A stretch of 64,000 nucleotides of DNA from Solibacillus merdavium. GTDB taxonomy: Bacteria; Bacillota; Bacilli; Bacillales_A; Planococcaceae. The position numbers were made by a program, and so were the translations under genes. The notes under the pieces were generated by a model, which saw nothing but the letters and a program-made list of their open reading frames with translations, was not told where the DNA came from and made no database searches. Within the stretch, counting starts at the first letter, position 1, and each line of letters starts with the position of its first letter. The stretch lies in contig NZ_JACSPW010000005.1 of assembly GCF_014836935.1 (NCBI RefSeq), forward strand, positions 124,001-188,000. Reading direction: 5' to 3'. This document shows positions 1 to 64,000 of this stretch, in pieces.

Positions 1-9
1 TCCACTTTT

Positions 10-1122
10 CTATTCATCGGACTTCACCTTTTTAGGATAAGCGATAATGCGTAAATCTTCCCCAATTCGTGTCACTTCATCAAACTCAACGAGTGAAGCA
101 AAATCAATTGTTTCAACATCGTCTCCGGTAAATGGTGTTATCGAATGTTTGCCGCCTAAGACTTTCGGGGCGATATAGACAATAAATTGATCGATGAAAT
201 TATTCCGTAAAAATGAAGCATTTACAGTACCGCCACCTTCAACCAATAAATGCGTAATTCCCTTTTTATATAATGCTTTTAAAGTTTCCTCCAAATTAAG
301 ACCCGTTGAATTTGCCGTTACTTGTATAATTTCAACACCTTGCTTTTCATATTGCTTAATGTCATTTTCGTTTGCATCGTGTGACGTCACGATAATAGTA
401 CGTGCTTCGGTCGTATTGACTATATGACCATTCAAAGGTGTTCTCAATGTACGATCCAACACAACACGGATTGGATTGCGACCTTGGCGATCTGCAAGAC
501 GGGTTGTCAGTTTCGGGTTATCATTGATCACGGTTTGGACGCCTACGAGTATCCCATCCACTTCATGTCGCAGTTCATGAACATCAGCACGTGCTTCTTC
601 GTTCGTAATCCACTGGGAATGTCCATTATATGTAGCGATTTTGCCGTCCAAAGTCATTGCAAATTTTGCCACAACAAACGGCCGCTCTGTCAGCATATTA
701 TGGATAAAGCGTTCATTTAATTTTTGAGCTTCCTGCTGTAAAATGCCTACTTCTACCTCAATCCCTGCTTCCCGTAAAAGTTTAATTCCGCGTCCTGCTA
801 CTTCAGGGTTCGGATCTTCTGTGGCAACAACAACACGGGCAACTCCACTTTCTTTTACTAGATTTGCACAAGGTGGTGTTTTACCATAGTGGGAACATGG
901 TTCTAACGTCACATAAATAGTAGCTCCTTTTGCATGGTCGCCTGCCATTTTCACTGCATGAACTTCAGCGTGTGGCTCTCCTGCTTTTCGATGAAGCCCT
1001 GTACCTACAATGACACCATCTTTCACAATGACAGCTCCGACTAGTGGATTCGGATTCGTATTCCCTTTTGCACTTGCCGCTAATTGGAGTGCCAGTTGCA
1101 TATAGTCCTGATCTGTTTTCAT
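10..1122 (-). CDS. ribD: Riboflavin biosynthesis bifunctional deaminase/reductase RibD
   Basis: This enzyme deaminates the pyrimidine product of GTP cyclohydrolase II and then reduces its ribosyl side chain, the second and third steps of riboflavin synthesis. The N-terminal cytidine-deaminase-like domain shows the zinc motifs HAEVHA and PCSHYGKTPPC. From about residue 150 there is a RibD_C reductase domain (VAKFAMTLDGKIAT, LVEGGGTVNASF). At 370 aa it is normal family length. I chose the ATG at 1122 because the AGGGGA motif is nine bases upstream; an ATG three codons earlier would touch the RBS. It lies just downstream of ribA, whose stop overlaps this RBS, so the two are co-transcribed. The rest of the rib pathway is not in view. 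Confidence 0.95.
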   Translation of the reverse strand: MKTDQDYMQLALQLAASAKGNTNPNPLVGAVIVKDGVIVGTGLHRKAGEPHAEVHAVKMAGDHAKGATIYVTLEPCSHYGKTPPCANLVKESGVARVVVATEDPNPEVAGRGIKLLREAGIEVEVGILQQEAQKLNERFIHNMLTERPFVVAKFAMTLDGKIATYNGHSQWITNEEARADVHELRHEVDGILVGVQTVINDNPKLTTRLADRQGRNPIRVVLDRTLRTPLNGHIVNTTEARTIIVTSHDANENDIKQYEKQGVEIIQVTANSTGLNLEETLKALYKKGITHLLVEGGGTVNASFLRNNFIDQFIVYIAPKVLGGKHSITPFTGDDVETIDFASLVEFDEVTRIGEDLRIIAYPKKVKSDE

Positions 1123-1136
1123 ATAATTCATTCCCC

Positions 1137-1871
1137 TTAAACTGTTAGCTTTTCAACTAAACCCATGTGTCCAGACTTTTGTACTTTCGTTTGCAAATAC
1201 TGTTCATTTGTTTCGGTTAGGCCACCCCATAAAGGTATATGACCAGCCACTAGAAGCCCGCTTTTTTGCAAGGCGTCCAGCTTTTTCGGGTTATTTGTAA
1301 TAAGTGTCACTGGTTTTGCACGGAGTACTTGTAATACACGGATGGCATCGTCATATGAACGAGTGTCATCTTCAAAGCCTAGTGCATGATTTGCCTCTAC
1401 TGTATCAAATGCTTCCTCTTGTAATAAATACGCGAGTGATTTTGAAAACAAACCAATGCCGCGCCCTTCATGATCTGCCAAATATAATATTGCTCCACAG
1501 CCATGATCGACTATCATTTTCATAGATTCATGCAATTGGTAGCCGCAATCACAGCGTTGTGACCCGAAAATATCACCTGTATGACAAATGCTGTGCATGC
1601 GAATTAAAGCATTCTCATGATGTGTAAAATCGCCATATACTAATACCGATGATTGCTGCCCGAAAGCTAAATTCATCGATGGTATTGACTGTACTACCTG
1701 CTCTTTCGTTAAATCCTTCCCGACAGTAGTCCACGAATACCATTGGAAAGTCGCTTCAAAATCACCTTGTTTTATTGGTAGCTTTACCGGTCCAACAAGT
1801 GCAATATTTTGCAAATCGTCTCGACGGATAAGCTGAATTTTATCTTTTAAAATTGCCATTATATTTTCCAT
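1137..1871 (-). CDS. ribA: GTP cyclohydrolase II (monofunctional RibA)
   Basis: It converts GTP to the diaminopyrimidine precursor of riboflavin. Visible motifs are the zinc cysteines in CHTGDIFGSQRCDC, the catalytic stretch DHEGRGIGL and the GTP-contacting TNNPKK. At 244 aa the protein has no DHBP-synthase (RibB) domain, unlike the fused RibBA of Bacillus subtilis. AAGGTG precedes the chosen ATG by seven bases. It forms a two-gene unit with ribD. No FMN riboswitch is seen upstream; a 15-bp palindrome sits between the promoter and the RBS instead, which suggests protein-mediated control (inference). Confidence 0.93.
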   Translation of the reverse strand: MENIMAILKDKIQLIRRDDLQNIALVGPVKLPIKQGDFEATFQWYSWTTVGKDLTKEQVVQSIPSMNLAFGQQSSVLVYGDFTHHENALIRMHSICHTGDIFGSQRCDCGYQLHESMKMIVDHGCGAILYLADHEGRGIGLFSKSLAYLLQEEAFDTVEANHALGFEDDTRSYDDAIRVLQVLRAKPVTLITNNPKKLDALQKSGLLVAGHIPLWGGLTETNEQYLQTKVQKSGHMGLVEKLTV

Positions 1872-1895
1872 ATATTATCACCTTGTTTCCTTTAA

Positions 1896-1910
1896 GTTAC
1901 TTTACGTAAC
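1896..1910 (-). promoter_or_regulatory. Palindromic operator candidate in the ribA promoter
   Basis: The palindrome GTTACTTTACGTAAC has perfect 5-bp arms around a 5-bp centre. It lies just downstream of the -10 box of the ribA promoter, near the expected transcription start. Its position fits a repressor operator, possibly of the MarR or HxlR (DUF24) type, but the regulator is not identified. Confidence 0.5.
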
Positions 1911-1912
1911 CT

Positions 1913-1941
1913 AGTTTATAATAATAAGTTAATAACGTCAA
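1913..1941 (-). promoter_or_regulatory. SigA-type promoter of ribA-ribD
   Basis: On the minus strand, TTGACG (1936-1941) and TAAACT (1913-1918) are separated by 17 bp. This is a good vegetative promoter match, about 40 bp upstream of the ribA start. Confidence 0.55.
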
Positions 1942-1946
1942 ATAAA

Positions 1947-1984
1947 CCGAAGCAATCTATCATATGATTGCTTCGGCTTTTTTG
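1947..1984 (-). terminator. Rho-independent terminator of panF
   Basis: An 11-bp perfect stem (CCGAAGCAATC and its complement) with an 8-base loop lies between panF and ribA. It is followed by TTTATTT on the minus strand and by a T6 run on the plus strand. Both flanking genes are on the minus strand, so it mainly ends panF. Confidence 0.8.
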
Positions 1985-1993
1985 AAAGGGCTC

Positions 1994-3442
1994 TTAAAAA
2001 TGATAATCCTCTATTTTCTTTACTTTATTTGCAATTAAACTTACAACTACAAATGTAAATAAAGATGCAAAAATAGGAATTGTCACCGAATGCATGCCGT
2101 ATATATTTTCTGCAAAGCTATAAATAACAATATACAGCACTATACCAACAATCATCGAACTAATTGCTCCATATTTATTCGCCTTTTTCCAATAGAGTCC
2201 AAACACAACGCTCCATAGGAATGCTGATTCCAATCCGCCAAACGCAAATAAGTTCAGCATAATTAATAGTTCAGGCGGTTTTACCGCAAAAATAACGACT
2301 GTAATTCCAATAATTGTCGTTACCCAGAAGCTGCGATTTTTAATTTGTGTATCACTAGCTTTTGGATTGATATAATTTAAATAAATATCTTTCACAACAG
2401 TAGAGCTTACTAATATCAACAATGCATTAACCGTCGACATAATGGCCGCCATTGGAGCAGCAAGAACAATTCCTGCTAAAAGAGGTGGTAGTACTTCAAG
2501 CGTTAATAAAGGCATCACCTTATCGCCAACTTCAATCCCTGGCATTACAGGACGCGCAAATACACCGATTAAATGCATTCCGAACATAATTGTTCCAATT
2601 CCTATAGTACCAATTGAAATTGCACGATGTAAGCTTTTTGAATCTTTATAGCTCATTGCACGCACCGCAATTTGAGGTAAACCGATTACACCTAACCCGA
2701 TTAAAATCCAGAACGTTGAAACATATAAAGGAGTTAAGTTTCCTGTTGCTCCAAATGGTGAAACTAAATTCGGATTTTCCGCAACCAGGCCTTGCATTAT
2801 ATTTTCTACACCGCCACCGGCAATTACAGTAGCAATCAATAAAATAACTGTGCCGATAATCATAATCGACCCTTGCAAGGCATCTGTTAATGCCACGGCA
2901 CGGAAACCTCCTATGATTACATATGCTAAAACAGCCACTGCAAAAATCAATAATGCGTTCGTATAGGAAAGCCCAGTCAACGATTCAATTAACCGCGCCC
3001 CACCTACCCATTGTGCTGTCATCGAAGCAAACAGGAAAATAATGATACTTATCGCCGATAAAATAACAATCGTATGACTGTTATAGCGTTTCTTTAAAAA
3101 GTCGATTAATGTAATTGCCTCAATACGACGTGATACAATTGCAAATTTCTTTCCAAGAACCATCAGTACAAAATAGCCGGCAGGAAGCTGCGCCATTGCG
3201 AGCAATACCCAACCTAGACCCGTGTTATAAGCAACACCTGGCCCCCCGATAAAGCTTGATGCACTTCCGTATGTAGCCATCATAGTCATTGCAAGCAGGA
3301 AGCCACCCATTTCACGGCCGCCTAAAAAATATTCCTGCATAAAAGAAGTCGAAGTCCGAACTTGTTTATTTGACCAAATTCCTATTCCGAATATTACGAT
3401 CAAAAATATGAAAAGTGGTACTATTACTTGCCAGTGAATCAT
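1994..3442 (-). CDS. panF: Sodium/pantothenate symporter PanF
   Basis: This is a sodium:solute symporter family (SSS) membrane protein of 482 aa with about 13 hydrophobic segments. The N-terminal region carries the SSS/PanF-like stretch FLGGREMGGFLLAMTMMATY followed by GSASSFIGGPG. It is predicted to import pantothenate for CoA synthesis with sodium. Its upstream partner is a YhdT-family small membrane protein, the same arrangement as yhdT-panF in enterobacteria, which supports PanF over other SSS members. The start overlaps the yhdT end by 4 nt and uses an AGGAGG located inside yhdT, so the two are translationally linked. Confidence 0.9.
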   Translation of the reverse strand: MIHWQVIVPLFIFLIVIFGIGIWSNKQVRTSTSFMQEYFLGGREMGGFLLAMTMMATYGSASSFIGGPGVAYNTGLGWVLLAMAQLPAGYFVLMVLGKKFAIVSRRIEAITLIDFLKKRYNSHTIVILSAISIIIFLFASMTAQWVGGARLIESLTGLSYTNALLIFAVAVLAYVIIGGFRAVALTDALQGSIMIIGTVILLIATVIAGGGVENIMQGLVAENPNLVSPFGATGNLTPLYVSTFWILIGLGVIGLPQIAVRAMSYKDSKSLHRAISIGTIGIGTIMFGMHLIGVFARPVMPGIEVGDKVMPLLTLEVLPPLLAGIVLAAPMAAIMSTVNALLILVSSTVVKDIYLNYINPKASDTQIKNRSFWVTTIIGITVVIFAVKPPELLIMLNLFAFGGLESAFLWSVVFGLYWKKANKYGAISSMIVGIVLYIVIYSFAENIYGMHSVTIPIFASLFTFVVVSLIANKVKKIEDYHF

Positions 3443-3702
3443 TGATGCTTGTCCTCCTCTTCAAGTGAAATATCTTTGAAGAAAAGCTTCATCGCAAGCC
3501 AAATACAAATAATCATAAAAACTGTTCCAGCAATACAGCTATAGAAAAACCAGGCCGGGAACCCTAAAACATATTTATATTGAAGCGGATTGCCTGAACC
3601 GAGTCCATAAGCAAAACCATACCAAATCGAAAAGTTTATTATGACAAGAACAACTCCGATTAATGCTTCTTTATGTGCGATTTTAAAACGCTTATCCTGC
3701 AC
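3439..3702 (-). CDS. yhdT: YhdT-family small membrane protein (panF partner)
   Basis: A small two-helix inner-membrane protein of the YhdT (DUF997) family, usually encoded immediately before panF. The first helix includes IGVVLVIINFSIWYG and the second AWFFYSCIAGTVFMIICIW; the acidic tail ends EEEDKHQ. I prefer a GTG start at 3702 (87 aa), because AGAAAGG lies nine bases upstream. The ATG nine codons earlier has no RBS, and another at 3711 directly abuts it. Its molecular role is unknown; association with pantothenate transport is inferred from conserved adjacency. Confidence 0.8.
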   Translation of the reverse strand: MQDKRFKIAHKEALIGVVLVIINFSIWYGFAYGLGSGNPLQYKYVLGFPAWFFYSCIAGTVFMIICIWLAMKLFFKDISLEEEDKHQ

Positions 3703-3891
3703 AGTAAACATCCTTTCTTTAAAAATCAATTTTACATTGGCAACTTGCTGAGATGCCCTACTTCAATCCTTCTACAAAAGAAGTTGAATAATCTTCTCTA
3801 TCATACGTGGCAAAGCGTTAGAAGAAAAGACTTTCTATATAGAAATGTACAAATCTCACGAAATTCGCAAACAATATTATTAATTTCATCA

Positions 3892-3929
3892 AAAAAACGA
3901 CTTCTAATTATAAATAGACGTCGTTTTTT
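3892..3929 (-). terminator. Terminator of ddh
   Basis: A 10-bp stem, AAAAAACGAC paired with GTCGTTTTTT, around an 18-base loop directly follows the ddh stop. It could act in both directions. Confidence 0.7.
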
Positions 3930-3936
3930 CTTCCAA

Positions 3937-4920
3937 TTAAAGTAATTCTTTTCGCAAGTCTGCTGGAGATTTAGGTGATAGTAAGCCAAACGGAATATCG
4001 AATACCGTTTTAGCTCCTTTATCTCCTTTAGCATGCAGTTTATAGGCTGCACGTGCATAGGCAACTAAAACACTCGATGTAAACATAGGATTTGATTCTA
4101 GATTTAATGAAAACTCTAAAATTTGTTTATCCCCTTCACCTGACTGACCAGAACGAATTACGAAACCTCCATGTGGCATACCTTGATGATTTTCATCAAA
4201 TTCAGTTTCTGTAATGAAATTTACAGACGTATCATAATCTGCAAAATAATTCGGCATTTCTTTAATTTCTGTTTCAATGACGTTTGCATCTGCGCCTTCT
4301 TCCATTACAACATAGCATTCACGAGCATGCTTTTCTCTCGTTGTCAGCTCTGGATTTTCACCATTACGGACACGATTCACCGCTTCTTTAATAGGTAAAG
4401 TATATTGGACTGCTTTTTTCACACCCTTAATGCGACGGACAGCATCCGAGTGACCTTGACTTAAGCCGTCACCCCAAAATGTATATGTATGACCTGCCGG
4501 CAGCACTGCTTCTCCCAACAAACGATTTAAAGAAAATAAACCCGGATCCCATCCAACTGAAATAATCGATACAGTATTATTCTTTTGCGCAACTGCATCT
4601 GCCGCCTCATAAAACGACGGAATATTGGCATGTGTGTCATAGCTATCAATTGTGTTAAACCATTGTGCAAAATGAGGTACTTGCTCCGGTAAATCTGTAG
4701 CAGAACCTCCACATAAAATCATGACATCAATTTGTTCTTTATATTTCGGTGCATCTTTCACTAAATAGACCGGTACATTCGCTGACTTTATGGCAACTGT
4801 ACTAGGGTCTCGACGCGTGAAAACAGCTACCAATTCCATGTCATCATTCTGACTAATCGCTGCTTCTACCCCTCTCCCTAAATTTCCGTAACCTACAATA
4901 CCAATACGAATTTTACTCAT
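3937..4920 (-). CDS. ddh: Meso-diaminopimelate D-dehydrogenase
   Basis: An NADPH-dependent enzyme that makes meso-diaminopimelate from tetrahydrodipicolinate and ammonia in one step, bypassing the acyl branches of lysine synthesis. The N-terminal Rossmann motif is GIVGYGNLGRG. Family stretches follow, including WDPGLFSLNRLL near residue 124 and FWGDGLSQGHSDAVRRIKGV near 150. The length (327 aa) matches the family. Two ATGs are adjacent; the second is better spaced from AGGGGGA. It is a single-gene unit with its own terminator. Confidence 0.93.
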   Translation of the reverse strand: MSKIRIGIVGYGNLGRGVEAAISQNDDMELVAVFTRRDPSTVAIKSANVPVYLVKDAPKYKEQIDVMILCGGSATDLPEQVPHFAQWFNTIDSYDTHANIPSFYEAADAVAQKNNTVSIISVGWDPGLFSLNRLLGEAVLPAGHTYTFWGDGLSQGHSDAVRRIKGVKKAVQYTLPIKEAVNRVRNGENPELTTREKHARECYVVMEEGADANVIETEIKEMPNYFADYDTSVNFITETEFDENHQGMPHGGFVIRSGQSGEGDKQILEFSLNLESNPMFTSSVLVAYARAAYKLHAKGDKGAKTVFDIPFGLLSPKSPADLRKELL

Positions 4921-5166
4921 CATTACTTCCCCCTAGCTTTTACCCTATAATTTACATAGTTATGTGAATTCAGAATTTTCCACTGAATATTCTATCCATC
5001 ATACATTTTCAATATTGTGAATACAATATTTTTCGATTATTCAACAAGTAAATGTCATCTTTTAAGTAATGCACGTTCTATTTCTTGAGAGAGTTTTCAT
5101 TTTCTATTTAGTTCTTATTTTGGTATACTACTAAAGTAAATAAAAAAGATTATATGGGGGAAAGAC

Positions 5167-5628
5167 ATGAAAAAATTATCAGCAATAATGTTAGCGTTTG
5201 CACTAGTGTTTTCAAGTGTAGGTTCGACAATTCTATTCGCTAGCGATGCACAGACAGTTGAAGCAAAGTCTTATAAATCAGGGAAAAAAGGTTTCAGCAA
5301 TAACAACAATAACAACACAAATATTCAAAAAAATAATAATGATGCTACAAACCCAACAACTGCCAAACAAAATAACGGCACAACTGCAAAAAAAGATACA
5401 AATACAGCATCTTCTAATAAAGGCGGTCTTATGAAAGGTCTTATGCTTGGTGGTTTAGCTGGACTATTATTCGGTAGTTTATTTGCCGGTATGGGAATGT
5501 TAGGCAACATTTTAGGCTTACTTATAAACGTTGCAGCAATTGCAGCAATCGTATTCTTCCTAGTTAAAATTTATCAGATCATTAAACGCAAAAAAGATAA
5601 TGAGGTAACAGATACTTGGAAAAGCTAA
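5167..5628 (+). CDS. Small exported membrane protein with Asn/Thr-rich linker
   Basis: A 153-aa protein of unknown function. A signal peptide (MKKLSAIMLAFALVFSS...) is followed by a low-complexity linker rich in Asn, Lys and Thr (residues 35-85). A glycine-rich hydrophobic region comes next (GGLMKGLMLGGLAGLLFG), then a second membrane helix (residues 117-140) and a basic tail. The glycine-rich part resembles regions of Tim44-like bacterial membrane proteins, a weak similarity only. GGGGGA lies four bases before the ATG. The downstream YxcD-like gene overlaps its 3' end and takes its RBS from it. Confidence 0.75.
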   Translation: MKKLSAIMLAFALVFSSVGSTILFASDAQTVEAKSYKSGKKGFSNNNNNNTNIQKNNNDATNPTTAKQNNGTTAKKDTNTASSNKGGLMKGLMLGGLAGLLFGSLFAGMGMLGNILGLLINVAAIAAIVFFLVKIYQIIKRKKDNEVTDTWKS

Positions 5629-5909
5629 CATTACTTGAACAAGATTTAATTAATGCCGTATGTTTATTCCATGCAAAATTCAAAAATGTAACACCTGATG
5701 AAGTTGAAGTCGAGCTTATGTACGATGATGTAGCAGGCTATTCAGCAGAAGCATTCTATAATGGTCAGTTGGATGTATACAACTCAGTCAATTTCATTAT
5801 GGCACTTCGTCTATACATCGACGAGCAACTAGGCCGCGACTCAATGTCAGCACGTATTTCACTCGACATTGATGATGAAGAAGGCATGGTTGCAAACGTA
5901 GAGTTTTAA
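5616..5909 (+). CDS. YxcD-like DUF2653 family protein
   Basis: A 97-aa acidic soluble protein (for example DPDEVEVELMYDD-type acidic stretches and a DIDDEEG tail) resembling the YxcD/DUF2653 family, whose function is unknown. The start is TTG at 5616, with GAGGT nine bases upstream inside the preceding gene, giving a 13-nt overlap. Such coupling suggests that the membrane protein and this cytoplasmic protein act together. A strong terminator follows at once. Confidence 0.8.
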   Translation: MEKLTLLEQDLINAVCLFHAKFKNVTPDEVEVELMYDDVAGYSAEAFYNGQLDVYNSVNFIMALRLYIDEQLGRDSMSARISLDIDDEEGMVANVEF

Positions 5910-5924
5910 TTAGATAAATTATTA

Positions 5925-5957
5925 GTGTTGAAACATAACGTTTCAGCACTTTTTTTA
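5925..5957 (+). terminator. Terminator after the YxcD-like gene
   Basis: A 10-bp stem GTGTTGAAAC/GTTTCAGCAC with a 5-base loop is followed by a run of T residues. Confidence 0.85.
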
Positions 5958-5979
5958 TTGGATTTTTACCGAATATACA

Positions 5980-6020
5980 GAAAGCCCCGAAACTTGTTCG
6001 CGACAAATTTCGGAGCTTTC
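5980..6020 (-). terminator. Terminator of the yhgE-like gene
   Basis: Inverted repeat GAAAGCCCCGAAA/TTTCGGAGCTTTC with one mismatch and a 15-base loop, 20 bases past the yhgE-like stop. The T-tract on the minus strand is modest. Confidence 0.55.
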
Positions 6021-6040
6021 ATATTTACATAATGGCTGTT

Positions 6041-8353
6041 TTAAACAGTCGGTTGAGCTTCCACTTCCGGTGTATACTTTGTCGTAAGAGTTTTGTAGCT
6101 TACGATAAATGCGATGAAAGCCAACACCGACGCCCCTACTAAATAGATGGCAAGGATTGCGGCATTAGAAGATAGTAACGAAACATCTCCTAATGAAATA
6201 ACCGATTTAAAGCCTGATATCGAATACGTAAATGGTAAGAACGAACTTACTGCCTGTAAGTTTTCCGGCAACATCGGAATTGGTAAATTCGAACCTGTAA
6301 TCGATAATTGCGCTACTACTAACACAAGTGCGACAAAGCGTCCGATATGACCTGCAACCGATACTAGGAAGAAGATAATTGACATGAATACAATACTTAC
6401 AAAAATAGCGAATAGAATGAATAACAATACATTATCTACCGATAACTGTAATACTAGTAGCGTAAATACAGTAACGAGCACCGCCTGTATTGTTGCAAAC
6501 ATTGCTAATTGCATCCATTTACTAACGAACCAGCTTACCGCTGATTTTGGCAGTACTGCTGGCTTCTTGAAATCAACAAATAGTGATAATACAAGCATAC
6601 CTACGAATAATGCTAACGATAAAATATACGGTGCTGTTGAATCACGGTAATATTCATATGGATTCACCTTCTCACCAGCTAGTACTACTGGTGAAGAGAA
6701 CATCGCAATATTTTCATCGGTAATTCGTAATGACGCCACTTGATCACGTCCACCTTCTAAACCAGTAGCTAAATCAGATGAACCTGCTTGAAGACGATTA
6801 ACTCCATCATTGATTGAAGTAACGCCCTCTGTCATCGTTTGCCAGCCTACAGCTACCGTTTCATTTCCAGTACTTATTTGTGTTAGGCCGTTTTTCAGGT
6901 TAGAAACACCTGCGCCCAACTGATTCCAAGAGCTTGTTAACGTTTGGTTACCATTGGCTACTTGTGAAGCACCACTAGCTAATTGAGTGGCACCTGATAC
7001 TACCGCTTTTTGTCCGTTTACTAACTGACCCACTCCTGCTACTGTCTGGCCTTGACCTGTTACGAGTGCATCAATGCCGCCTACAATTGTTTTTTGACCA
7101 ACGATTGCACTTTCCAATCCTGTCGTTAAGCTTGGCATCGATTGTGCGATTTGTTGGGCACCATTATTTAAAGCGCTTGCACTTTGAACAGCAACCGGAT
7201 AAATTGTCGCTAATTCTGTTAAGCCTTCACTTAAAGCCAATAAATTAGCACGATATGTTTCCAGGCCTGGTGCTTGTGCCAACCCTTGCAGAAGTTGTGC
7301 GCCTTGACCTAATTGCTCAATATCCGCTTGTTTTGATTGAAGAACTGTAGCCAATTGAGCTAAGCCATTAGCTAACCCCGGATTAGCTGCAGTTCCATCA
7401 CCTATAGCAATTCCTGCATATAACTGATTCGCACCAGTTGATAGTTGTTGTAAACCATTTAATAAATTTTCCGAACCCGGCTGTAATTGTTGCAGACCAT
7501 TATAAACCTGATTCGTTGCCCCTTGGATTGAAGTTAAGCCAGCTAAAACTTGTTCAGAACCGTTCTTTAGTTGACCTGCCCCGTTTGCTACTTCTTTCGC
7601 TCCACTAGCTAAACGGTTAATATTACTTGTCCCGCCATTAATAGCAGATAAAATTTGACCTGCACCATCATCGGCAGTTTTTGCACCAACAGCTAGTTGA
7701 TTAATATCGGCTGATTTATCAGTTAATGATGATAGCAATGTGTTCGTGCCTTCAGCTAGCTGTTCTGTACCAGTTAGAATTTGCTTCGACCCATCTGCAC
7801 CACTTGCAAATCCAGTCTCAATATCTGTAAATCTAGCAAATACTGTTCTGGCATAAGTTGCAGTAATCTTGTCCCCTAGTTGTTCACGAAGCTTTTCCAC
7901 CGCACTATTCGTCACTTGGGCACCCATGAAATTTAAGCCTTCATTTTGGATGTATCGAAGCTCTGGTACTTGCGGATTTGCATCAAGTACTGTAGTTACC
8001 TTTTGTGAAAAGTCCTCAGGTACTTCCACTACTAAATAAAATTCCTGCTTTTCGAGCCCATCCATTGCCTCTTTTTCTGTAACGAAATGCCACCCCAATG
8101 ATTTACTTTCCTTCAATGTTTCCATTAAATCATTGCCGACATTGATCGGTTGACCACTTGATACACCGCCTGCATCTTTATTGACGAATGCGACCGGCAA
8201 ATTATCCAAATTGTCATATGGCCCCCATGTAGCAGAAAGCAATACAGCTACATAAACAATTGGAATTAACATAACGCCAATCAATGTAAAAAGTAATCCT
8301 TTGCGATTTTTGAGCGAACTTAGCTCTTTTCCGAACAACTGAAATGACCCCAT
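6041..8353 (-). CDS. yhgE: YhgE/Pip domain membrane protein
   Basis: A 770-aa protein of the YhgE/Pip family, related to ABC-2-type permeases. One N-terminal helix (residues 20-42) precedes an extracytoplasmic region (YVAVLLSATWGPYDNLDNLPVA onward). Residues 190-540 are a long repeat-rich segment of short units of the form L-x-x-G-x-x-x-L-x-x-G (TQLASGASQVANG, VSNLKNGLTQISTG). Five or six C-terminal helices follow. Family members act as phage receptor (Pip) or in export-associated envelope functions; the substrate is unknown. Start: GGGGGG lies five bases before the ATG. A palindrome upstream fits TetR-family control, as B. subtilis yhgE neighbours the TetR gene yhgD. Confidence 0.88.
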   Translation of the reverse strand: MGSFQLFGKELSSLKNRKGLLFTLIGVMLIPIVYVAVLLSATWGPYDNLDNLPVAFVNKDAGGVSSGQPINVGNDLMETLKESKSLGWHFVTEKEAMDGLEKQEFYLVVEVPEDFSQKVTTVLDANPQVPELRYIQNEGLNFMGAQVTNSAVEKLREQLGDKITATYARTVFARFTDIETGFASGADGSKQILTGTEQLAEGTNTLLSSLTDKSADINQLAVGAKTADDGAGQILSAINGGTSNINRLASGAKEVANGAGQLKNGSEQVLAGLTSIQGATNQVYNGLQQLQPGSENLLNGLQQLSTGANQLYAGIAIGDGTAANPGLANGLAQLATVLQSKQADIEQLGQGAQLLQGLAQAPGLETYRANLLALSEGLTELATIYPVAVQSASALNNGAQQIAQSMPSLTTGLESAIVGQKTIVGGIDALVTGQGQTVAGVGQLVNGQKAVVSGATQLASGASQVANGNQTLTSSWNQLGAGVSNLKNGLTQISTGNETVAVGWQTMTEGVTSINDGVNRLQAGSSDLATGLEGGRDQVASLRITDENIAMFSSPVVLAGEKVNPYEYYRDSTAPYILSLALFVGMLVLSLFVDFKKPAVLPKSAVSWFVSKWMQLAMFATIQAVLVTVFTLLVLQLSVDNVLLFILFAIFVSIVFMSIIFFLVSVAGHIGRFVALVLVVAQLSITGSNLPIPMLPENLQAVSSFLPFTYSISGFKSVISLGDVSLLSSNAAILAIYLVGASVLAFIAFIVSYKTLTTKYTPEVEAQPTV

Positions 8354-8382
8354 AAAATCCCCCCTTTTTGAACTATTACTAA

Positions 8383-8413
8383 TATACGAATGAATTAAGA
8401 CTCATTACGTATA
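8383..8413 (-). promoter_or_regulatory. TetR-like operator candidate upstream of yhgE
   Basis: The core AATGAATTAAGACTCATT has 5-bp AATGA/TCATT arms, extended by TATACG on the left and CGTATA on the right. It lies 30-60 bp upstream of the yhgE-like start. No tetR gene is visible in the window. Confidence 0.4.
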
Positions 8414-8694
8414 TACATAAATATATTCTAAGTTTTTACATATTTCTACTATAAAATGTAAATATTTTCTCTATGGTACGTGAATTTTGTTCATATTAAT
8501 ATTCAAAAAATAGGACAAAGTAATTGTTATATAACAATCTATCATAGTATATTCGTCCATTTTTCAGAATATTCTATCTGCAATCATTATTTAACGATAA
8601 AATAATGATTCATTTTACATAATAATATTGCTAAAAAAAAAAATAAAAAAACCACTAAAATAGTCGCCTAAATTAGTGGTTTTTAAAGTGTTTA
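8414..8694. other. AT-rich intergenic region with a palindrome
   Basis: No gene is seen between the yhgE-like promoter and the surface nucleotidase. The region is very AT-rich. It contains a palindrome at 8583-8609 (ATCATTATTT/AAATAATGAT, 7-base loop) of unknown role and the nucleotidase terminator. Confidence 0.5.
8648..8683 (-). terminator. Terminator of the SLH-nucleotidase gene
   Basis: A 10-bp stem AAAACCACTA/TAGTGGTTTT with a 16-base loop; on the minus strand it runs into a long T-rich tract. Confidence 0.8.
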
Positions 8695-10866
8695 TTATTT
8701 TTCTTGTGTTGCAGCTGTGTCTACGATGCGACCTTCTGTTGTAAACTTAATTTCTTTCATTGATAACAGTTGTTCTTTTAAGTTTTCCCAATCAGATAAG
8801 CCTAAGTCTGTTACACGGCCGGCTTCGTATGCCTTTTTAAACATATTAAATCCGTCGCCACCTTTAGCTGTAAAGGCATTTGTTGCAACTGTATATGTTT
8901 CGTTATCCGCTACATCTACATACGCTTTTGTTGCTTCGTCATAGTATTTCAATGAAACGACACGAGATCCTACTTCCTTAGAAGAATCGTATTCTAGCTT
9001 AGCACCAGAAATGTGCAGGAAACCACCACTTTCTTTAGGAGCATCTTTTACAGAATGTTCAAATGCCTCTTTTAATTCTGCACCTGTAACGTCCATTAAT
9101 GCTAGCGTATTACCAAATGGCAACACAGTAATTACTTGACCTGTCGTAATATTGCCTGCTGGGATAGCAGCACGAATTCCACCGCCATTTTGCATTGCCA
9201 TTACTACTTTTTTATCAGTAAACTGTTTCGCTTTAGTAAGCATACCGTCTGTAATAATGTTTCCTAAAACTGTTTCGCTGTTACGTACTCCTACTGTAAC
9301 AGTTTCTGAAGTACGTGGACTTACTAACTCTTCCGTTAATGTAACCCCAATTTCAGTTGCAGAAATAGCATCCACTTTTTCTTTAAATGGTGCTAACATT
9401 TTTAAGCCTTCCGCATCATCCGCAAGTTTGCCTACCTCAATTAATTGTCCATCATGCTTAACGATGACACCCTTTTCATCAAAATCAACATTTAATGTAC
9501 CTAGGAAACCTGCATACTCTTTAGCCTGTACGATTAATGTAGCATCCTTTTTCTCGCCAACAGTATTTGTATCAACAATAAATGGTTCTTTTAATTCTGT
9601 ATGTGTGTGACCACCTACGATAATATCAATTCCTGGCACAGATTTTGCTAGAATTTGGTCATTATCATATGCTGCATTGTCATCGAAACCAATATGTGTA
9701 AGCGCGATAATTTTATTTACACCTTTGTCTTCAAACGCTTTTACCGCTTTTGTCGCTTCTTCGATGTAATCTTCGAATACGATACTACCTGGAGATGAAA
9801 TATCCTTTGTTTCAGCAGTTGTTAAGCCGAAAATACCAACTTTTTCGCCATTCACTTCTTTAATCATACCGCTGTATATTTTGCCGTTTTCTGGCTCACT
9901 TGATACTAAATCTGAGAACATACCAGTAAATAATGCATCTTTTGAAAAATCAACATTTGCAGTTAAAACCGGGAATTGTGCCGCTTTAATAAAGTCAACT
10001 AGCGCTTTATGTCCTTCAGGTGAAGAGCCTAAATCAAATTCATGATTCCCTAATGTAATGGCATCAAACTTCAATGCATTAATGAAAGGTAGATCAGCTT
10101 GTCCTTCAAATTCATTGGAGTATAATGTCCCACTAAAAATATCCCCTGCATGTAAAAGCAATGCATCTGGATTTTTAGCACGTTGCTCATTGACTGCTGT
10201 CATTAGTTTAGGGAACTCTTCAACACGTCCATGTGTATCGTTAACATGCATAATTGATAATTTATAATTATTTGTTTCTGGTTCTGGAGTTGGCTCTGGC
10301 TGTGGTTCTGGAGCCGGTGTAGCACCTGCTAACATCGTTGCTAATACGCTTGAAAGTTCTCCACGCGTAAGCTGTTTTGTTGGATTGAACACTACTTTTG
10401 CTTCAGTTAATAATGCTGTAGCATCAACTGGATAAACGGCAGAAACATTTGTTAGAATTTTTGCGAATTGACTATGTGTAATTTTATCTGCTGTACGGAA
10501 TGTACCGTCTTCATAGCCATTTACAAAGCCTGTTGCGACTAATGCTGCGATTTGGCTGTAGTATTGATTCGAAGTTTCGATATCTTTGAAGTTTGGATTT
10601 TTTACGTTTGTAGTATCTAGTTTCAATGCACCTGTAATCATCTTAGCTGCTTGTCCACGCGTAACAGTTGTATCTGGCTTGAATGTACCATCTCCAAACC
10701 CTTTTACGACGCCGGCAGCTGTTAATGCATTAATGCCCTCAGCATATGGATGATTCGCACTTACATCTGTAAAAATTGCCACTTCTGCTAAAATACCTGT
10801 TGCGCCTACAGCTACTGCGGTAAATGCCGCTAAAGCTGTTGCTGAATACATTCTCTTCTTCTTCAT
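8695..10866 (-). CDS. SLH-anchored surface 5'-nucleotidase/cyclic phosphodiesterase
   Basis: A 723-aa secreted enzyme predicted to hydrolyse extracellular nucleotides. In order it has: a signal peptide (about 1-28); two full SLH repeats (VVKGFGDGTFKPDTTVTRGQ near 55; FVNGYEDGTFRTADKITHSQ near 112); a shorter third SLH-like piece (FNPTKQLTRGEL); a Pro/Glu linker (PEPQPEPTPEPE); a metallophosphatase domain (MHVNDTHGR, HAGDIFSG, TLGNHEFD, VGGHTHTE); and a 5'-nucleotidase C-terminal domain (NGGGIRAAIPAGNITTGQV). SLH repeats bind pyruvylated secondary cell-wall polymer, so the enzyme sits in the envelope. A likely role is phosphate or nucleoside scavenging (inference). GGGGG precedes the ATG. Confidence 0.92.
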   Translation of the reverse strand: MKKKRMYSATALAAFTAVAVGATGILAEVAIFTDVSANHPYAEGINALTAAGVVKGFGDGTFKPDTTVTRGQAAKMITGALKLDTTNVKNPNFKDIETSNQYYSQIAALVATGFVNGYEDGTFRTADKITHSQFAKILTNVSAVYPVDATALLTEAKVVFNPTKQLTRGELSSVLATMLAGATPAPEPQPEPTPEPETNNYKLSIMHVNDTHGRVEEFPKLMTAVNEQRAKNPDALLLHAGDIFSGTLYSNEFEGQADLPFINALKFDAITLGNHEFDLGSSPEGHKALVDFIKAAQFPVLTANVDFSKDALFTGMFSDLVSSEPENGKIYSGMIKEVNGEKVGIFGLTTAETKDISSPGSIVFEDYIEEATKAVKAFEDKGVNKIIALTHIGFDDNAAYDNDQILAKSVPGIDIIVGGHTHTELKEPFIVDTNTVGEKKDATLIVQAKEYAGFLGTLNVDFDEKGVIVKHDGQLIEVGKLADDAEGLKMLAPFKEKVDAISATEIGVTLTEELVSPRTSETVTVGVRNSETVLGNIITDGMLTKAKQFTDKKVVMAMQNGGGIRAAIPAGNITTGQVITVLPFGNTLALMDVTGAELKEAFEHSVKDAPKESGGFLHISGAKLEYDSSKEVGSRVVSLKYYDEATKAYVDVADNETYTVATNAFTAKGGDGFNMFKKAYEAGRVTDLGLSDWENLKEQLLSMKEIKFTTEGRIVDTAATQEK

Positions 10867-11023
10867 TAAAAAACCCCCAATAATTTTTTACCTACCTTTT
10901 GATAGTAGCTGAATATTATAAAAATTTCTACATTTTCCGGAAAATTAACGTAGAATTAACAAAATATTGAGTTTTTTTGTAAGAAAAATTTTTAGCTTTC
11001 CATTATTGTCACTCAATTACTCT

Positions 11024-11361
11024 AGCTTAATAGTCAAGGCAACCGAGATATTCGCCACTTAACATCCTTTTTTCGCCACCTTTATTTTTTTCGTCACTTC
11101 AAAGCACTTATTCGCCAGTACAACTCCGGTATTCGACACTTAAAATAATATATTCGCCAATTTTGAGTGTTGGGCGATTTATTCTCCATTCGTTTTGAGA
11201 TATTAGACAGTTCATTCCACTTAATCGCCACTTCGCACAGCTTAATCGTCAATACAACCAAGATATTCGTCACTTAACATCCTTTTTTCGCCACTTTTAT
11301 TTTTATTCGACACTTCAGAGTACTTATTCGACAGTACAGCTCCAGTATTCGGCACTTAAAG
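11024..11361. repeat. Two-unit direct repeat built of TTCGCCACTT-like motifs
   Basis: A unit of about 120 bp occurs at 11024-11144 and again at 11239-11361, offset 215 bp. The copies are very similar (for example CTTAACATCCTTTTTTCGCC in both). Inside each unit, and in the spacer between them, the short motif ATTCGCCACTT recurs with single-base changes (TTCGTCACTT, TTCGACACTT, TTCGGCACTT). The surrounding 10867-11424 has no convincing gene. Confidence 0.8.
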
Positions 11362-11424
11362 ACTGTTAGTATAATTTTATATATACACTCCCAAAAGCTG
11401 GTCGATCGAGACTTTTCTTCATAA

Positions 11425-11465
11425 AAAAAGTAGCACAAACCAGGTTAATGGTTTGTGCTACTTTT
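11425..11465 (-). terminator. Terminator of acnA
   Basis: A long stem (AAGTAGCACAAACCA with its complement) around a 6-base loop, with an A-run on the left that reads as T's on the minus strand. It lies 27 bases past the acnA stop. Confidence 0.9.
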
Positions 11466-11492
11466 GTTAATCTGTTTATTTATTGAACAGTA

Positions 11493-14189
11493 TTATTGTT
11501 GTGCAGCTTTAGCACGTAATACCATTTGTAGGATACCACCGTGACGGTAGTAGTCTACTTCTACTTCTGAGTCGAAACGAGCTAACGCTTTGAACTCAGT
11601 TACTTTACCTTCTGGAGAAGTTGCAGTAACAGTTAGGATATCGCGTGGTTTAACATCATCAGTTAAGTTAACGTCGATGATTTCGTCACCTTTTAATCCT
11701 AATGAATCAGCAGAATCGCCATCCATAAATTGTAGTGGTAATACGCCCATCATTACTAGGTTAGAACGGTGAATACGCTCATAAGATTGTGCGATTACAG
11801 TTTTAACGCCTAATAAGAATGTACCTTTAGCAGCCCAGTCACGAGATGAACCCATACCGTAGTCGTTACCAGCTAATACTACTAAGCCAGTACCTTGCTC
11901 TTGGTACTTCATGCAAGCATCGTAAATGTACTCAACTTCGCCTGTTGGCCAGTAAGTAGTGAAACCACCTTCTGTACCTGGAGCGATTTGGTTACGGATA
12001 CGGATGTTCGCGAATGTACCGCGCATCATAACTTCGTGGTTACCACGACGAGATCCGTAAGAGTTGAAGTCACGGATTGCAACACCGTTTTCGATTAAAT
12101 ACTTACCAGCTGGTGTATCTTTACCAATCGCACCTGCAGGAGAGATATGGTCAGTAGTGATAGAGTCACCGAACTTAGCCATTACACGCATTCCAGCTAA
12201 TGTTTGGATAGCATCTGGCTCTTTAGAAAGACCAGTGAAGAATGGTGGGTTTTGGATGTAAGTTGATTTTTCATCGAAAGTATATAAGTTTTCAGTTGAA
12301 GTTTCGATTGCATTCCAAGCTTCGTTAGCAGTGAATACTGTTTCGTATTCTTTTTGGAATAATTCACGAGTAACAACTCTATTTAATACTTCATTAACTT
12401 CTTCAGTTGATGGCCAGATGTCAGCGAAGAATACATCTTTACCGTCTGGAGTTTGTGCGATAGCGTCTTTTTGTAAGTCGATATCTACAGTACCAGCTAA
12501 AGCGTAAGCAACAACTAATGGTGGTGAAGCTAAGAAGTTAGCTTTTACTAATGGGTGTACACGGCCTTCAAAGTTACGGTTACCTGATAATACAGAAGTT
12601 ACGAATAAATCGTTTGATTTGATTGCTTCTTCTAATTCTGGTAATAAAGGACCTGAGTTACCGATACATGTTGTACAACCGTAACCTACAGTGTTGAAAC
12701 CGATTTGGTCGAAGTAGTCTTGTAAACCTGACTCTTCTAGGTAACCAGTTACTACTTTAGAACCTGGTGCTAAAGAAGTTTTAACCCACTTAGCAGGTTT
12801 GATTCCTAACTCAACCGCTTTTTTAGCAACTAAACCAGCAGCTAATAATACGTATGGGTTAGAAGTGTTTGTACAAGAAGTGATGGCAGCGATTGCTACA
12901 GCACCTGCTGGAATTTCTAAATCACCTTCTGCAAATTTAGCAGTTGATGTTTTAGAGAATTCTTCTTCTGTTAAACCGAAACCTTGAGTACCTTGTGGAG
13001 CTACTACTGATTCACGGTAAACACGTTTCATTTCAGTTAAAGGAATTAAATCTTGTGGACGTTTAGGACCAGAAAGGTTTGCTTCGATGTCCCCAAGGTT
13101 AATTTCTATTACGTCTGTGTATACTGGCTCAATGTCAGCATCAAAGAACATGTCGTTAGCTTTTAAGTAAGCTTCAACAACAGCAATATGCTCTTCGTCA
13201 CGGCCAGTTAAACGCATGTATTTTAATGATTCTTCGTCAACTGCGAAGAAACCACAAGTAGCACCATATTCTGGAGCCATGTTAGAGATTGTTGCACGGT
13301 CAGCAAGTGGTAAAGCAGGTACGCCAGGTCCGAAGAACTCAACGAATTTGTTTACTACGCCACGAGCACGTAATACTTGTGTTACTTTTAATGCTAAGTC
13401 AGTAGCAGTTGTACCGTTTGGTAATTCGCCAACTAATTTAACACCGATAACATCAGGAATTGGGAAGTAAGATGGTTGACCTAACATACCAGCTTCAGCT
13501 TCGATACCACCAACACCCCAACCTAGAACACCGATACCGTTGATCATAGTTGTGTGAGAGTCAGTACCTACTACTGAGTCAGGGAATGCTACTAAACCTT
13601 CTTCTGTTTCGTTAACGTGTACGATTGGAGCTAAATACTCTAAGTTAACTTGGTGTACGATACCTGTTGCAGGTGGTACAGCACGGAAGTTATCATAAGC
13701 AGTTTGAGCCCATTTTAAGAAGTTATAACGTTCAGCGTTACGTTCGAACTCTAAATCCATGTTCGCTTGTAAAGCTGCAGCGTTACCGTATTTGTCTACT
13801 TGTACTGAGTGGTCAATTACAAGGTCAACTGGGATAGCTGGGTTGATTTTAGCTGGGTCTCCACCCATTTCTTTCATTGCAGAACGTAATGAAGCTAAGT
13901 CAACTACTACTGGTACACCAGTGAAATCTTGTAATACAACGCGTGAAGGCTTGAATGGTACTTCAGCTTCTTTGTTGTGAGAACCGAATTTTGCTAATTC
14001 GTTTACATGCTCTTCTTTAATTACATAGTTGTCATATTGACGTAATACTGATTCTAATAATACTTTAATTGAGTAAGGTAGGCGTGAAATTTTTGCGATA
14101 CCAGCTTCTTCAAGAGCAGCTAAACGGTAGTAGTTGTAAGTCTTACCGTTCACTTCAAATGAAGCACGACTGTTGTGTAAGTTTGCCAT
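11493..14189 (-). CDS. acnA: Aconitate hydratase
   Basis: The TCA-cycle enzyme that interconverts citrate and isocitrate through a [4Fe-4S] cluster. At 898 aa it belongs to the long AcnA/IRP1 type. Cluster-binding cysteines lie in [11 protein letters not shown] (near 435) and [14 protein letters not shown] (near 500). The swivelling C-terminal domain carries [15 protein letters not shown] and [16 protein letters not shown]. The RBS AGGGGGA lies 10 bases before the ATG. It is a single-gene unit. Enzymes of this type in Bacillus also bind mRNA when iron-starved; that is family knowledge, not seen here. Confidence 0.97.
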
Positions 14190-14501
14190 TTTTTGTGTTC
14201 CCCCTAGTTTTTATAATCGAAAAGGTTATAAAGCTCTTTTCTCCACACTCAATAATAGCGCATTTTTATACATAAGTAAATTGCATTATTATTATCTTTT
14301 ACAATAAGTTTTAATTATGACCTATCGGAAATACATATTTATTCTACAATATTATTTAGAAATCCTATGTCGTTAGAAAGTTAGCCTCACACTATACTTA
14401 CCAACAATTTCCTTACCAAAATTAAATCCTATTTATATGGAAGGTTTTGATTGCTTCATAACACTTTTTTCACAAAATTCATTATAGCAGTAAAACAAAA
14501 G
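14190..14501. other. Intergenic region upstream of acnA
   Basis: A 312-bp AT-rich stretch without a gene. It must carry the acnA promoter. I could not identify a clear CcpC or CodY site. Confidence 0.4.
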
Positions 14502-15338
14502 TTAACCTAACTTTATCCACCGCTGTATGAATATTGATACGATACTCCGTAACTTTTCATGTCGATTTGCAAATTTCAAATAGAAGTAAAGTGTTTTGCT
14601 TAAATTTAATTGATTAGTTCTTGCTTTATACCAAAGTGCACTGTACCCCTGCGAGTAAGCAGCTGCTTCCAGCTGGTCAAAAAGCTGTTCAAACCATTCA
14701 ATGAATAAGTCTTCCTCAATACCCTTTACTATCATGGCGTTAATGACATTGCAAAAACGTTCGTCTTCATCATCAATGAATACATAGTCTTTCCATAGAT
14801 TTGCACGGATCGCCTGCAATATTTGGAAAGTGAAGCGAATTGAATACTCGGGGTGTTCGATAATTGCACATAAGAGCTCACAAGCATTTGCAACACTATG
14901 CGCCCAACCGGACTGTAAATTAACATAGCTGCGTAGATCCTGTTCCTTCAATAATAAATCAATCGCATTTTGTGTAATCTGTTCCAATTGTTCCTTATTT
15001 AAATAAGAAAGTTGTCGATCAGCATTTACAATTGCCGCTAAATACAGGGCAGAATATGACCGTTGAAAAACCGCGCCTGTTCCACTTTCACCAATATTGG
15101 CAAGTAGTCCTTTATCCGCAAAAAGATGATCGACAAATTGATTAATCATCTTTTCGCTTAGCGCATTTTCCGTTAAAAGTTGGATAAACAAACGATAATT
15201 TAACTTGTCTCGAATGGCAGCATCTTCTTTGCCAACTCCGTCCAGTAAATTTTCCACAATGGTAGGATTCAACTGAATATAATGTTTTCGTTCATCTACC
15301 GACATTTCAAATAATTCATCATAATCTTCCACTAACAA
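14502..15338 (-). CDS. DUF2785 family protein
   Basis: A 278-aa soluble, largely alpha-helical protein that I assign to DUF2785 from the central GWAHSVANACELL stretch and the overall helical pattern. Function unknown. The start is TTG at 15338, supported by AGGGGGCG six bases upstream; a GTG two codons later is the alternative. It lies downstream of the RavA/ViaA-like pair on the same strand, but a 120-bp gap makes operon membership uncertain. Confidence 0.7.
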   Translation of the reverse strand: MLVEDYDELFEMSVDERKHYIQLNPTIVENLLDGVGKEDAAIRDKLNYRLFIQLLTENALSEKMINQFVDHLFADKGLLANIGESGTGAVFQRSYSALYLAAIVNADRQLSYLNKEQLEQITQNAIDLLLKEQDLRSYVNLQSGWAHSVANACELLCAIIEHPEYSIRFTFQILQAIRANLWKDYVFIDDEDERFCNVINAMIVKGIEEDLFIEWFEQLFDQLEAAAYSQGYSALWYKARTNQLNLSKTLYFYLKFANRHEKLRSIVSIFIQRWIKLG

Positions 15339-15460
15339 AAAAACGCCCCCTAAATCATATACCCATTATTATCTATACCATTGTAAGAGACGGTAAGCTT
15401 TTTTACTAGGAGAACATACGCAAATTTGGAAAGGGATGATTTTATAACACCAATTCGCAC

Positions 15461-16816
15461 CTATAGAACGAACGCATCACCAGCTTCAAATAGTTCATTT
15501 ACTTCAATGACACGATCTGAAAATTTTTGGACGACATTTAAATCAATTGCATTATATAAATTTGTTAAAACAACAGCTGTACATTCGAATTGTTTTTTCT
15601 TTTTTAATTGATTAAATTCTTCGACAAATCTTGTTGGCAGAAAACTCGAACCATCCGTAACAAACAATAGATCCGCTTTATTGAACTCACTTTTCAATAA
15701 AATATTTAACGATTCACGAAGTGGTAACTCGTAATTCGTACCGCCACCTAGGAAGCTATTGCTGAATTGGATTAAATCGTCGGTAGTCGCTTGACCTTTT
15801 CTAAAAAATACGACTTCTCCTAAATTGGTTGCAAATGGAACAATGGCAAAGTCTCTTTTTTGCTTTTTGGCGATTGTTAATAGTGCAATACAAAATGCTT
15901 TGCTTTGCTCTTTTATCGATGTCATGGAACTGCTTTCATCAATACAGACAATAATGGGTCCCTTCCCTTTACGTGCTTTCCCTTTCGTACCAAATACGAA
16001 GGTCTGCTGTTCACTTAGTCGTTTTAAAAAATCCAGCTTACTTGGCCTCATCATATAATTGGCTAATTCGAGCGGTAGTATTCGCGACACTTCATGTCCA
16101 ATTGAAATATTTCGAAATTCCATATTTTGCTGATTTTTCATCTTTTGTTTTTTCATGGCGATTTTTTTAAAACGACCAACTAAGTCGGCAATTCGTTGCA
16201 GTTCCTTTCGCTGACCAATAAGTGATGCTAGCTTAAATTGTTCCGACAAAGGTATATTTTCGATTTTTTTGCCGTCCATTGTACCGACTGTTCGAACCGC
16301 TTTTTTTGTATTGCGGATTTTCTTTTTATTTTCCTGAAGCATCATACTAATCGAAGTTTTTCCAAGCTGTTGAATATGCGCTTTCATTTGTGCAGTATTG
16401 ACGGTAATATCCTGGCCGCTCTGTTGGGAATTTTTTGCATACGTTTTATTATTTAAAAGCTCTAAATTTTGAAGTAGCTGTTCCGCAATACTGATTGATG
16501 TAAGGACGCTTAATAAATCGTCTCCTTGTGTCAAAGTGTGCCATTTTGCATATTCGTCATTTTTCAGTAAATGTTGGATAAATTCATATTGTGTATCACC
16601 GACACGATTTATATTCCCTTTTAAGATAGGCTCTTTATGATAAAAGGCATACCAGCAATCCCCAATTAAATTCGTAAAGCCAGCTATCTTCTTTTCTCCT
16701 GCTATACAGCAGTCATTTAACCTTGCAGCCATTTTTAAAAGCTCATTAAACCGTACTTTATAGCTCCCACCTATTTCGAAAACCGAACGATTATACAAAA
16801 CAAGTACGTTACTCAA
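15461..16816 (-). CDS. VWA-domain protein, ViaA-like partner of a MoxR ATPase
   Basis: A 451-aa protein with a helical, basic N-terminal half (including a KKKIRNTKKAVRT stretch) and a C-terminal von Willebrand A domain from about residue 290. The MIDAS motif DESSS, a conserved Thr in GGGTNYELPL and the late Asp in LFVTDGSSF are all present, so metal binding should be intact. This is the ViaA/CoxE arrangement: VWA proteins that work with MoxR-family AAA+ ATPases encoded upstream. The start is TTG at 16816, with AAGGTGG 10 bases upstream. It is 27 bp downstream of the ATPase gene, clearly one operon. Confidence 0.85.
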   Translation of the reverse strand: MSNVLVLYNRSVFEIGGSYKVRFNELLKMAARLNDCCIAGEKKIAGFTNLIGDCWYAFYHKEPILKGNINRVGDTQYEFIQHLLKNDEYAKWHTLTQGDDLLSVLTSISIAEQLLQNLELLNNKTYAKNSQQSGQDITVNTAQMKAHIQQLGKTSISMMLQENKKKIRNTKKAVRTVGTMDGKKIENIPLSEQFKLASLIGQRKELQRIADLVGRFKKIAMKKQKMKNQQNMEFRNISIGHEVSRILPLELANYMMRPSKLDFLKRLSEQQTFVFGTKGKARKGKGPIIVCIDESSSMTSIKEQSKAFCIALLTIAKKQKRDFAIVPFATNLGEVVFFRKGQATTDDLIQFSNSFLGGGTNYELPLRESLNILLKSEFNKADLLFVTDGSSFLPTRFVEEFNQLKKKKQFECTAVVLTNLYNAIDLNVVQKFSDRVIEVNELFEAGDAFVL

Positions 16817-16843
16817 ACACCGTTCACCACCTTAAAGCTTTGA

Positions 16844-17962
16844 TTAAAAGCCGATAACATCCGACGTAATTCGGAGTAATTGTTTATGCATTTCCGTTTT
16901 TAAACTTTGTAATTCCGGACGGTTAGGCATTTGGCGATTCATATTTTGAACTTCCATAAATAATGTTTTCCCCTGTAATAATAATTGGCTAAGTTCTGTT
17001 TTTGCTAATGGTGTCCTATGAAGTAATGTAGTCTGTGCAGTCATCATAATCATTTCGAATTCAGTTGTCGTACGGTGAATAAATGCATCGACTGTATCGA
17101 AAGCAACTTCATGAATAATTTCTTTAGCAGTGTTTTTTTGATCAATTGTTTCCCATAAAACATTCGCCATAATCGCTAAATCTTCTCTAACAACTTCGGT
17201 TCTTTCAGCTAAGTAAGCTTTAGCCTTTAAAATGGAAAGAGACTGTTTAAACCGGCGATCAGAAGGTCTAATCCCCTCATCCTGCAATGCTTTACGAATT
17301 TTAGCAATTATTTTTAAGATTCCATCCGAAACAACAATTTGGGCTGCTCTTTCCTGATGTTCATACAGCTCTTCCAGCGACATTTTTGAAACGGTCTTAT
17401 CAGTTTGATCCTTTAGCATGGAGATGAATGAATCCTCATCACGAATATAATCCACCTCATAGCGAAGTAAGAAGCGGTCAAATAACGCTTCCAGTCCTTC
17501 CCCTTCTTCTATATATTCATTGGAGGAGCCTACCATCGTTAAAAGAGGAGAAGGAACGGGCACCCCGTTGTTATAATATACCCGCTCATTAATCAGTGTT
17601 AGCAATGAATTTAATATAGCTGAATTCGCTTTGAAAATTTCATCGATAAAAGCAAAATGCGCTTCCGGAAGCATATTTGTTACATTCCGCCTATAAATTC
17701 CCTGTTCCAAATCTTTCAATGACAGCACACCAAATAACTCTTCGGGTGTACTGAAAGGTGTGAGCAAATGCTGAAAGTAGCGACTTTCATCGACAATGGA
17801 GCCAAGCATGGACGATAAGACACTCTTACCTGTACCCGCTGGACCTATAAATAACACATGTTGTTTAGATAATAACGCAATTAATAACGCTTCGATTTCT
17901 TCCTCTCTATCATAAAAACACTCATTTAATTGTTGTTGTATTATTTGTAATCTTTTTACCAT
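16844..17962 (-). CDS. MoxR-family AAA+ ATPase (RavA-like)
   Basis: A 372-aa ATPase with Walker A GPAGTGKS (near residue 40), Walker B FAFIDEIF (near 107), sensor GSSNEY and a conserved Arg region ALFDRFLLRYEV. The sequence LTPFSTPEELFGVLSL is typical of the RavA subgroup. Such ATPases act as chaperones that remodel or insert cofactors into target complexes together with a VWA partner; the target here is unknown. The RBS AAGGGAG lies five bases before the ATG. The upstream gene, in divergent orientation, encodes a beta-helix protein, a possible client or partner (inference). Confidence 0.88.
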   Translation of the reverse strand: MVKRLQIIQQQLNECFYDREEEIEALLIALLSKQHVLFIGPAGTGKSVLSSMLGSIVDESRYFQHLLTPFSTPEELFGVLSLKDLEQGIYRRNVTNMLPEAHFAFIDEIFKANSAILNSLLTLINERVYYNNGVPVPSPLLTMVGSSNEYIEEGEGLEALFDRFLLRYEVDYIRDEDSFISMLKDQTDKTVSKMSLEELYEHQERAAQIVVSDGILKIIAKIRKALQDEGIRPSDRRFKQSLSILKAKAYLAERTEVVREDLAIMANVLWETIDQKNTAKEIIHEVAFDTVDAFIHRTTTEFEMIMMTAQTTLLHRTPLAKTELSQLLLQGKTLFMEVQNMNRQMPNRPELQSLKTEMHKQLLRITSDVIGF

Positions 17963-18236
17963 ATTACACTCCCTTTTCTTCTACTAAGAAATCTGCAATG
18001 TATGGATTTTATGTATTACTCTACATAATAAATTTCACTTCCTAACTGATTTTTAAACCTATTTTCTTGAATTTGACATGTCTTTCATTTAATTGGAGGA
18101 ATAATTCAGTTCGTTTCATACTACTTTAAATAGTAGCAACTGAAACAATTTTTTAATGTAAATTTAAAACTAAATGATTATTTTCGTTATTTTACGTGAA
18201 CATATTACATATAGCATGTTTTGCAGGAGGAATCGT
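17963..18236. other. Divergent intergenic region between ravA-like and beta-helix genes
   Basis: A 274-bp AT-rich spacer that must hold both outward promoters. No operator or RNA element was recognised. Confidence 0.4.
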
Positions 18237-20171
18237 ATGGTGATAGTAAAAGTGTCTACTTCATTTTTTTCAAAGGTTAAAACAATCAGCCGAGCAGTTC
18301 AAAAGGCAACGAATGACGATATAATCGTCGTTAATGCCGGCAAATATAAAGAGACGTTAACTTTTCTCGACAGTAAAACGATTACTGCTAAAAGTGCAGG
18401 AACCGTTGTCATTGAAGGTGCGATACTCATTGCTAAAGGGGCTGTCGTTACTTTTGAAAACATGACCATTCAACCTACGTCTCAAATTTTTGTGGAAGGT
18501 CAATTGATTTTAAAAAACTGTGTCGTTCAAGGGGGGCTAACAAATGTCCTAATCGCAATGAATGGTGGCACCGCGCAATGTGAAAAAACTCATTTCAGAG
18601 ATGCCACAGATATTGGCATAACACTTATTTCAGACAGTAAAGCAAATTTTGAATACTGCCATTTTGAACGAAACAAAAAAGTGCATCTACTCGTAGAAAA
18701 CTCCACTGTCCATCTGGAAAATTGTGAGCTATCTAAAGGAAATCAAGCCATTTGGGCTAAATCGAAATCCAATGCCTTTTTAAATAATGTAAAAGTCCAT
18801 CACCATACAGGTACGCAAATTGTCGTACAGGACCATTCGCTACTGGATTTGAAAGAATGTGAGATAAAGCAAGGCGAAGGTAATGGTATATATGCATCGG
18901 AACATTCGAAAATTCATCTCGCTCAAACTATCGTTCATCATCATACCCTTCCTCAACTATGGATTCAAAAAAGCACATTGAACGTAAGCGAGAGTCAAAT
19001 ACAGCATGGAAGTGAATCGGGTATTATGCTGCGAGAATATGCGGAAGCAACGATTTCCGATACTTTAGTATCTTTTCATAAAATAGCAAATGTACAGCTC
19101 ACTTTCGAATCTTTGCTGAATATGACAAATAGCGAAATATTCAATTGCCAGGGTGTAGGAATTCAATTAAAGGAAAAATCGATTGCAAACTTTATCGATA
19201 CAGTTTTCGCGCACAATGTACTACCACAACTATTCATCACAGAAAATTCAATATGTACATTAAAAAGTGTAACGATTGAGGATGGTAAGCAAATTGGTGT
19301 CTTTACGGAGAAAGGGGCATCGTGCTCCATTGTATCCAGTACAATTACAGGCCATAAAAATGCTGCACTTACAGTAATCGACGCAGAACTTTTTTTATTG
19401 AATACAACAATTCATCACAATAATGGGAATGGATTATTTGCGGTTAATAATGCTAAGACGACAGTAGATAACTGCCAATTCAATCATAATGACTTGGCGC
19501 ATATTGCAGGAAAAAACAATAGTTCGATTCATATTAGTCATAGTGAATTGATCGGAGGAAAAAGTATTTTTGTTATTGACCATTGCCAACTGGACATTAT
19601 CGATTCCATTATTAAGGATGGAACAGGCGCTCAAATAGAAATGATTGATCATATAAATGCTAATATTCAAAATTCCAAAATCATTGACGGGCAAACGAAC
19701 GGCATAATAGCGATGAAAGATACATCGGTGCATATTATGGAAAGTCAAATTTCCTCGCATAAAATGCCACAGATAATCGTCAATGATAGTTCAATAATTT
19801 TTAAAAACAGTGAACTCTTGGAAGGCGAACGGAATGGCTTTATTATCAAAAATCATGCCGAGGCACTTATTCAGGATTCATTCATTTCCAATCACGGCTA
19901 TCCGCAAATATGGATTGATTCGGAATCTACCGTGGAACTTAAAGCAACACAGTTAACAGAAGGTCGCGAATCGGATATTTATGTGCAGAACAACTCTGTT
20001 TTGCATGCGACTAACTGCATCATTCAAAATGCAAAGTTCAATTTTAATATTCAGGCAGTCAATTTTTCTAAAATTTATCTCGCTGAAACAATGGTAGACA
20101 ATTCGTTTGGCTCGAAATTTTACAGCGAGAACAACAGTCAGATTACTTACAACATGGATGAAATAAGCTAA
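18237..20171 (+). CDS. Right-handed parallel beta-helix repeat protein
   Basis: A 644-aa protein made almost entirely of beta-helix rungs of about 23 residues. Alternating pairs give a ~46-residue super-repeat: an 'exxNGIxxxxxS' half (QGEGNGIYASEHSKIH, GQTNGIIAMKDTSVH, EGERNGFIIKNHAEA) and an 'HHHxxPQIxVxxSS' half (HHHTLPQLWIQKSTLN, SSHKMPQIIVNDSSII, SNHGYPQIWIDSESTV). There is no signal peptide, so it is probably cytoplasmic. The fold is that of pectin lyases and CASH-domain carbohydrate enzymes, but I see no catalytic signature. ATG 18237 is chosen because AGGAGG is six bases upstream. It is divergent from the RavA/ViaA-like operon. Confidence 0.85.
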   Translation: MVIVKVSTSFFSKVKTISRAVQKATNDDIIVVNAGKYKETLTFLDSKTITAKSAGTVVIEGAILIAKGAVVTFENMTIQPTSQIFVEGQLILKNCVVQGGLTNVLIAMNGGTAQCEKTHFRDATDIGITLISDSKANFEYCHFERNKKVHLLVENSTVHLENCELSKGNQAIWAKSKSNAFLNNVKVHHHTGTQIVVQDHSLLDLKECEIKQGEGNGIYASEHSKIHLAQTIVHHHTLPQLWIQKSTLNVSESQIQHGSESGIMLREYAEATISDTLVSFHKIANVQLTFESLLNMTNSEIFNCQGVGIQLKEKSIANFIDTVFAHNVLPQLFITENSICTLKSVTIEDGKQIGVFTEKGASCSIVSSTITGHKNAALTVIDAELFLLNTTIHHNNGNGLFAVNNAKTTVDNCQFNHNDLAHIAGKNNSSIHISHSELIGGKSIFVIDHCQLDIIDSIIKDGTGAQIEMIDHINANIQNSKIIDGQTNGIIAMKDTSVHIMESQISSHKMPQIIVNDSSIIFKNSELLEGERNGFIIKNHAEALIQDSFISNHGYPQIWIDSESTVELKATQLTEGRESDIYVQNNSVLHATNCIIQNAKFNFNIQAVNFSKIYLAETMVDNSFGSKFYSENNSQITYNMDEIS

Positions 20172-20179
20172 ATAGCATG

Positions 20180-20215
20180 CTACCTGTATGTTAAAAAACG
20201 TCAGGTAGTTTTTTT
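20180..20215 (+). terminator. Terminator of the beta-helix gene
   Basis: Stem CTACCTG/CAGGTAG with a 15-base loop followed by T7. Confidence 0.8.
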
Positions 20216-20334
20216 GTTGATTCGTTTCCAGGTGCTCTCTCCTTCATAATAAATCCAAGTTAAATAAGGTTTTAGGTTGCATCTCAACCAATTTATGAGA
20301 AAATAAATTGTTGGAAAGGAAGTATCGAACTAAA

Positions 20335-21450
20335 ATGACTACATTAGAAAAACAAAATATTACGACAAGCTACGACCCATGGGAAGCCTATATGGATATA
20401 GAAAAACATGGTAAGTTGACTTTATCAAATATTGAATTTACTACAACTACATTATGCAATATGCGCTGTGCACACTGCGCTGTTGGCTATACATTACAGA
20501 CAAAAGATCCCGATGCTTTACCAATCGACTTAATTTTAAAGCGGTTAGATGAAATTCCTCATCTTCAAACAATCTCGATTACAGGCGGAGAACCAATGAT
20601 GTCACGCAAATCTGTGCGTGAATATGTTTTACCGCTTTTAAAATATGCGCATAGTCGCGGTGTCCGTACACAAATGAACTCCAATTTAACAATTGATGGT
20701 GAACGCTACCTCGAAATCGCACCATATCTGGACGTAATGCATATCTCCCATAACTGGGGTACGATTGAAGAATTCGTTGAAACGGGCTTTGCCATGATGG
20801 AACGAAAACCGACATTTGATCAACGTGCTGCTTTATTTCAACGGATGATTGACAACTCTAAAATGCTTGCTGAAAATGGTGTAATGGTATCGGCTGAAAC
20901 AATGTTGAACAAAAAAACATTGCCTTATTTAGACCATATCCATAAGCAAATTGTAGAGGAAATGAAATGTGCGCGTCATGAAATTCACCCGATGTATCCA
21001 TCAGATTTCGCCAGTGCCTTAACATCATTATCACTTGAGGAAACGCGTGAAGCGATTCATCATTTATTGGATAATCGTGATGAAAATACTTGGATGCTTT
21101 TTGGTACTCTTCCCTTTTATCCTTGCAGTAAAACTGAGGAAGACCAAAAATTACTAGAACGATTACGCAACGCTCCGAATGTAACGATGCGTAATGACCC
21201 GGATGGCCGTTCACGTTTAAATATTAATATTTTCACAGGTGATGTTATCGTGACAGACTTTGGCGATACACCGGCTTTAGGTAACATTAGCACTGATTCT
21301 TTACCAGCAATCTTTGATAAATGGCTCGAAACGGATTTAGCAAAAAGCCTAAACTGTCACTGCCCTGCCGTAAAATGCCTCGGCCCCAATGTGCTCGTTA
21401 AAAACATGTATTATCAGGACGAACAATTTATTAGTGGTTCAGTAAAATAA
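20335..21450 (+). CDS. yfkAB: Radical SAM protein YfkAB, CxCxxxxC type
   Basis: A 371-aa radical SAM enzyme. The cluster motif CNMRCAHC lies at about residue 40 and is followed by the SAM-binding GGEPMM. The C-terminus has the family-defining CHCPAVKC (CxCxxxxC) that gives the YfkAB subgroup its name. The substrate is unknown. ATG 20335 is preceded by GGAAAGGAAG; a TTG nine codons earlier is less likely. It stands alone between terminators. Confidence 0.9.
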   Translation: MTTLEKQNITTSYDPWEAYMDIEKHGKLTLSNIEFTTTTLCNMRCAHCAVGYTLQTKDPDALPIDLILKRLDEIPHLQTISITGGEPMMSRKSVREYVLPLLKYAHSRGVRTQMNSNLTIDGERYLEIAPYLDVMHISHNWGTIEEFVETGFAMMERKPTFDQRAALFQRMIDNSKMLAENGVMVSAETMLNKKTLPYLDHIHKQIVEEMKCARHEIHPMYPSDFASALTSLSLEETREAIHHLLDNRDENTWMLFGTLPFYPCSKTEEDQKLLERLRNAPNVTMRNDPDGRSRLNINIFTGDVIVTDFGDTPALGNISTDSLPAIFDKWLETDLAKSLNCHCPAVKCLGPNVLVKNMYYQDEQFISGSVK

Positions 21451-21488
21451 CCGAGTTAATAACGGAAATCAATTTGGGAATAAATGCA

Positions 21489-21530
21489 GAAAAATATCCA
21501 TTTCCTTTTTTGGAAATGGATATTTTCGTT
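21489..21530 (+). terminator. Terminator of yfkAB
   Basis: A 16-17 bp stem (AAAATATCCATTTCC and complement) with a short T-rich loop, followed by a weak T-tract. The stem resembles the hairpin in the interspersed repeat at 27257-27297. Confidence 0.75.
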
Positions 21531-21633
21531 GTGTCCAAATGCTTATTAACTCAGTTGAGCTTTTAAAAGCTATCGCACCATCTTGGTCGCATGATATTAT
21601 AGTAGAAGATTATTTAAAGGAGCTATACCAAAT

Positions 21634-23067
21634 ATGGACAATTTACGCGAGCAATGGTTTGGAAATATACGTGCGGATGTACTGGCAGGTTTAGTTGTTG
21701 CATTGGCACTCATTCCGGAAGCAATTGCTTTTTCTATTTTAGCAGGAGTAGATCCGATGGTCGGACTGTATGCCTCCTTTGTTATCGCTGTAACAATCAG
21801 CTTTGTTGGCGGACGCCCAGCGATGATCTCTGCAGCAACAGGTGCGATGGCCCTTGTCATCGTGTCACTTGTAAAGGACCATGGATTACAATATTTATTG
21901 GCTGCCACTATCCTAACTGGAATTATTCAAATTATTTTTGGCGCTTTAAAAATTGCTAGACTAATGAAGTTTATTCCGAATGCGGTCATGATTGGCTTTG
22001 TAAACTCACTAGCCATTTTAGTCTTTATCGCTCAAACACCCCACTTTATTGGCGGGAACCTCATGACATGGTTATTTTTACTCGGAACAATAGCGCTCAT
22101 TTACTTAATTCCTCTTTTCATAAAAGGGATTCCTGCGCCTTTAATTGCTGTTGTCATCTTAACAATAGTAGCAATTTATTCTGGGTTTAATTTAAATACA
22201 GTTGGAGATATGGGAACAATTACGCAATCATTACCTTCTTTTTTCATTCCCGATATTCCGTTTACTTTTGAAACATTGATGATTATTTTACCTTATTCTT
22301 TAGCTTTAGCTGTTGTCGGCTTGGTGGAATCTTTATTAACGGCTTCTATTCTCGATGATATGACTACTTCAGAAAGTGATAAAAACAAAGAAGCCCGCGG
22401 ACAAGGGATTGCCAATGTCATCAATGGATTTTTCGGTGGTATGGCCGGCTGTGCCATGATCGGACAGTCTGTTATTAATGTAAAGTCCGGCGCAAGAGGT
22501 CGTCTGTCTACATTTGTGGCTGGGGTATTTTTAATGTTTTTAATATTGGTTTTAGGGGATTATGTCGTGCAGATTCCAATGCCTGTACTCGCTGGTGTTA
22601 TGGTTGTTGTGTGTATTACACAATTTGACTGGCATTCATTTAAATATGCAACGACAGCACCAAAGAAAGACGTTTTTGTTATGCTCCTTACAATAGGCGT
22701 CGTACTGTATACACACAATTTAGCACTCGGTGTTGTGGCTGGTATTGTTGTAAGTGCCCTATTCTTTGTAAATGAGATTTCGCGTGTCTCGGTTTCACAG
22801 CAAGGTACGACTTATTTCGTAAAAGGTCAGTTATTCTTTGCGTCAACGGAAAGCTTTATGAACTATTTCAAATCGATCTCAATGGAGCAACCTTCCATCC
22901 AAATTGATTTTACACAATGTAAAGTATGGGATGATTCAGCAATTGGGGCTTTAATGAAGGTAAAGGACCAACTTAAAGCGAATAATATAACAGTAACGTT
23001 CTTAAATATTGATGAATCAAGCAAGCAGCTTATGAAAAAATTAACAGGTTCTACATTAACCGATTAG
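21634..23067 (+). CDS. SulP family anion transporter with STAS domain
   Basis: A 477-aa SulP/SLC26 membrane protein. It has about 11-12 membrane segments with family motifs ([20 protein letters not shown] at the start; [21 protein letters not shown] near 270) and a C-terminal STAS domain (residues 385-477). The anion (sulfate, bicarbonate or another) cannot be told from sequence. AAAGGAG precedes the ATG. A universal stress protein gene follows 10 bp downstream in the same operon, a recurrent pairing in Bacillales. Confidence 0.9.
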
Positions 23068-23077
23068 GAGTGGTTTT

Positions 23078-23497
23078 ATGTATCAACATATTTTATTGGC
23101 CGCAGATGGTTCAGAAAACTCATTACGTGCAGCAAAGGAAGCTGTAAAAATAGCGAAAATAAATGCCGAGACAATGGTAACGATTATTTTTGTCATTGAT
23201 ATGGTTAAAGTAAAAACAGAAGTATTGCATGCGAGTTCCAATGAAGGTCTTTATATGGAACGTCGCCAAAAGATTGTACCGATTGAACAACTATTCCAAG
23301 ATGAGCAAATCAAATGCCAAGTTGAAATGATTCATGGATCACCCGGACCAGAGATTATTAAATATGCCAATACACAAAATGTAGATTTAGTTGTAATCGG
23401 CAGCCGTGGATTAAATAGTTTGCAGGAAATGGTTTTAGGTAGTGTTTCCCATAAAGTGATGAAACGTGTTCAATGCCCGGCGATGATTGTAAAATAA
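23078..23497 (+). CDS. Universal stress protein UspA family
   Basis: A 139-aa single-domain Usp. The start (HILLAADGSENS) and the C-terminal ATP-binding signature (GSRGLNSLQEMVLGSVSHKV) are both present, indicating the nucleotide-binding subtype. It is co-transcribed with the SulP transporter and probably modulates or senses it (inference). The TAGGAG RBS overlaps the transporter stop. Confidence 0.92.
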   Translation: MYQHILLAADGSENSLRAAKEAVKIAKINAETMVTIIFVIDMVKVKTEVLHASSNEGLYMERRQKIVPIEQLFQDEQIKCQVEMIHGSPGPEIIKYANTQNVDLVVIGSRGLNSLQEMVLGSVSHKVMKRVQCPAMIVK

Positions 23498-23543
23498 AAG
23501 ACTGTAGACAAACTCACTTTGAGTTTGCCAACAGTCTTTTTTG
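23497..23543 (+). terminator. Terminator of the sulP-usp operon
   Basis: Outer stem AAGACTGT/ACAGTCTT with inner stem CAAACTCA/TGAGTTTG, then T6. Confidence 0.9.
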
Positions 23544-23548
23544 TTTTA

Positions 23549-23745
23549 AATAGAGTGAACTAATGCAAACCGTTGATTCCCATTCCGGAGGACGCGTTTC
23601 GCGGGAGGGTGCCAATCCTCCTCGTCGCTTTGCTGCTTCTGTCGCATACGCTTTCGTCGCAAATAAATTTCCTGCGGTGTATCGGCAGTCCCGCTATTCC
23701 CGCTGAAGTCGCTCCCTCCATTCCAATCAACTTAGTTTATCCTTT
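23549..23745 (+). repeat. Interspersed intergenic repeat, copy 1 (divergent)
   Basis: It shares the order of blocks with the other copies: CATTCCGGaGGACGC, GTTTCGCGGG, a region ending CGCTATTCCCGCTGAAGTCGC, and CTCCATTCCAATCAACTTA. It lacks the leading hairpin and has an extra segment in the middle. No gene lies within it. Confidence 0.7.
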
Positions 23746-23793
23746 TTAATAAAGGTTATTTAATCAAAGAGGTGAAAGTGCAAAACACTCACC

Positions 23794-24357
23794 TCATGAT
23801 AAGTTTTTATAACAATGGCAATTAATTGTATGATCATTTACCATACCGACAGCCTGCATATAAGAATAGCAAATGATACTTCCGACAAATTTAAATCCGT
23901 CTTTTTTTAACTGTTTACTCATCCGATCACTTATTTCGGTTGTAATTGGAACCTCTTGCGGGCTTTCCCACTCGTTGATAATTGGCTTGCCATCAACAAA
24001 GGACCATATATAATTTGAAAAAGAGCCATATTCCTTTTGAATGGCAAGGTAGCTTTTCGCGTTTGTAACAACACTATTGATTTTCAACTGATTGCGTATA
24101 ATGCGCTCGTCATTTTTTAATGCGGTTAATTTTGCTTCATCGTAATGGACGATCTTATTGGCATCAAATTGATCGAATGCTTCTATGTATCCTTCCCTGC
24201 GCTTTAAAATTGTTAGCCAGCTCAATCCTGCCTGTGCACCTTCCAGACAGAGCATTTCAAACAATTTCCGGTCATCAAAAACCGGTACTCCCCACTCCTC
24301 ATCATGGTATTTCACATAAACCGGCTCATCCAGTTTCACCCAACTGCATCGCTCCAT
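23794..24357 (-). CDS. tag: DNA-3-methyladenine glycosylase I
   Basis: It removes 3-methyladenine from alkylated DNA in base-excision repair. At 187 aa it is normal length. The family start (CSWVK...YHDEEWGVP) and the C-terminal zinc ligands (NDHTINCHCY, with Cys4 and His18 at the N-terminus) are all present. AGLSWLTILKRREGY is the typical lesion-pocket stretch. The RBS GGTGATG precedes the ATG. Monocistronic. Confidence 0.95.
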   Translation of the reverse strand: MERCSWVKLDEPVYVKYHDEEWGVPVFDDRKLFEMLCLEGAQAGLSWLTILKRREGYIEAFDQFDANKIVHYDEAKLTALKNDERIIRNQLKINSVVTNAKSYLAIQKEYGSFSNYIWSFVDGKPIINEWESPQEVPITTEISDRMSKQLKKDGFKFVGSIICYSYMQAVGMVNDHTINCHCYKNLS

Positions 24358-24569
24358 TTCATCACCGTCCCTTTCTTTTATTTTCCACTGTAAGGGATTT
24401 TCGGAAACAGTGTCAATTAAAACAGTAACGATAGATGATTCTATTTTACGTTTGCGGTTGTGGGATTAAAAATTAAGCAGTAGAATAGGGTATGTTGGAC
24501 AAATGTGTACATTTTATGAAATGTTTCATAGAGACATTTCACCTATTTTTTATATTTTGGAGGAACATC

Positions 24570-25541
24570 GTGAGAAATTTATTGCAGGTTATCCCTATTC
24601 CGATAAGCGGTCTTATGCTCGCTTTCATTTCATTGGGAAATTTATTATTGAGTATGAATCAATCCTTAACAGGACATTTTTTCTTTTTTATTGGCATACT
24701 ACTGTTTATTTTAATCGTGGGGAAAATTCTTTTTGCTTTCTCTTCTGTAGTTAAGGAAATGCAAAATCCGATTATTGCATCCGTATCCCCCACCTTTACA
24801 ATGGGGACTTTATCCATCAGTAATGGGTTACACTACTACGGCGTTCAGGAAGTTTTCATACATACGCTATGGATTGCTGCTGCTACTTTGCAAATTGGAA
24901 TTATTCTATACTTCATTAAAACGTTTGTTTGGAAAAATAAAGTAACGATTTCGCAGGTCTTTCCAAGCTGGCTAATTTTATTTGTCGGTACGGCTGTAAT
25001 GCCTTTAACAGCAGGTAATCTGTCAGGAACGTTCACTAAGGGCGTTTTAATTTTTGCTGTATGTGCCATTGTTATTTTAGTACCAATCATCATTTTACGT
25101 GGCTTTATTCGCAAAGATCTCCCTGAACCTACTATTCCGATGCTGACGATTTTAACCGCTCCAGCATCGCTTTGTTTAGCAGCCTACTTTAAGCAGTTTG
25201 AAGCGCAATTATTTATTGTCGTCACTTTCTTTATCGTCGCTCAGCTGTTGTATCTTTTAGTATTAACGAAATTGCCGAGTGCTCTTAAGCTCCCATTTTA
25301 TCCGAGCTATGCAGCCTTCACTTTCCCATTGGTCATTTCGGCTACCGCGACCAATGCAGTCATTCATTACTTCGAACAAAAAGAAACTGCGAGTCAATGG
25401 TTAACGTCTTATTTCTATTTCCAGCTAACCTTCTCATCCGTTATAGTGCTTTATGTTTTGATACGCTATATCAATTATTTAACTGTACAACTTCACCAGA
25501 AACGGGCTATTGCCGCTGAGAAAAAAGAGGCAATTTCATAA
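24570..25541 (+). CDS. TDT/TehA-SLAC1 family transporter
   Basis: A membrane protein of 323 aa with about ten helices, similar to the tellurite-resistance/dicarboxylate transporter family (PIPISGLMLAFISLGNLL at the N-terminus; FTMGTLSISNGLHYYG). The substrate is unknown. I prefer GTG 24570 with TTGGAGGA five bases upstream; the longer frame back to 24492 lacks an RBS. The C-terminus is a charged coil (QKRAIAAEKKEAIS). Confidence 0.8.
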   Translation: MRNLLQVIPIPISGLMLAFISLGNLLLSMNQSLTGHFFFFIGILLFILIVGKILFAFSSVVKEMQNPIIASVSPTFTMGTLSISNGLHYYGVQEVFIHTLWIAAATLQIGIILYFIKTFVWKNKVTISQVFPSWLILFVGTAVMPLTAGNLSGTFTKGVLIFAVCAIVILVPIIILRGFIRKDLPEPTIPMLTILTAPASLCLAAYFKQFEAQLFIVVTFFIVAQLLYLLVLTKLPSALKLPFYPSYAAFTFPLVISATATNAVIHYFEQKETASQWLTSYFYFQLTFSSVIVLYVLIRYINYLTVQLHQKRAIAAEKKEAIS

Positions 25542-25605
25542 TAAAATCCAAATATTGAAACATTCCCCCTTTAGGCGTCGTATTATATTGAAAGGGGGGA
25601 TTTTT

Positions 25606-26178
25606 TTGAAAAGAGTCATTTTTGCACTATTAATTATTATCTTAATATTAATCCTGATTTATTTCTGGCTTGGGAACGAAATGGACGCTGCACTGAAAAA
25701 CGAGGCAGACGGTTCAAATGAGTATGTCGTAATATTAGGCGCAAAAGTTAAGCCAGGTGGTATACCTTCCCTCTCTTTAAAGAATCGACTGGATGTGGCC
25801 TTGGACTATTTACAAAAGCACCCCTCTGTTAAAGCGATTGTTACTGGGGGTCAAGGTGCAGATGAGGATCGAACAGAAGCATCTGTCATGGCTGCTTATT
25901 TAATAGAACATGGTATTGATCAGAATAGAATTATGCTTGAAGACCAATCCACCTCGACTTACGAAAACTTATTGTACGCGAAGGAACTTTTGCCTGACGA
26001 AGTGACAAACATTACGATTATCTCAAATGATTTCCATTTAAAGCGAGCTGTCATACTTGCAGAAAAAGTCGGCCTGCAAGCAGATGTTTTGGCAGCGCCC
26101 ACTCCGAAAGTAGTCAACACGAAATCTCGTATACGAGAGCGTTTAGCATTAATAAAAGCATATGTTAAAGGCCAATAA
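25606..26178 (+). CDS. SanA/YdcF-like DUF218 membrane-anchored protein
   Basis: A 190-aa protein with one N-terminal transmembrane helix and a DUF218 domain (VVILGAKVKPGGIPS, VTGGQGADEDRTEA, STSTYENLLYAKEL). Family members include SanA and YdcF, linked to envelope integrity; the biochemical activity is unclear. The start is TTG 25606 with AAAGGGGGGA five bases upstream. It is 64 bp after the TDT transporter and possibly co-transcribed. Confidence 0.85.
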   Translation: MKRVIFALLIIILILILIYFWLGNEMDAALKNEADGSNEYVVILGAKVKPGGIPSLSLKNRLDVALDYLQKHPSVKAIVTGGQGADEDRTEASVMAAYLIEHGIDQNRIMLEDQSTSTYENLLYAKELLPDEVTNITIISNDFHLKRAVILAEKVGLQADVLAAPTPKVVNTKSRIRERLALIKAYVKGQ

Positions 26179-26238
26179 TTTTACATTCCGCCTCTATTTC
26201 GTTATCGTAAATAGTATCGAATAGTTGAGGTGAACTGA

Positions 26239-27234
26239 ATGAAACTTAGTATATTAGATCAAGTACCTATATCCAAAGGGATGTCTTCAACAGAAGCCCT
26301 TGCAAATGCAGTAAAACTCGCTCAGCTTGGCGATGAGCTAGGCTATGAGCGAATTTGGTTTGCTGAACATCACAATACAACATCGCTTGCAAGCTCAGCA
26401 CCTGAAGTAACTGCTGCTTATGTTGCTGCGAAGACTGACCGTATTCGCGTTGGAACAGGCGGCATTATGATGATGCATTATTCTCCATTTAAGGTAGCGG
26501 AAGTATTTAAAACATTGGCTGCATTAGCGCCTGGGCGAATTGATTTCGGTGCAGGACGCGCACCTGGTGGGGATATGCCTGCTATGACTGCCCTTGCTAG
26601 CGGACGCAGACCCGATTTAACGGAGCAATATGATAAGCTTGAGATTATTTTACGTTTAATGAATGAACAACGGACTGGTGAAGCTGTTTATGATAATGTG
26701 GTCGCTGTCCCATTTAAAGTAGAGCTCCCTCAAAGTTGGCTGCTCGGCTCTAGTGGACAAAGTGCGAAACAGGCAGGAGAAGCCGGTGTTGGCTATTCTT
26801 TTGCTCAATTTTTCAATGGACAAATGTCGAAATCTATTTTTGATGTCTATCGAAATAGTTTCCAACCTTCATATTTTATGGAACAACCTAATATCATTAC
26901 GACATATGCTGTCAGTGTTGCCGAAACGACAGAAGAAGCTGAATACTTATCTATGCCAATGCAAATCACCCGGTTGAATTTAATGCGGGGCAAACTGCTG
27001 AACGTACTTTCTCCTGAAGAAGCGAATGACTACGCATTAACGGAAATGGATAAAATGATTCTTCAACAAAACCGTCCTCTTATGTTAATCGGTTCAGCAG
27101 AGGAAGTTGCCAATCAGATAAAAGAGGAGCAGGAGTATTTCGGCTTTGATGAAGCGATGATTAACTGTAATCTCTATACAATTGACCAACGTTTAAACAG
27201 TTATCGTTTGTTGATGGAGCAGTTTAATAAATAA
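26239..27234 (+). CDS. LLM-class flavin-dependent oxidoreductase (MsnO8-like)
   Basis: A 331-aa luciferase-like TIM-barrel protein (LGYERIWFAEHHN near residue 34; RIRVGTGGIMMMHYSP; GRIDFGAGRAPGG). It should use reduced FMN (F420 being the alternative in this superfamily) to oxidise or reduce a small molecule; the substrate is unknown. GAGGTGA lies four bases before the ATG. Monocistronic, followed by the repeat hairpin that may act as terminator. Confidence 0.88.
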   Translation: MKLSILDQVPISKGMSSTEALANAVKLAQLGDELGYERIWFAEHHNTTSLASSAPEVTAAYVAAKTDRIRVGTGGIMMMHYSPFKVAEVFKTLAALAPGRIDFGAGRAPGGDMPAMTALASGRRPDLTEQYDKLEIILRLMNEQRTGEAVYDNVVAVPFKVELPQSWLLGSSGQSAKQAGEAGVGYSFAQFFNGQMSKSIFDVYRNSFQPSYFMEQPNIITTYAVSVAETTEEAEYLSMPMQITRLNLMRGKLLNVLSPEEANDYALTEMDKMILQQNRPLMLIGSAEEVANQIKEEQEYFGFDEAMINCNLYTIDQRLNSYRLLMEQFNK

Positions 27235-27240
27235 GAACCA

Positions 27241-27510
27241 ACCTGGGACATAACGAAAAATATCCATTTTCTCACAGAGAAAATGGATATTTTTCTTGAT
27301 TTGCTAGAATTGCTTTTCAATCCGGGGATGCTTTCCACGGGCGTGGCCTGAGCCTGTAGTCTCAGTTGTCGGTGCTCCTGCGATTACTCGTCGCATAAAT
27401 AATTTCGCTATTCCCGTAGGAAGCTTTGATTGTAGCGAAAGGCGATAGCCGTCAGCTACACTCGCCCCTTTACTCCAATCAATTCATAGAGTATCAGCTT
27501 TTTAATAACT
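27241..27510 (+). repeat. Interspersed intergenic repeat, copy 2
   Basis: It begins CCTGGGACATAAC and contains a strong hairpin (27257-27297: AAAAATATCCATTTTCTC with its complement). CCGGGGATGCTTTCCACGGG, CGTGGCCTGAGCCTGTAGTC, CGCTATTCCCGTAGGAAGC and CTCCAATCAATT follow. The hairpin probably also terminates the upstream gene. Confidence 0.8.
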
Positions 27511-27555
27511 CTTACTTTATATAATAAAAAATCCACTTTTTTCCAATAATATATA

Positions 27556-29145
27556 TTATACCGTCGCGATCGTCACTTGAGGCTGCGGTGCTATTCTTGC
27601 TACGATGATACTATTAATCGCATTAATATAGGCTAATGCAGAGGCTTTTAGTATGTCTGTATCTGCCGCTTTTGCGATGTATTTTTCACCATTATGCTCG
27701 ACAATGATTTTTACTTTTCCTAACGCCTCCTGTCCGCGCGATACAGAGCTGATATTGTATTCAATAAGCTTCACTTGAATGCCTGTTACATCCGCAATGG
27801 CTGAGTACAGTGCATCAACCGGTCCAGAACCGACTGCGCTTGATTTGAATACATCCTCCCCACGTCGAATTTTCACACTGGCAGAAGGGAATGTCGAATT
27901 TGAAATAATCTGCAGATCTTCAATATCATAAAATTGATCTGAGAATGTTTCTTTACTCGGATTATTCTTTTCCGATTTCTCATAGTAATTTTCAACAATG
28001 ACATATAAATCATGGTCATAAACTTCTTTTTTCGAGTCAGCCAGCTTTAGGAAATCCGCAAATACCCCTTCAAATTCTTCATCGTTAAAATCATTAAACC
28101 CTAATTTGGAAAGTGAATTTTTAACAGCGTGACGTCCTGATCTTGCCGTTAATATTAATTCCATATCTTCCAGTCCAACATCTTCCGGATGCACGATTTC
28201 ATACGCATCACGGGATTTTAACAGACCATCCTGGTGAATACCGGAAGAATGTGCAAATGCATTGTCTCCCGTGATTGCTTTGTTTACTTGCACATCAAGA
28301 CCCATAAAGCTTGAAACTATGCGGGATGTATTCATAATTTCTTTCGTATTAATATCGGTAAACACATCATAAACATCACCGCGCGTTTTAATGGCCATCA
28401 CTACTTCTTCCAGCGCAGCATTACCTGCGCGTTCCCCAATACCATTCATCGTTACTTCCACTTTATCCGCGCCATTTTTAATGGCTGCCAATGTATTGGC
28501 CGTAGCCATTCCAAGGTCATTATGACAGTGTACAGAAAGTAGTACCGAGTCGTCTAAATTTTTCATGCGGTAATTTAATTTCGCAATCATTTCACCCCAC
28601 TGTTCCGGTTCTGCATAACCGACTGTATCGGGTACGTTAATCATCGTCGCTCCAGCTTTCATGACGGCTTCAATCGTCTTCCAAAGATACTCAAAATCCG
28701 AACGGGATGCATCTTCTGTGGAATATTGAACTTGTGGTAAAAGTGTTTTTGCATATTTCACTGCATCGATACCAATTTGCAGAATTTGATCTTTTGATTT
28801 ACTGAATTTCTTTTCTACGTGTATGTCCGATGTGCCAAGCACCATATGAATCATCGGATTGTGTGCATATTTCACCGCATTGTATACCGAATCAATATCA
28901 TCTTTTACAGCCCGTGCCAATGCAGTAATCATGATGTCTGAACTGTTTCCTACTTTTTTTGCAACTGCCTGTACTGCATCAAAATCGCCTTGTGAAGATG
29001 CTGGGAAACCGGCTTCAATAATATCAACACCAAGCTTTTTTAATTGCTGGGCAATCTCAACTTTTTCGTATAAATTCAGTTTAGCCCCAGGCACTTGCTC
29101 GCCATCACGTAATGTCGTATCAAAAACCCAAATTTTTCTGCTCAT
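27556..29145 (-). CDS. leuA: 2-Isopropylmalate synthase
   Basis: First committed enzyme of leucine synthesis, condensing acetyl-CoA with 2-oxoisovalerate. At 529 aa it has the DRE-TIM barrel ([16 protein letters not shown]), the metal-binding [12 protein letters not shown], and the C-terminal leucine-binding regulatory domain (from about residue 400; [13 protein letters not shown]). The ATG at 29145 is eight bases after GGGG and is preferred over the ATG two codons earlier. It is preceded by a leucine T-box. No other leu or ilv gene is adjacent, so leuA is separated from the usual ilv-leu operon. Confidence 0.96.
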
Positions 29146-29203
29146 TTTCATTTCCCCTTTTCATCTTTTATTCATTTCAATGCAACAAACAGGAGCTCAA
29201 AAT

Positions 29204-29470
29204 AAAAAACCCCGCCTCTATCCACTACGATAGAGACGAGGTTGAACTCGCGGTACCACTCTAAATTGAACGCTCATTGCTGAAACGTTCCACTTAACGA
29301 CAATTGATGTCTAGTCTTTTAACGGTGACTGCCGACTTCCCTACTCATTTTCAGGTCGTAGCTCATGGACGAGTTCAATAGTTGTATCTGCCAGTTTCCA
29401 CCACACACTGGCTCTCTAAAAGTATACAGGCTATTTACTATTTCCATTCATTGCTTAACTATTGTCTTGA
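29204..29470 (-). ncRNA. T-box riboswitch upstream of leuA (Leu)
   Basis: On the minus strand the leader contains the T-box AGAGTGGTACCGCGA (29248-29262), which pairs with the uncharged tRNA 3' end. It starts stem I with AGAGAGCC near 29417. The specifier region GAACTCGTCC gives codon CTC (29371-29373), leucine, in agreement with the downstream gene. A terminator (29204-29243, AACCTCGTCTCTAT paired with ATAGAGGCGGGGTT and a T-run) competes with the antiterminator. Confidence 0.93.
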
Positions 29471-29475
29471 AATGT

Positions 29476-29504
29476 AGTTTAACGACAATTTCCAAAGAAG
29501 TCAA
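29476..29504 (-). promoter_or_regulatory. Promoter of the leuA T-box leader
   Basis: TTGACT (29499-29504) and TAAACT (29476-29481) with a 17-bp spacer on the minus strand, about 60 bp before stem I of the T-box. Confidence 0.6.
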
Positions 29505-29529
29505 TAGTTATCTGAAAATTTAATTAATA

Positions 29530-30513
29530 TTAAATGCGATCGCCATTGAAAATTGAGTTTTTTACTACTGCATAATCAACCGTGCGAATCGCCGCCAATG
29601 TTTTACCGCCTGAATAAGAGATGGAAGACTGCAGATCCTGCTCCATTTCTGTTAATGTATCAAAAATAGACCCTTTAGAATCGACATACATTTTCTTGCC
29701 TTCTACATTTTTGCGCTCACCTTTTTGGAACTCCGATGCCGAACCGAAATATTCTTTCATTTGCTTGCCATCAATTTCAACCGTTTGACCTGGTGATTCC
29801 TCATGACCTGCAAACAGTGAACCAATCATAACCATTGATGCACCGAAACGTATCGATTTTGCAATATCACCATGTGTACGAATTCCGCCGTCAGCAATAA
29901 TTGGCTTCGTAGCAGCTTTTGAACACCAACGAAGTGCGGCTAATTGCCAGCCACCTGTACCAAATCCTGTTTTAATCTTAGTAATACAAACTTTACCTGG
30001 TCCAATACCTACCTTAGTAGCATCCGCGCCTGCATTTTCAAGCTCACGAACAGCTTCAGGCGTCCCAACATTTCCTGCAATAACAAAGCTATTCGGTAAA
30101 TGCTTTTTAATATGTCCAATCATTTCGATTACTTGATTTGAATGACCATGGGCAATATCAATTGTAATGTATTCCGGTACAAGCTGGGCATCTTTCAATT
30201 CTTCAATAAATGTATATTCTTCATCTTTTACGCCAACCGAAATCGAAGCAATATAGCCCTGCTTCTGCATGCTGCGAATAAATTCTGCACGCTTTTCCGG
30301 CTGGAAGCGGTGCATTATGTAAAAATAACCTTCAGCAGCAAGCTTCTCAGCTAATGATTCATCAATAATCGTCTGCATATTTGCAGGTACAACTGGAATT
30401 TTAAATGTATGGTTTCCTAATGTAATAGCAGTATCACACTCTGTGCGACTTTTTACTATACACTTTGCTGGTATTAATTGAATATCCTCATAATCGAAAA
30501 CTGTATCTACCAT
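29530..30513 (-). CDS. guaC: GMP reductase
   Basis: It reduces GMP to IMP with NADPH in purine salvage. At 327 aa it belongs to the IMPDH/GMPR family but has no CBS domains. The catalytic loop is [20 protein letters not shown], without the IMPDH-type flap, consistent with GuaC. The ATG at 30513 is eight bases after AGGAG. Two PurBox-like sites upstream suggest PurR repression, as for guaC in B. subtilis. Confidence 0.93.
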
Positions 30514-30525
30514 TTTCAACACTCC

Positions 30526-30570
30526 TAAACACGAACATTTTTATTTGTTTTTACATAATCATTCGTCATT
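30526..30570 (-). promoter_or_regulatory. Inverted PurBox pair (candidate PurR operator) upstream of guaC
   Basis: AAACACGAACATT (ending 30539) and, inverted, AATCATTCGTCATT (30557-30570) resemble the PurR consensus with a CGAA core. They are separated by 17 bp, the spacing known for B. subtilis PurR sites. Confidence 0.5.
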
Positions 30571-30841
30571 TGTTACTTTACAAAATAATGAAAGCGATGT
30601 CAACTAAAAACGAATTATTTTTTAATGTTTATCAGAATTGTTCGGTTTTATGTCTTTTTCCCCTGATTTTTATACTTTCTTCAAATAAACATTGCTCCAA
30701 TAGACAGGAAAATGATTTAATGAACAGAGGAAAAGGAGTCGATGAATTGATGGTAGTCAAGTTTATGAAAGTTAACGTAGTTCAATATTGAGCTTTCAAC
30801 TAATAGCTCAATATCATTAAAGATAATTGGAGCTGGAAAAA
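30571..30841. other. Intergenic region before the methyltransferase gene
   Basis: It contains a short reading frame (about 30720-30791, ending in VVQY) with an AAAGGAG inside. A perfect 10-bp palindrome follows (30785-30814, ATATTGAGCT/AGCTCAATAT), just before the methyltransferase RBS. No longer gene is seen. Confidence 0.4.
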
Positions 30842-31642
30842 ATGGAACATATACTAAACTGCATGAAAATTATTGGAGACGATACAATTCAACGGACTCA
30901 ATTAACGCATCGTCTTGAACTTGTACGAGCTTTTCAATTGGAAAAAGGTATGAGGATATTAGAAATCGGATGTGGTCAAGGGGATACAACCGTTGTACTT
31001 GCTGATGCCGTTGGACCTGCCGGGCAAGTTACAGCCATTGATATTGCAACTAAAGAATACGGTGCGCCCATTACATTAGGAGAAGCATCGGAAACGATCG
31101 CAAAATCTCCTCTAGGACAGATTATCGATTTTTATTACGAAACAGATTTTCTACAGTTTCATATTGAAGAACAATTTGATGTCGTTGTTTTATCTCATTG
31201 TTCTTGGTATTTTCAAAGTACTGAAATATTGGAAGCTTACATGCAGAAAATACGGACTGTAGCGAAACGAGTATGTTTTGCGGAGTGGGACATTGATTAT
31301 ACGATGCCTAGTCAGCGGGCACATTTCTGCGCAGCAAATATTTTAGCATTATATACAGCGTTTATTGAAGATGATGGCAATATCCAGAATCTATTTCATA
31401 AATCACATATCAAAAAAATACTAGAAAGTACAGAGTTCACGATTACGAATGAACAGATGGTTGATGCGAGCTACTTGCAAGATGGTCAATGGGAAGTGGA
31501 TTATAGCAATTACCTTCTCAATGAATTCCCGCAAGTTCCTGCCAAAATTCAAACATTAGTAGAAAGCTTTGCTTACTTAATGAATGAACAGCAAGAAGCT
31601 GTTTTGTCATTAAATAGCTTTGTATTATGTGCAGATGCTTAA
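30842..31642 (+). CDS. Class I SAM-dependent methyltransferase
   Basis: A 266-aa methyltransferase with the SAM-binding motif I (MRILEIGCGQGDTT), an acidic residue at VTAIDI and the motif IV-like FDVVVLSHCSW. Substrate unknown. ATG 30842 follows GGAG by nine bases. It is preceded by a short ORF and a hairpin that might control translation. The downstream repeat supplies the only obvious terminator. Confidence 0.85.
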   Translation: MEHILNCMKIIGDDTIQRTQLTHRLELVRAFQLEKGMRILEIGCGQGDTTVVLADAVGPAGQVTAIDIATKEYGAPITLGEASETIAKSPLGQIIDFYYETDFLQFHIEEQFDVVVLSHCSWYFQSTEILEAYMQKIRTVAKRVCFAEWDIDYTMPSQRAHFCAANILALYTAFIEDDGNIQNLFHKSHIKKILESTEFTITNEQMVDASYLQDGQWEVDYSNYLLNEFPQVPAKIQTLVESFAYLMNEQQEAVLSLNSFVLCADA

Positions 31643-31659
31643 TCTAGATTTATAAAAAT

Positions 31660-31880
31660 ATAGAGGTTGAGGCAAAACCAATAATGCCATTTTTCTCTGA
31701 GAGAAAAACGGCATTATTTTGCTATGTGTAAAAATTGATTTCCATTCCGGGACGCTTTCCGCGGGCACGGCCTGAGCCTGTAGTCTCAGGCGTCGTGCTG
31801 TTCCCGCTGGAGTCGCCCTCCATTCCAATCAATTTTATAAAATATCCGTTTCTTAATAAGAGGCTTCTCCATTAAATTTC
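31660..31880 (+). repeat. Interspersed intergenic repeat, copy 3
   Basis: It begins GAGGTTGAGGCAAAACC. A hairpin follows (31682-31722, AATGCCATTTTTCTC with complement), then CATTCCGGGACGCTTTCCGC, GGGCACGGCCTGAGCCTG, GCTGTTCCCGCTGGAGTCGC and CTCCATTCCAATCAATTTTA. This is the most regular copy. Confidence 0.82.
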
Positions 31881-31920
31881 TACTTCTGTTCCACCCTCTT
31901 CAAATATTACAAGCCTGTTT

Positions 31921-32646
31921 TTACCCCTTCCAATAACCTTCCAACGCTTGATCCAATTCCGCTAAAATTTCGCCCGCTGTACCTTCCAATACTAAATCAA
32001 ACTGTCCACTGTCAGAGGATTGATCCAGATTAATATACACAAGCCTTCCTTTAGCCATCTGCGGTAACTGATTAACAGGGTATACCTCTAAGCTTGTCCC
32101 TATTACAATGACTAGCTTGGCATTTTGAATTTCGTTTAATGAGCGATTCCATGCCTCCATCGGCAATGTTTCCCCAAACAACACAACATTCGGACGCAAT
32201 TTACCTGAGCAATATGTGCAAATCGCATTATTTAAAAACTGCTCTTTAGCATGTGGCTTGTTGCACTTTTGGCAACGTGCCGTCATAATATTTCCGTGCA
32301 GTTCCGCTACTTTTTTACTCCCCGCTTGCTGATGGAGCTGGTCAACATTTTGTGTAGCAATTAATGAAATAAGAGCGCGCTTTTCCAAATCCGCTAAAAT
32401 GTGATGTCCTTTATGCGGGGAACACTCTCTCAGCGCCTGAATCCTCATTTGGTAAAATTCCCGAAATAATGTGTAATTTTTTTGGAGGCTATCTGTTGTT
32501 GCGACTGTACGAGGGTCAATATTTTGCCACCACCCCGATTGGGAACGGAAATCCGGTATACCCGACTCCGTAGACATTCCAGCTCCAGTCAGCACCACTG
32601 TACTATTCGATTGCTTCATCCACTGCGCCAATAATTCTACAGTCAT
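31921..32646 (-). CDS. NAD-dependent protein deacylase (sirtuin)
   Basis: A sirtuin of 241 aa that removes acyl groups from lysines using NAD+. Motifs are GAGMSTESGIPDFRS (NAD binding), QNVDQLHQQAG, the catalytic His in ELHGN, and two zinc CxxC pairs (CQKC and CTYC). The last motif is VIGTSLEVYPV. It resembles B. subtilis SrtN or CobB. The ATG at 32646 overlaps the acetamidase stop (ATGA); an ATG two codons earlier touches the GAGGA RBS. Translational coupling with the acetamidase gene suggests a shared role, unknown. Confidence 0.92.
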   Translation of the reverse strand: MTVELLAQWMKQSNSTVVLTGAGMSTESGIPDFRSQSGWWQNIDPRTVATTDSLQKNYTLFREFYQMRIQALRECSPHKGHHILADLEKRALISLIATQNVDQLHQQAGSKKVAELHGNIMTARCQKCNKPHAKEQFLNNAICTYCSGKLRPNVVLFGETLPMEAWNRSLNEIQNAKLVIVIGTSLEVYPVNQLPQMAKGRLVYINLDQSSDSGQFDLVLEGTAGEILAELDQALEGYWKG

Positions 32647-33545
32647 AGCCATTCCTCAGTATTAAGCGATGCTAAATAACGGATCGGCAACTCCATACGC
32701 GCCGTTTTATTTGGGTCCACTATTTGACTAATTTTTAAATTACCTGCTAATGATAGTAAATGGATCGCTTCATCTTTTTTCAATGAAGTATACGCCAAGA
32801 CAGCCTTCACCATATTTTTTGTTGCATCGACTGCTGCTTCATCCAGTGTGTGCTTAGATGCGATTGTCGATAAATGCCCGTCTCGAATTAAAAACGGCGT
32901 CGGAACTGGACAGTTTTTTAACACACGCACACGGACCGTTACTTCTGCCGGCACTTCTCCACCACAAACCGACACTTCTCCATCTCCCATTGCCGCATGG
33001 CAGTCTCCAAGGGCCAACAATGCCCCCTCTACATAGACAGGTAAATACAGTGTCGTGCCTTCCGTAATAGCTGTCGTATCCATATTCCCGCCATGTACAT
33101 CAGGAACACCGCAACTGATTGCTTCGCCAATAGGTGCTGTACCGATAACACCAATCATTTTGTTTAAAGGAATCTCTATATTTTCCGTAAATTTAATTAG
33201 ATTATTCTGAATCTTCACCTGTTTAATCGTCATTTCCGTTAATTCATCACCTAGAACACCGAGTTCAGGTCCCGTCATTAATGTAACGGTATCACCAATA
33301 TCAATTTTTTCAATGAATACCTCTAGCACATCACCAGGCATTGCCTCATTTACATAGACCGGGCCGGTTGCGGGGTTAATTTGATTCCAGTCCAATTTAC
33401 TTACAGACTGCGTTTCACTTTGTATTTGATTTGTAAAGCAGTCATAAGTTTCGAACACGATACGGTCGCCATTGTTAACAGTCATAGCGGGCTCATTGTT
33501 TTTATCCATTGCATAAATTGCCTGTTCTTTTTTTATATAATGCAT
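32643..33545 (-). CDS. Acetamidase/formamidase family protein
   Basis: A 300-aa member of the FmdA/AmdA family that hydrolyses short amides to ammonia and a carboxylate. Conserved stretches are VPDVHGGNMDTTAI (near 165) and LGDCHAAMGDGEVSVCGGEV (near 195). The exact amide cannot be assigned. The RBS AAGGAGGG lies five bases before the ATG. It is upstream of and overlaps the sirtuin gene by 4 nt. Confidence 0.9.
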   Translation of the reverse strand: MHYIKKEQAIYAMDKNNEPAMTVNNGDRIVFETYDCFTNQIQSETQSVSKLDWNQINPATGPVYVNEAMPGDVLEVFIEKIDIGDTVTLMTGPELGVLGDELTEMTIKQVKIQNNLIKFTENIEIPLNKMIGVIGTAPIGEAISCGVPDVHGGNMDTTAITEGTTLYLPVYVEGALLALGDCHAAMGDGEVSVCGGEVPAEVTVRVRVLKNCPVPTPFLIRDGHLSTIASKHTLDEAAVDATKNMVKAVLAYTSLKKDEAIHLLSLAGNLKISQIVDPNKTARMELPIRYLASLNTEEWL

Positions 33546-33653
33546 GAATACCCTCCTTTACTCGTATAAAAAAAGCAAAAGCTTATAGTGTATAAACTTC
33601 TGCATCTATTCATAGCTTATCAAATTCGCTTATTACAAACTACATATTTCCAA

Positions 33654-34781
33654 TCATTCATTTACTACTTCCAGTAAAGTGTTTGTTAACAGTGCAAACC
33701 GTTCAACAATCTTGTCCTTAATAATATGTTCATGTTCTGCATGAATGCCATCACCGACAAGTCCGAGACCGTCTAATGTCGGGGTATGAACCGATGTGAA
33801 GTTGCCATCACTTGCTCCGCCGACTTCTGCGTCCTCTACTTCAAATCCTAGTTCCTCTGCCTCACCTTGCGCAATTTCAAAAAGCTCTTCACTTTCCTTA
33901 TCCCGTTCCATTGGCGGACGATTAATGCCCCCGTCGATATCGATCTGTGTGCGGCTATTATAAGGCTCTAATTTTTCGAAGTAATCGTCTATTCTTTCCT
34001 GTTCGGATTTTGTAACCGATCGAACGTCCACTCCAAGATGTGCCTCATCCGGAATGACATTTAATTTCCCTCCGCCCTGTACCATTCCGACATTTAATGT
34101 CGTTCCTTTTTCGAAATCGTTTAATGCCTCAATATTTAAAATTTGCCGTGCAGCCTCTGTAATTGCACTAACCCCATCACGAGGATTATTCCCTGCATGC
34201 GATGCGAGTCCTTTTATATTAATTAAATATCGGGATGTCCCTTTACGTGCAATTTTCAATTCGCCTGACACAGCAACAGCCGGCTCTAAAACAAATGCCG
34301 CAACGGACTTTTTAGCCTCTTCTTCAATTAAGGCTCTTGAAGTAGGACTGCCGATTTCCTCATCACTGTTCAGAAAAAATACAACCCGGCGTTTTAACGG
34401 GAAATTCATTTTTTGAACATATTTGAAAAACCAGATGGCGCTTACTAAACCAGATTTCATATCGAGAATACCAGGTCCGAAAATCTTATCATCCTCTTCT
34501 CGGTATGGTAAGGAGCCCGCATCCCATACAGTATCATAATGACCAATCATTAAGACTTGTTCTGTCCCTTCGCCTATTTCAAAACGCAAATGATTCCCAT
34601 TATGCTCCATCGCAAATTCAGTCGCTTTAATATGAAAATATTTAAAAAATTTCGACTGGATCACTTCCTTGCAAATATCTAAAAGCTCTTTGTTTTGAGA
34701 GGGAGAATCTGCCAATACTAAGCGTTTAATATCATCCTTAATATCCTGTTCGTGCAGGCTAAAATAGTCCTTCGCTTCCAT
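33654..34781 (-). CDS. M20 family metallopeptidase (carboxypeptidase G2-like)
   Basis: A 375-aa zinc peptidase. Metal ligands and catalytic residues are visible in GHYDTVWDAGSLPY, GPGILDMKSG and SDEEIGS, and the dimerisation domain spans about 180-290 (GLASHAGNNPRDGVSAI). The C-terminal histidine ligand is in DGIHAEHEH. It removes a C-terminal amino acid from a peptide or folate-like substrate; specificity is unknown. GAGGTG precedes the ATG. Confidence 0.9.
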   Translation of the reverse strand: MEAKDYFSLHEQDIKDDIKRLVLADSPSQNKELLDICKEVIQSKFFKYFHIKATEFAMEHNGNHLRFEIGEGTEQVLMIGHYDTVWDAGSLPYREEDDKIFGPGILDMKSGLVSAIWFFKYVQKMNFPLKRRVVFFLNSDEEIGSPTSRALIEEEAKKSVAAFVLEPAVAVSGELKIARKGTSRYLINIKGLASHAGNNPRDGVSAITEAARQILNIEALNDFEKGTTLNVGMVQGGGKLNVIPDEAHLGVDVRSVTKSEQERIDDYFEKLEPYNSRTQIDIDGGINRPPMERDKESEELFEIAQGEAEELGFEVEDAEVGGASDGNFTSVHTPTLDGLGLVGDGIHAEHEHIIKDKIVERFALLTNTLLEVVNE

Positions 34782-34835
34782 AAATACACCTCACATTTCC
34801 TTACCTATACCCAAAAATGCCTAAGCGTTATACAC

Positions 34836-35747
34836 TTAGACATTCGTGGATGATGATTTTTTTGTCCCCGCAATGGATAAATAAGTAATAAATAGGAGCA
34901 TTAATAAAATTCCGAAATACTGCCATTTATATAATGTAGAACCAAGCCAAACAACGGAAATTGCCATCGTTGTTAAAGGCTCGAAACTGGATAAAATACT
35001 CGTTTCAACAGGTGTTATGTATTTTAGACTTGTTAAAAATAAAATATAGGCTAACGACCCAAAAATACTCATGGAAATAATCAGTAAAACGATATTAGGA
35101 TCCAATAATAAACCCCATTCATCACTTTTCCAAAGCTGTGCCTTTACGGTAAAAATTAGACCGCTCACAATCATTCCCCATCCAATAATGACAATAACGC
35201 CAACTTCAGCCATTAACCTCGCTGGATACAGTGTATAAAATGCATACGTAAAGCCTAAAAACAACCCCCATATCAGCGCTTCACCACTAACAAGCAAATT
35301 CGACACAGAACCGTTTGTAAGCAGTAAGAATAAGCCAAATAATGTACCCGTTATGCCGATTACCTGGCTTCGTGCAGGGAATGCTTTAAATATAATTGAG
35401 GTATACACAATAATGAAAATAGGGGCTAAAAATTGTAGCAACGTAGCAATAATCGCATTGCTCACTTCAATGGATTTGACGAAAGTATATTGTAACCCCG
35501 CCATCCCCACTAAACTAAAAATGATTAGCTGAGTTGACCAGTATTTACTTTTCCATATCGAAAAAATCGATTTTTTTTGCATAGCTATAATACTTAAAAT
35601 AAAAATGCCGGCAATTATTAAACGAATGGCCAGCATAAAATCAGCAGTCATGGCCGTTTCATCCAGCATCCATTCCATCATCGGACCTGTTGCTCCCCAA
35701 AACATTGATCCGAAAATAATCATAGCTATGCCTTTCAATCGTTCCAA
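34836..35747 (-). CDS. EamA family (DMT) transporter
   Basis: A ten-helix membrane protein of two EamA repeats (FGSMFWGATGPMMEWML... and, near residue 150, LIWGLFLGFTYAFYTLYPAR). Substrate unknown; family members export amino acids or metabolites. The start is TTG 35747 with AAGAAGG seven bases upstream. A longer frame begins ten codons earlier without an RBS. Confidence 0.87.
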   Translation of the reverse strand: MERLKGIAMIIFGSMFWGATGPMMEWMLDETAMTADFMLAIRLIIAGIFILSIIAMQKKSIFSIWKSKYWSTQLIIFSLVGMAGLQYTFVKSIEVSNAIIATLLQFLAPIFIIVYTSIIFKAFPARSQVIGITGTLFGLFLLLTNGSVSNLLVSGEALIWGLFLGFTYAFYTLYPARLMAEVGVIVIIGWGMIVSGLIFTVKAQLWKSDEWGLLLDPNIVLLIISMSIFGSLAYILFLTSLKYITPVETSILSSFEPLTTMAISVVWLGSTLYKWQYFGILLMLLFITYLSIAGTKKSSSTNV

Positions 35748-35821
35748 AATAAAACCTTCTTTCCTTAAACGTTGCATAAGGAAATTTTATCATTATAAAA
35801 GTTATATGAATATAAGATTTA

Positions 35822-36118
35822 TTATTTAATTAGCTCAATCCAGCCGCTTTCCTTGATTGTAACTCGGGGTGAATAGTATTTTGGGGGTTCATAGGAAAAT
35901 ACAGTTTTTTCATAGTCGTCTTTTACGACAAATACATTTAAAAATTGAATTTCATTTATTAATTTCCGAATATGCATTTTATCTACTAATTCCGTTTTTT
36001 CATTCAATAAAATAAGCAGCTCATTTTTTATACTTAATACGTCCCTCTCATTTGCTCTACGTATTACACTTTTTGACATTTTTAGAAACTCATCAATTTT
36101 CATTAAATTTAATTCCAT
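35822..36118 (-). CDS. Unknown small protein
   Basis: A 98-aa soluble protein without a recognised domain. The N-terminal half is charged and helical (KMSKSVIRRANERD, NEKTELVDKMHIRKL). The C-terminal half has several aromatic residues (VFSYEPPKYYSPRV). ATG 36118 is chosen because GGAAAGGAAG lies six bases upstream. It is a stand-alone gene between the EamA transporter and the membrane protein. Confidence 0.6.
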   Translation of the reverse strand: MELNLMKIDEFLKMSKSVIRRANERDVLSIKNELLILLNEKTELVDKMHIRKLINEIQFLNVFVVKDDYEKTVFSYEPPKYYSPRVTIKESGWIELIK

Positions 36119-36255
36119 TTTTGTCTTCCTTTCCGTCAAGCCGATACTTGCTGTTTTTAAAATTTTAGCTTCTTAAAGTATTGAGTAATTTATTATGTTA
36201 TTTACCCAATTTCACCAAATTAACCCCTTATTAAACAAGTTCAGAAAATTAAAAA

Positions 36256-36295
36256 AAGGGTATAACAAAAGTCCAAAAACCTTTATTATACCCTT
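36256..36295 (-). terminator. Terminator of the hydrolase-membrane protein operon
   Basis: Stem AAGGGTATAA/TTATACCCTT, then a T7-8 run on the minus strand. Confidence 0.8.
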
Positions 36296-36327
36296 ACACT
36301 ACTCGACTATTTACTAGTCTATATCTA

Positions 36328-36708
36328 TTAAATTTTATAAAAATATTTATTAAAAATAATATGGATTCCACAAAATAAAGCAGCTCCTATTGCACCGATT
36401 ACGGAGAAACGAAACAAATCGGCTCCTTCAAAAAGATAAATCGCATATGGCATAGTAAAAGTAGCACCTATGATGATATAACTAAACCATTTCATTTTCA
36501 GCGAACGAATAAACTTTTCAAAAACGAACGATGTCATTACACCCACGAGCAAAAACATCGGTGCGCTTAACACGATAAAGGTTAATATTAGCGTGCTAAA
36601 TGATAAATCTTTTTCTGAAGCTGTAAAATAATTGACAACCGCCAATGCAAAGCTAAATAAAAATGTTGTAATGAGTGCAATAGTAAATTTGCGACTTAAA
36701 GCTTGCAC
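36328..36708 (-). CDS. Small four-helix membrane protein
   Basis: A 126-aa protein with four predicted membrane helices (starting ALITTFLFSFALAVVNYF and ending FSVIGAIGAALFCGIHIIF). Function unknown. The start is GTG 36708 with AGGGGGA five bases upstream; an ATG seven codons earlier would sit upstream of that RBS. It follows the alpha/beta-hydrolase gene by 10 bp, so they form one operon. Confidence 0.7.
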   Translation of the reverse strand: MQALSRKFTIALITTFLFSFALAVVNYFTASEKDLSFSTLILTFIVLSAPMFLLVGVMTSFVFEKFIRSLKMKWFSYIIIGATFTMPYAIYLFEGADLFRFSVIGAIGAALFCGIHIIFNKYFYKI

Positions 36709-36718
36709 AATATTCCCC

Positions 36719-37648
36719 CTATAAATCATTCAAAAAGGCTTCTATATGTTGAATTGTACAGGCAATTTCTTCATGAAAAACATGATTTTGTGTGAAATAA
36801 CTATGAACAATTCCTTCCATTATAATGCTTTTCGTAGGCGTTCCCATTACTGATAACTTCTCACCAAATAGTAAAGCTTCATCTCGAAGAACATCATACT
36901 CAGCAGCAAAAATTAAAGTCTCCGGAAAGTTTGAAAAGTCCTTTAATAGCAATGGTGCAGCAAGTGGATTTTGAGCATCATGACTAGATGAAATATAATA
37001 ACGGCTAAACCATTGCATTACATCTTTATCAAGACCAAATCCTTTCTCAAACAGTTTATAGGAGTTCGAATGAAAGCTCAAGTCAGTAACAGGATATAAT
37101 AAAATTTGTGCATGAATCGGCTGAAGCTCGCTAGATTGTGAAACTAATTGACAAACCGCAATTGCTAAATTTCCCCCAGCGCTATCCCCTGCTACCGAGA
37201 TTTTCCGCGCATTGCCATTGAAAGATTCAGCGTGCTGCACCACCCATAAATAACTATCAAATGAGTCATAGACAGGTATCGGAAATGGATGCTCAGGTGC
37301 CAATCGATATTCGACTGATACGACAATCTGACCAGTAGTAAAAGCTAAGCGTGAACAACTTTCATGACACGTACTCAAGTCATTTAAAACCCACCCGCCG
37401 CCATGGTAATACATTATGATATTAAATGGCCCGTTTCCATGAGGTGTGTAAATACGAATGCCAATTTCTGCACCATCACGCATAGAGATAGAGCGATCTT
37501 CAATCTTTGCTAAATCGGCAAGTTTCGCTTCTTTCTTCGGCAATTTAGCGCGTATTTCTCTCGCTTCTTTGTACGTAAGGGATGCTAAAGAAGGTATTTC
37601 ATTAAGTTGATTCAAATATTGTTTCGTATGTTCATATAAGGCATTCAT
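36719..37648 (-). CDS. Alpha/beta hydrolase fold-3 esterase
   Basis: A 309-aa hormone-sensitive-lipase-type esterase. The oxyanion-hole motif HGGGW (near 82), the nucleophile motif GDSAGG (near 154), the acid in AAEYDVLRDE and the C-terminal histidine in GIVHSYF are all visible. It hydrolyses short-chain esters; the natural substrate is unknown. The RBS GGAGATGGG precedes the ATG. It is the first gene of a two-gene unit with a small membrane protein. Confidence 0.9.
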   Translation of the reverse strand: MNALYEHTKQYLNQLNEIPSLASLTYKEAREIRAKLPKKEAKLADLAKIEDRSISMRDGAEIGIRIYTPHGNGPFNIIMYYHGGGWVLNDLSTCHESCSRLAFTTGQIVVSVEYRLAPEHPFPIPVYDSFDSYLWVVQHAESFNGNARKISVAGDSAGGNLAIAVCQLVSQSSELQPIHAQILLYPVTDLSFHSNSYKLFEKGFGLDKDVMQWFSRYYISSSHDAQNPLAAPLLLKDFSNFPETLIFAAEYDVLRDEALLFGEKLSVMGTPTKSIIMEGIVHSYFTQNHVFHEEIACTIQHIEAFLNDL

Positions 37649-37741
37649 TTTATCCCATCTCCAATCCTTTTATTCCGATAAACTTACTATGTTATAAGAA
37701 TAAACTAAATTGTAACATTTTGCAAAGGGCGGTGATAAAAA

Positions 37742-37779
37742 AAATCGGTTACTTTGCTTGCCAGCAAAATAACCGATTT
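37742..37779 (-). terminator. Terminator of telA
   Basis: Stem AAATCGGTTA/TAACCGATTT with an 18-base loop (itself partly paired), then T8 on the minus strand. Confidence 0.85.
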
Positions 37780-37790
37780 CCAAATACTTT

Positions 37791-38942
37791 TTAAAGCGTT
37801 TTTAATTTTTCATATTCAAGTTGCAGCTGCTCGATTCTTTTACGGCCCTCTTCACGATTTCGGACTGTTTCTGCCTGAATTTGCTTCGTTTCTTCAATTC
37901 CGGCAATAATTGTACGCCAAGTTGTTTCGATTGTTTCCACTTTAATGCTTGGACTTCCAGCTTGTCGGGCAATGTTCACTGAATTTTGACGAACATTTTC
38001 TGCATTCCGTACAAGCATCTCATTTGTACGGCGGTCTAATTCAGCCATGGAATCAGATACGAGCTTTTGACGCTGCATTGTAACAGCATGAATGAGCCCT
38101 TGCTTAAAAATTGGAATCGTTGTAACAAATGCCGAGTTGATTTTCCCGATCAGATGATTATTGCCTTGCTGCATCAAGCGGATCTGTGGAGCGGACTGGA
38201 ACGATACTTGCTGAGCCATTTCCAAATCATAGACACGCTGCTCTAACAGCTCAATTCCACGTGTAATCGTCTCAAGCTCCATAATAGCTTCATGATCCCC
38301 TGCATCCGCTTTAGCCGATAAAGCGGGTACTTGTTGACGCAAATCATTTACCTTTATATCAATTGCAGCAATATGCTCACTTAAAGAATGGAAATAATTT
38401 AAGTTTTCATCATACATTTGCTCGAGTTGAATTGTATTTCTTTTCATTTCAACTTCGTATTTTTGAATTTCGTTGTAGACAACATCCACTTCTTTATTCA
38501 TCGAATCGTATTTTGACAGGATGCGTTCCAGCTGCTCTTTACTTTTTGAAAACAGTTTTTTTAGGAAGCCTTTTTTCTGTTCTTCCTGGAAATCCTGTGG
38601 GTCAAAGCGGTCCATAATTTTATTTAAATTATTCAGTAATGTCGTTGATTTTTCTAAATTGCTTTGTTTAATCGTTGCAAGCATACGGTCCGAAAACTTA
38701 GAAATGCCCTGTGCTGTTTCTTTCCCAAATTCCAACACCGCAATTTGATTTTTTACATCAATTTTCTGAGCCAGCTGCTGAACTTGCGGCTGTTGTTTTA
38801 AATGCTCCTGACGCTGGCGAATCTGTGAAAGCTCCTGTTCGGATACAAGCTGTTTTTGCGGTTGTTCCACTAAATCCGTCGTTTGCGTTGTGTCCTGCTC
38901 TGTACGCTTATTTAAATCTTCAAATAATGGATTTTCGTTCAT
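37791..38942 (-). CDS. telA: Toxic anion resistance TelA family protein
   Basis: A 383-aa cytoplasmic, mostly coiled-coil protein of the TelA/KlaA family, similar to B. subtilis YceH. The Gln-rich N-terminus (about 1-65) is followed by long helices, with the family-typical STLLNNLNKIMDRFDP and FLKKLFSKSKEQLERIL near residues 95-140. Homologues are linked to tellurite and envelope-stress resistance; the mechanism is unknown. It is not near a ter cluster here. GGGGGAG precedes the ATG. Confidence 0.9.
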   Translation of the reverse strand: MNENPLFEDLNKRTEQDTTQTTDLVEQPQKQLVSEQELSQIRQRQEHLKQQPQVQQLAQKIDVKNQIAVLEFGKETAQGISKFSDRMLATIKQSNLEKSTTLLNNLNKIMDRFDPQDFQEEQKKGFLKKLFSKSKEQLERILSKYDSMNKEVDVVYNEIQKYEVEMKRNTIQLEQMYDENLNYFHSLSEHIAAIDIKVNDLRQQVPALSAKADAGDHEAIMELETITRGIELLEQRVYDLEMAQQVSFQSAPQIRLMQQGNNHLIGKINSAFVTTIPIFKQGLIHAVTMQRQKLVSDSMAELDRRTNEMLVRNAENVRQNSVNIARQAGSPSIKVETIETTWRTIIAGIEETKQIQAETVRNREEGRKRIEQLQLEYEKLKTL

Positions 38943-39085
38943 CGTTAACTCCCCCGTTCTATGTACTATTAGTATTTACGTCAAAACAAGTGAAAAGTTT
39001 CATCCTCTTACTGGTAATTATAACTGAAACGAACTTTTATTATCTATAATTTATCAGTGATTTTAGCACCCCTACTTAAAATGAC

Positions 39086-39122
39086 GAAAAAAATGCCCTT
39101 TTATACAAAAAGGACATTTTTT
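39086..39122 (-). terminator. Terminator of the MFS gene
   Basis: Hairpin AAAAAATGCCCTTTT/AAAAAGGACATTTTTT with one mismatch pair and a 4-base loop. It is bidirectional in form and lies about 100 bp past the MFS stop. Confidence 0.65.
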
Positions 39123-39218
39123 CAAGTCTACTATTGGGGGAGAGACTTCACACCCATACAGGCTTTGCATGAGTCTATAATTAAATTACCCTAAAGTCAT
39201 TAATGTAAACCAATTATT

Positions 39219-40832
39219 TTAATGTTGTAAAGATTTATTTCGTATCGGCTTTAAAATTAGACCCGTCACAAAAATGCATATTGCGATAACAACAGCCGAA
39301 TAAAACAATCCACTATAACCGCTCTGCGCAGCCATTGTAGTCACTTCATTCACCGAGTTCAAAACAGCATTCTTTAATGCGGGATCCTGAATATTTTGTA
39401 CAATGCCCATCATCTGCTGTTCAGAAAACTCTGCACTACCTGCAAACTGGCTACCAATTTGCGCAAGCTCGGCTGTCGCTTCCTCGGTTAAATTGGCTTG
39501 TTGAACATTATTTTGTAAAATCGATTGGAAATCTGTTTTAAAGATTGTTGGGATTTCACTAAACCCTCGTGCAATGAAGCCTGCATAGATCGTTGGAGCA
39601 ATTGTCATCCCGATCGTACGGATTAATGATAACGAGGCAAGTGCAGTCCCTTTATTTGTTTGCAATTTCTCAGTCGCCAAAATATTTAAAGGTGCACCTA
39701 ATAGAACCCCCATACCTACACCGCCAATGATCGATGCGATGACAAACTGCCATTTTGCATCAATCCATGCCGGGAACAGGAAAAACCCTATTGCAGCAAC
39801 AATTCCTGAAAATAATACAGCTAAAATCGGACCGCGTTTATCGACTAATATACCACCAACTGCCGCTCCAATACCTGCTGCTATTGCGAGTGGTGTCATC
39901 CAATAACCGGCATGCTCGGATTTAATGCCCATAACCTGCTCTGAGAATGCGGGAATGAAGATCATCGCAGCAAGCATTGCTCCAGATAAAAGCCCAAGTA
40001 ATAATGTTAGTAAATACGTTGGCTGACGCATTAATGACACCGGTAATATCGGGTCGCCACCCTTTCGTTCCAAGCGGGTTTCATAGAAATAAAGAATAAT
40101 TAATATAATAATTCCAGCTAATAAAAACGGATATACGTCTGTCGCCAATAACGATTTAAAGAAATTAAGCCCTGTAATATTTGTTAACCCGTACATGATT
40201 CCTAAAATAGCAATCGATAATAGCACGGTGCCTGTCATATCGAGCTTTCCAGGTGTAGGATCTTTAATTTCCTCTAGCTTTGTGATGCCCATAATGACAA
40301 GGAATACAGCTATCGGAACATTGATTAAAAATAACCAGTGCCAGCTACCTGTTAAATCCAAAATAACACTTCCGATATTCGGACCTAAAACGGCAGCAAT
40401 ACCATTCATCCCGCCAAGCATACCGAGAGCTTTCCCTTGTTTTTCAGCAGGCAATGTACTAACAACATAAGAGGTACCGATAATGAAAATACCACCGCCG
40501 CCCATAGCCTGAATAAACCGGGCAATTAAATAAAATGTAAAGTTAGGACTAAGCGCTACAAGTAACGAACCGAGACCAAATAGTGCAATCTCCACGATAA
40601 ATAACTTTTTCCGACCGTAACGATCTGAAAGCTTACCTACAATTGGTACACTAATTGCCAATCCGAGTGTATATAACGTTATCCCCCATGCTCCCCAGTT
40701 TGCTTCCACATTGAAAGACTGATTAATTGTCGTTAAAGCCGCGCTAATTATTCCATTATCAAGAGCGGCCATAAAAACACCTATGGCAAACAACGTAATT
40801 GCCCAGGTTTGAGAAGATTTAGAATTGGTCAC
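39219..40832 (-). CDS. DHA2 (EmrB/QacA) family MFS drug exporter
   Basis: A 537-aa, 14-helix major facilitator. Motif A is GKLSDRYGRKKLF (near 63) and motif C-like GGMNGIAAVLGPNIGS lies near 145. A large C-terminal extracytoplasmic loop (about 440-510) precedes the last helix, as in QacA-like members. It exports hydrophobic compounds with proton antiport. GTG 40832 is seven bases after AAGGTG; an ATG two codons earlier is an alternative. Confidence 0.9.
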   Translation of the reverse strand: MTNSKSSQTWAITLFAIGVFMAALDNGIISAALTTINQSFNVEANWGAWGITLYTLGLAISVPIVGKLSDRYGRKKLFIVEIALFGLGSLLVALSPNFTFYLIARFIQAMGGGGIFIIGTSYVVSTLPAEKQGKALGMLGGMNGIAAVLGPNIGSVILDLTGSWHWLFLINVPIAVFLVIMGITKLEEIKDPTPGKLDMTGTVLLSIAILGIMYGLTNITGLNFFKSLLATDVYPFLLAGIIILIILYFYETRLERKGGDPILPVSLMRQPTYLLTLLLGLLSGAMLAAMIFIPAFSEQVMGIKSEHAGYWMTPLAIAAGIGAAVGGILVDKRGPILAVLFSGIVAAIGFFLFPAWIDAKWQFVIASIIGGVGMGVLLGAPLNILATEKLQTNKGTALASLSLIRTIGMTIAPTIYAGFIARGFSEIPTIFKTDFQSILQNNVQQANLTEEATAELAQIGSQFAGSAEFSEQQMMGIVQNIQDPALKNAVLNSVNEVTTMAAQSGYSGLFYSAVVIAICIFVTGLILKPIRNKSLQH

Positions 40833-40943
40833 TTTCATTCACCTTTCTTGTTAAGATGACTAATATTATAACTCAAAAAAAACCTACTTTCTAAAAAAAA
40901 CTTAATGTAGGCAAAAGATTTAAATTGAGAGCTGGAGATAGCA

Positions 40944-40984
40944 AAAAGATGCTCCATAATTTTTATGATTACAGAGCATCTTTT
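40944..40984 (-). terminator. Terminator of argGH
   Basis: Stem AAAAGATGCTC/GAGCATCTTTT just downstream of argH. Confidence 0.85.
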
Positions 40985-40989
40985 ATGCA

Positions 40990-42363
40990 TTATTTTAAGT
41001 GTGTTTTAGCAATTTCAATTTGATTGGCAACTTGCTCAAAGCCTGTGCCACCAAGTGAATTACGACGACGTACTGCTGCTTCTGGAGCTAGCACTTCATA
41101 AATATCCTCTTCTATTAAAGCAGATTCCTTTTGCATTTCAGTTAAAGGTAAATCTAATAGATAAATCCCTTGTTGGATGCATGTAAATACGAGTTTACCA
41201 GTTACTTCATGCGCTTCACGGAATGGCATCCCTTTTGTCGCTAAGTAATCAGCCAGCTCTGTCGCATTGGAGAAGTCTGAATGAACTGCACTATGAAGAC
41301 GTGGTTTATTCACGACCATTGTGCGTACCATTCCTTCAAATATTTTAAGAGAGCCAAGTACCGTTTCCATCGTATCAAACATGCCTTCTTTATCTTCCTG
41401 CATATCTTTGTTGTACGTTAATGGCGTTCCTTTTAAAACCGTTAAAAGACCGACTAAATTACCGAATGCACGTCCTGCTTTACCACGAATCAGTTCTGCC
41501 ATATCCGGATTTTTCTTTTGAGGCATAATGGATGAGCCTGTTGAAAACGCATCATCCAGCTCAATGAATTTAAATTCATCTGTTGACCAAATAATAATTT
41601 CCTCAGCAAAACGAGATAAGTGTGTCATTAATAATGCCGAATTCGATAAAAACTCCACGATGAAATCACGGTCACTTACCGCATCCATTGAGTTGGCATA
41701 AACTTGAGAAAAACCTAGTAGTTCCGCTGATTTAAGACGATCAATCGGGAAAGTCGTTCCTGCCATCGCACCGGCACCTAAAGGCAAAATATCAATGCGC
41801 TTCATCGATTCGATAAAGCGTTCTTTATCACGCTCTAATTGCCAGAAGTATACCATTAAATGATGAGCAAAGCTTATCGGCTGTGCACGCTGTAAATGCG
41901 TATAGCCAGGTGCGATTGTCTCGATATTGTCTTCGGCTTGCGCAATGATTGTTTTTTGGAAATTCTCAATTAATCCAACAACTTCAGGTACACGTTTCTT
42001 TAAAAACAAATGCATATCTGTTGCAACTTGGTCATTTCGAGAACGCCCAGTATGTAGTTTTCCTCCTACTGGTCCAATTAAATCGATTAGCATTTTTTCT
42101 AAATTCAAATGGATATCTTCATTCGCAACTAAGAATTCCAATTCGCCAGCTTCTGCTTTTACTTTTAATTGTGCTAAACCGGCCAAAATTTTCGTTACAT
42201 CTTCAGCAGGTAAAATATTTTGTGCACCGAGCATTGTTACATGTGCTACAGAACCTTCAATATCTTCCAATACTAATTGCTGATCAAAGCCAATTGATGC
42301 TCCGAACTCGTCTACCCAGCTTTCCGCTGACTTTTGGAAACGTCCGCCCCATAATTTTGCCAT
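40990..42363 (-). CDS. argH: Argininosuccinate lyase
   Basis: Last step of arginine synthesis, cleaving argininosuccinate to arginine and fumarate. At 457 aa it starts MAKLWGGRF, has [12 protein letters not shown] and the fumarase-superfamily signature [15 protein letters not shown] 42363 follows AGGAGAG by eight bases; the open frame continues upstream without an RBS. It lies 146 bp downstream of argG, with a hairpin between that may tune expression. Confidence 0.96.
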
Positions 42364-42469
42364 AATGATTTCTCTCCTTATCCGTTTTGCCTCGATATCA
42401 TTGTATTTAATAGAGGCTTTAACCTCCGATATGAGCAATAGCTCTTATTAATTGAAGTTAAAAGAAGAA

Positions 42470-42490
42470 GCGACTCGGGAACCGAATCGC
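42470..42490 (-). terminator. Hairpin between argG and argH (terminator or attenuator)
   Basis: On the minus strand GCGATTCGG pairs with CCGAGTCGC (one G-T pair) over a 3-base loop and runs into TTCTTCTTTT. It lies 20 bases past argG and about 105 bases before argH, so it may reduce argH relative to argG. Confidence 0.6.
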
Positions 42491-42509
42491 TCACTTCAAT
42501 ATATTTTGA

Positions 42510-43721
42510 TTATTTTACTGTTTGTTTCGTATTTTTTGCAATTTCAGAAGCAACAACAGTTGGCATACCCCATAGTTCGATGAAGCCAACAGCCGATGCA
42601 TGGTTGAATTTATCGTGCTTAGAATACGTAGCTAATTCTTCAGAGTATAAAGAATTTGCTGATTTACGGCCTTCAACAATTGCATGGCCTTTGTATAATT
42701 TCACACGTACTGTACCATTTACGTACTTTTGCGTTTCCTTCAAGAATGCTACCAACGCTGTACGGATCGGGTTGAACCAAAGACCGTTATAAATGATTTC
42801 TGATAATTTATGTTCAATGATTGGCTTAAAATGTGCAAGCTCTTTTACTAATGTGATATCTTCCAACTCTTTATGCGCAGTAAGTAACACTTTTGCACCT
42901 GGAATTTCGTATACTTCACGAGATTTAATACCAACTAAACGGTTTTCAACGTGGTCAATACGGCCAACACCATGTTTACCTGCAACTTTATTTAATTCTT
43001 CAATTAAATCCGCTAGTTTCATTTCTTTACCATTAATAGAAACTGGTTTACCTTCAACGAACTCAATTTCCACATATTCTGCAGTATCCGGCGCATTTTC
43101 TACCGATACTGTTAAGCCATATGCTTCTTCAGGTGGTGCTACCCAAGGATCTTCCATTACGCCTGCTTCGTTGGCACGACCCCATAAGTTTTGGTCGATT
43201 GAGAATGGTGAATCGATTGTTGCCGGGATTGGCACACCATGTTTTGCAGCGTATTCGATTTCCTCATCACGGCTCCAGCCCCACTCACGTACAGGTGCTA
43301 AAACTTCTAAATCAGGATTTAACGCTTTAATCGATACTTCAAAACGTACTTGGTCATTCCCTTTACCTGTACAACCGTGTGCAACAGCGTCTGCGTTTGT
43401 TTCAGTTGCAATTTCAACTAATTTTTTAGAAATTAATGGACGAGATAATGCAGATACTAATGGATATTTTTGCTCGTACCATGTATGACCTTGTAATGAG
43501 ATTAGTGCATATTCTTCCGCAAATTCATCTTTTGCATCAATCATATATGATTCAACAGCACCCACTTGAAGTGCCTTGTTTTTAATAAATTCAAGATCTT
43601 TTCCTTCACCTACATCTAGGCATACTGCAATTACGTCCCAACCTTGTTCTTTTAACCATGGAATTGCTACTGATGTATCAAGACCACCTGAGTATGCTAA
43701 TACGACTTTCTTGTTTGCCAT
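42510..43721 (-). CDS. argG: Argininosuccinate synthase
   Basis: It joins citrulline and aspartate with ATP in arginine synthesis. At 403 aa it starts [17 protein letters not shown] (PP-loop) and shows the family stretches [13 protein letters not shown] and [17 protein letters not shown] 43721 follows TTGGAGG by eight bases; the frame extends 44 codons upstream through the promoter and is not translated. First gene of argGH. Confidence 0.97.
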
Positions 43722-43740
43722 GTTAATTGCCTCCAAATGA

Positions 43741-43754
43741 TGTATGTTTATACA
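43741..43754 (-). promoter_or_regulatory. Candidate ARG box in the argG leader
   Basis: TGTATGTTTATACA, a 5-bp-arm palindrome, lies between the argG promoter and RBS and resembles an AT-rich ArgR/AhrC operator half. A second loose match follows within 20 bp. A further palindrome, GCATAAAAATGC, lies at 43887-43898. Confidence 0.4.
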
Positions 43755-43777
43755 ATGTAATAAAAGTTTATACACGA

Positions 43778-43806
43778 ATAGTACCATGTTATAAAAATAA
43801 ACGCAA
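43778..43806 (-). promoter_or_regulatory. Promoter of argGH
   Basis: TTGCGT (43801-43806) and TACTAT (43778-43783) with 17-bp spacing on the minus strand, about 55 bp before the argG start. Confidence 0.55.
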
Positions 43807-43921
43807 CTGCATTTATATAAAATTTTAGAGTTTTTTGTACTATCAAAAAACATTTATTTTCATGGTTTCAGTACTTACTCGTTTTTGCATAAAAATGCTA
43901 ATATTTGCATGAATTTAAAAA

Positions 43922-43956
43922 GTGAATTCTATAAAAATACATTCAATAGAATTCAC
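43922..43956 (-). terminator. Terminator of the SDR gene
   Basis: Perfect 11-bp stem GTGAATTCTAT/ATAGAATTCAC followed by TTTTTAAATT on the minus strand. Confidence 0.75.
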
Positions 43957-43965
43957 ATAACTTCC

Positions 43966-44712
43966 TTATTTCTTATTAAAAAATCCTTTTCCTAATAATT
44001 CGACGAGTACAGGTGCTACTGCATACAGCTTACTCGTTACCCCCATGATACGAGGTAAGTTCACTTCACGTGGTTTTTTCTCAATGGCACGCACTATTTC
44101 AAAAGCAACCTTTTCCGGTTGAATTAAAAACTTCTCAATTGCATCACGGTAAACGTTGGATGCATCCGCTTTTTGAAGAAAAGGCGTATCAATTGGACCA
44201 GGATAAATTCCTGTAACAAATATGTTGTGATCGCTAAGCTCCAATCGAAGGCCATTCACAAAACCTGTTATTGCATGTTTACTCGCTGCATATACACTCG
44301 CTTTTGTTGTTGCAACCTTCCCTGCCTGCGAACCAACAAATATAAAATGACCGCTGTTTTTTTCAATCATGACAGGTGCCAATCTTTTCGTTAAATGGAT
44401 AGGTGCACGCACATTGACATCGAGCATTGTATCGATTTCCTGATCGGATAGATTCACCGCGCTCTCAAAATAGCCCAGTCCCGCATTTAATATCGCTACA
44501 TCTATCGCCGGTAATTTGGATATTACATAATCTATATCAGTAGGAATCCGTAAATCCGCTTTAAATGCGATTGCCCCGATACTTTCCAAATATTTTAATG
44601 CACTTTCGTTTCGTCCGGTTGCATAGACCGTATGCCCCGCCTTTACAAGCATTTCCGTCGTAATTCGTCCGATGCCGCTTGTAGCACCCGTTATAAAGAT
44701 TGTTTTTTTCAT
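43966..44712 (-). CDS. Short-chain dehydrogenase/reductase
   Basis: A 248-aa classical SDR. The cofactor motif is TGATSGIG and the structural NAG is in LNAGLGY. Catalytic Ser is in FVGSQAG and the YxxxK in YAASKHA. The residues after the second strand (ATGRNE) suggest NADP(H). Substrate unknown. AAGGGGAAA precedes the ATG. It is downstream of nsrR on the same strand, but an nsrR terminator separates them. Confidence 0.9.
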   Translation of the reverse strand: MKKTIFITGATSGIGRITTEMLVKAGHTVYATGRNESALKYLESIGAIAFKADLRIPTDIDYVISKLPAIDVAILNAGLGYFESAVNLSDQEIDTMLDVNVRAPIHLTKRLAPVMIEKNSGHFIFVGSQAGKVATTKASVYAASKHAITGFVNGLRLELSDHNIFVTGIYPGPIDTPFLQKADASNVYRDAIEKFLIQPEKVAFEIVRAIEKKPREVNLPRIMGVTSKLYAVAPVLVELLGKGFFNKK

Positions 44713-44750
44713 AATTTCCCCTTTTTTACCATTGTTTTTTTATATTAAAA

Positions 44751-44776
44751 AACTAGTAAACAGTTATTTACTAGTT
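44751..44776 (-). terminator. Terminator of nsrR
   Basis: Stem AACTAGTAAA/TTTACTAGTT overlaps the nsrR stop and is followed by T6 on the minus strand. Confidence 0.75.
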
Positions 44777-45213
44777 TCGTTTATACCAAATAATTCACTT
44801 AAAATGTCTGTCGATACGAGAACATCTGCCAATGTATAGGAATCAAGTACAGCTAAATAAGCTTTTAATGCTTCAGCCAATGCAAATTTCAACCTACACT
44901 CGGGTGATATTTTGCAAAGATTGCTTTCAGGATTAAAACATTCAACTATGTGGAAATCCTCTTCCGTTTTACGGACAACCTCACCGATATTAATTTGTGC
45001 CGGATCTAGTGCCAGACGGATCCCGCCTCCGCGTCCACGTATTGTTTCAATATATCCGTGCTGTCCTAAATCATAAGTAACTTTCATTAAATGATTTTTG
45101 GAAATTTGATACGCATCTGCAATTTCCTGGATTGTCACTAAATGTTCTCTACCACGTACACCTAAATACATGAGCGTACGTAAAGAATAATCTGTATATA
45201 CTGTTAAGCGCAC
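44764..45213 (-). CDS. nsrR: Nitric-oxide-sensing Rrf2 repressor NsrR
   Basis: A 149-aa Rrf2-family regulator. It starts RLTVYTDYSLR, has the winged-helix segment ISKNHLMKVTYDLGQHGYIETIRGRGGGIRL, and carries three cysteines (ECFNPESNLCKISPEC) that hold the iron-sulfur cluster read by NO. I prefer GTG 45213, matching the usual N-terminus; an ATG four codons earlier is possible. It is divergent from hmp and should repress it. Confidence 0.93.
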   Translation of the reverse strand: MRLTVYTDYSLRTLMYLGVRGREHLVTIQEIADAYQISKNHLMKVTYDLGQHGYIETIRGRGGGIRLALDPAQINIGEVVRKTEEDFHIVECFNPESNLCKISPECRLKFALAEALKAYLAVLDSYTLADVLVSTDILSELFGINETSK

Positions 45214-45287
45214 GCTGTTCACCATCTTTCTTCACTTTCAGTATAACATTTTATAAGGTTTGGTCGACTAGAACGACTTAATTTTAA

Positions 45288-45345
45288 AAGATGTATTTTA
45301 GATATATGTTTGTGACAGATTTGTTAAAGATGTATTTTTCATATT
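45288..45345 (+). promoter_or_regulatory. Two NsrR-like operators upstream of hmp
   Basis: AAGATGTATTTTAGATATAT (45288-45307) and AAAGATGTATTTTTCATATT (45326-45345) share the AAGATGTATTT half-site known from Bacillus NsrR targets. The second ends on the hmp -35 box. Confidence 0.65.
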
Positions 45346-45372
45346 GCTTTAAACTTTACTCAGCAGTATATT
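45344..45372 (+). promoter_or_regulatory. Promoter of hmp
   Basis: TTGCTT and TATATT with a 17-bp spacer, about 50 bp before the hmp start and overlapping the second NsrR site. Confidence 0.65.
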
Positions 45373-45420
45373 GAGTGTGCAAGAAAGAAACTAACCAAAT
45401 TTTGAGGGGACGTGCGCTTT

Positions 45421-46581
45421 ATGTTAGCACAACAAACAATTGATACAATTAAATCTACAGTACCAGTATTGGAGGTACACGGATTAGCTATTACAAAAAC
45501 TTTCTATTCAAATCTATTTAAAGACAATCCACAATTACTGAACATTTTTAACCATACAAACCAAAAGAAAGATCGTCAGCAAACAGCTTTAGCAAACACA
45601 GTGTATGCAGCAGCAGTTCACATCGATAACCTGGAGGCAATCGTTCCAGCTGTTGTTCAAATTGCACATAAACACGTAAGCTTAGGTATTTTACCAGAGC
45701 ATTATCCAATTGTAGGTAAATATTTATTAGCAGCAATTAAAGAAGTACTTGGAGACGCAGCTACTGATGACATTATCGATGCATGGGCAAAAGCATACGG
45801 CGTCATTGCGGATGTATTTATTTCAGTGGAGGAAGATTTATACCAAGCTACAGAAAACGCTGGAGGATGGCGCTTATTCAAAGATTTTACGATTGAAAAA
45901 GTTGTGGAAGAAAGCGAAGCAGTGAAATCCTTCTATTTAAAACCTGCTGACGGAGAGAAATTACCTGTATTCAAAGCGGGTCAATTCATTACATTACGTA
46001 CGCAAGTACCGGGTGAAGAGTTCTTAATGAACCGTCAATACACACTTACTGATGGAACGGAAGACTATTTCCGCATTTCTGTTAAACGTGAAGACGATGT
46101 AACACCAAACGGCATTGTTTCAAACTTCCTGCATAACGCAGAAATCGGCACGAAAGTCGATGTAAGTGCTCCAGCAGGTGTGTTCACATTAGTACAAAAT
46201 GATAGCCCTGTTCTATTTATTAGCGGCGGTGTTGGTGTAACACCACTACAAGGCATGCTTAAAACAATGGAAGGCCGCCAAGCATCATTCATCCAATGTG
46301 CCCGCAACGAAAATGTAGCAGCGTTTAAAGAATCAATCGAACAAAATGTAGCAGCTACAGACGGTAAATACAAAGCAGTTTATTCGGATCTAGATGGCTA
46401 TGTAACAAAAGCTCAAATCGAGGAATTCCTTGTACCAGGTATGGAAGTGTATGTATGTGGTCCAACTGCATTCATGGAAACAGTCATTCAATACTTAGTC
46501 GAGCTAGGTGTACCTGGAGATAAAATTCACTATGAGTTCTTCGGTGCTGCGATGGCATTGCAGATTAAGAAGACGGCTTAA
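45421..46581 (+). CDS. hmp: Flavohaemoprotein, nitric oxide dioxygenase
   Basis: It detoxifies NO to nitrate. At 386 aa it has an N-terminal globin domain (proximal His in [12 protein letters not shown] near residue 82), a FAD-binding barrel (NRQYTLTDG) and a C-terminal NAD-binding domain ([24 protein letters not shown]). ATG 45421 follows GAGGGG by about 12 bases; a GTG three codons earlier sits too close to the RBS. Divergent from its regulator nsrR. Confidence 0.97.
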
Positions 46582-46615
46582 GTTATTGCAAAACCCTTAT
46601 ATAATATGAAGAAAC

Positions 46616-46649
46616 AGCCAGTTGCCGGTTTTGTCGGGACTGGCTTTTA
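46616..46649 (+). terminator. Terminator of hmp
   Basis: Stem AGCCAGT/ACTGGCT with a 16-base loop that is itself partly paired, followed by a T-tract. Confidence 0.75.
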
Positions 46650-46662
46650 TTGCATTAACAAG

Positions 46663-46915
46663 TCATCTAATTAAGAAAAGAGGCCGGGTTAAAAGATTGG
46701 AATCGGAGGGGGCCAGAGTAGCTGACGGCAGACGACTTTCACTATAAGCATAGCTTCCTATGGGAATAGCGTGACGCCTGAAACTTTCGTGTAAGGCCAC
46801 GCCCGTGGAAAGCATACCCAGAATGCAAATCAATTTTACTATAGCAAAAACCATTATTTTTCTCTGTGAGAAGAAAATGATAGTTTTAGTTTTGTCCAAC
46901 CTCTCCTATAACAAC
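46663..46915 (-). repeat. Interspersed intergenic repeat, copy 4 (inverted)
   Basis: Read on the minus strand it has GAGAGGTTGGACAAAAC, a hairpin with TTCTCACAGAGAAAA, GTATGCTTTCCACGGGCGTG, CGCTATTCCCATAGGAAGC and CTCCGATTCCAATC, in the same order as copies 2 and 3. It marks the junction between housekeeping genes and the accessory region. Confidence 0.8.
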
Positions 46916-46960
46916 GGAAAACTCCCCTAAAGTAATTACACTAGTCACCTGTCATTTCAA

Positions 46961-47944
46961 CTATTCAGGCACATACATTTTTTGCAATGGCAGCAATGCC
47001 CTTGTATCATTTGGCATCAATTCGTACCATTCAATAATTAATTGCACGAGTTCCTCCAAATCAACCAATTTAACCGAATTTTGCTTCGCTACAATCATAG
47101 CTTGTGAAGTAAATCCACCCGTAGAGACAAATAAGCAATTTGCTTTTAACGGATTTGCTCCTAATAATTGCTGAATTTCAGGTGAACCAGCTGTTGATTT
47201 CCGATGCTTTACTTGCACTTTAATGATAGGCTGCTCAAAGCCAAATGCATCTTTATAAGCTAGAATATCAACACCACCATCTGGCCCCTTCGGACTTATT
47301 TTGACATTATATTTCATCGCTTGTAATAACCCGCCAACTAAATCCTGCAATTGCCATGGATCTAGCTTGTCTACCTTATCTTCAATCATTAGACGTGCCT
47401 TACTTTTTAAATCTTCTATGATTACTGTTTCATCATCTTCTGGAGGAACATCAGGATTTTTAACTATTGATGGATTAGCTAATAGTCCTTCAATTTCAGA
47501 TCCCCATTGATCTACTCTAAAAACAGTTAATACTGAACCCAAACTATTCTTAGCAGATTGAGATAACTGATCACGTGCTACGGTATTTGCTTCCCATTTA
47601 ACTTTTAAAGTATTTGGATAAGGATTCTCATTAGCATAATCATAATAATGAGCTTCTGTAACACTTCCAATGATATATTCACGTTTTTCTTTTGAATAAG
47701 AAATAATTCTATCACCTATTTCAATTTCACGACTAAAGCGCCAAACTTGGCTCACCCAGCTATTTCTCGTTTGTGGCTTTTCTTCCGAATACACTAAATC
47801 TGCCTTTGATAACAGCTGTTCTTTAGTTGTAAATAGCTTTGGGTTTTCTAGGTCAGGCCATCCTATTGATACAATTTTTTGTCTCAACCAAACAGGTATT
47901 AATTCGTTATTATCTCCAGCTCTAACCATCCACCATTTAGTCAA
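46961..47944 (-). CDS. Mrr-type restriction endonuclease with PUA-like N-domain
   Basis: A 327-aa protein. The N-terminal domain (WWMVRAGDNNELI... IGWPDL... EIGDRIISY... YIIGSVTEAHYY) resembles the PUA/EVE-like modules that precede some restriction nucleases and may read modified bases. The C-terminal Mrr_cat domain carries the PD-(D/E)xK core: GPDGGVDILAYKD and IIKVQVKHRKS (D...QxK, near residues 230-255). It probably cleaves modified foreign DNA (type IV-like restriction; inference). The start is TTG 47944 with GGAG nine bases upstream. No methyltransferase is adjacent, consistent with a type IV enzyme. Confidence 0.85.
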   Translation of the reverse strand: MTKWWMVRAGDNNELIPVWLRQKIVSIGWPDLENPKLFTTKEQLLSKADLVYSEEKPQTRNSWVSQVWRFSREIEIGDRIISYSKEKREYIIGSVTEAHYYDYANENPYPNTLKVKWEANTVARDQLSQSAKNSLGSVLTVFRVDQWGSEIEGLLANPSIVKNPDVPPEDDETVIIEDLKSKARLMIEDKVDKLDPWQLQDLVGGLLQAMKYNVKISPKGPDGGVDILAYKDAFGFEQPIIKVQVKHRKSTAGSPEIQQLLGANPLKANCLFVSTGGFTSQAMIVAKQNSVKLVDLEELVQLIIEWYELMPNDTRALLPLQKMYVPE

Positions 47945-48109
47945 AATAAACATCTCCATCACTTTATAATTTTAATAAATTTGTCATTTTAAAAATTCCT
48001 TAATCACTAATTTAATCCTATCTAAAACCCTTCATAAATGATAGGGATTTTTTGTATTTTTTTACCTATTTCAAAATTGGAAATTATGCTTCAATGACTC
48101 ACAAAATTA

Positions 48110-48135
48110 AAAACCCTTGAGTGTACAAGGGTTTT
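48110..48135 (-). terminator. Terminator of the unknown 193-aa gene
   Basis: Perfect 10-bp stem AAAACCCTTG/CAAGGGTTTT with a 6-base loop. It is very similar to the hairpin at 52195-52218. Confidence 0.8.
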
Positions 48136-48175
48136 AGAAATGATAGAAATCCGTTGCTTCTATAATATATTTAAC

Positions 48176-48757
48176 TTAGTACAAAAAAGAGTCCGTAAGA
48201 AATTCATTTTTCTTTCGATTTCCATCAGTGTTCTGACTATTACTGAATCTATTAATGTCTGATACTTTGAGATCCTTATTTAAAGCATTTTTATTCGGTG
48301 TAGAGACTTTATCCCACCTTTCCATGATAATTTCTTGGCTTGAAGCTAAGGATAAATCCATATAGAAATTATTAAGTAAAGTAGATTTAAAGTTAACCTT
48401 ACTTTCAAAATATTCAAGCGACAACTCTTTGAAAATTTCCGGAAAAATACTGATTATTATATTCTTTTTTTGAGCATCAATTTTGATCTTCACTAAGTTT
48501 CTATTACTAATATCCTTATCAACTTTCGCGATGGAGCCCAATTTATGAATAATCAATATCCTGATATATAATGAATCACTTAAAGCTATAAAGCCATCCA
48601 CAGTTACATTCTGTTTATAGGTTGAAAAGAATATATTACTTTTACTTAAACCTTTCAACTGATTCGTAAATTTCTGAAAACCAATAGATATTTGGTAGGT
48701 GTTTTTTATCTGATTGTATTTTATACTCATATTTTTATCTTTTAATACTAGTCTCAT
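48176..48757 (-). CDS. Unknown protein of the accessory region
   Basis: A 193-aa protein not recognised. It is lysine- and isoleucine-rich and lacks a signal peptide or membrane helix. It looks beta-rich in the first 110 residues (TVDGFIALSDSLYIRILI, NLVKIKIDAQKKNIIISIF), with a polar, probably disordered tail. AAGGTG lies five bases before the ATG. Upstream, a short reading frame ends inside this RBS (stop at 48762-48764; last residues TLKIKR), a possible coupled small gene or remnant. Base composition is more AT-rich than the core genes. Confidence 0.55.
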   Translation of the reverse strand: MRLVLKDKNMSIKYNQIKNTYQISIGFQKFTNQLKGLSKSNIFFSTYKQNVTVDGFIALSDSLYIRILIIHKLGSIAKVDKDISNRNLVKIKIDAQKKNIIISIFPEIFKELSLEYFESKVNFKSTLLNNFYMDLSLASSQEIIMERWDKVSTPNKNALNKDLKVSDINRFSNSQNTDGNRKKNEFLTDSFLY

Positions 48758-49145
48758 TTTTTCACCTTTTTATTTTCAAAGTTTGTGTGTGTATGTATTT
48801 AAGTATTTCCATGCGGCATCAATAGATTGTTTTAAATATGTATTATTTTGTAGATTTTCCAAATCATTTACTATATTACCTCACAACTAAGTACTTTTCC
48901 TCACTAATTAACACAAGATTAGTCAAATTGTCCTTTGTTTATACTAATTTTAAACAATATATCAAAATTTATACACACATTATTATCTACTTTTCCTTCA
49001 TAGGAGTATTAATTATCTATTCGAGTAACTAATTTCTATTTATTACAAAATGACAAATAATCATTCACATAACTGCGTGATGTACAGTTTTCAATGCATA
49101 AGAAAAGACACCCACGTAAATGAGTGCCTTGATGAGAATTTAAAT
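48758..49145. other. AT-rich region without a clear gene
   Basis: It contains a short minus-strand frame of about 35 codons ending at 48762, with no good start, and a terminator-like hairpin (49107-49128, GACACCCA/TGAGTGCC) for the small peptide gene. Nothing else was recognised. Confidence 0.4.
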
Positions 49146-49307
49146 TTAATGTGCACAGCCCTTGCCCTTAATACAATATGGCGGTTCTTTCCAACCACCG
49201 CCTCCTCCTACATCTTCATCCATAGCACTAGCTCCCGTACCAAATGACAAACTCATAAGCAGAAGAGCCCCAGCAAAAACTGACCATAACGATTTTTTCT
49301 TTTTCAT
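49146..49307 (-). CDS. Small secreted peptide with two cysteines
   Basis: A 53-aa frame with a strong RBS (GAGGAGGAG, eight bases before ATG). It encodes a typical signal peptide (MKKKKSLWSVFAGALLLMS...) with an AxA-type site (GASA). The predicted mature peptide is about 25 residues, with an acidic start, a run of five glycines, the motif WKEPPYC and the ending KGKGCAH. The two cysteines could form a disulfide. It could be a signalling peptide, a bacteriocin-like peptide or a toxin; no immunity or export gene is seen nearby. Confidence 0.6.
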   Translation of the reverse strand: MKKKKSLWSVFAGALLLMSLSFGTGASAMDEDVGGGGGWKEPPYCIKGKGCAH

Positions 49308-49709
49308 CAATAATCTCCTCCTCTATTCAATAATTCATCTTACAACCGCTTAATTCTCCATTATTTGTTAAATATCCTTTTAATTTCTAAAAAATTTAAT
49401 TTTGTACTTCTGATGTAAGATGAGAAAGAATTTCAACAATTTTTCCCATTGCTTGGAAAACTTGTTCATTTAATTCTGTTATTTCTGCATCATTCAGTTT
49501 CTACACTATATATCTCTTCCATATTAATGAAAGTAAAATATTCTACTATCTAGAGCCCAAGACGGTTTCACTTCTTTTTCTAGGGAAGAAGGTGTATTGA
49601 ATCGACTTTTCTATGTCGAACATTGTTGGAAGAATATTCCTAATTGACCATATATTTAACATTTATTACATGGTAGTATTTATTTAAACAATTAGAAAGG
49701 AGGAAGAAT
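49308..49709. other. Intergenic region with a possible frameshifted small gene
   Basis: On the minus strand between about 49397 and 49540 there is a reading frame ending LSHLTSEVQN. It would join a start MEEIYSVE if one base were changed near 49505. It reads as a small amphipathic-helix protein broken by a frameshift, and support is weak. A small palindrome TCGAC/GTCGA lies at 49602-49619. Confidence 0.3.
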
Positions 49710-49853
49710 ATGAAAAAAACTTTTAAAATTATCGTCTCCGCTCTATGTCTTTCAGCAATATTAGTAGGTGGAACTACATTGTCTGCTAGTGCCTATGATA
49801 ATGGCGGTGGTAGTGGTACTCCAGCTTCTAAACCTCATCAAGAAAGACCTTAG
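49710..49853 (+). CDS. Small secreted Gly/Pro-rich peptide
   Basis: A 47-aa frame with the RBS AAAGGAGGAAG close to the ATG. It encodes a signal peptide (MKKTFKIIVSALCLSAILVG) with an ASA cleavage site. The predicted mature peptide is about 19 residues, beginning YDNGGGSG and ending KPHQERP. A terminator follows. The layout (export signal plus short polar tail) resembles Phr/NprX-type signalling peptides, but no Rap or NprR partner is visible, so the role is open. Confidence 0.6.
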   Translation: MKKTFKIIVSALCLSAILVGGTTLSASAYDNGGGSGTPASKPHQERP

Positions 49854-49885
49854 TATTGTTTATATTTAATAACCAAGCAGTTCTG

Positions 49886-49913
49886 ACAGCCAATGAAACT
49901 TTGGCTGTTTTTT
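49886..49913 (+). terminator. Terminator of the 47-aa peptide gene
   Basis: Stem ACAGCCAA/TTGGCTGT with a 7-base loop, then a T-run. Confidence 0.85.
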
Positions 49914-50073
49914 CTATTAATTAATAGAGCATTCCCCCCTTCGCCTTCCACAGATTAATCATAGGGAGATGAAACAGAATCAGATGAAGAACTACGATCG
50001 TATGAACATGATGATGAACTGCCGTAAGAATTAGAATTTTGTCTGTTGCATGAATTATCGACAGGTGAAGTGA

Positions 50074-50157
50074 TCCATTTTCTTTGCGATGAAGCATCGA
50101 GTGGCAATTTGGGCAAACAGGTATTAAATCTTTAATTGAATCTACGATATAGCCCTT
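50074..50157 (-). pseudogene. HNH endonuclease C-terminal remnant
   Basis: The translated frame reads DSIKDLIPVCPNCHSMLHRK, the end of an HNH nuclease with its zinc CxxC and final histidine. The conserved match ends about eight residues before the stretch where a different frame takes over. Everything upstream of the motif is missing, so this is a relic. Confidence 0.65.
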
Positions 50158-50364
50158 TTTTTATCTCACGAAGCGGCTGAAGAAGAGGCCTGGATATAAT
50201 TAGTTCAGTTAAGACAAAAAGTGAAAATGCACCCTGCAATCCCCCTTTTTATCTTATTCTGTGAAGAGCCCCCCTCACCATCACCACCTTCCCTCCTAAA
50301 AACAGAGAAAGCCTCAACATTTACTGTAGATTTCTATGCCACCTAATATACATTGAATATTTGT

Positions 50365-50398
50365 GCTAAAATGTAAATTATATACATTTTATTTTAGC
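50365..50398 (+). promoter_or_regulatory. Nested palindrome upstream of the NERD gene
   Basis: AAAATGTA/TACATTTT (50368-50390, 7-base centre), overlapped by GCTAAAAT/ATTTTAGC (50365-50372 and 50391-50398). It lies 25-50 bp before the start, in a position typical of an operator. Confidence 0.4.
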
Positions 50399-50420
50399 AA
50401 TACTCGGAGGTTAAAATTGC

Positions 50421-50725
50421 ATGGAATTTAAACAGGTTGGCTTTCTGAAAAGAGTTGCAAATGCTTTTACGGATAAAGAAAACTTAAAGACCCCCATCCT
50501 TATAAAAGAATCGACAGAAAGTGTTCAGATAATTGATCAATATAAAAAAGAATTAGAATATACAAAAGATGTAAAAGCTCATAAATCCCTTAATGAAAAA
50601 ATAAAGCTAATAGAACTTGGTTTAAAAGGTGAAAACAGCGTTCTTTTTGAATTACAAAATTCATTTCTACCATTACATATTCTTCACGATATTCGGGTCG
50701 CCCATAATGATTTAAAGGCTCAAAA
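50421..50725 (+). pseudogene. NERD-domain nuclease gene, 3'-truncated
   Basis: The first ~101 residues match Bacillales NERD (nuclease-related domain) proteins: a helical N-terminus (GFLKRVANAFTDKENLKTP), then GLKGENSVLFELQNSFLPLH and ILHDIRVAHNDLKAQ. The next expected residues (QIDF..., the nuclease core) are absent. The frame instead runs into the antisense of the DnaC-like gene and stops at 50798. The RBS CGGAGG is intact. A deletion or insertion joined the two at about 50720-50725. Confidence 0.75.
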
Positions 50726-51605
50726 TAATAAGTCCCTTAAAATATCATCATTAGCATTCTTCGCCAATTTTGCACGAATGTCCTCACTTGGCATTTGAAT
50801 TGGTACCGTCATCTTTTTAATACGACTTGAGATACGCCCACTAATATATATTTCATCTAACTGATCTTGTGTTAAATTCGAAGTAATTATTGTTACAAGC
50901 TTTTGATTCATACGAGTATCTAAAATTTGTGTAAATGTTGATTCAATCCACTCTGAGGTTTTCTCTACTCCTAAATCATCTAAGACTAGCACATTAACGC
51001 TCATAAATTTGTTAAGGATAGTTTGTGTAGTCCCTTCATTAAACGAAGCACGCAGCTCGTCAAATAGGTTTTTAGTTGTTATATAAAAACCTTCAACTTT
51101 AGTCTGCTTAATTAAAGCATTTAGAAGACTAATTGCGAGTCTTGTTTTATCTGACCCACGCTTCTCGCTATGCAGATAAAGCCCTTTTTCCTCCATTTTA
51201 AAACGCTCAAAATCTCTTACATAGTTAATGCATAGACGTTTTGCCATTGCAGCTATATTTTGATCCTTCTTATATTCATAAATATTAATATCAAATGAAT
51301 TAATCGTTACTGCTTCATAATCTTTTGGTACTTTAGCTGATTGAATTAATCGTTGAATCTTAATATTTGCTGCACAATCACAATAACGGGCAAATTCGTA
51401 ACCATTTGGCTTTCTTAAATATAACCAGCCAGTTCCGTCACAAGTCACATTTTTGAAGCGGACATTTCGTTGAGATTGTATTCATGATTATAGATCCTTC
51501 TGTTAAGACCTTCTCTTCCGAAGAAATATCAGATAAGTTAATTCCTTTCTCCAATAATCGTTCAACCATTTTCTCTGGTAATAAGCTTAAATCTATCTTT
51601 TTCAC
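50720..51605 (-). pseudogene. DnaC/DnaI-like helicase loader, frameshifted
   Basis: A replication ATPase of phage/ICE type. It starts at GTG 51605 (AAAAGGAG eight bases upstream) and reads KKIDLSLLPEKMVERLLEKG to CPLQK. An extra A in an A5 run near 51453 then shifts the frame. Removing one A restores CPLQNVTCDGTGW, the family zinc-knuckle/GTGW region. The rest is open to 50720. Walker A is degenerate (KRGSDKT instead of GxGKT), while Walker B (VLVLDDLG) is good. It is probably inactive. Confidence 0.75.
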
Positions 51606-51631
51606 AATTAGCGCTCCTTTTCTAAATTAAT

Positions 51632-52186
51632 TTAAAAGTCTGCAGTTGTATCTCCAACAAATATCACTTTTGAATGTGTAGTATCTTTCATCTCTTTAGA
51701 GACTTTCTGCTCTTTTAATGTTCCTTCGATAAAATTTTGAAAGTATGCAAACAATTGGATAACTGGGGCCTTTTTTATCTTAAGAGCTGTTTGATAACAA
51801 TCGTTCATAAGCTTAAGAACTGTGTCAGTGTTTACTCCTGTTGATAAAAAACTATTTATTGCTGCTTCATCTTTTTGTGTTAAATAGTTATGAATACTTA
51901 ACTTCAAATACAGATTTTTGATTTGTTTCAAAAACATGTCATCTACTGAATCACCCATTTCTTTCTTTATTTCATTTTTTGAATTGTATTCTTTGTTAGT
52001 AATCTCTGGTATTGCTGCTGTCATTTTGGACTTTCGAACATCCTTTTTGTCATCCTCCAAGGAGTCAAATGTCACTTTCGAAGAACCAATTTGTCCTGTT
52101 ACTTTATTTGGCTTAGGAATACACTCTTCGTATCCTTCTAATTCGTACCCTAGCTCATTTAAATCAGGAATTATACGTTTCGTGTA
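51632..52186 (-). pseudogene. Replication-module protein, 5'-truncated
   Basis: About 185 residues are open, ending VIFVGDTTADF. There is no RBS or credible start; upstream the frame runs straight into a terminator hairpin (52195-52218). The position directly before a DnaC-like gene suggests the C-terminal part of a phage or ICE replication protein, with a helical region near residues 100-180 (FLKQIKNLYLKLSIHNYL). The family was not firmly recognised. Confidence 0.5.
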
Positions 52187-52194
52187 CAAAATAA

Positions 52195-52218
52195 AAAACC
52201 CTGATATACAAGGGTTTT
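52195..52218 (-). terminator. Terminator-type hairpin at an element junction
   Basis: Stem AAAACCCT/AGGGTTTT with an 8-base loop and a following T-run on the minus strand. It resembles the hairpin at 48110-48135 in the same orientation. Confidence 0.65.
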
Positions 52219-52263
52219 GAACGTTCATTTGCGCCTATTTAGGGCTAAATGAAATCATATGTA

Positions 52264-52277
52264 TGGAGACGGCGGGA
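52264..52277 (-). other. Attachment-site remnant resembling a tmRNA 3' end
   Basis: On the minus strand TCCCGCCGTCTCCA matches the T-arm/acceptor end expected of a tmRNA (or tRNA) gene, the usual core of integrase att sites. No tmRNA body adjoins it. It lies about 50 bases past an integrase-like C-terminus. Confidence 0.5.
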
Positions 52278-52325
52278 CATAGAAGGTAAAACTTCAAAAG
52301 CCCGCCATATCAAGGTTATCTACAC

Positions 52326-52370
52326 TTATTTTCCATTGAAAATGCGCGTGGCAACTTTTTTGGCAACTTT
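52326..52370 (-). pseudogene. Possible integrase C-terminal tail
   Basis: A short open stretch on the minus strand reads KVAKKVATRIFNGK followed by a stop. It is the kind of basic tail seen at the ends of tyrosine recombinases next to att sites. An in-frame stop precedes it and no recombinase body is left. The interpretation depends on the adjacent att-like sequence. Confidence 0.35.
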
Positions 52371-52501
52371 TTAATAAAAGTGCTTGTGGAGCGATTATTA
52401 TTAACCTTTTGTCAAAGAGAGGGTCAGCTTTATAAGACCCCTATTGCTTTTACGAGGCAGTTCATATTTGGCAGTTTTTATAACACTTCTTATTCTTCCT
52501 A

Positions 52502-53146
52502 TTAAGTTAGTTTTAATATTACTAAGAGTACTATGCCTACTCCAAATAAACTATATAAAATGTATTCTAATCTTTTCGATGATTTATGATGTTGCGCAGT
52601 TAGTGTATTCACATCCGTAATCAATCCATTTTGTAGCTTCTCAAATGTAGAATTTTGTTTTTGTAATAGTTCATTTGAAGTGTTTAATTTTTCGATTTTT
52701 TCGCTATTTCCTTCAATACTTTGTTGCAGAAACTGAATATTAGACGATGTGGTATTTTGTCGTTCTTCTAATAACGCCACCTTAGATTCAAGAACTTTGA
52801 TTTCTTGATTAATTAGTGTCGTTAAATTATTGAATTGGCCCACATTTTCTTTCAAAAATTGTTCTGTTCCCGAAAAATTGTCCTCAACCGTTGTATTAAT
52901 TTCTTCCAATCTTTTCTCATTAGCTTTAAATTGTTCTTTAAAATTCTTTTCTTGCGTTTCAAATTGTTTTTGTAACCCACCTAAAATATTGGCCGTTTCT
53001 TTCACACGATTTAATTGCTGTTCTACCAAAGCGTGCTGTTGTTCAATCTCATTTAAGAATACCGATGCTTTTTTTACACTTTTTATTTCTTGTCCTAATT
53101 CATTAATATACGTTTCCATCTTTTCTATCTGCTTTAATTCTCCCAT
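52502..53146 (-). CDS. Coiled-coil protein with C-terminal membrane anchor
   Basis: A 214-aa protein. Nearly all of residues 1-190 form a predicted coiled coil (heptads through LNEIEQQHALVEQQLNRV, LNTSNELLQKQNSTFEKL). A single C-terminal helix follows (YILYSLFGVGIVLLVILKL), ending two residues later, so it is a tail-anchored protein facing the cytoplasm. ATG 53146 uses GGAGGTG inside the 3' end of the helicase gene, with a 13-nt overlap, so the two are translationally coupled. It may tether or sense for the nuclease-helicase (inference). Confidence 0.75.
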   Translation of the reverse strand: MGELKQIEKMETYINELGQEIKSVKKASVFLNEIEQQHALVEQQLNRVKETANILGGLQKQFETQEKNFKEQFKANEKRLEEINTTVEDNFSGTEQFLKENVGQFNNLTTLINQEIKVLESKVALLEERQNTTSSNIQFLQQSIEGNSEKIEKLNTSNELLQKQNSTFEKLQNGLITDVNTLTAQHHKSSKRLEYILYSLFGVGIVLLVILKLT

Positions 53147-56100
53147 GGGTACTCACCTCCAACTCTTACTTCTTTAATTTGCGAACTTAAATCATTAATT
53201 AGTTCCCCATAAGACATTCCGTCTTTAAACTCTTTATAAATGATTTTTATTTCCTCATACGTATTAAATCCATTTAATATTAATAGTTCACTTAAATCCG
53301 TTTTTTCATTTGGCTTTAAAAAGTCATTGCCAATATTTAAAATAGAAACTAAAAGTTCTCTTCTCCATTCAGGTTCCAATTCATTAATATAAGAAATTGC
53401 TTGTGATAAACGCTTTTTTGAATCATTAGTTAATGCCCCTGTATTAATTAACGATGTAATGCCTTCAATTAGATTTAAAGTAGGATCATTTTTATAACTT
53501 TCTAAAAAACGACTGATTGTTATCGAAAGATCCTTTATTTCTGGTTCGTTTTTTTTACTTAAATTATCGTTAGTTTCAACGTAATAAATACGCCACCAAT
53601 CTTGAATTTTCTTAGGCTTAGATATCGTATTCTCTAAGAAGTATACGTCATCATTCCGTTTGAAATAGACTTCTAATTTATGTTGAAAATCATCAGAACT
53701 CTCAAAGTCCAACACGTTTTTATACATATTTTTTAAAGATTGCTTTCGTGAATAAATAACATTATCGTTATACCATTTCAATAAAATATAACTAAATTTA
53801 TAAAGTGTTGTTACATTATCAATCGAATAAACTGTCAAATACTCTTTAAGTTCAGAGTTTTTGTATATTGCTTCTAATGTAAATAAAGCATCGTATTTTT
53901 GTATATGTTTAAAAACACTACTTTGAATAGTATCTTCATCAAAGGGATTTAGTGAAACGATTATTTTGCTAGTTTTCCAATCAATCATCCAATCATTCAC
54001 TAGACCCAAAAGTGCTAAACGATATACAATTTTTTCATTATCTCCGCGATTTGCAATTTGAACAGCGGAATGGCCTGCTAAAAATTGCTCATAAAATTCA
54101 CAAATCGAATTAGTTTCCTCATCAATATTCTTTAACCCTTTCTTCATTAAAAACATAACTTTATTTAAATCACCTTGCAAAACCCTTGTAGTAGATTCAA
54201 CTTCTTCTAGTTTCGTATCTATTCCAAATAAAACTTGATGCTGAAAAGTCGTTAATGTATCTTTTGTAAACAAAATAATACACTTTGAATCTCCTCGATC
54301 ACGTCCAGCACGTCCAGCTTCTTGATAATAAGATTCTAATGAAGATGGAATTCCATAATGGATTACTGTCCGTATATCTGGTTTATCTATTCCCATTCCA
54401 AATGCTTTAGTTGCAACGAGCACATCTAACTCGTTATTCATAAATGCCCGTTGCATCGAGTCTTTGTAGCTTTGAAAATCTGTTTCTTTAAAGTCTTTAG
54501 GAGCACTTCCTGAATAAAATCCACTATTAACTTTCAACTGTGTACGTAGTTGGTTACTAAGCTTATAACAGCCTTCATTACCTCCTGCAAAAGGAGTGAA
54601 TACTAACAGTGGCTGATTATTGTCTAGGTTTTGGTAAACAATTTCCGTTAACTTTTGCTGTTTTTCAAATTTACTTGCCTCAATCACTTCAAACGATAGC
54701 TCTTTTCTCGTAAAATCACTTATTGTTATTACATCTTTATTCTCTATACTAAGCTCATTTCTAATATCTAATAAAACTTTAGAAGAAGCAGTTGCCGTTA
54801 ATGCCATAAAAATAGCAGTTGGTGCATATCTTCTAACAGTGTTTGCCAAGGCTAAATAGGATGTTCTGAAGTCGTGACCCCATTCTGAAATGCAGTGTGC
54901 CTCGTCTATTACTGCGTAAGCAATTTGTTTCTTTACTTGAATCATTTGCAATCTTTCTCTGAAATTCTGCTGTTGAAATCTTTCTGGAGAAATTATTAAA
55001 AATAAATATTTCCCTTCAGTATAGTCATCTAATCTTTTAGAACTGATTTCAACTGGAAGATCTCCATTGATATATTCAGCACAATCAATATAATGTTTAA
55101 ACTTTAAATTTTGGATTTGGTCTACCATTAATGACTTAATTGGTGCTACTACAAAGCTAATGGCTGGTTGAAGGAACGTACACATTTGATACGTTAATGA
55201 TTTGCCTCCGCCTGTTGGTAGTAATCCAACTGTATGATTTCGATTTAAAGTATTGATAATTATTGATAGTTGACCAGAATTGAATTCTTTATACCCATAA
55301 AGAACTTCCAATACATATTGTAACGAACGTTTATGTTTTTCTTCTTCTAAATGATACTCAATAATATAGTTAGTATTGATCACTCTATTATTTACTTCTT
55401 CAAAATAATCTTCTCTAACATAAATTATTGAGGAATCTACTAATAAATCATCCCAATATTTCCCGACAAGTAGATCAATGTGAAGAGCACTTTTTGTTCT
55501 CTTAACACCAATATTAATTTTAGGGAATGAAATCTCTAGATTTAATAAAAACGCAATTTCAATCATCCATTTTTGTAAATCTTCTAAAGCAATGGTAAAC
55601 GACTCAATTTGTTGATCTTTATTTACAGTAAATGACCAATCATCGTCGTTTAAACTAATAACCTCATTTTTTAAAAGCTCAATTAATACCATTTGAAAAC
55701 GGTATATCTCCGTTAATTGAGTATGAAGTTGATACTCATTAGGATTTTGTAAATATGTCTCAAACATTGATATATTTCCTCTGTACAATTTATATTGAGA
55801 ACGTAAAATACTCATTAAACCTTTATAATCTTTATCAGCAACTTGTTTAGTTGTTAAACGTACTACTTCTACCCCTGCTGCTTTTAAATGTTTATCTCGA
55901 AATTTATCTAACTTTTTTTGATTATTATCTATATGACTTTTCCCATCAATTTCTATTACAACTTTTAAAAAAGGATTATAAAAATCCACACTTTGCTTTT
56001 CTAAATCAGAATTATTAACAATTGCAGTTATTGGACATTCTGCAATAAATAAATCTGCTAAAAAAGGAGTTTTCCCAAAATTTTTTCTCAAATCTTCATA

Positions 56101-56391
56101 AAAGACTTTGGCAGGATAATTTAATTTTTCATCATCCCCCTTAATACTTTTATTCCAATTTGTATGTTCTGGGTGGATAATGCGTATATTTTTCATATCA
56201 ATTAAGTAATTTCTACTTAAACCTAATCTATCTAATATATAGGGTGTCGCAAAAGAAGGGGTTCCGCGCATAATAATATTTTGTATGATTGAGAAAATTG
56301 GATTGTCATTACTTTCAAATTTTTTTGGTGGGATATTTTTAATAATGAAGTGATTATTCAATTTCGCATATCCTGAATTGTAAAAATGCAT
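53134..56391 (-). CDS. RecQ-family helicase fused to a DUF559/Vsr-like nuclease domain
   Basis: A 1085-aa protein. Near residues 130-190 there is a PD-(D/E)xK domain of the DUF559/Vsr type (SVDFYNPFLKVVIEIDGKSH... DKFRDKHLKAAGVEVVRL). A RecQ helicase core follows: Walker A LPTGGGKSLTYQ near 395, DEAH in VIDEAHCISEWGHDFR near 500, ALTATAS, and motif VI QEAGRAGRDRGDSKC near 695. The ~350-residue C-terminal region is not recognised. ATG 56391 follows GGCGAG. Nuclease-helicase fusions of this sort occur in phage-defence loci. Its gene is first in the operon with the membrane coiled-coil gene. Confidence 0.82.
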   Translation of the reverse strand: MHFYNSGYAKLNNHFIIKNIPPKKFESNDNPIFSIIQNIIMRGTPSFATPYILDRLGLSRNYLIDMKNIRIIHPEHTNWNKSIKGDDEKLNYPAKVFYEDLRKNFGKTPFLADLFIAECPITAIVNNSDLEKQSVDFYNPFLKVVIEIDGKSHIDNNQKKLDKFRDKHLKAAGVEVVRLTTKQVADKDYKGLMSILRSQYKLYRGNISMFETYLQNPNEYQLHTQLTEIYRFQMVLIELLKNEVISLNDDDWSFTVNKDQQIESFTIALEDLQKWMIEIAFLLNLEISFPKINIGVKRTKSALHIDLLVGKYWDDLLVDSSIIYVREDYFEEVNNRVINTNYIIEYHLEEEKHKRSLQYVLEVLYGYKEFNSGQLSIIINTLNRNHTVGLLPTGGGKSLTYQMCTFLQPAISFVVAPIKSLMVDQIQNLKFKHYIDCAEYINGDLPVEISSKRLDDYTEGKYLFLIISPERFQQQNFRERLQMIQVKKQIAYAVIDEAHCISEWGHDFRTSYLALANTVRRYAPTAIFMALTATASSKVLLDIRNELSIENKDVITISDFTRKELSFEVIEASKFEKQQKLTEIVYQNLDNNQPLLVFTPFAGGNEGCYKLSNQLRTQLKVNSGFYSGSAPKDFKETDFQSYKDSMQRAFMNNELDVLVATKAFGMGIDKPDIRTVIHYGIPSSLESYYQEAGRAGRDRGDSKCIILFTKDTLTTFQHQVLFGIDTKLEEVESTTRVLQGDLNKVMFLMKKGLKNIDEETNSICEFYEQFLAGHSAVQIANRGDNEKIVYRLALLGLVNDWMIDWKTSKIIVSLNPFDEDTIQSSVFKHIQKYDALFTLEAIYKNSELKEYLTVYSIDNVTTLYKFSYILLKWYNDNVIYSRKQSLKNMYKNVLDFESSDDFQHKLEVYFKRNDDVYFLENTISKPKKIQDWWRIYYVETNDNLSKKNEPEIKDLSITISRFLESYKNDPTLNLIEGITSLINTGALTNDSKKRLSQAISYINELEPEWRRELLVSILNIGNDFLKPNEKTDLSELLILNGFNTYEEIKIIYKEFKDGMSYGELINDLSSQIKEVRVGGEYPWEN

Positions 56392-56442
56392 AGGTAATCT
56401 CGCCTTTCTTAAGCACACAAAATCAATTTCACTTTTATTTCC

Positions 56443-56470
56443 ATTATATACAAATTAGTTTAATTCTCAA
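56443..56470 (-). promoter_or_regulatory. Promoter of the nuclease-RecQ operon
   Basis: TTGAGA (56465-56470) and a perfect TATAAT (56443-56448) with 16-bp spacing on the minus strand. Confidence 0.6.
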
Positions 56471-56495
56471 AATTCATTTCAAAGCAATAAAAAAA

Positions 56496-56517
56496 TGAAG
56501 TCCTCAAAAGGACTTCA
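56496..56517 (-). terminator. Terminator upstream of the nuclease-RecQ gene
   Basis: Stem TGAAGTCCT/AGGACTTCA with a 4-base loop and T8 on the minus strand. It separates the DrmAB-like operon and LRAT relic from the RecQ operon. Confidence 0.8.
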
Positions 56518-56551
56518 GGTAAAATCTCTCTATATTTTTGTGCAGCCGCGC

Positions 56552-57002
56552 TTAACGTCCAATTCGGCACCAGCGCACAAAGTTTTCGCAGTTGTTCATA
56601 GCTAAATTGTAGTCCATTTCTCCGATTCTGCTTCTTGCTCTCATTAACACCTCAGCAGACTAATACGTTTTTGGACTATCTTTAATATGAATTTTTGCAC
56701 CTCTTGCAAAATCATCATATGAATAAATCGTCACGCCCTCGTCCATTAAATAATGGACGACTTCCTTATTTCCAATATAAACCCCGTGATGCGTATAGCC
56801 CGCTCTTTGTCAAATAAATGATCGCCCAATGACAATTCACTTGCGCTCGTAACTGTTCTCAGTTCTCTCATTAAGCTTAGTTAGCTTTTCACCTGTAGTC
56901 TGATTAACAGCCCCCACTGCTTTTTCTATTTTACGATTAGCCTTTTTCAAAAATCCATCTCTTTCGAAGATATTGTAGGAGGCAATATCGAATCTTACCG
57001 CT
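56552..57002 (-). pseudogene. LRAT-domain (NlpC/P60-like) protein, multiply broken
   Basis: Minus-strand frames together encode a decayed LRAT-type papain-fold protein. First comes an N-terminal helical part (FLKKANRKIEKAVGAVNQTT), then LSLGDHLF in another frame. AGYTHHGVYIGNKEVVHYL follows with the catalytic histidine. Last is NLAMNNCENFVRWCRIG with the catalytic cysteine (stop at 56552). It has at least two frameshifts and an in-frame TAG. The parent would be about 150 aa. Confidence 0.75.
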
Positions 57003-57018
57003 GTAGAAAGATTTTGTA

Positions 57019-58764
57019 TTATTCTTCATCCAGTAAATTATCGAAAAATCCAAAGTTTTCATGTGGGTTAATATTTAGCAATGTACGACGGTCTAGTAAT
57101 TGATTCCCCCACTCACATGATGTTTCTGAAACATGTGAGCAGCTATGACATGCCGCTGCATTTGCAGACAGGTTAAATTGGAATTTACCGTCAGAACAAT
57201 TCGGATCAGACGAACAATATTGCATTCGTTCAATTGCTCTTAAAACAATTGGGTATAGCAACTCTGGCTTAGATAGAGCTGTTAAACCTCCTAGACTACC
57301 TTCTGAATCACCTGATGCTGTATAAATAAATACGCCGTGCATTGAGCTATCTACATATAATCGTTCTTTTAACGATGTAGTGCCATATCCCGAATGGGCA
57401 GCTAATTCCTTAAGTAATGCATGGCTAAACGTGTGTAGTAAGATATGGCGCCCCATCAATGGCAATGGCTCGTTACCAAATTCAGCACGCTGATGATTAT
57501 ATCTTTCAATAATGGTAGCTGTGATGGTTTCATTTTGTTCCCATAAAGCTAACTTTCTTACATCAAATACAAAGAAAATGCCTTCACCAAAATTTTGCAC
57601 AGCTGGTAGCCAATTTTGTTTTGGGTTCTGCATAATACGATTCATATGTACATCACCCTCTTCAAAACGATCGATATAATCTATACGACTAAACCCTTTA
57701 AGTACCTGTATTTCAGGAACTGAATCTACACGATGAATAGCCGTAAAATAAGATTGTAGCTTTGGATGAATATCAATTTTCTCTGACTTAAATTGAATAT
57801 TAGTTTCATTAAAATATGGCTGTGACAGTGTATTCCATTCTTGCTTTCGAATAGATTCGTAGCTTTGCTCTACATTTAACTCATCACCCATTAATAATCT
57901 TTCAAGATCAGCATATGCATTTTGGTTAATATGGTAGCGCTTTGCTATTCTATCCAAGGCCTTTTCCTTATTACCTGCGTCTAAATATTCCTCTCTACTA
58001 ACTTCAAGTTCTGGTAAGATAGTGGCCAATGGATTGTCTCCTGTAGTTTCTGTTAATGGAACTTTTAAAAAGCTTAGTACATGCGGCGAATAAATATTCG
58101 ATGCTCCTCGTAAAAAAGTTCGCATAGTGTTTTTACACAACTTTGGTTGTTCATCCTCTAGTTCTTGAGTATGCTTCTTCTCTAACCAAGGTGATTCATT
58201 CGTACAATCAAACAAATGCTTATCCTCATCATCTGGTTTCATAATTTTCCCTAGTGAACGAATTTGCTGGCAGTGATTACATTTAACAGCTAAATCAGAT
58301 AATGAGCCACTTTCACTATTACGTAATAATTGTAGACTTGGTTTTTCGCAGCTCTCCCCTTTATGCACCCATTTATCATAAGGAAAATCACTAATATGGC
58401 CAAAATTACATACTGTTACAAAACGACTTGGATAAAGCTTTACATCGCCCCTACCTGCTTTTTCACATGACCAACAGTGCGAATTATTAAATGTCGTCAT
58501 TTTCCCACATTTAGGGCAGATTTTCCAACGTGGGAATCTTACGGTTTTAACTTTAATTTTATCTGTTTGTTCATTCAATATACGTACATGATCGACTTTT
58601 AAATATTTTGTAATACGCTTATCAAAATCCTTTAGTGCTCCATGAGTAGCCCATAAATCTGCTGCTAAAACCATGACGCTCTCATCTAATAGGTCGAGAA
58701 TAGCACCTGGCCCGGAATGATATATTAGCTGAGATGGGCGAATCTTTTCTTCATTATCTAGCAT
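57019..58764 (-). CDS. drmB: DUF1998 protein, DrmB-like
   Basis: A 581-aa protein. The N-terminus (LIYHSGPGAILDLLDESVMV) and a cysteine-rich zinc region (CPKCGKMTTFNNSHCWSCEK near 85; CNHCQQ near 165) are followed by a C-terminal DUF1998 core. This contains HTFSHALLKELAAHSGYG, GDSEGSLGGL and paired cysteines (CSSDPNC; CHSCSH). This is the DrmB architecture of DISARM and related defence helicase loci. The ATG overlaps the drmA-like stop by 1 nt (TAATG). No PLD-nuclease DrmC follows; a broken LRAT gene lies there instead. Confidence 0.8.
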   Translation of the reverse strand: MLDNEEKIRPSQLIYHSGPGAILDLLDESVMVLAADLWATHGALKDFDKRITKYLKVDHVRILNEQTDKIKVKTVRFPRWKICPKCGKMTTFNNSHCWSCEKAGRGDVKLYPSRFVTVCNFGHISDFPYDKWVHKGESCEKPSLQLLRNSESGSLSDLAVKCNHCQQIRSLGKIMKPDDEDKHLFDCTNESPWLEKKHTQELEDEQPKLCKNTMRTFLRGASNIYSPHVLSFLKVPLTETTGDNPLATILPELEVSREEYLDAGNKEKALDRIAKRYHINQNAYADLERLLMGDELNVEQSYESIRKQEWNTLSQPYFNETNIQFKSEKIDIHPKLQSYFTAIHRVDSVPEIQVLKGFSRIDYIDRFEEGDVHMNRIMQNPKQNWLPAVQNFGEGIFFVFDVRKLALWEQNETITATIIERYNHQRAEFGNEPLPLMGRHILLHTFSHALLKELAAHSGYGTTSLKERLYVDSSMHGVFIYTASGDSEGSLGGLTALSKPELLYPIVLRAIERMQYCSSDPNCSDGKFQFNLSANAAACHSCSHVSETSCEWGNQLLDRRTLLNINPHENFGFFDNLLDEE

Positions 58765-61700
58765 TATTTCTTCACCTCTATTTCAATTGTTCCTTCTACA
58801 TTTCGTAGTGCCATCATGGCTGGTTGGGTAACTGGACTTCTACCTTCTTCACCAAATTGGCGTAAAAGTGACGGTTTTCTATTTTTTAGGTTTTTCTTAT
58901 AACTTATTGTGTTCGCATCAGGATATGCATCTACTACCTGCTCCCACCATTCAAGTAATTTCTCAGTGGCCTGCTTTAATTCAGTCGTATCAATTTCCGT
59001 TGCGTCTGCACGTTTTAAAAATTGATCAATTAGCGCCTCTACTTCTTCCGTTCTCGAAAATTTATTAACCGCATTTTCTGCTCCTAATTCCGGAATCATT
59101 TGACGTAGCAACCCTACTAACGCCCCTCTTAAGCCTTTATATAGTGCACCACTTGCAAAAGGTGTCACACTCATTGCTTCTACATGACGGTACAATGCCT
59201 GATGATATGCACGGAATTGTTCAAAGTGCGATAAATCTCGTGAGCGCATTGAATTCAAAGTTGTAATAACCAATCCTGGATATTTACGTCCTACACGACT
59301 TGTGGCTTGGATATATTCAGATGTCGTTTTCGGCTGGCCCTGTACGACCATAACACCAAGACGATCCACATCGACACCTACTGAAATCATGTTTGTTGCA
59401 AGAACGGCATCTAATGCATCCTTCTCCGCATACTCTTTTTCCATTTGAGCTAATAGTAATGGAATTTCATACGCTTTTTTACGACTCGTCATTTCTTCTA
59501 CTACTAATTCATGGTTAAATTCTTTTTTAGGATCTAATAAATCTAATCTACTTACAATTTCATCCTGGAATGTTGTTAACATGCCTGAAAGCTCTTTTAC
59601 CGTATTAAAATACCCCAGCATTGTATAGTAAGGATCCATCTGTTTAGACAATCTTGAACGAGTAATCGTCGTCAAAGCTGCGAATAATTGAATAGCTTGG
59701 ATTTTATTACTTACACCCGGAGAACACACACCTACATATAAACGACCAGGCTTTTCAGTTGTAGCGACCTCATGAGCAACAAATGTATCGTTTTGCTTTT
59801 GAACAGCTAATGGGAATTGTAAATAATCCCTTCCGTAGAGATGTAAAATTTGTTCCTTTGCACCTCTAATTGTGGCTGTAGATGCAATGACTTTTGCACG
59901 TTTTCCGCCATTTGACGTTAGTAAATCTACTGCCACTTCATACAGACCTGTTAAAGACCCTAGTGGACCCGAAATAAGGTGTAACTCATCTTGAATAATC
60001 AATAAAGGTGGTTTTAATCTTGATACTTTTTTATACCCACGTTTAGAGCCTTCCATTTTATAAGCAAAGCCCTTCTCTGGATGATATAAGTTCTTTCGTC
60101 CAAATAATTCGTGCATATCTTTCTTCCATGGTAACTGTGCTATTTTATCCACGGTACCGATTAATAATGTAGGAACATGTTGATAAATCGCTTCATCTAC
60201 CGTATAAATCGGCAACTTTTTATAAAATAAACAAGATGGCTCATGGCAACCAATATGCTGTGTTTCACTATCACTAATCAAATAATCCCCAGGTGTTAGC
60301 TCAGTGCCACACCACGGACAGTTCAATAATTGCATTGGATTGCCACTTTTAACTTCTTGACCGTCCATTAACATTTCGAGCTTTTCTTTCGCTTCTTCTA
60401 GTTTATTGGGTGATGATTCTCCACCTATCCATAAACCAATACTAAACGGTAGCTCACCATATAACTGTACATTTTTTAAACGAATATCCTCCGCAGCACA
60501 AATTAGAGCTGCCGCGCGTTGGAATTGCTGTGTAGTCAGCAAACGTAATGTGTATCGCATAAAAATTGTAATACCTGCGTAGCTACTAACATCATTTACA
60601 TCACCGGCTAATCGACGGTGCGCCATAGCATATGCTGCAACGCCCAAGTAGGCCTCTGTTTTCCCCCCACCTGTAGGGAACCAAATTAAATCAACAACTT
60701 CACGGTCCTCATGATTTTCATCTGATATGCCTGCTACATTCATTAATACGAAAATAATTTGGAATAAACGCCAGCTACCATTATAGACAGGTGCTACTCT
60801 CTTACCAGATGTTCTATATTGAACTGCAACAGCTGACATCGCACGCTGTTTAGACATTGCCTCATTCGCAAATCGAAATGCCTTATTTTCTAAAGTATCA
60901 TCACCAGCTACGACAAGTGTAATACCTTCTTTTAAGCGTGCAATAATTTTCTCGATCTGTTCAACATTGCGCTCAGCTTCTTGCTTCAAATGTAAATCTA
61001 AACCTTCAATATGCTCTTTTTGTAAAACTAGCCATCGCTCGTAAAAATAAGGTAATTTTTCTAATTTTTCTTTAAGCTCATTTAAAGGTAATTTACTTAA
61101 TGCCTCCATCTCAAACGCTTCGTCATGAATAGTCGTATGCTCTACAACTGGAAGCTCATAAAATGGTAACCACGTCGTCATAATTTCCATCGTTTTAGAT
61201 GACTCATGCCAATCTACGCCAACACCATGTCCTATTGCTACCTCTTTATACTCACGGTACAAAAGTTCATCCGCCACATTAAATCGGTCTGCTACCGAAT
61301 GGAATGTTGCTACATCCTGTTTATTTACAGTTACTTTCAATGCCGTTTGAAACATAATCTCGAATTGCTCAGGATAACTTTCACGAGTGTAGTTATTTAA
61401 TAAGAAAATACTAATATGGTAAAGACCATTACGTTTAGTCCATGAATAATGTATTTGACCCGGGAATTGTTCATTAGAGTCCGCTTTCTTCTTGTAGTAA
61501 TTTAGTTCACCTTTCTGCACAGTTTCTTGCAAATCAATCTCCCATTCAAGCTGATGAGGTGTTCTCGCATGCGTTTTCCCTTCATACGTCGCCCAACTAG
61601 CATCAATCTTAATAGGATTTAAATTATTCATTTTGAAGCTAAAGCCCATGCTTGAAGGACGGAACATTTGTCTAGAGCTTAAACGATCTTCAACCGAATC

Positions 61701-62090
61701 TTCCTCTATGATAACGGCTGTTTCTATTCCTAGCTTTCTTTCATCCTCAACACTACCAGTAGAACCAAATGGTACAAGCTTTCCCGTTAAGTAAAGCTGC
61801 ATCGGTCGTTTAAAGCTCCCTAGCTCTTCATTTTCCTCAAATGGTCCAACTAAATAGCGACTGAGTTCATTATGTACAGTTTTACGCGCTCCAATATAAT
61901 CGGCGGATTCATTATTCGCTATGGCCTTAAGTGTAATTTTATCGTCTGTCACAACAAAAACATCAGAATACTCCTTGACGATCCTAAGCATTGTAGATTT
62001 CACTTCAAATAATATTTTAAAATCTTTTACAAACAGTTCTTGATGCTGCTGTAAGTAATCAAAAAGCTTTTTAGCTCCTGGTTTCATCAT
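58764..62090 (-). CDS. drmA: DrmA-like superfamily 2 helicase
   Basis: A 1108-aa helicase. The core begins near residue 465 with DLIWFPTGGGKTEAYLG, then FMRYTLRLLTTQQFQRAAAL, a characteristic DrmA stretch. A four-cysteine insert follows near 590-620 (NCPWCG... CHEPSC), then motif II as QDELHLISGPLGS (near 700), ASTATIRGA, and motif VI ATSRVGRKYPG (near 930). The N-terminal 400 residues hold no domain I recognise. It overlaps the upstream helicase by 4 nt (ATGA) and drmB by 1 nt, so all three are made together. Confidence 0.82.
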   Translation of the reverse strand: MMKPGAKKLFDYLQQHQELFVKDFKILFEVKSTMLRIVKEYSDVFVVTDDKITLKAIANNESADYIGARKTVHNELSRYLVGPFEENEELGSFKRPMQLYLTGKLVPFGSTGSVEDERKLGIETAVIIEEDSVEDRLSSRQMFRPSSMGFSFKMNNLNPIKIDASWATYEGKTHARTPHQLEWEIDLQETVQKGELNYYKKKADSNEQFPGQIHYSWTKRNGLYHISIFLLNNYTRESYPEQFEIMFQTALKVTVNKQDVATFHSVADRFNVADELLYREYKEVAIGHGVGVDWHESSKTMEIMTTWLPFYELPVVEHTTIHDEAFEMEALSKLPLNELKEKLEKLPYFYERWLVLQKEHIEGLDLHLKQEAERNVEQIEKIIARLKEGITLVVAGDDTLENKAFRFANEAMSKQRAMSAVAVQYRTSGKRVAPVYNGSWRLFQIIFVLMNVAGISDENHEDREVVDLIWFPTGGGKTEAYLGVAAYAMAHRRLAGDVNDVSSYAGITIFMRYTLRLLTTQQFQRAAALICAAEDIRLKNVQLYGELPFSIGLWIGGESSPNKLEEAKEKLEMLMDGQEVKSGNPMQLLNCPWCGTELTPGDYLISDSETQHIGCHEPSCLFYKKLPIYTVDEAIYQHVPTLLIGTVDKIAQLPWKKDMHELFGRKNLYHPEKGFAYKMEGSKRGYKKVSRLKPPLLIIQDELHLISGPLGSLTGLYEVAVDLLTSNGGKRAKVIASTATIRGAKEQILHLYGRDYLQFPLAVQKQNDTFVAHEVATTEKPGRLYVGVCSPGVSNKIQAIQLFAALTTITRSRLSKQMDPYYTMLGYFNTVKELSGMLTTFQDEIVSRLDLLDPKKEFNHELVVEEMTSRKKAYEIPLLLAQMEKEYAEKDALDAVLATNMISVGVDVDRLGVMVVQGQPKTTSEYIQATSRVGRKYPGLVITTLNSMRSRDLSHFEQFRAYHQALYRHVEAMSVTPFASGALYKGLRGALVGLLRQMIPELGAENAVNKFSRTEEVEALIDQFLKRADATEIDTTELKQATEKLLEWWEQVVDAYPDANTISYKKNLKNRKPSLLRQFGEEGRSPVTQPAMMALRNVEGTIEIEVKK

Positions 62091-63811
62091 TTACTGCTAA
62101 CCTCCTCTAATAATAGCCATTCCTTTGTAAAGCGTGAATATGCTAGTGGTTTACCATGTGTATGAATATTGGCTGAAAAATCAACAATCTTACAATTTTC
62201 TGTTCCACCAAATTTTGGTCCTCGAAGACCACGACCCACCATTTGCTCATATAGAACCATACTCGAGGTAGGTCTACAAATTAATAAATGATCAACTTTT
62301 GGGGCGTCAAAACCCGTTGTTAATACGCCATAATTAAATAAATACTGAATTTCTTTTTTCTTAAATGCCTGGATATGCATACGACGGATTGCTTTTGGTG
62401 TTTTGGCAGAAATACATGCTGCTTTCTTTCCTATTGCATTTAAAACTGTAGTTAAAAATTCAGCGTGTTCAACTGTACATGCATAAACTAATACTGAGCT
62501 ATCTAATGGTAAACCCAACATATAATCTATTATTTTCAGATTTCTTTCTCTGTTATTAGACAGATCCCTTAAAAATTCACTAGAAACCTCGCCATCTATA
62601 AACAGATCTTCATGCCATTCAATCGGTTCATCTTTGAATAATAGATATTGTGGCTTCGCTAAATAGCCCTGTTCCTGGAAATACAATAATGGATTTAATT
62701 TATACTCATTCTTTTCAGGTAATTTGGGGCGTATTAAGTTAGCCTGAAACTGCTCGACTAAAATACTTGTCTGATCCATATTTCGACCAGGTGTAGCTGT
62801 TAGTCCACAAATCGGGAATAAATCCTCTCCTACAATTCTCTTTGCATAATCGATTAAATCATTATAACTAGCCGCTGTTGCATGATGTGCTTCATCAATA
62901 ATCATAGCGCCACAATTTCTAATTATTTCTTCAAAAGCACTATCACCGGAATTAATTCTTGATACTATTTGTTGGATGCTTCCTACAACAACCCCACCTA
63001 CTAAATCATCCAATTCAACAGTTGAACCTCCAAAATAGCGATAAACTCTCAACGCATAAGCAAATTCACGTTCTTGCCACATATCTGATATACAAGCTAT
63101 CGCCTGTTCACAAAGTTCCTCCCCTTGTGCAATCCAGATCATATATTTCCCTTCTGCAAAGCGTGGCTGTAACCAATCGATAAAGCTTTCTACAGCAATT
63201 CGTGTTTTACCACCACCTGTAGGTAATGTCACGATACAACGTGTTTTCTCTTGTTGTTGATTCAATACTTCTAGCATCTTTTGCTTTAAACTTTCTTGGT
63301 AAGGAACTAATGGTGGAATTATTTTTCTTGGCTCGATATCTGTAACAGCTGCTGCACGTTCAGTGCGATCATTTTCAATACCGGCAAAAACTAGTGGGAA
63401 TTTTAATGTAGTAACGAAATCTCTTGCCCAACGTTTTCCTGGTGACCATTTCTTAGTTGAGAGCGGAGTGGCCATATAACCAGGTGAAGTAATCTTTCTT
63501 TTACTATCTGGATTTCTTTCATAAAGTGCTACTAAATCTTTTACATCTAACCTTCTTAATAGATGTAGTCTTAATTCTCGCACTGCCTCACTTGAACCCA
63601 TAAATAATTCAGAGCCTTTTTGTACAACTAAAATTTTTGCAAGTTCTTCCTCTGTCAGCTTGTTTTCTCCTAATGTATCTAAAATAGAAGTTAGTTGACT
63701 ATAATGCTCTGTACCTACTAAATCCATTAAAATTTTATATGGTATTTTATACTGATTGATTAATAAACTTACTGCTTGTTGAATCTCACTTTCGTATGGA
63801 AATCTAGCCAT
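62087..63811 (-). CDS. DEAD/DEAH-box helicase, first gene of the DISARM-like operon
   Basis: A 574-aa superfamily 2 helicase. A ~180-residue N-terminal extension (helical, no known domain) precedes Walker A TLPTGGGKTRIAVESF (near 195), DEAH in AMIIDEAHHATAAS (near 300), GLTATPGR and motif VI EQMVGRGLRGPKFGG (near 525). It is of the type III-restriction/UvrB-like class. AGAGGGTG lies about six bases before the ATG. It is not the SNF2 helicase (DrmD) of class 1 DISARM. It leads the operon with drmA- and drmB-like genes. Confidence 0.8.
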   Translation of the reverse strand: MARFPYESEIQQAVSLLINQYKIPYKILMDLVGTEHYSQLTSILDTLGENKLTEEELAKILVVQKGSELFMGSSEAVRELRLHLLRRLDVKDLVALYERNPDSKRKITSPGYMATPLSTKKWSPGKRWARDFVTTLKFPLVFAGIENDRTERAAAVTDIEPRKIIPPLVPYQESLKQKMLEVLNQQQEKTRCIVTLPTGGGKTRIAVESFIDWLQPRFAEGKYMIWIAQGEELCEQAIACISDMWQEREFAYALRVYRYFGGSTVELDDLVGGVVVGSIQQIVSRINSGDSAFEEIIRNCGAMIIDEAHHATAASYNDLIDYAKRIVGEDLFPICGLTATPGRNMDQTSILVEQFQANLIRPKLPEKNEYKLNPLLYFQEQGYLAKPQYLLFKDEPIEWHEDLFIDGEVSSEFLRDLSNNRERNLKIIDYMLGLPLDSSVLVYACTVEHAEFLTTVLNAIGKKAACISAKTPKAIRRMHIQAFKKKEIQYLFNYGVLTTGFDAPKVDHLLICRPTSSMVLYEQMVGRGLRGPKFGGTENCKIVDFSANIHTHGKPLAYSRFTKEWLLLEEVSSK

Positions 63812-63843
63812 TCCAACACCCTCTTGTCTTTTTTATTAGGCTA

Positions 63844-63871
63844 ATTATACCATCTTTAAACTTTAGGTTAA
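63844..63871 (-). promoter_or_regulatory. Promoter of the helicase-drmA-drmB operon
   Basis: TTAACC (63866-63871) and TATAAT (63844-63849) with 16-bp spacing on the minus strand, 33 bp upstream of the start codon. No gene was seen from here to the window end. Confidence 0.6.
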
Positions 63872-64000
63872 GATGCGAAAAAATTACAACTCCCTTACAC
63901 TATTCCAAAGCAAAATACATCCCCAGTAAATTTCCTTATTAAAATCGGCTTTAACACACTACAACCGAAGCAGCCGGTCTTTAGCAGTCGTGAAAATAGA

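Follow-up and report, generated by a model that had tools for sequence, protein, structure and literature searches.

Many helicase-nuclease defences rely on DNA modification or sequence to distinguish self from non-self. In Zorya, a membrane motor with a coiled-coil tail is combined with the helicase-nuclease ZorD. Other described systems have a RecQ-like core: RqlHI/PsyrTA pairs a RecQ-like helicase and phosphoribosyltransferase (PRTase) with a DprA-like partner, and DpdF belongs to the 7-deazaguanine system Dpd. In RqlHI, the helicase is genotoxic unless the DprA-like partner is present, and its toxicity maps to the PRTase domain, which is C-terminal in RqlH (PMC4670107). ShosTA is described, in the accessible part of its report, as DprA plus PRTase, without a helicase, nuclease or tether (PMC9122126). 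A functional selection in E. coli yielded a membrane-anchored protein whose coiled coil (DUF4041) is combined with a DNA-binding/cleavage domain (PMC9519451), and some YprA helicases of ARMADA, Druantia and DISARM are fused to Vsr-type nucleases (PMC12458937).

Here, we describe a gene pair in a 64,000-nucleotide stretch of the Solibacillus merdavium genome (contig NZ_JACSPW010000005.1, positions 124,001 to 188,000), referred to as the window. One gene encodes a nuclease-RecQ helicase and the other a predicted tail-anchored coiled-coil protein, which we call the tether. The features are as follows, with helicase residues counted from the GTG start.

53134..56391, minus strand: gene of the nuclease-RecQ helicase, 1085 aa when read from the preferred ATG (the ORF extends to GTG 56418; 53134-56418, 1094 aa)
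55804..55998, minus strand: DUF559/Vsr-like PD-(D/E)XK nuclease segment, residues 141-205, PF04480
54199..55314, minus strand: RecQ-family helicase core, residues 369-740, with LPTGGGKS (Walker A), DEAH and QEAGRAGR
53137..54198, minus strand: C-terminal region, residues 741-1094, modelled as largely helical, its end being the putative dock for the tether
53134..53146, both genes on the minus strand: 13-nt overlap of helicase and tether genes
52502..53146, minus strand: tail-anchored coiled-coil partner gene (tether), 214 aa
53012..53146, minus strand: N-terminal part of the tether (residues 1-45), its putative helicase-binding end, where the conserved positions of 17 aligned tethers fall
52505..52561, minus strand: predicted C-terminal transmembrane helix of the tether, residues 196-214, Kyte-Doolittle 19-residue mean 2.33
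56443..56470, minus strand: promoter-like TTGAGA-16-TATAAT, 11/12 consensus matches
56496..56517, minus strand: terminator-like hairpin just upstream of the pair, separating it from the DISARM-like genes

The two overlapping genes had been claimed in a sequence-only reading of this DNA, and both ORFs and their overlap were confirmed; the pair spans 3.9 kb and is intact in the window. Because a Shine-Dalgarno-like GAAAGG lies 11 nt 5' of ATG 56391 and the similarity of relatives begins at about this codon, the helicase probably starts here rather than at GTG 56418, which would give a protein of 1085 aa. The same reading had assigned the pair its own TATAAT promoter. The site exists, but 24 promoter-like sites were found in the region where 23.5 are expected by chance, which makes it weak evidence, and we dropped it as proof that the pair is a unit of its own. 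Terminator-like hairpins numbered 3 against 1.3 expected.

The helicase protein contains a DUF559 domain (32.3 bits, cut-off 20.6) and belongs to the RecQ family (NCBIfam recQ_fam TIGR00614, 273.5 bits against 219.8), in agreement with the proposed fusion of a DUF559/Vsr-like nuclease to a helicase. The earlier term, a full RecQ core, fits no more than the helicase domains: the protein falls outside the housekeeping RecQ equivalog TIGR01389, which scored 294 bits against 640.2 and matched the helicase core only. The predicted fold of the core matches RecQ, BLM and RECQL5, and a Foldseek search with residues 741-1094 returned no significant PDB match (best E 0.14). The putative nuclease residues D145, E156, D158, G159 and H162 (alignment numbering is 7 lower) are invariant in all 13 aligned members, and from these residues we assume that the DUF559 domain is an active nuclease.

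The tether has a single hydrophobic helix (residues 196-214 of 214) at its extreme C-terminus. The rest of the protein shows a heptad-like hydrophobic period that was reached by 0/1000 shuffles, so that the earlier description, nearly all coiled coil with one terminal membrane helix, stands. In all 19 partners compared (see below), 0-5 residues remain after the helix, the pattern of a predicted tail-anchored membrane protein, and the tether probably holds the nuclease-helicase on the cell membrane. In a fringe Deinococcus copy, the partner has the coiled coil but lacks the membrane helix; therefore, the helix is not needed in every relative. Matches of the tether to DruC, LmuB, JetC, SMC, fibrinogen and others reflect weak, generic coiled-coil similarity and were not used.

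The two genes form a genuine, conserved module. A tether-type gene lies just downstream of the helicase gene in 19/19 loci compared, from four or more phyla; this count leaves aside short nuclease-like ORFs without a helicase (119-197 aa), which made up 8/12 and 2/4 of the matches in two homologue searches. The possibility that the helicase mostly occurs without the coiled-coil gene, which would have spoken against the module, is thus not what we found. The partner start overlaps the helicase stop in 17 of these loci, by exactly 13 nt in 10. A sequence rule for the tether, fixed after the first partners were known, selected 21 ORFs out of 290. Of these, 18 are partners of group members and 2 of fringe relatives, and 1 follows a UvrD-like gene. 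No tether-type gene was found in 25 other RecQ loci, which are short (about 4 kb each, median 4,002 bases). In the tree, the 19 members cluster together and separately from five other RecQ proteins, with support of 91/95 at a fork that falls below the tree tool's own star mark; relatives from Thermus, Thermomicrobium and Deinococcus fall outside this group and were excluded from the 19. Together, the tether rule, the RecQ control loci, the tree and the constant pairing rule out an ordinary RecQ next to a chance ORF. Plasmid sampling covered 6 of the 8 records with 80% cover (H7 and H8, split by IS1, were left out) and 2 of the 7 E. coli genomes with a copy. A truncated Klebsiella copy (L065) has lost most of the helicase and has no annotated tether.

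No name for the pair was found in PADLOC 2023, NCBIfam or Pfam (best 25 rows per search), just as the sequence-only reading had not recognised it as a named system. RqlHI/PsyrTA resembles it in the RecQ-family core and in that one branch of the family described here also has a PRTase-like end and a DprA gene. However, the PRTase of this branch is an N-terminal HAD-PRTase, unlike the C-terminal one of RqlH, and the words 'nuclease' and 'coiled' are absent from the main text of PMC4670107. None of the four Pfam families listed for the window helicase (E up to 0.1) is a PRTase, and no DprA gene adjoins the window pair; the single DprA match of the host genome is on contig C11, whereas the window is on C52. 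In an E. coli plasmid copy, PADLOC ShosA matches the DprA (6.7e-68) and ShosT matches residues 254-358 of the fused protein (1.4e-7), whereas neither matches any of seven window proteins (for the helicase, among the best 25 of 27 families). PADLOC's best profile for the window protein is labelled DpdF, from which the pair differs by the fused nuclease and the tether partner. Identity with DpdF was rejected on the score of the NCBIfam DpdF equivalog (171.3 against a cut-off of 550), and a single PADLOC 'DpdF' profile that covers proteins of different architecture should serve as a warning.

Zorya shares with the pair a membrane coiled coil and a helicase-nuclease, and the Salinibacter and Rhodothermus tethers match ZorA models weakly, through the coiled coil. 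The window tether differs in its one C-terminal helix and matches neither ZorA nor a MotA-type Pfam family; PADLOC, Pfam and hydrophobicity gave no sign that this tether is part of a ZorA/ZorB MotAB-type motor. In the DUF4041 protein, too, a coiled coil places a nuclease-like domain at the membrane, but it is a single polypeptide with another nuclease, and no helicase is named in the available portion of PMC9519451. ARMADA, Druantia and DISARM resemble the pair through the Vsr-type fusions seen in some of their helicases, and DISARM genes adjoin the window pair; their helicases are nevertheless YprA rather than RecQ, with other partners, and the words 'RecQ' and 'transmembrane' are absent from the main text of PMC12458937.

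A Rhodothermus plasmid carries a UvrD-like helicase with its own tether, which is related to the RecQ-type tether. The two unlike helicases of Rhodothermus are alike only in their last ~80 aa (blastp E 2e-6; 0/2000 shuffles reach the score), and its two tethers are alike in their first ~80 aa (E 4e-7; 0/2000 heptad-preserving shuffles). As the helicases match only at their C-terminal ends and the tethers at their N-terminal ends, this one species suggests that the common segments are docking ends and that the tether is modular. The UvrD-like protein was missed by a profile of the C-terminal regions of 17 members and reached only E 0.013 with a profile of four; the last 110 aa of the window helicase scored 24 against this UvrD-like protein, which equals background. 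We tentatively propose, at somewhat less than even probability, that the tail-anchored coiled coil serves as a plug-in adaptor to the membrane, to which unrelated helicases (SF2 nuclease-RecQ, SF1 UvrD-like) could be joined through a transferable C-terminal docking segment.

A DISARM-like operon had been noted beside the window pair, and the adjoining genes indeed match DrmB (438.4 bits against 240) and DrmA (988.6 against 950) above the NCBIfam cut-offs. Elsewhere, copies lie beside BREX genes (G017 and Paludibacter), near MkoA of Mokosh (G218), beside type I R-M and Mza (E. coli ET846), beside Hhe (K. quasipneumoniae) and beside a type I R subunit (Raoultella). No named defence gene was seen in the visible stretch around the copies of Salinibacter, E. 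coli plasmid L009 and Haliscomenobacter (by annotation) or G430, G393 and L059 (by eye). Many copies sit on plasmids, and the E. coli plasmid copy is near DnaB-like helicase and DNA ligase genes. By eye, integrase-like ORFs were read to the right of the window and one Mrr-like ORF in the region.

From neighbours such as DISARM, BREX, Mokosh, Mza, Hhe and type I R-M we infer a role in defence. Because the pair recurs in distant bacteria, often near anti-virus genes, it probably represents a form of bacterial immunity not yet described. More specifically, we give about an even chance to a two-protein, membrane-tethered module that would degrade phage or plasmid DNA. This was also the suggestion of the sequence-only reading; constant pairing, the terminal helix, the invariant putative nuclease residues and the named defence genes beside several copies support it in part. 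The low prevalence (5/261 genomes of the host's own family; 7/5426 E. coli) and the copies with no named defence gene in the visible stretch speak against it. What we infer of membrane location, binding, substrate, polarity and cleavage can be put as follows. The tether would sit in the cytoplasmic membrane through its C-terminal helix, its self-associating coiled coil reaching into the cytosol, and its conserved N-terminal end would bind the extreme C-terminus of the nuclease-helicase. The tethered enzyme would then encounter foreign DNA as it enters or is copied at the membrane. Its RecQ motor would load where there is a single-strand tail, a gap or a fork and unwind 3' to 5', and the DUF559 nuclease would cut the exposed strand. 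As the conserved pair includes no methylase, self DNA is probably spared through location and DNA structure, not modification.

The absence of a methylase would also suit a latent toxin. The nuclease-helicase could attack the chromosome unless kept inactive at the membrane by the tail-anchored coiled coil, and an infection upsetting either the membrane or the complex would set it free and the cell would die (abortive infection). The gene overlap could set the ratio of both proteins, and the relatives with DprA and PRTase resemble RqlHI. We nevertheless consider restraint of a toxin rather unlikely, since the window protein has no Pfam match to the PRTase, the domain to which RqlHI toxicity maps (PMC4670107), and the restrainer in RqlHI is DprA-like, whereas this host has a single DprA match (E up to 1e-5), which lies on a different contig. 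The gene order argues in the same direction. Antitoxin genes usually lie upstream of the toxin, whereas the partner gene lies downstream.

The many plasmid copies, the integrase-like ORFs and the nearby DnaB-like helicase and ligase genes fit a machine that serves mobile elements at the membrane, through repair or the processing of plasmid or conjugative DNA, and a helicase, DprA and membrane location are reminiscent of DNA uptake. Such a maintenance or uptake role outside immunity seems improbable to us, as the distribution is sporadic (5/261 genomes in the family), copies sit among named defence genes, and no recurrent competence or transfer gene was noticed beside copies in loci read by annotation and eye. 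Compatible with any of these readings is that the pair is a variant of a system described under another name, such as the PADLOC 'DpdF' helicase or a system named after 2023. In the E. coli plasmid member, PADLOC profile PDLC02868 (DpdF) aligns across both nuclease and helicase (positions 19-1002 of 1078 in the profile), and it scores 311 bits on the window protein; its builders had therefore met such proteins. Yet the label is silent on the tether, the DpdF equivalog score is far below its cut-off, and no description was seen among the papers listed in a literature search with few subscription papers and preprints, so we judge a known system to be unlikely.

Returning to the membrane-tethered module, the constant predicted tether and the lack of its own methylase make location a testable principle of immunity, and in a small, intact pair, mutants of the nuclease, motor, tether helix and docking ends are directly testable. 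If the adaptor proposal is true, such immunity would form a general class that works without a methylase: foreign DNA would be recognised by its membrane location and destroyed by the tethered helicase-nuclease, with DprA/PRTase and zinc-finger parts as optional add-ons. In the enterobacterial and Helicobacter-labelled branch, which has the DprA gene and an N-terminal HAD-PRTase end like ShosTA/RqlHI, these parts probably add single-stranded DNA sensing and an abortive, ShosTA/RqlHI-like arm; this branch may help explain the recurrent association of RecQ-like helicases with DprA. Another branch of the nuclease-RecQ family carries a topoisomerase zinc finger.

The window pair consists of a nuclease-RecQ helicase and a small tail-anchored coiled-coil protein (the tether), with the following features (helicase residues are counted from its GTG start):

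53134-56418, minus strand: nuclease-RecQ helicase ORF, 1094 aa
Residues 141-205 of the helicase protein: DUF559 nuclease segment (32.3 bits, cut-off 20.6)
Residues 369-740 of the helicase protein: RecQ-family helicase core (273.5 bits, cut-off 219.8)
52502-53146, minus strand: tether ORF, 214 aa

As these scores show, the DUF559 nuclease is indeed fused to a RecQ core, as the sequence-only reading had stated. The ORFs, periodicity and hydrophobicity also confirm its 13-nt overlap with a coiled-coil gene ending in one hydrophobic helix. The original observation is confirmed, and stronger than sequence alone could tell. Translation of the helicase probably starts at the ATG at 56391, which has a GAAAGG site 11 nt upstream and would give a protein of 1085 aa. 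In the tether, a heptad-like period runs up to the hydrophobic helix, which forms the last 19 residues. The C-terminal region of the helicase (about 350 residues) had no Pfam match.

An AlphaFold2 model of the helicase protein, made from six sequences, was of modest quality (mean pLDDT 68.8), and its core matches RecQ, BLM and RECQL5. The modelled nuclease segment contains strands at 145-148 and 153-158, a helix at 165-180 and a strand at 184-189 (pLDDT about 50-80), the order expected for PD-(D/E)XK folds. The nuclease is probably active, given that D145, E156, D158, G159 and H162 do not vary across 13 N-terminal regions that were aligned. The C-terminal region, modelled separately (pLDDT 67.5), had no significant match in the PDB.

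Relatives of the helicase (members) were gathered by six routes: own family, phylum, class, GTDB contigs, plasmids and E. coli. Full-length members occurred in 5 of 261 genomes of the family, and an "order"-level search, which also covered 261 genomes, returned the same five. The phylum yielded 4 of 398 genomes and eight short nuclease-like ORFs, and the class 2 of 398 and two short ORFs; each of these three counts includes the window's own genome. Ten short ORFs of 119-197 aa (loci L047-L054, L067 and L068) fit the nuclease profile but have no helicase, and are apparently stand-alone DUF559-like proteins. GTDB contigs gave five loci from 99 candidate stretches. Among plasmids, 242 records match, and eight of these span 80% or more of the query; the remaining matches among the 40 listed cover 32-52%. 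The enteric type was found in 7 of 5426 E. coli genomes (four on plasmids, three on chromosomes). We kept two enteric rows and left out the other enteric copies, giving a set of 19 loci that includes, by organism name, Pseudomonadota, Rhodothermota, Bacteroidota and Bacillus-type isolates. The 19 members form one group separate from five other RecQ proteins, with support of 91/95, short of the tree tool's star mark. The window helicase belongs to the RecQ family, yet is distinct from housekeeping RecQ.

The two genes had been read from sequence as one unit, and their co-occurrence bears this out: in all 19 loci the gene after the helicase encodes a single hydrophobic helix, no more than 5 residues from the C-terminal end, and no helicase lacks its partner. 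The genes overlap by 13 nt in ten loci, 4 nt in five and 1 nt in two, and are separated by 20 nt in genome G393 and 102 nt in Salinibacter. The heptad-like period of the 19 tethers was matched by 0-30 of 1000 shuffles, the worst case being genome G430. Among 17 aligned tethers, conservation falls within the first ~45 residues, and coiled-coil length varies. A tether rule (140-300 aa, one hydrophobic helix and no more, its end at most 15 residues from the C-terminus, Pro+Gly at most 8%), fixed only after the first partners were known, was run on all 290 distinct ORFs of at least 100 aa (overlap-filtered) in the window and 23 loci. Of the 21 ORFs that it selected, 18 are partners of group members and two belong to fringe relatives outside the tree group (Thermomicrobium; and Thermus, with an annotated transposase between helicase and partner); one other is described below. 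Applied to 93 ORFs from 25 loci of other RecQ proteins, with a median length of 4,002 bases, the same rule selected none. By annotation, the same gene order recurs on another Rhodothermus plasmid and on four more plasmids of the enteric type. In the Paludibacter MAG (L057:7428-11378) the helicase lies in two ORFs (10877/10983), owing either to an error in sequencing or to damage to the gene itself, and the tether ORF is intact. A truncated Klebsiella pneumoniae copy (L065, NZ_CP055510.1 276453-288138) keeps DprA and the HAD part; the helicase is mostly gone and transposase genes come after it.

The 21st selected ORF comes from the Rhodothermus plasmid pRMAR01 and is oriented convergently to the nuclease-RecQ pair there:

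L088:7633-11116 (Rhodothermus marinus pRMAR01 57632-61115): UvrD-like gene and its own tail-anchored coiled coil

The preceding gene encodes 987 aa and resembles AAA/UvrD helicases weakly: none of its Pfam matches (E 2e-4 to 4e-3) reaches the cut-off. This protein and the Rhodothermus RecQ have their C-terminal ~80 aa in common (next best segment E 1.9), and the two tethers share about 80 N-terminal residues (33%, E 4e-7). Neither score was reached in 2000 shuffles each, heptad-preserving for the coiled coils. These shared ends would be most simply explained if the tail of the helicase docks with the head of the tether and the two moved jointly between helicases. We infer this from one species, since a C-terminal profile from 17 members did not find the UvrD-like protein, one from four members found it only at E 0.013, above the inclusion threshold, and the last 110 residues of other members scored 19-47 against it (window 24), with shuffles reaching 52.

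Some branches carry additional parts. E. coli and Raoultella plasmids, together with a MAG nominally assigned to Helicobacter pylori, have a DprA gene upstream and a HAD domain at the N-terminus of the helicase protein. The HAD domain scores above cut-off in both scanned proteins (E. coli and the Helicobacter-labelled MAG); the phosphoribosyltransferase part is weaker, its Pfam score in the MAG being below cut-off (24.2 versus 28.8). The E. coli member matches PADLOC ShosT (1.4e-7) and its DprA matches ShosA (6.7e-68). As the DprA/HAD rows form a single clade (100/100) with DprA-free Paludibacter as sister (97/93), the tree suggests that these parts were added later. In three genomes from the same phylum as the window, the helicase protein carries a topoisomerase C4 zinc finger at its N-terminus (two scanned, G430 by eye). 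In a single gene run on the fringe Deinococcus wulumuqiensis plasmid pDrdI (257349-267184, L080), two helicases are accompanied by a HAD-DprA fusion and by a coiled coil of 391 aa that lacks a membrane helix.

Among known systems, a DpdF identity for the window helicase was ruled out by the NCBIfam cut-off. PADLOC profile PDLC02868, labelled DpdF, covers nuclease and RecQ on the E. coli plasmid member (19-1002 of 1078). RqlHI/PsyrTA and ShosTA were rejected for the window pair, which has no PRTase match and no local DprA. Functionally, the pair may most resemble a stripped-down Zorya, going by the generally known layout of that system, or a membrane-anchored coiled-coil nuclease from functional selection (PMC9519451). 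Papers on RqlHI (PMC4670107), DprA-PRTase (PMC9122126), YprA helicases (PMC12458937), BREX-related systems (PMC12839542) and Dnd (PMC10853773) were also compared.

The DISARM-like neighbours noted from sequence hold up, as DrmA and DrmB, both above cut-offs, adjoin the window pair; the RadD-like helicase beside it scores 140.7 bits, below the cut-off of 720:

57019-63811, minus strand: DrmB, DrmA and RadD-like helicase, an overlapping or touching run (DISARM-like set)

BREX genes adjoin the G017 and Paludibacter copies, an MkoA-matching protein lies near that of G218, and pieces adjoining that of G070 match TmtA. The E. coli ET846 copy lies between type I R-M and Mza, a Klebsiella quasipneumoniae plasmid copy has Hhe, and a Raoultella plasmid copy a type I R subunit. 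Weaker matches were found beside the copies of Calidifontibacillus (PADLOC candidates PDC-M27 and ZacB), the Helicobacter-labelled MAG (PDC-M72B) and G261 (HerA); those beside G217 and G774 were limited to GajB-type and similar UvrD models. No named defence neighbour was seen by annotation or eye in Salinibacter, E. coli plasmid L009, Haliscomenobacter, G430, G393 or Bacillus AFS006103. This neighbourhood is suggestive, not proof, of a defence role.

In the proposed mechanism, a tail-anchored scaffold would keep the nuclease-bearing helicase at the membrane, with polarity and substrate carried over from established RecQ knowledge. We regard such a membrane-tethered immune module as the best explanation, at an even chance of being right. 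Its rivals are that the tether restrains the nuclease-helicase as a toxin, or that the pair has a maintenance role for mobile elements. It is also possible that the module already has a name elsewhere: its description was not found among the papers listed by our full-text literature search, but most subscription papers and preprints lay outside the scope of that search and the PADLOC release used dates from 2023.

To the right of the window (contig C52 of G000, the window's own genome), two ORFs appear tyrosine-integrase-like by eye (L082:2014-3261 and 6892-8148), suggesting an integrated island. Window 50720-52228 (minus strand) holds a DnaC/IstB-like loader and a second ORF resembling a phage replication protein by eye, a possible prophage replication relic. 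At 46961-47962 (minus strand), an ORF resembles by eye an Mrr-type restriction endonuclease.
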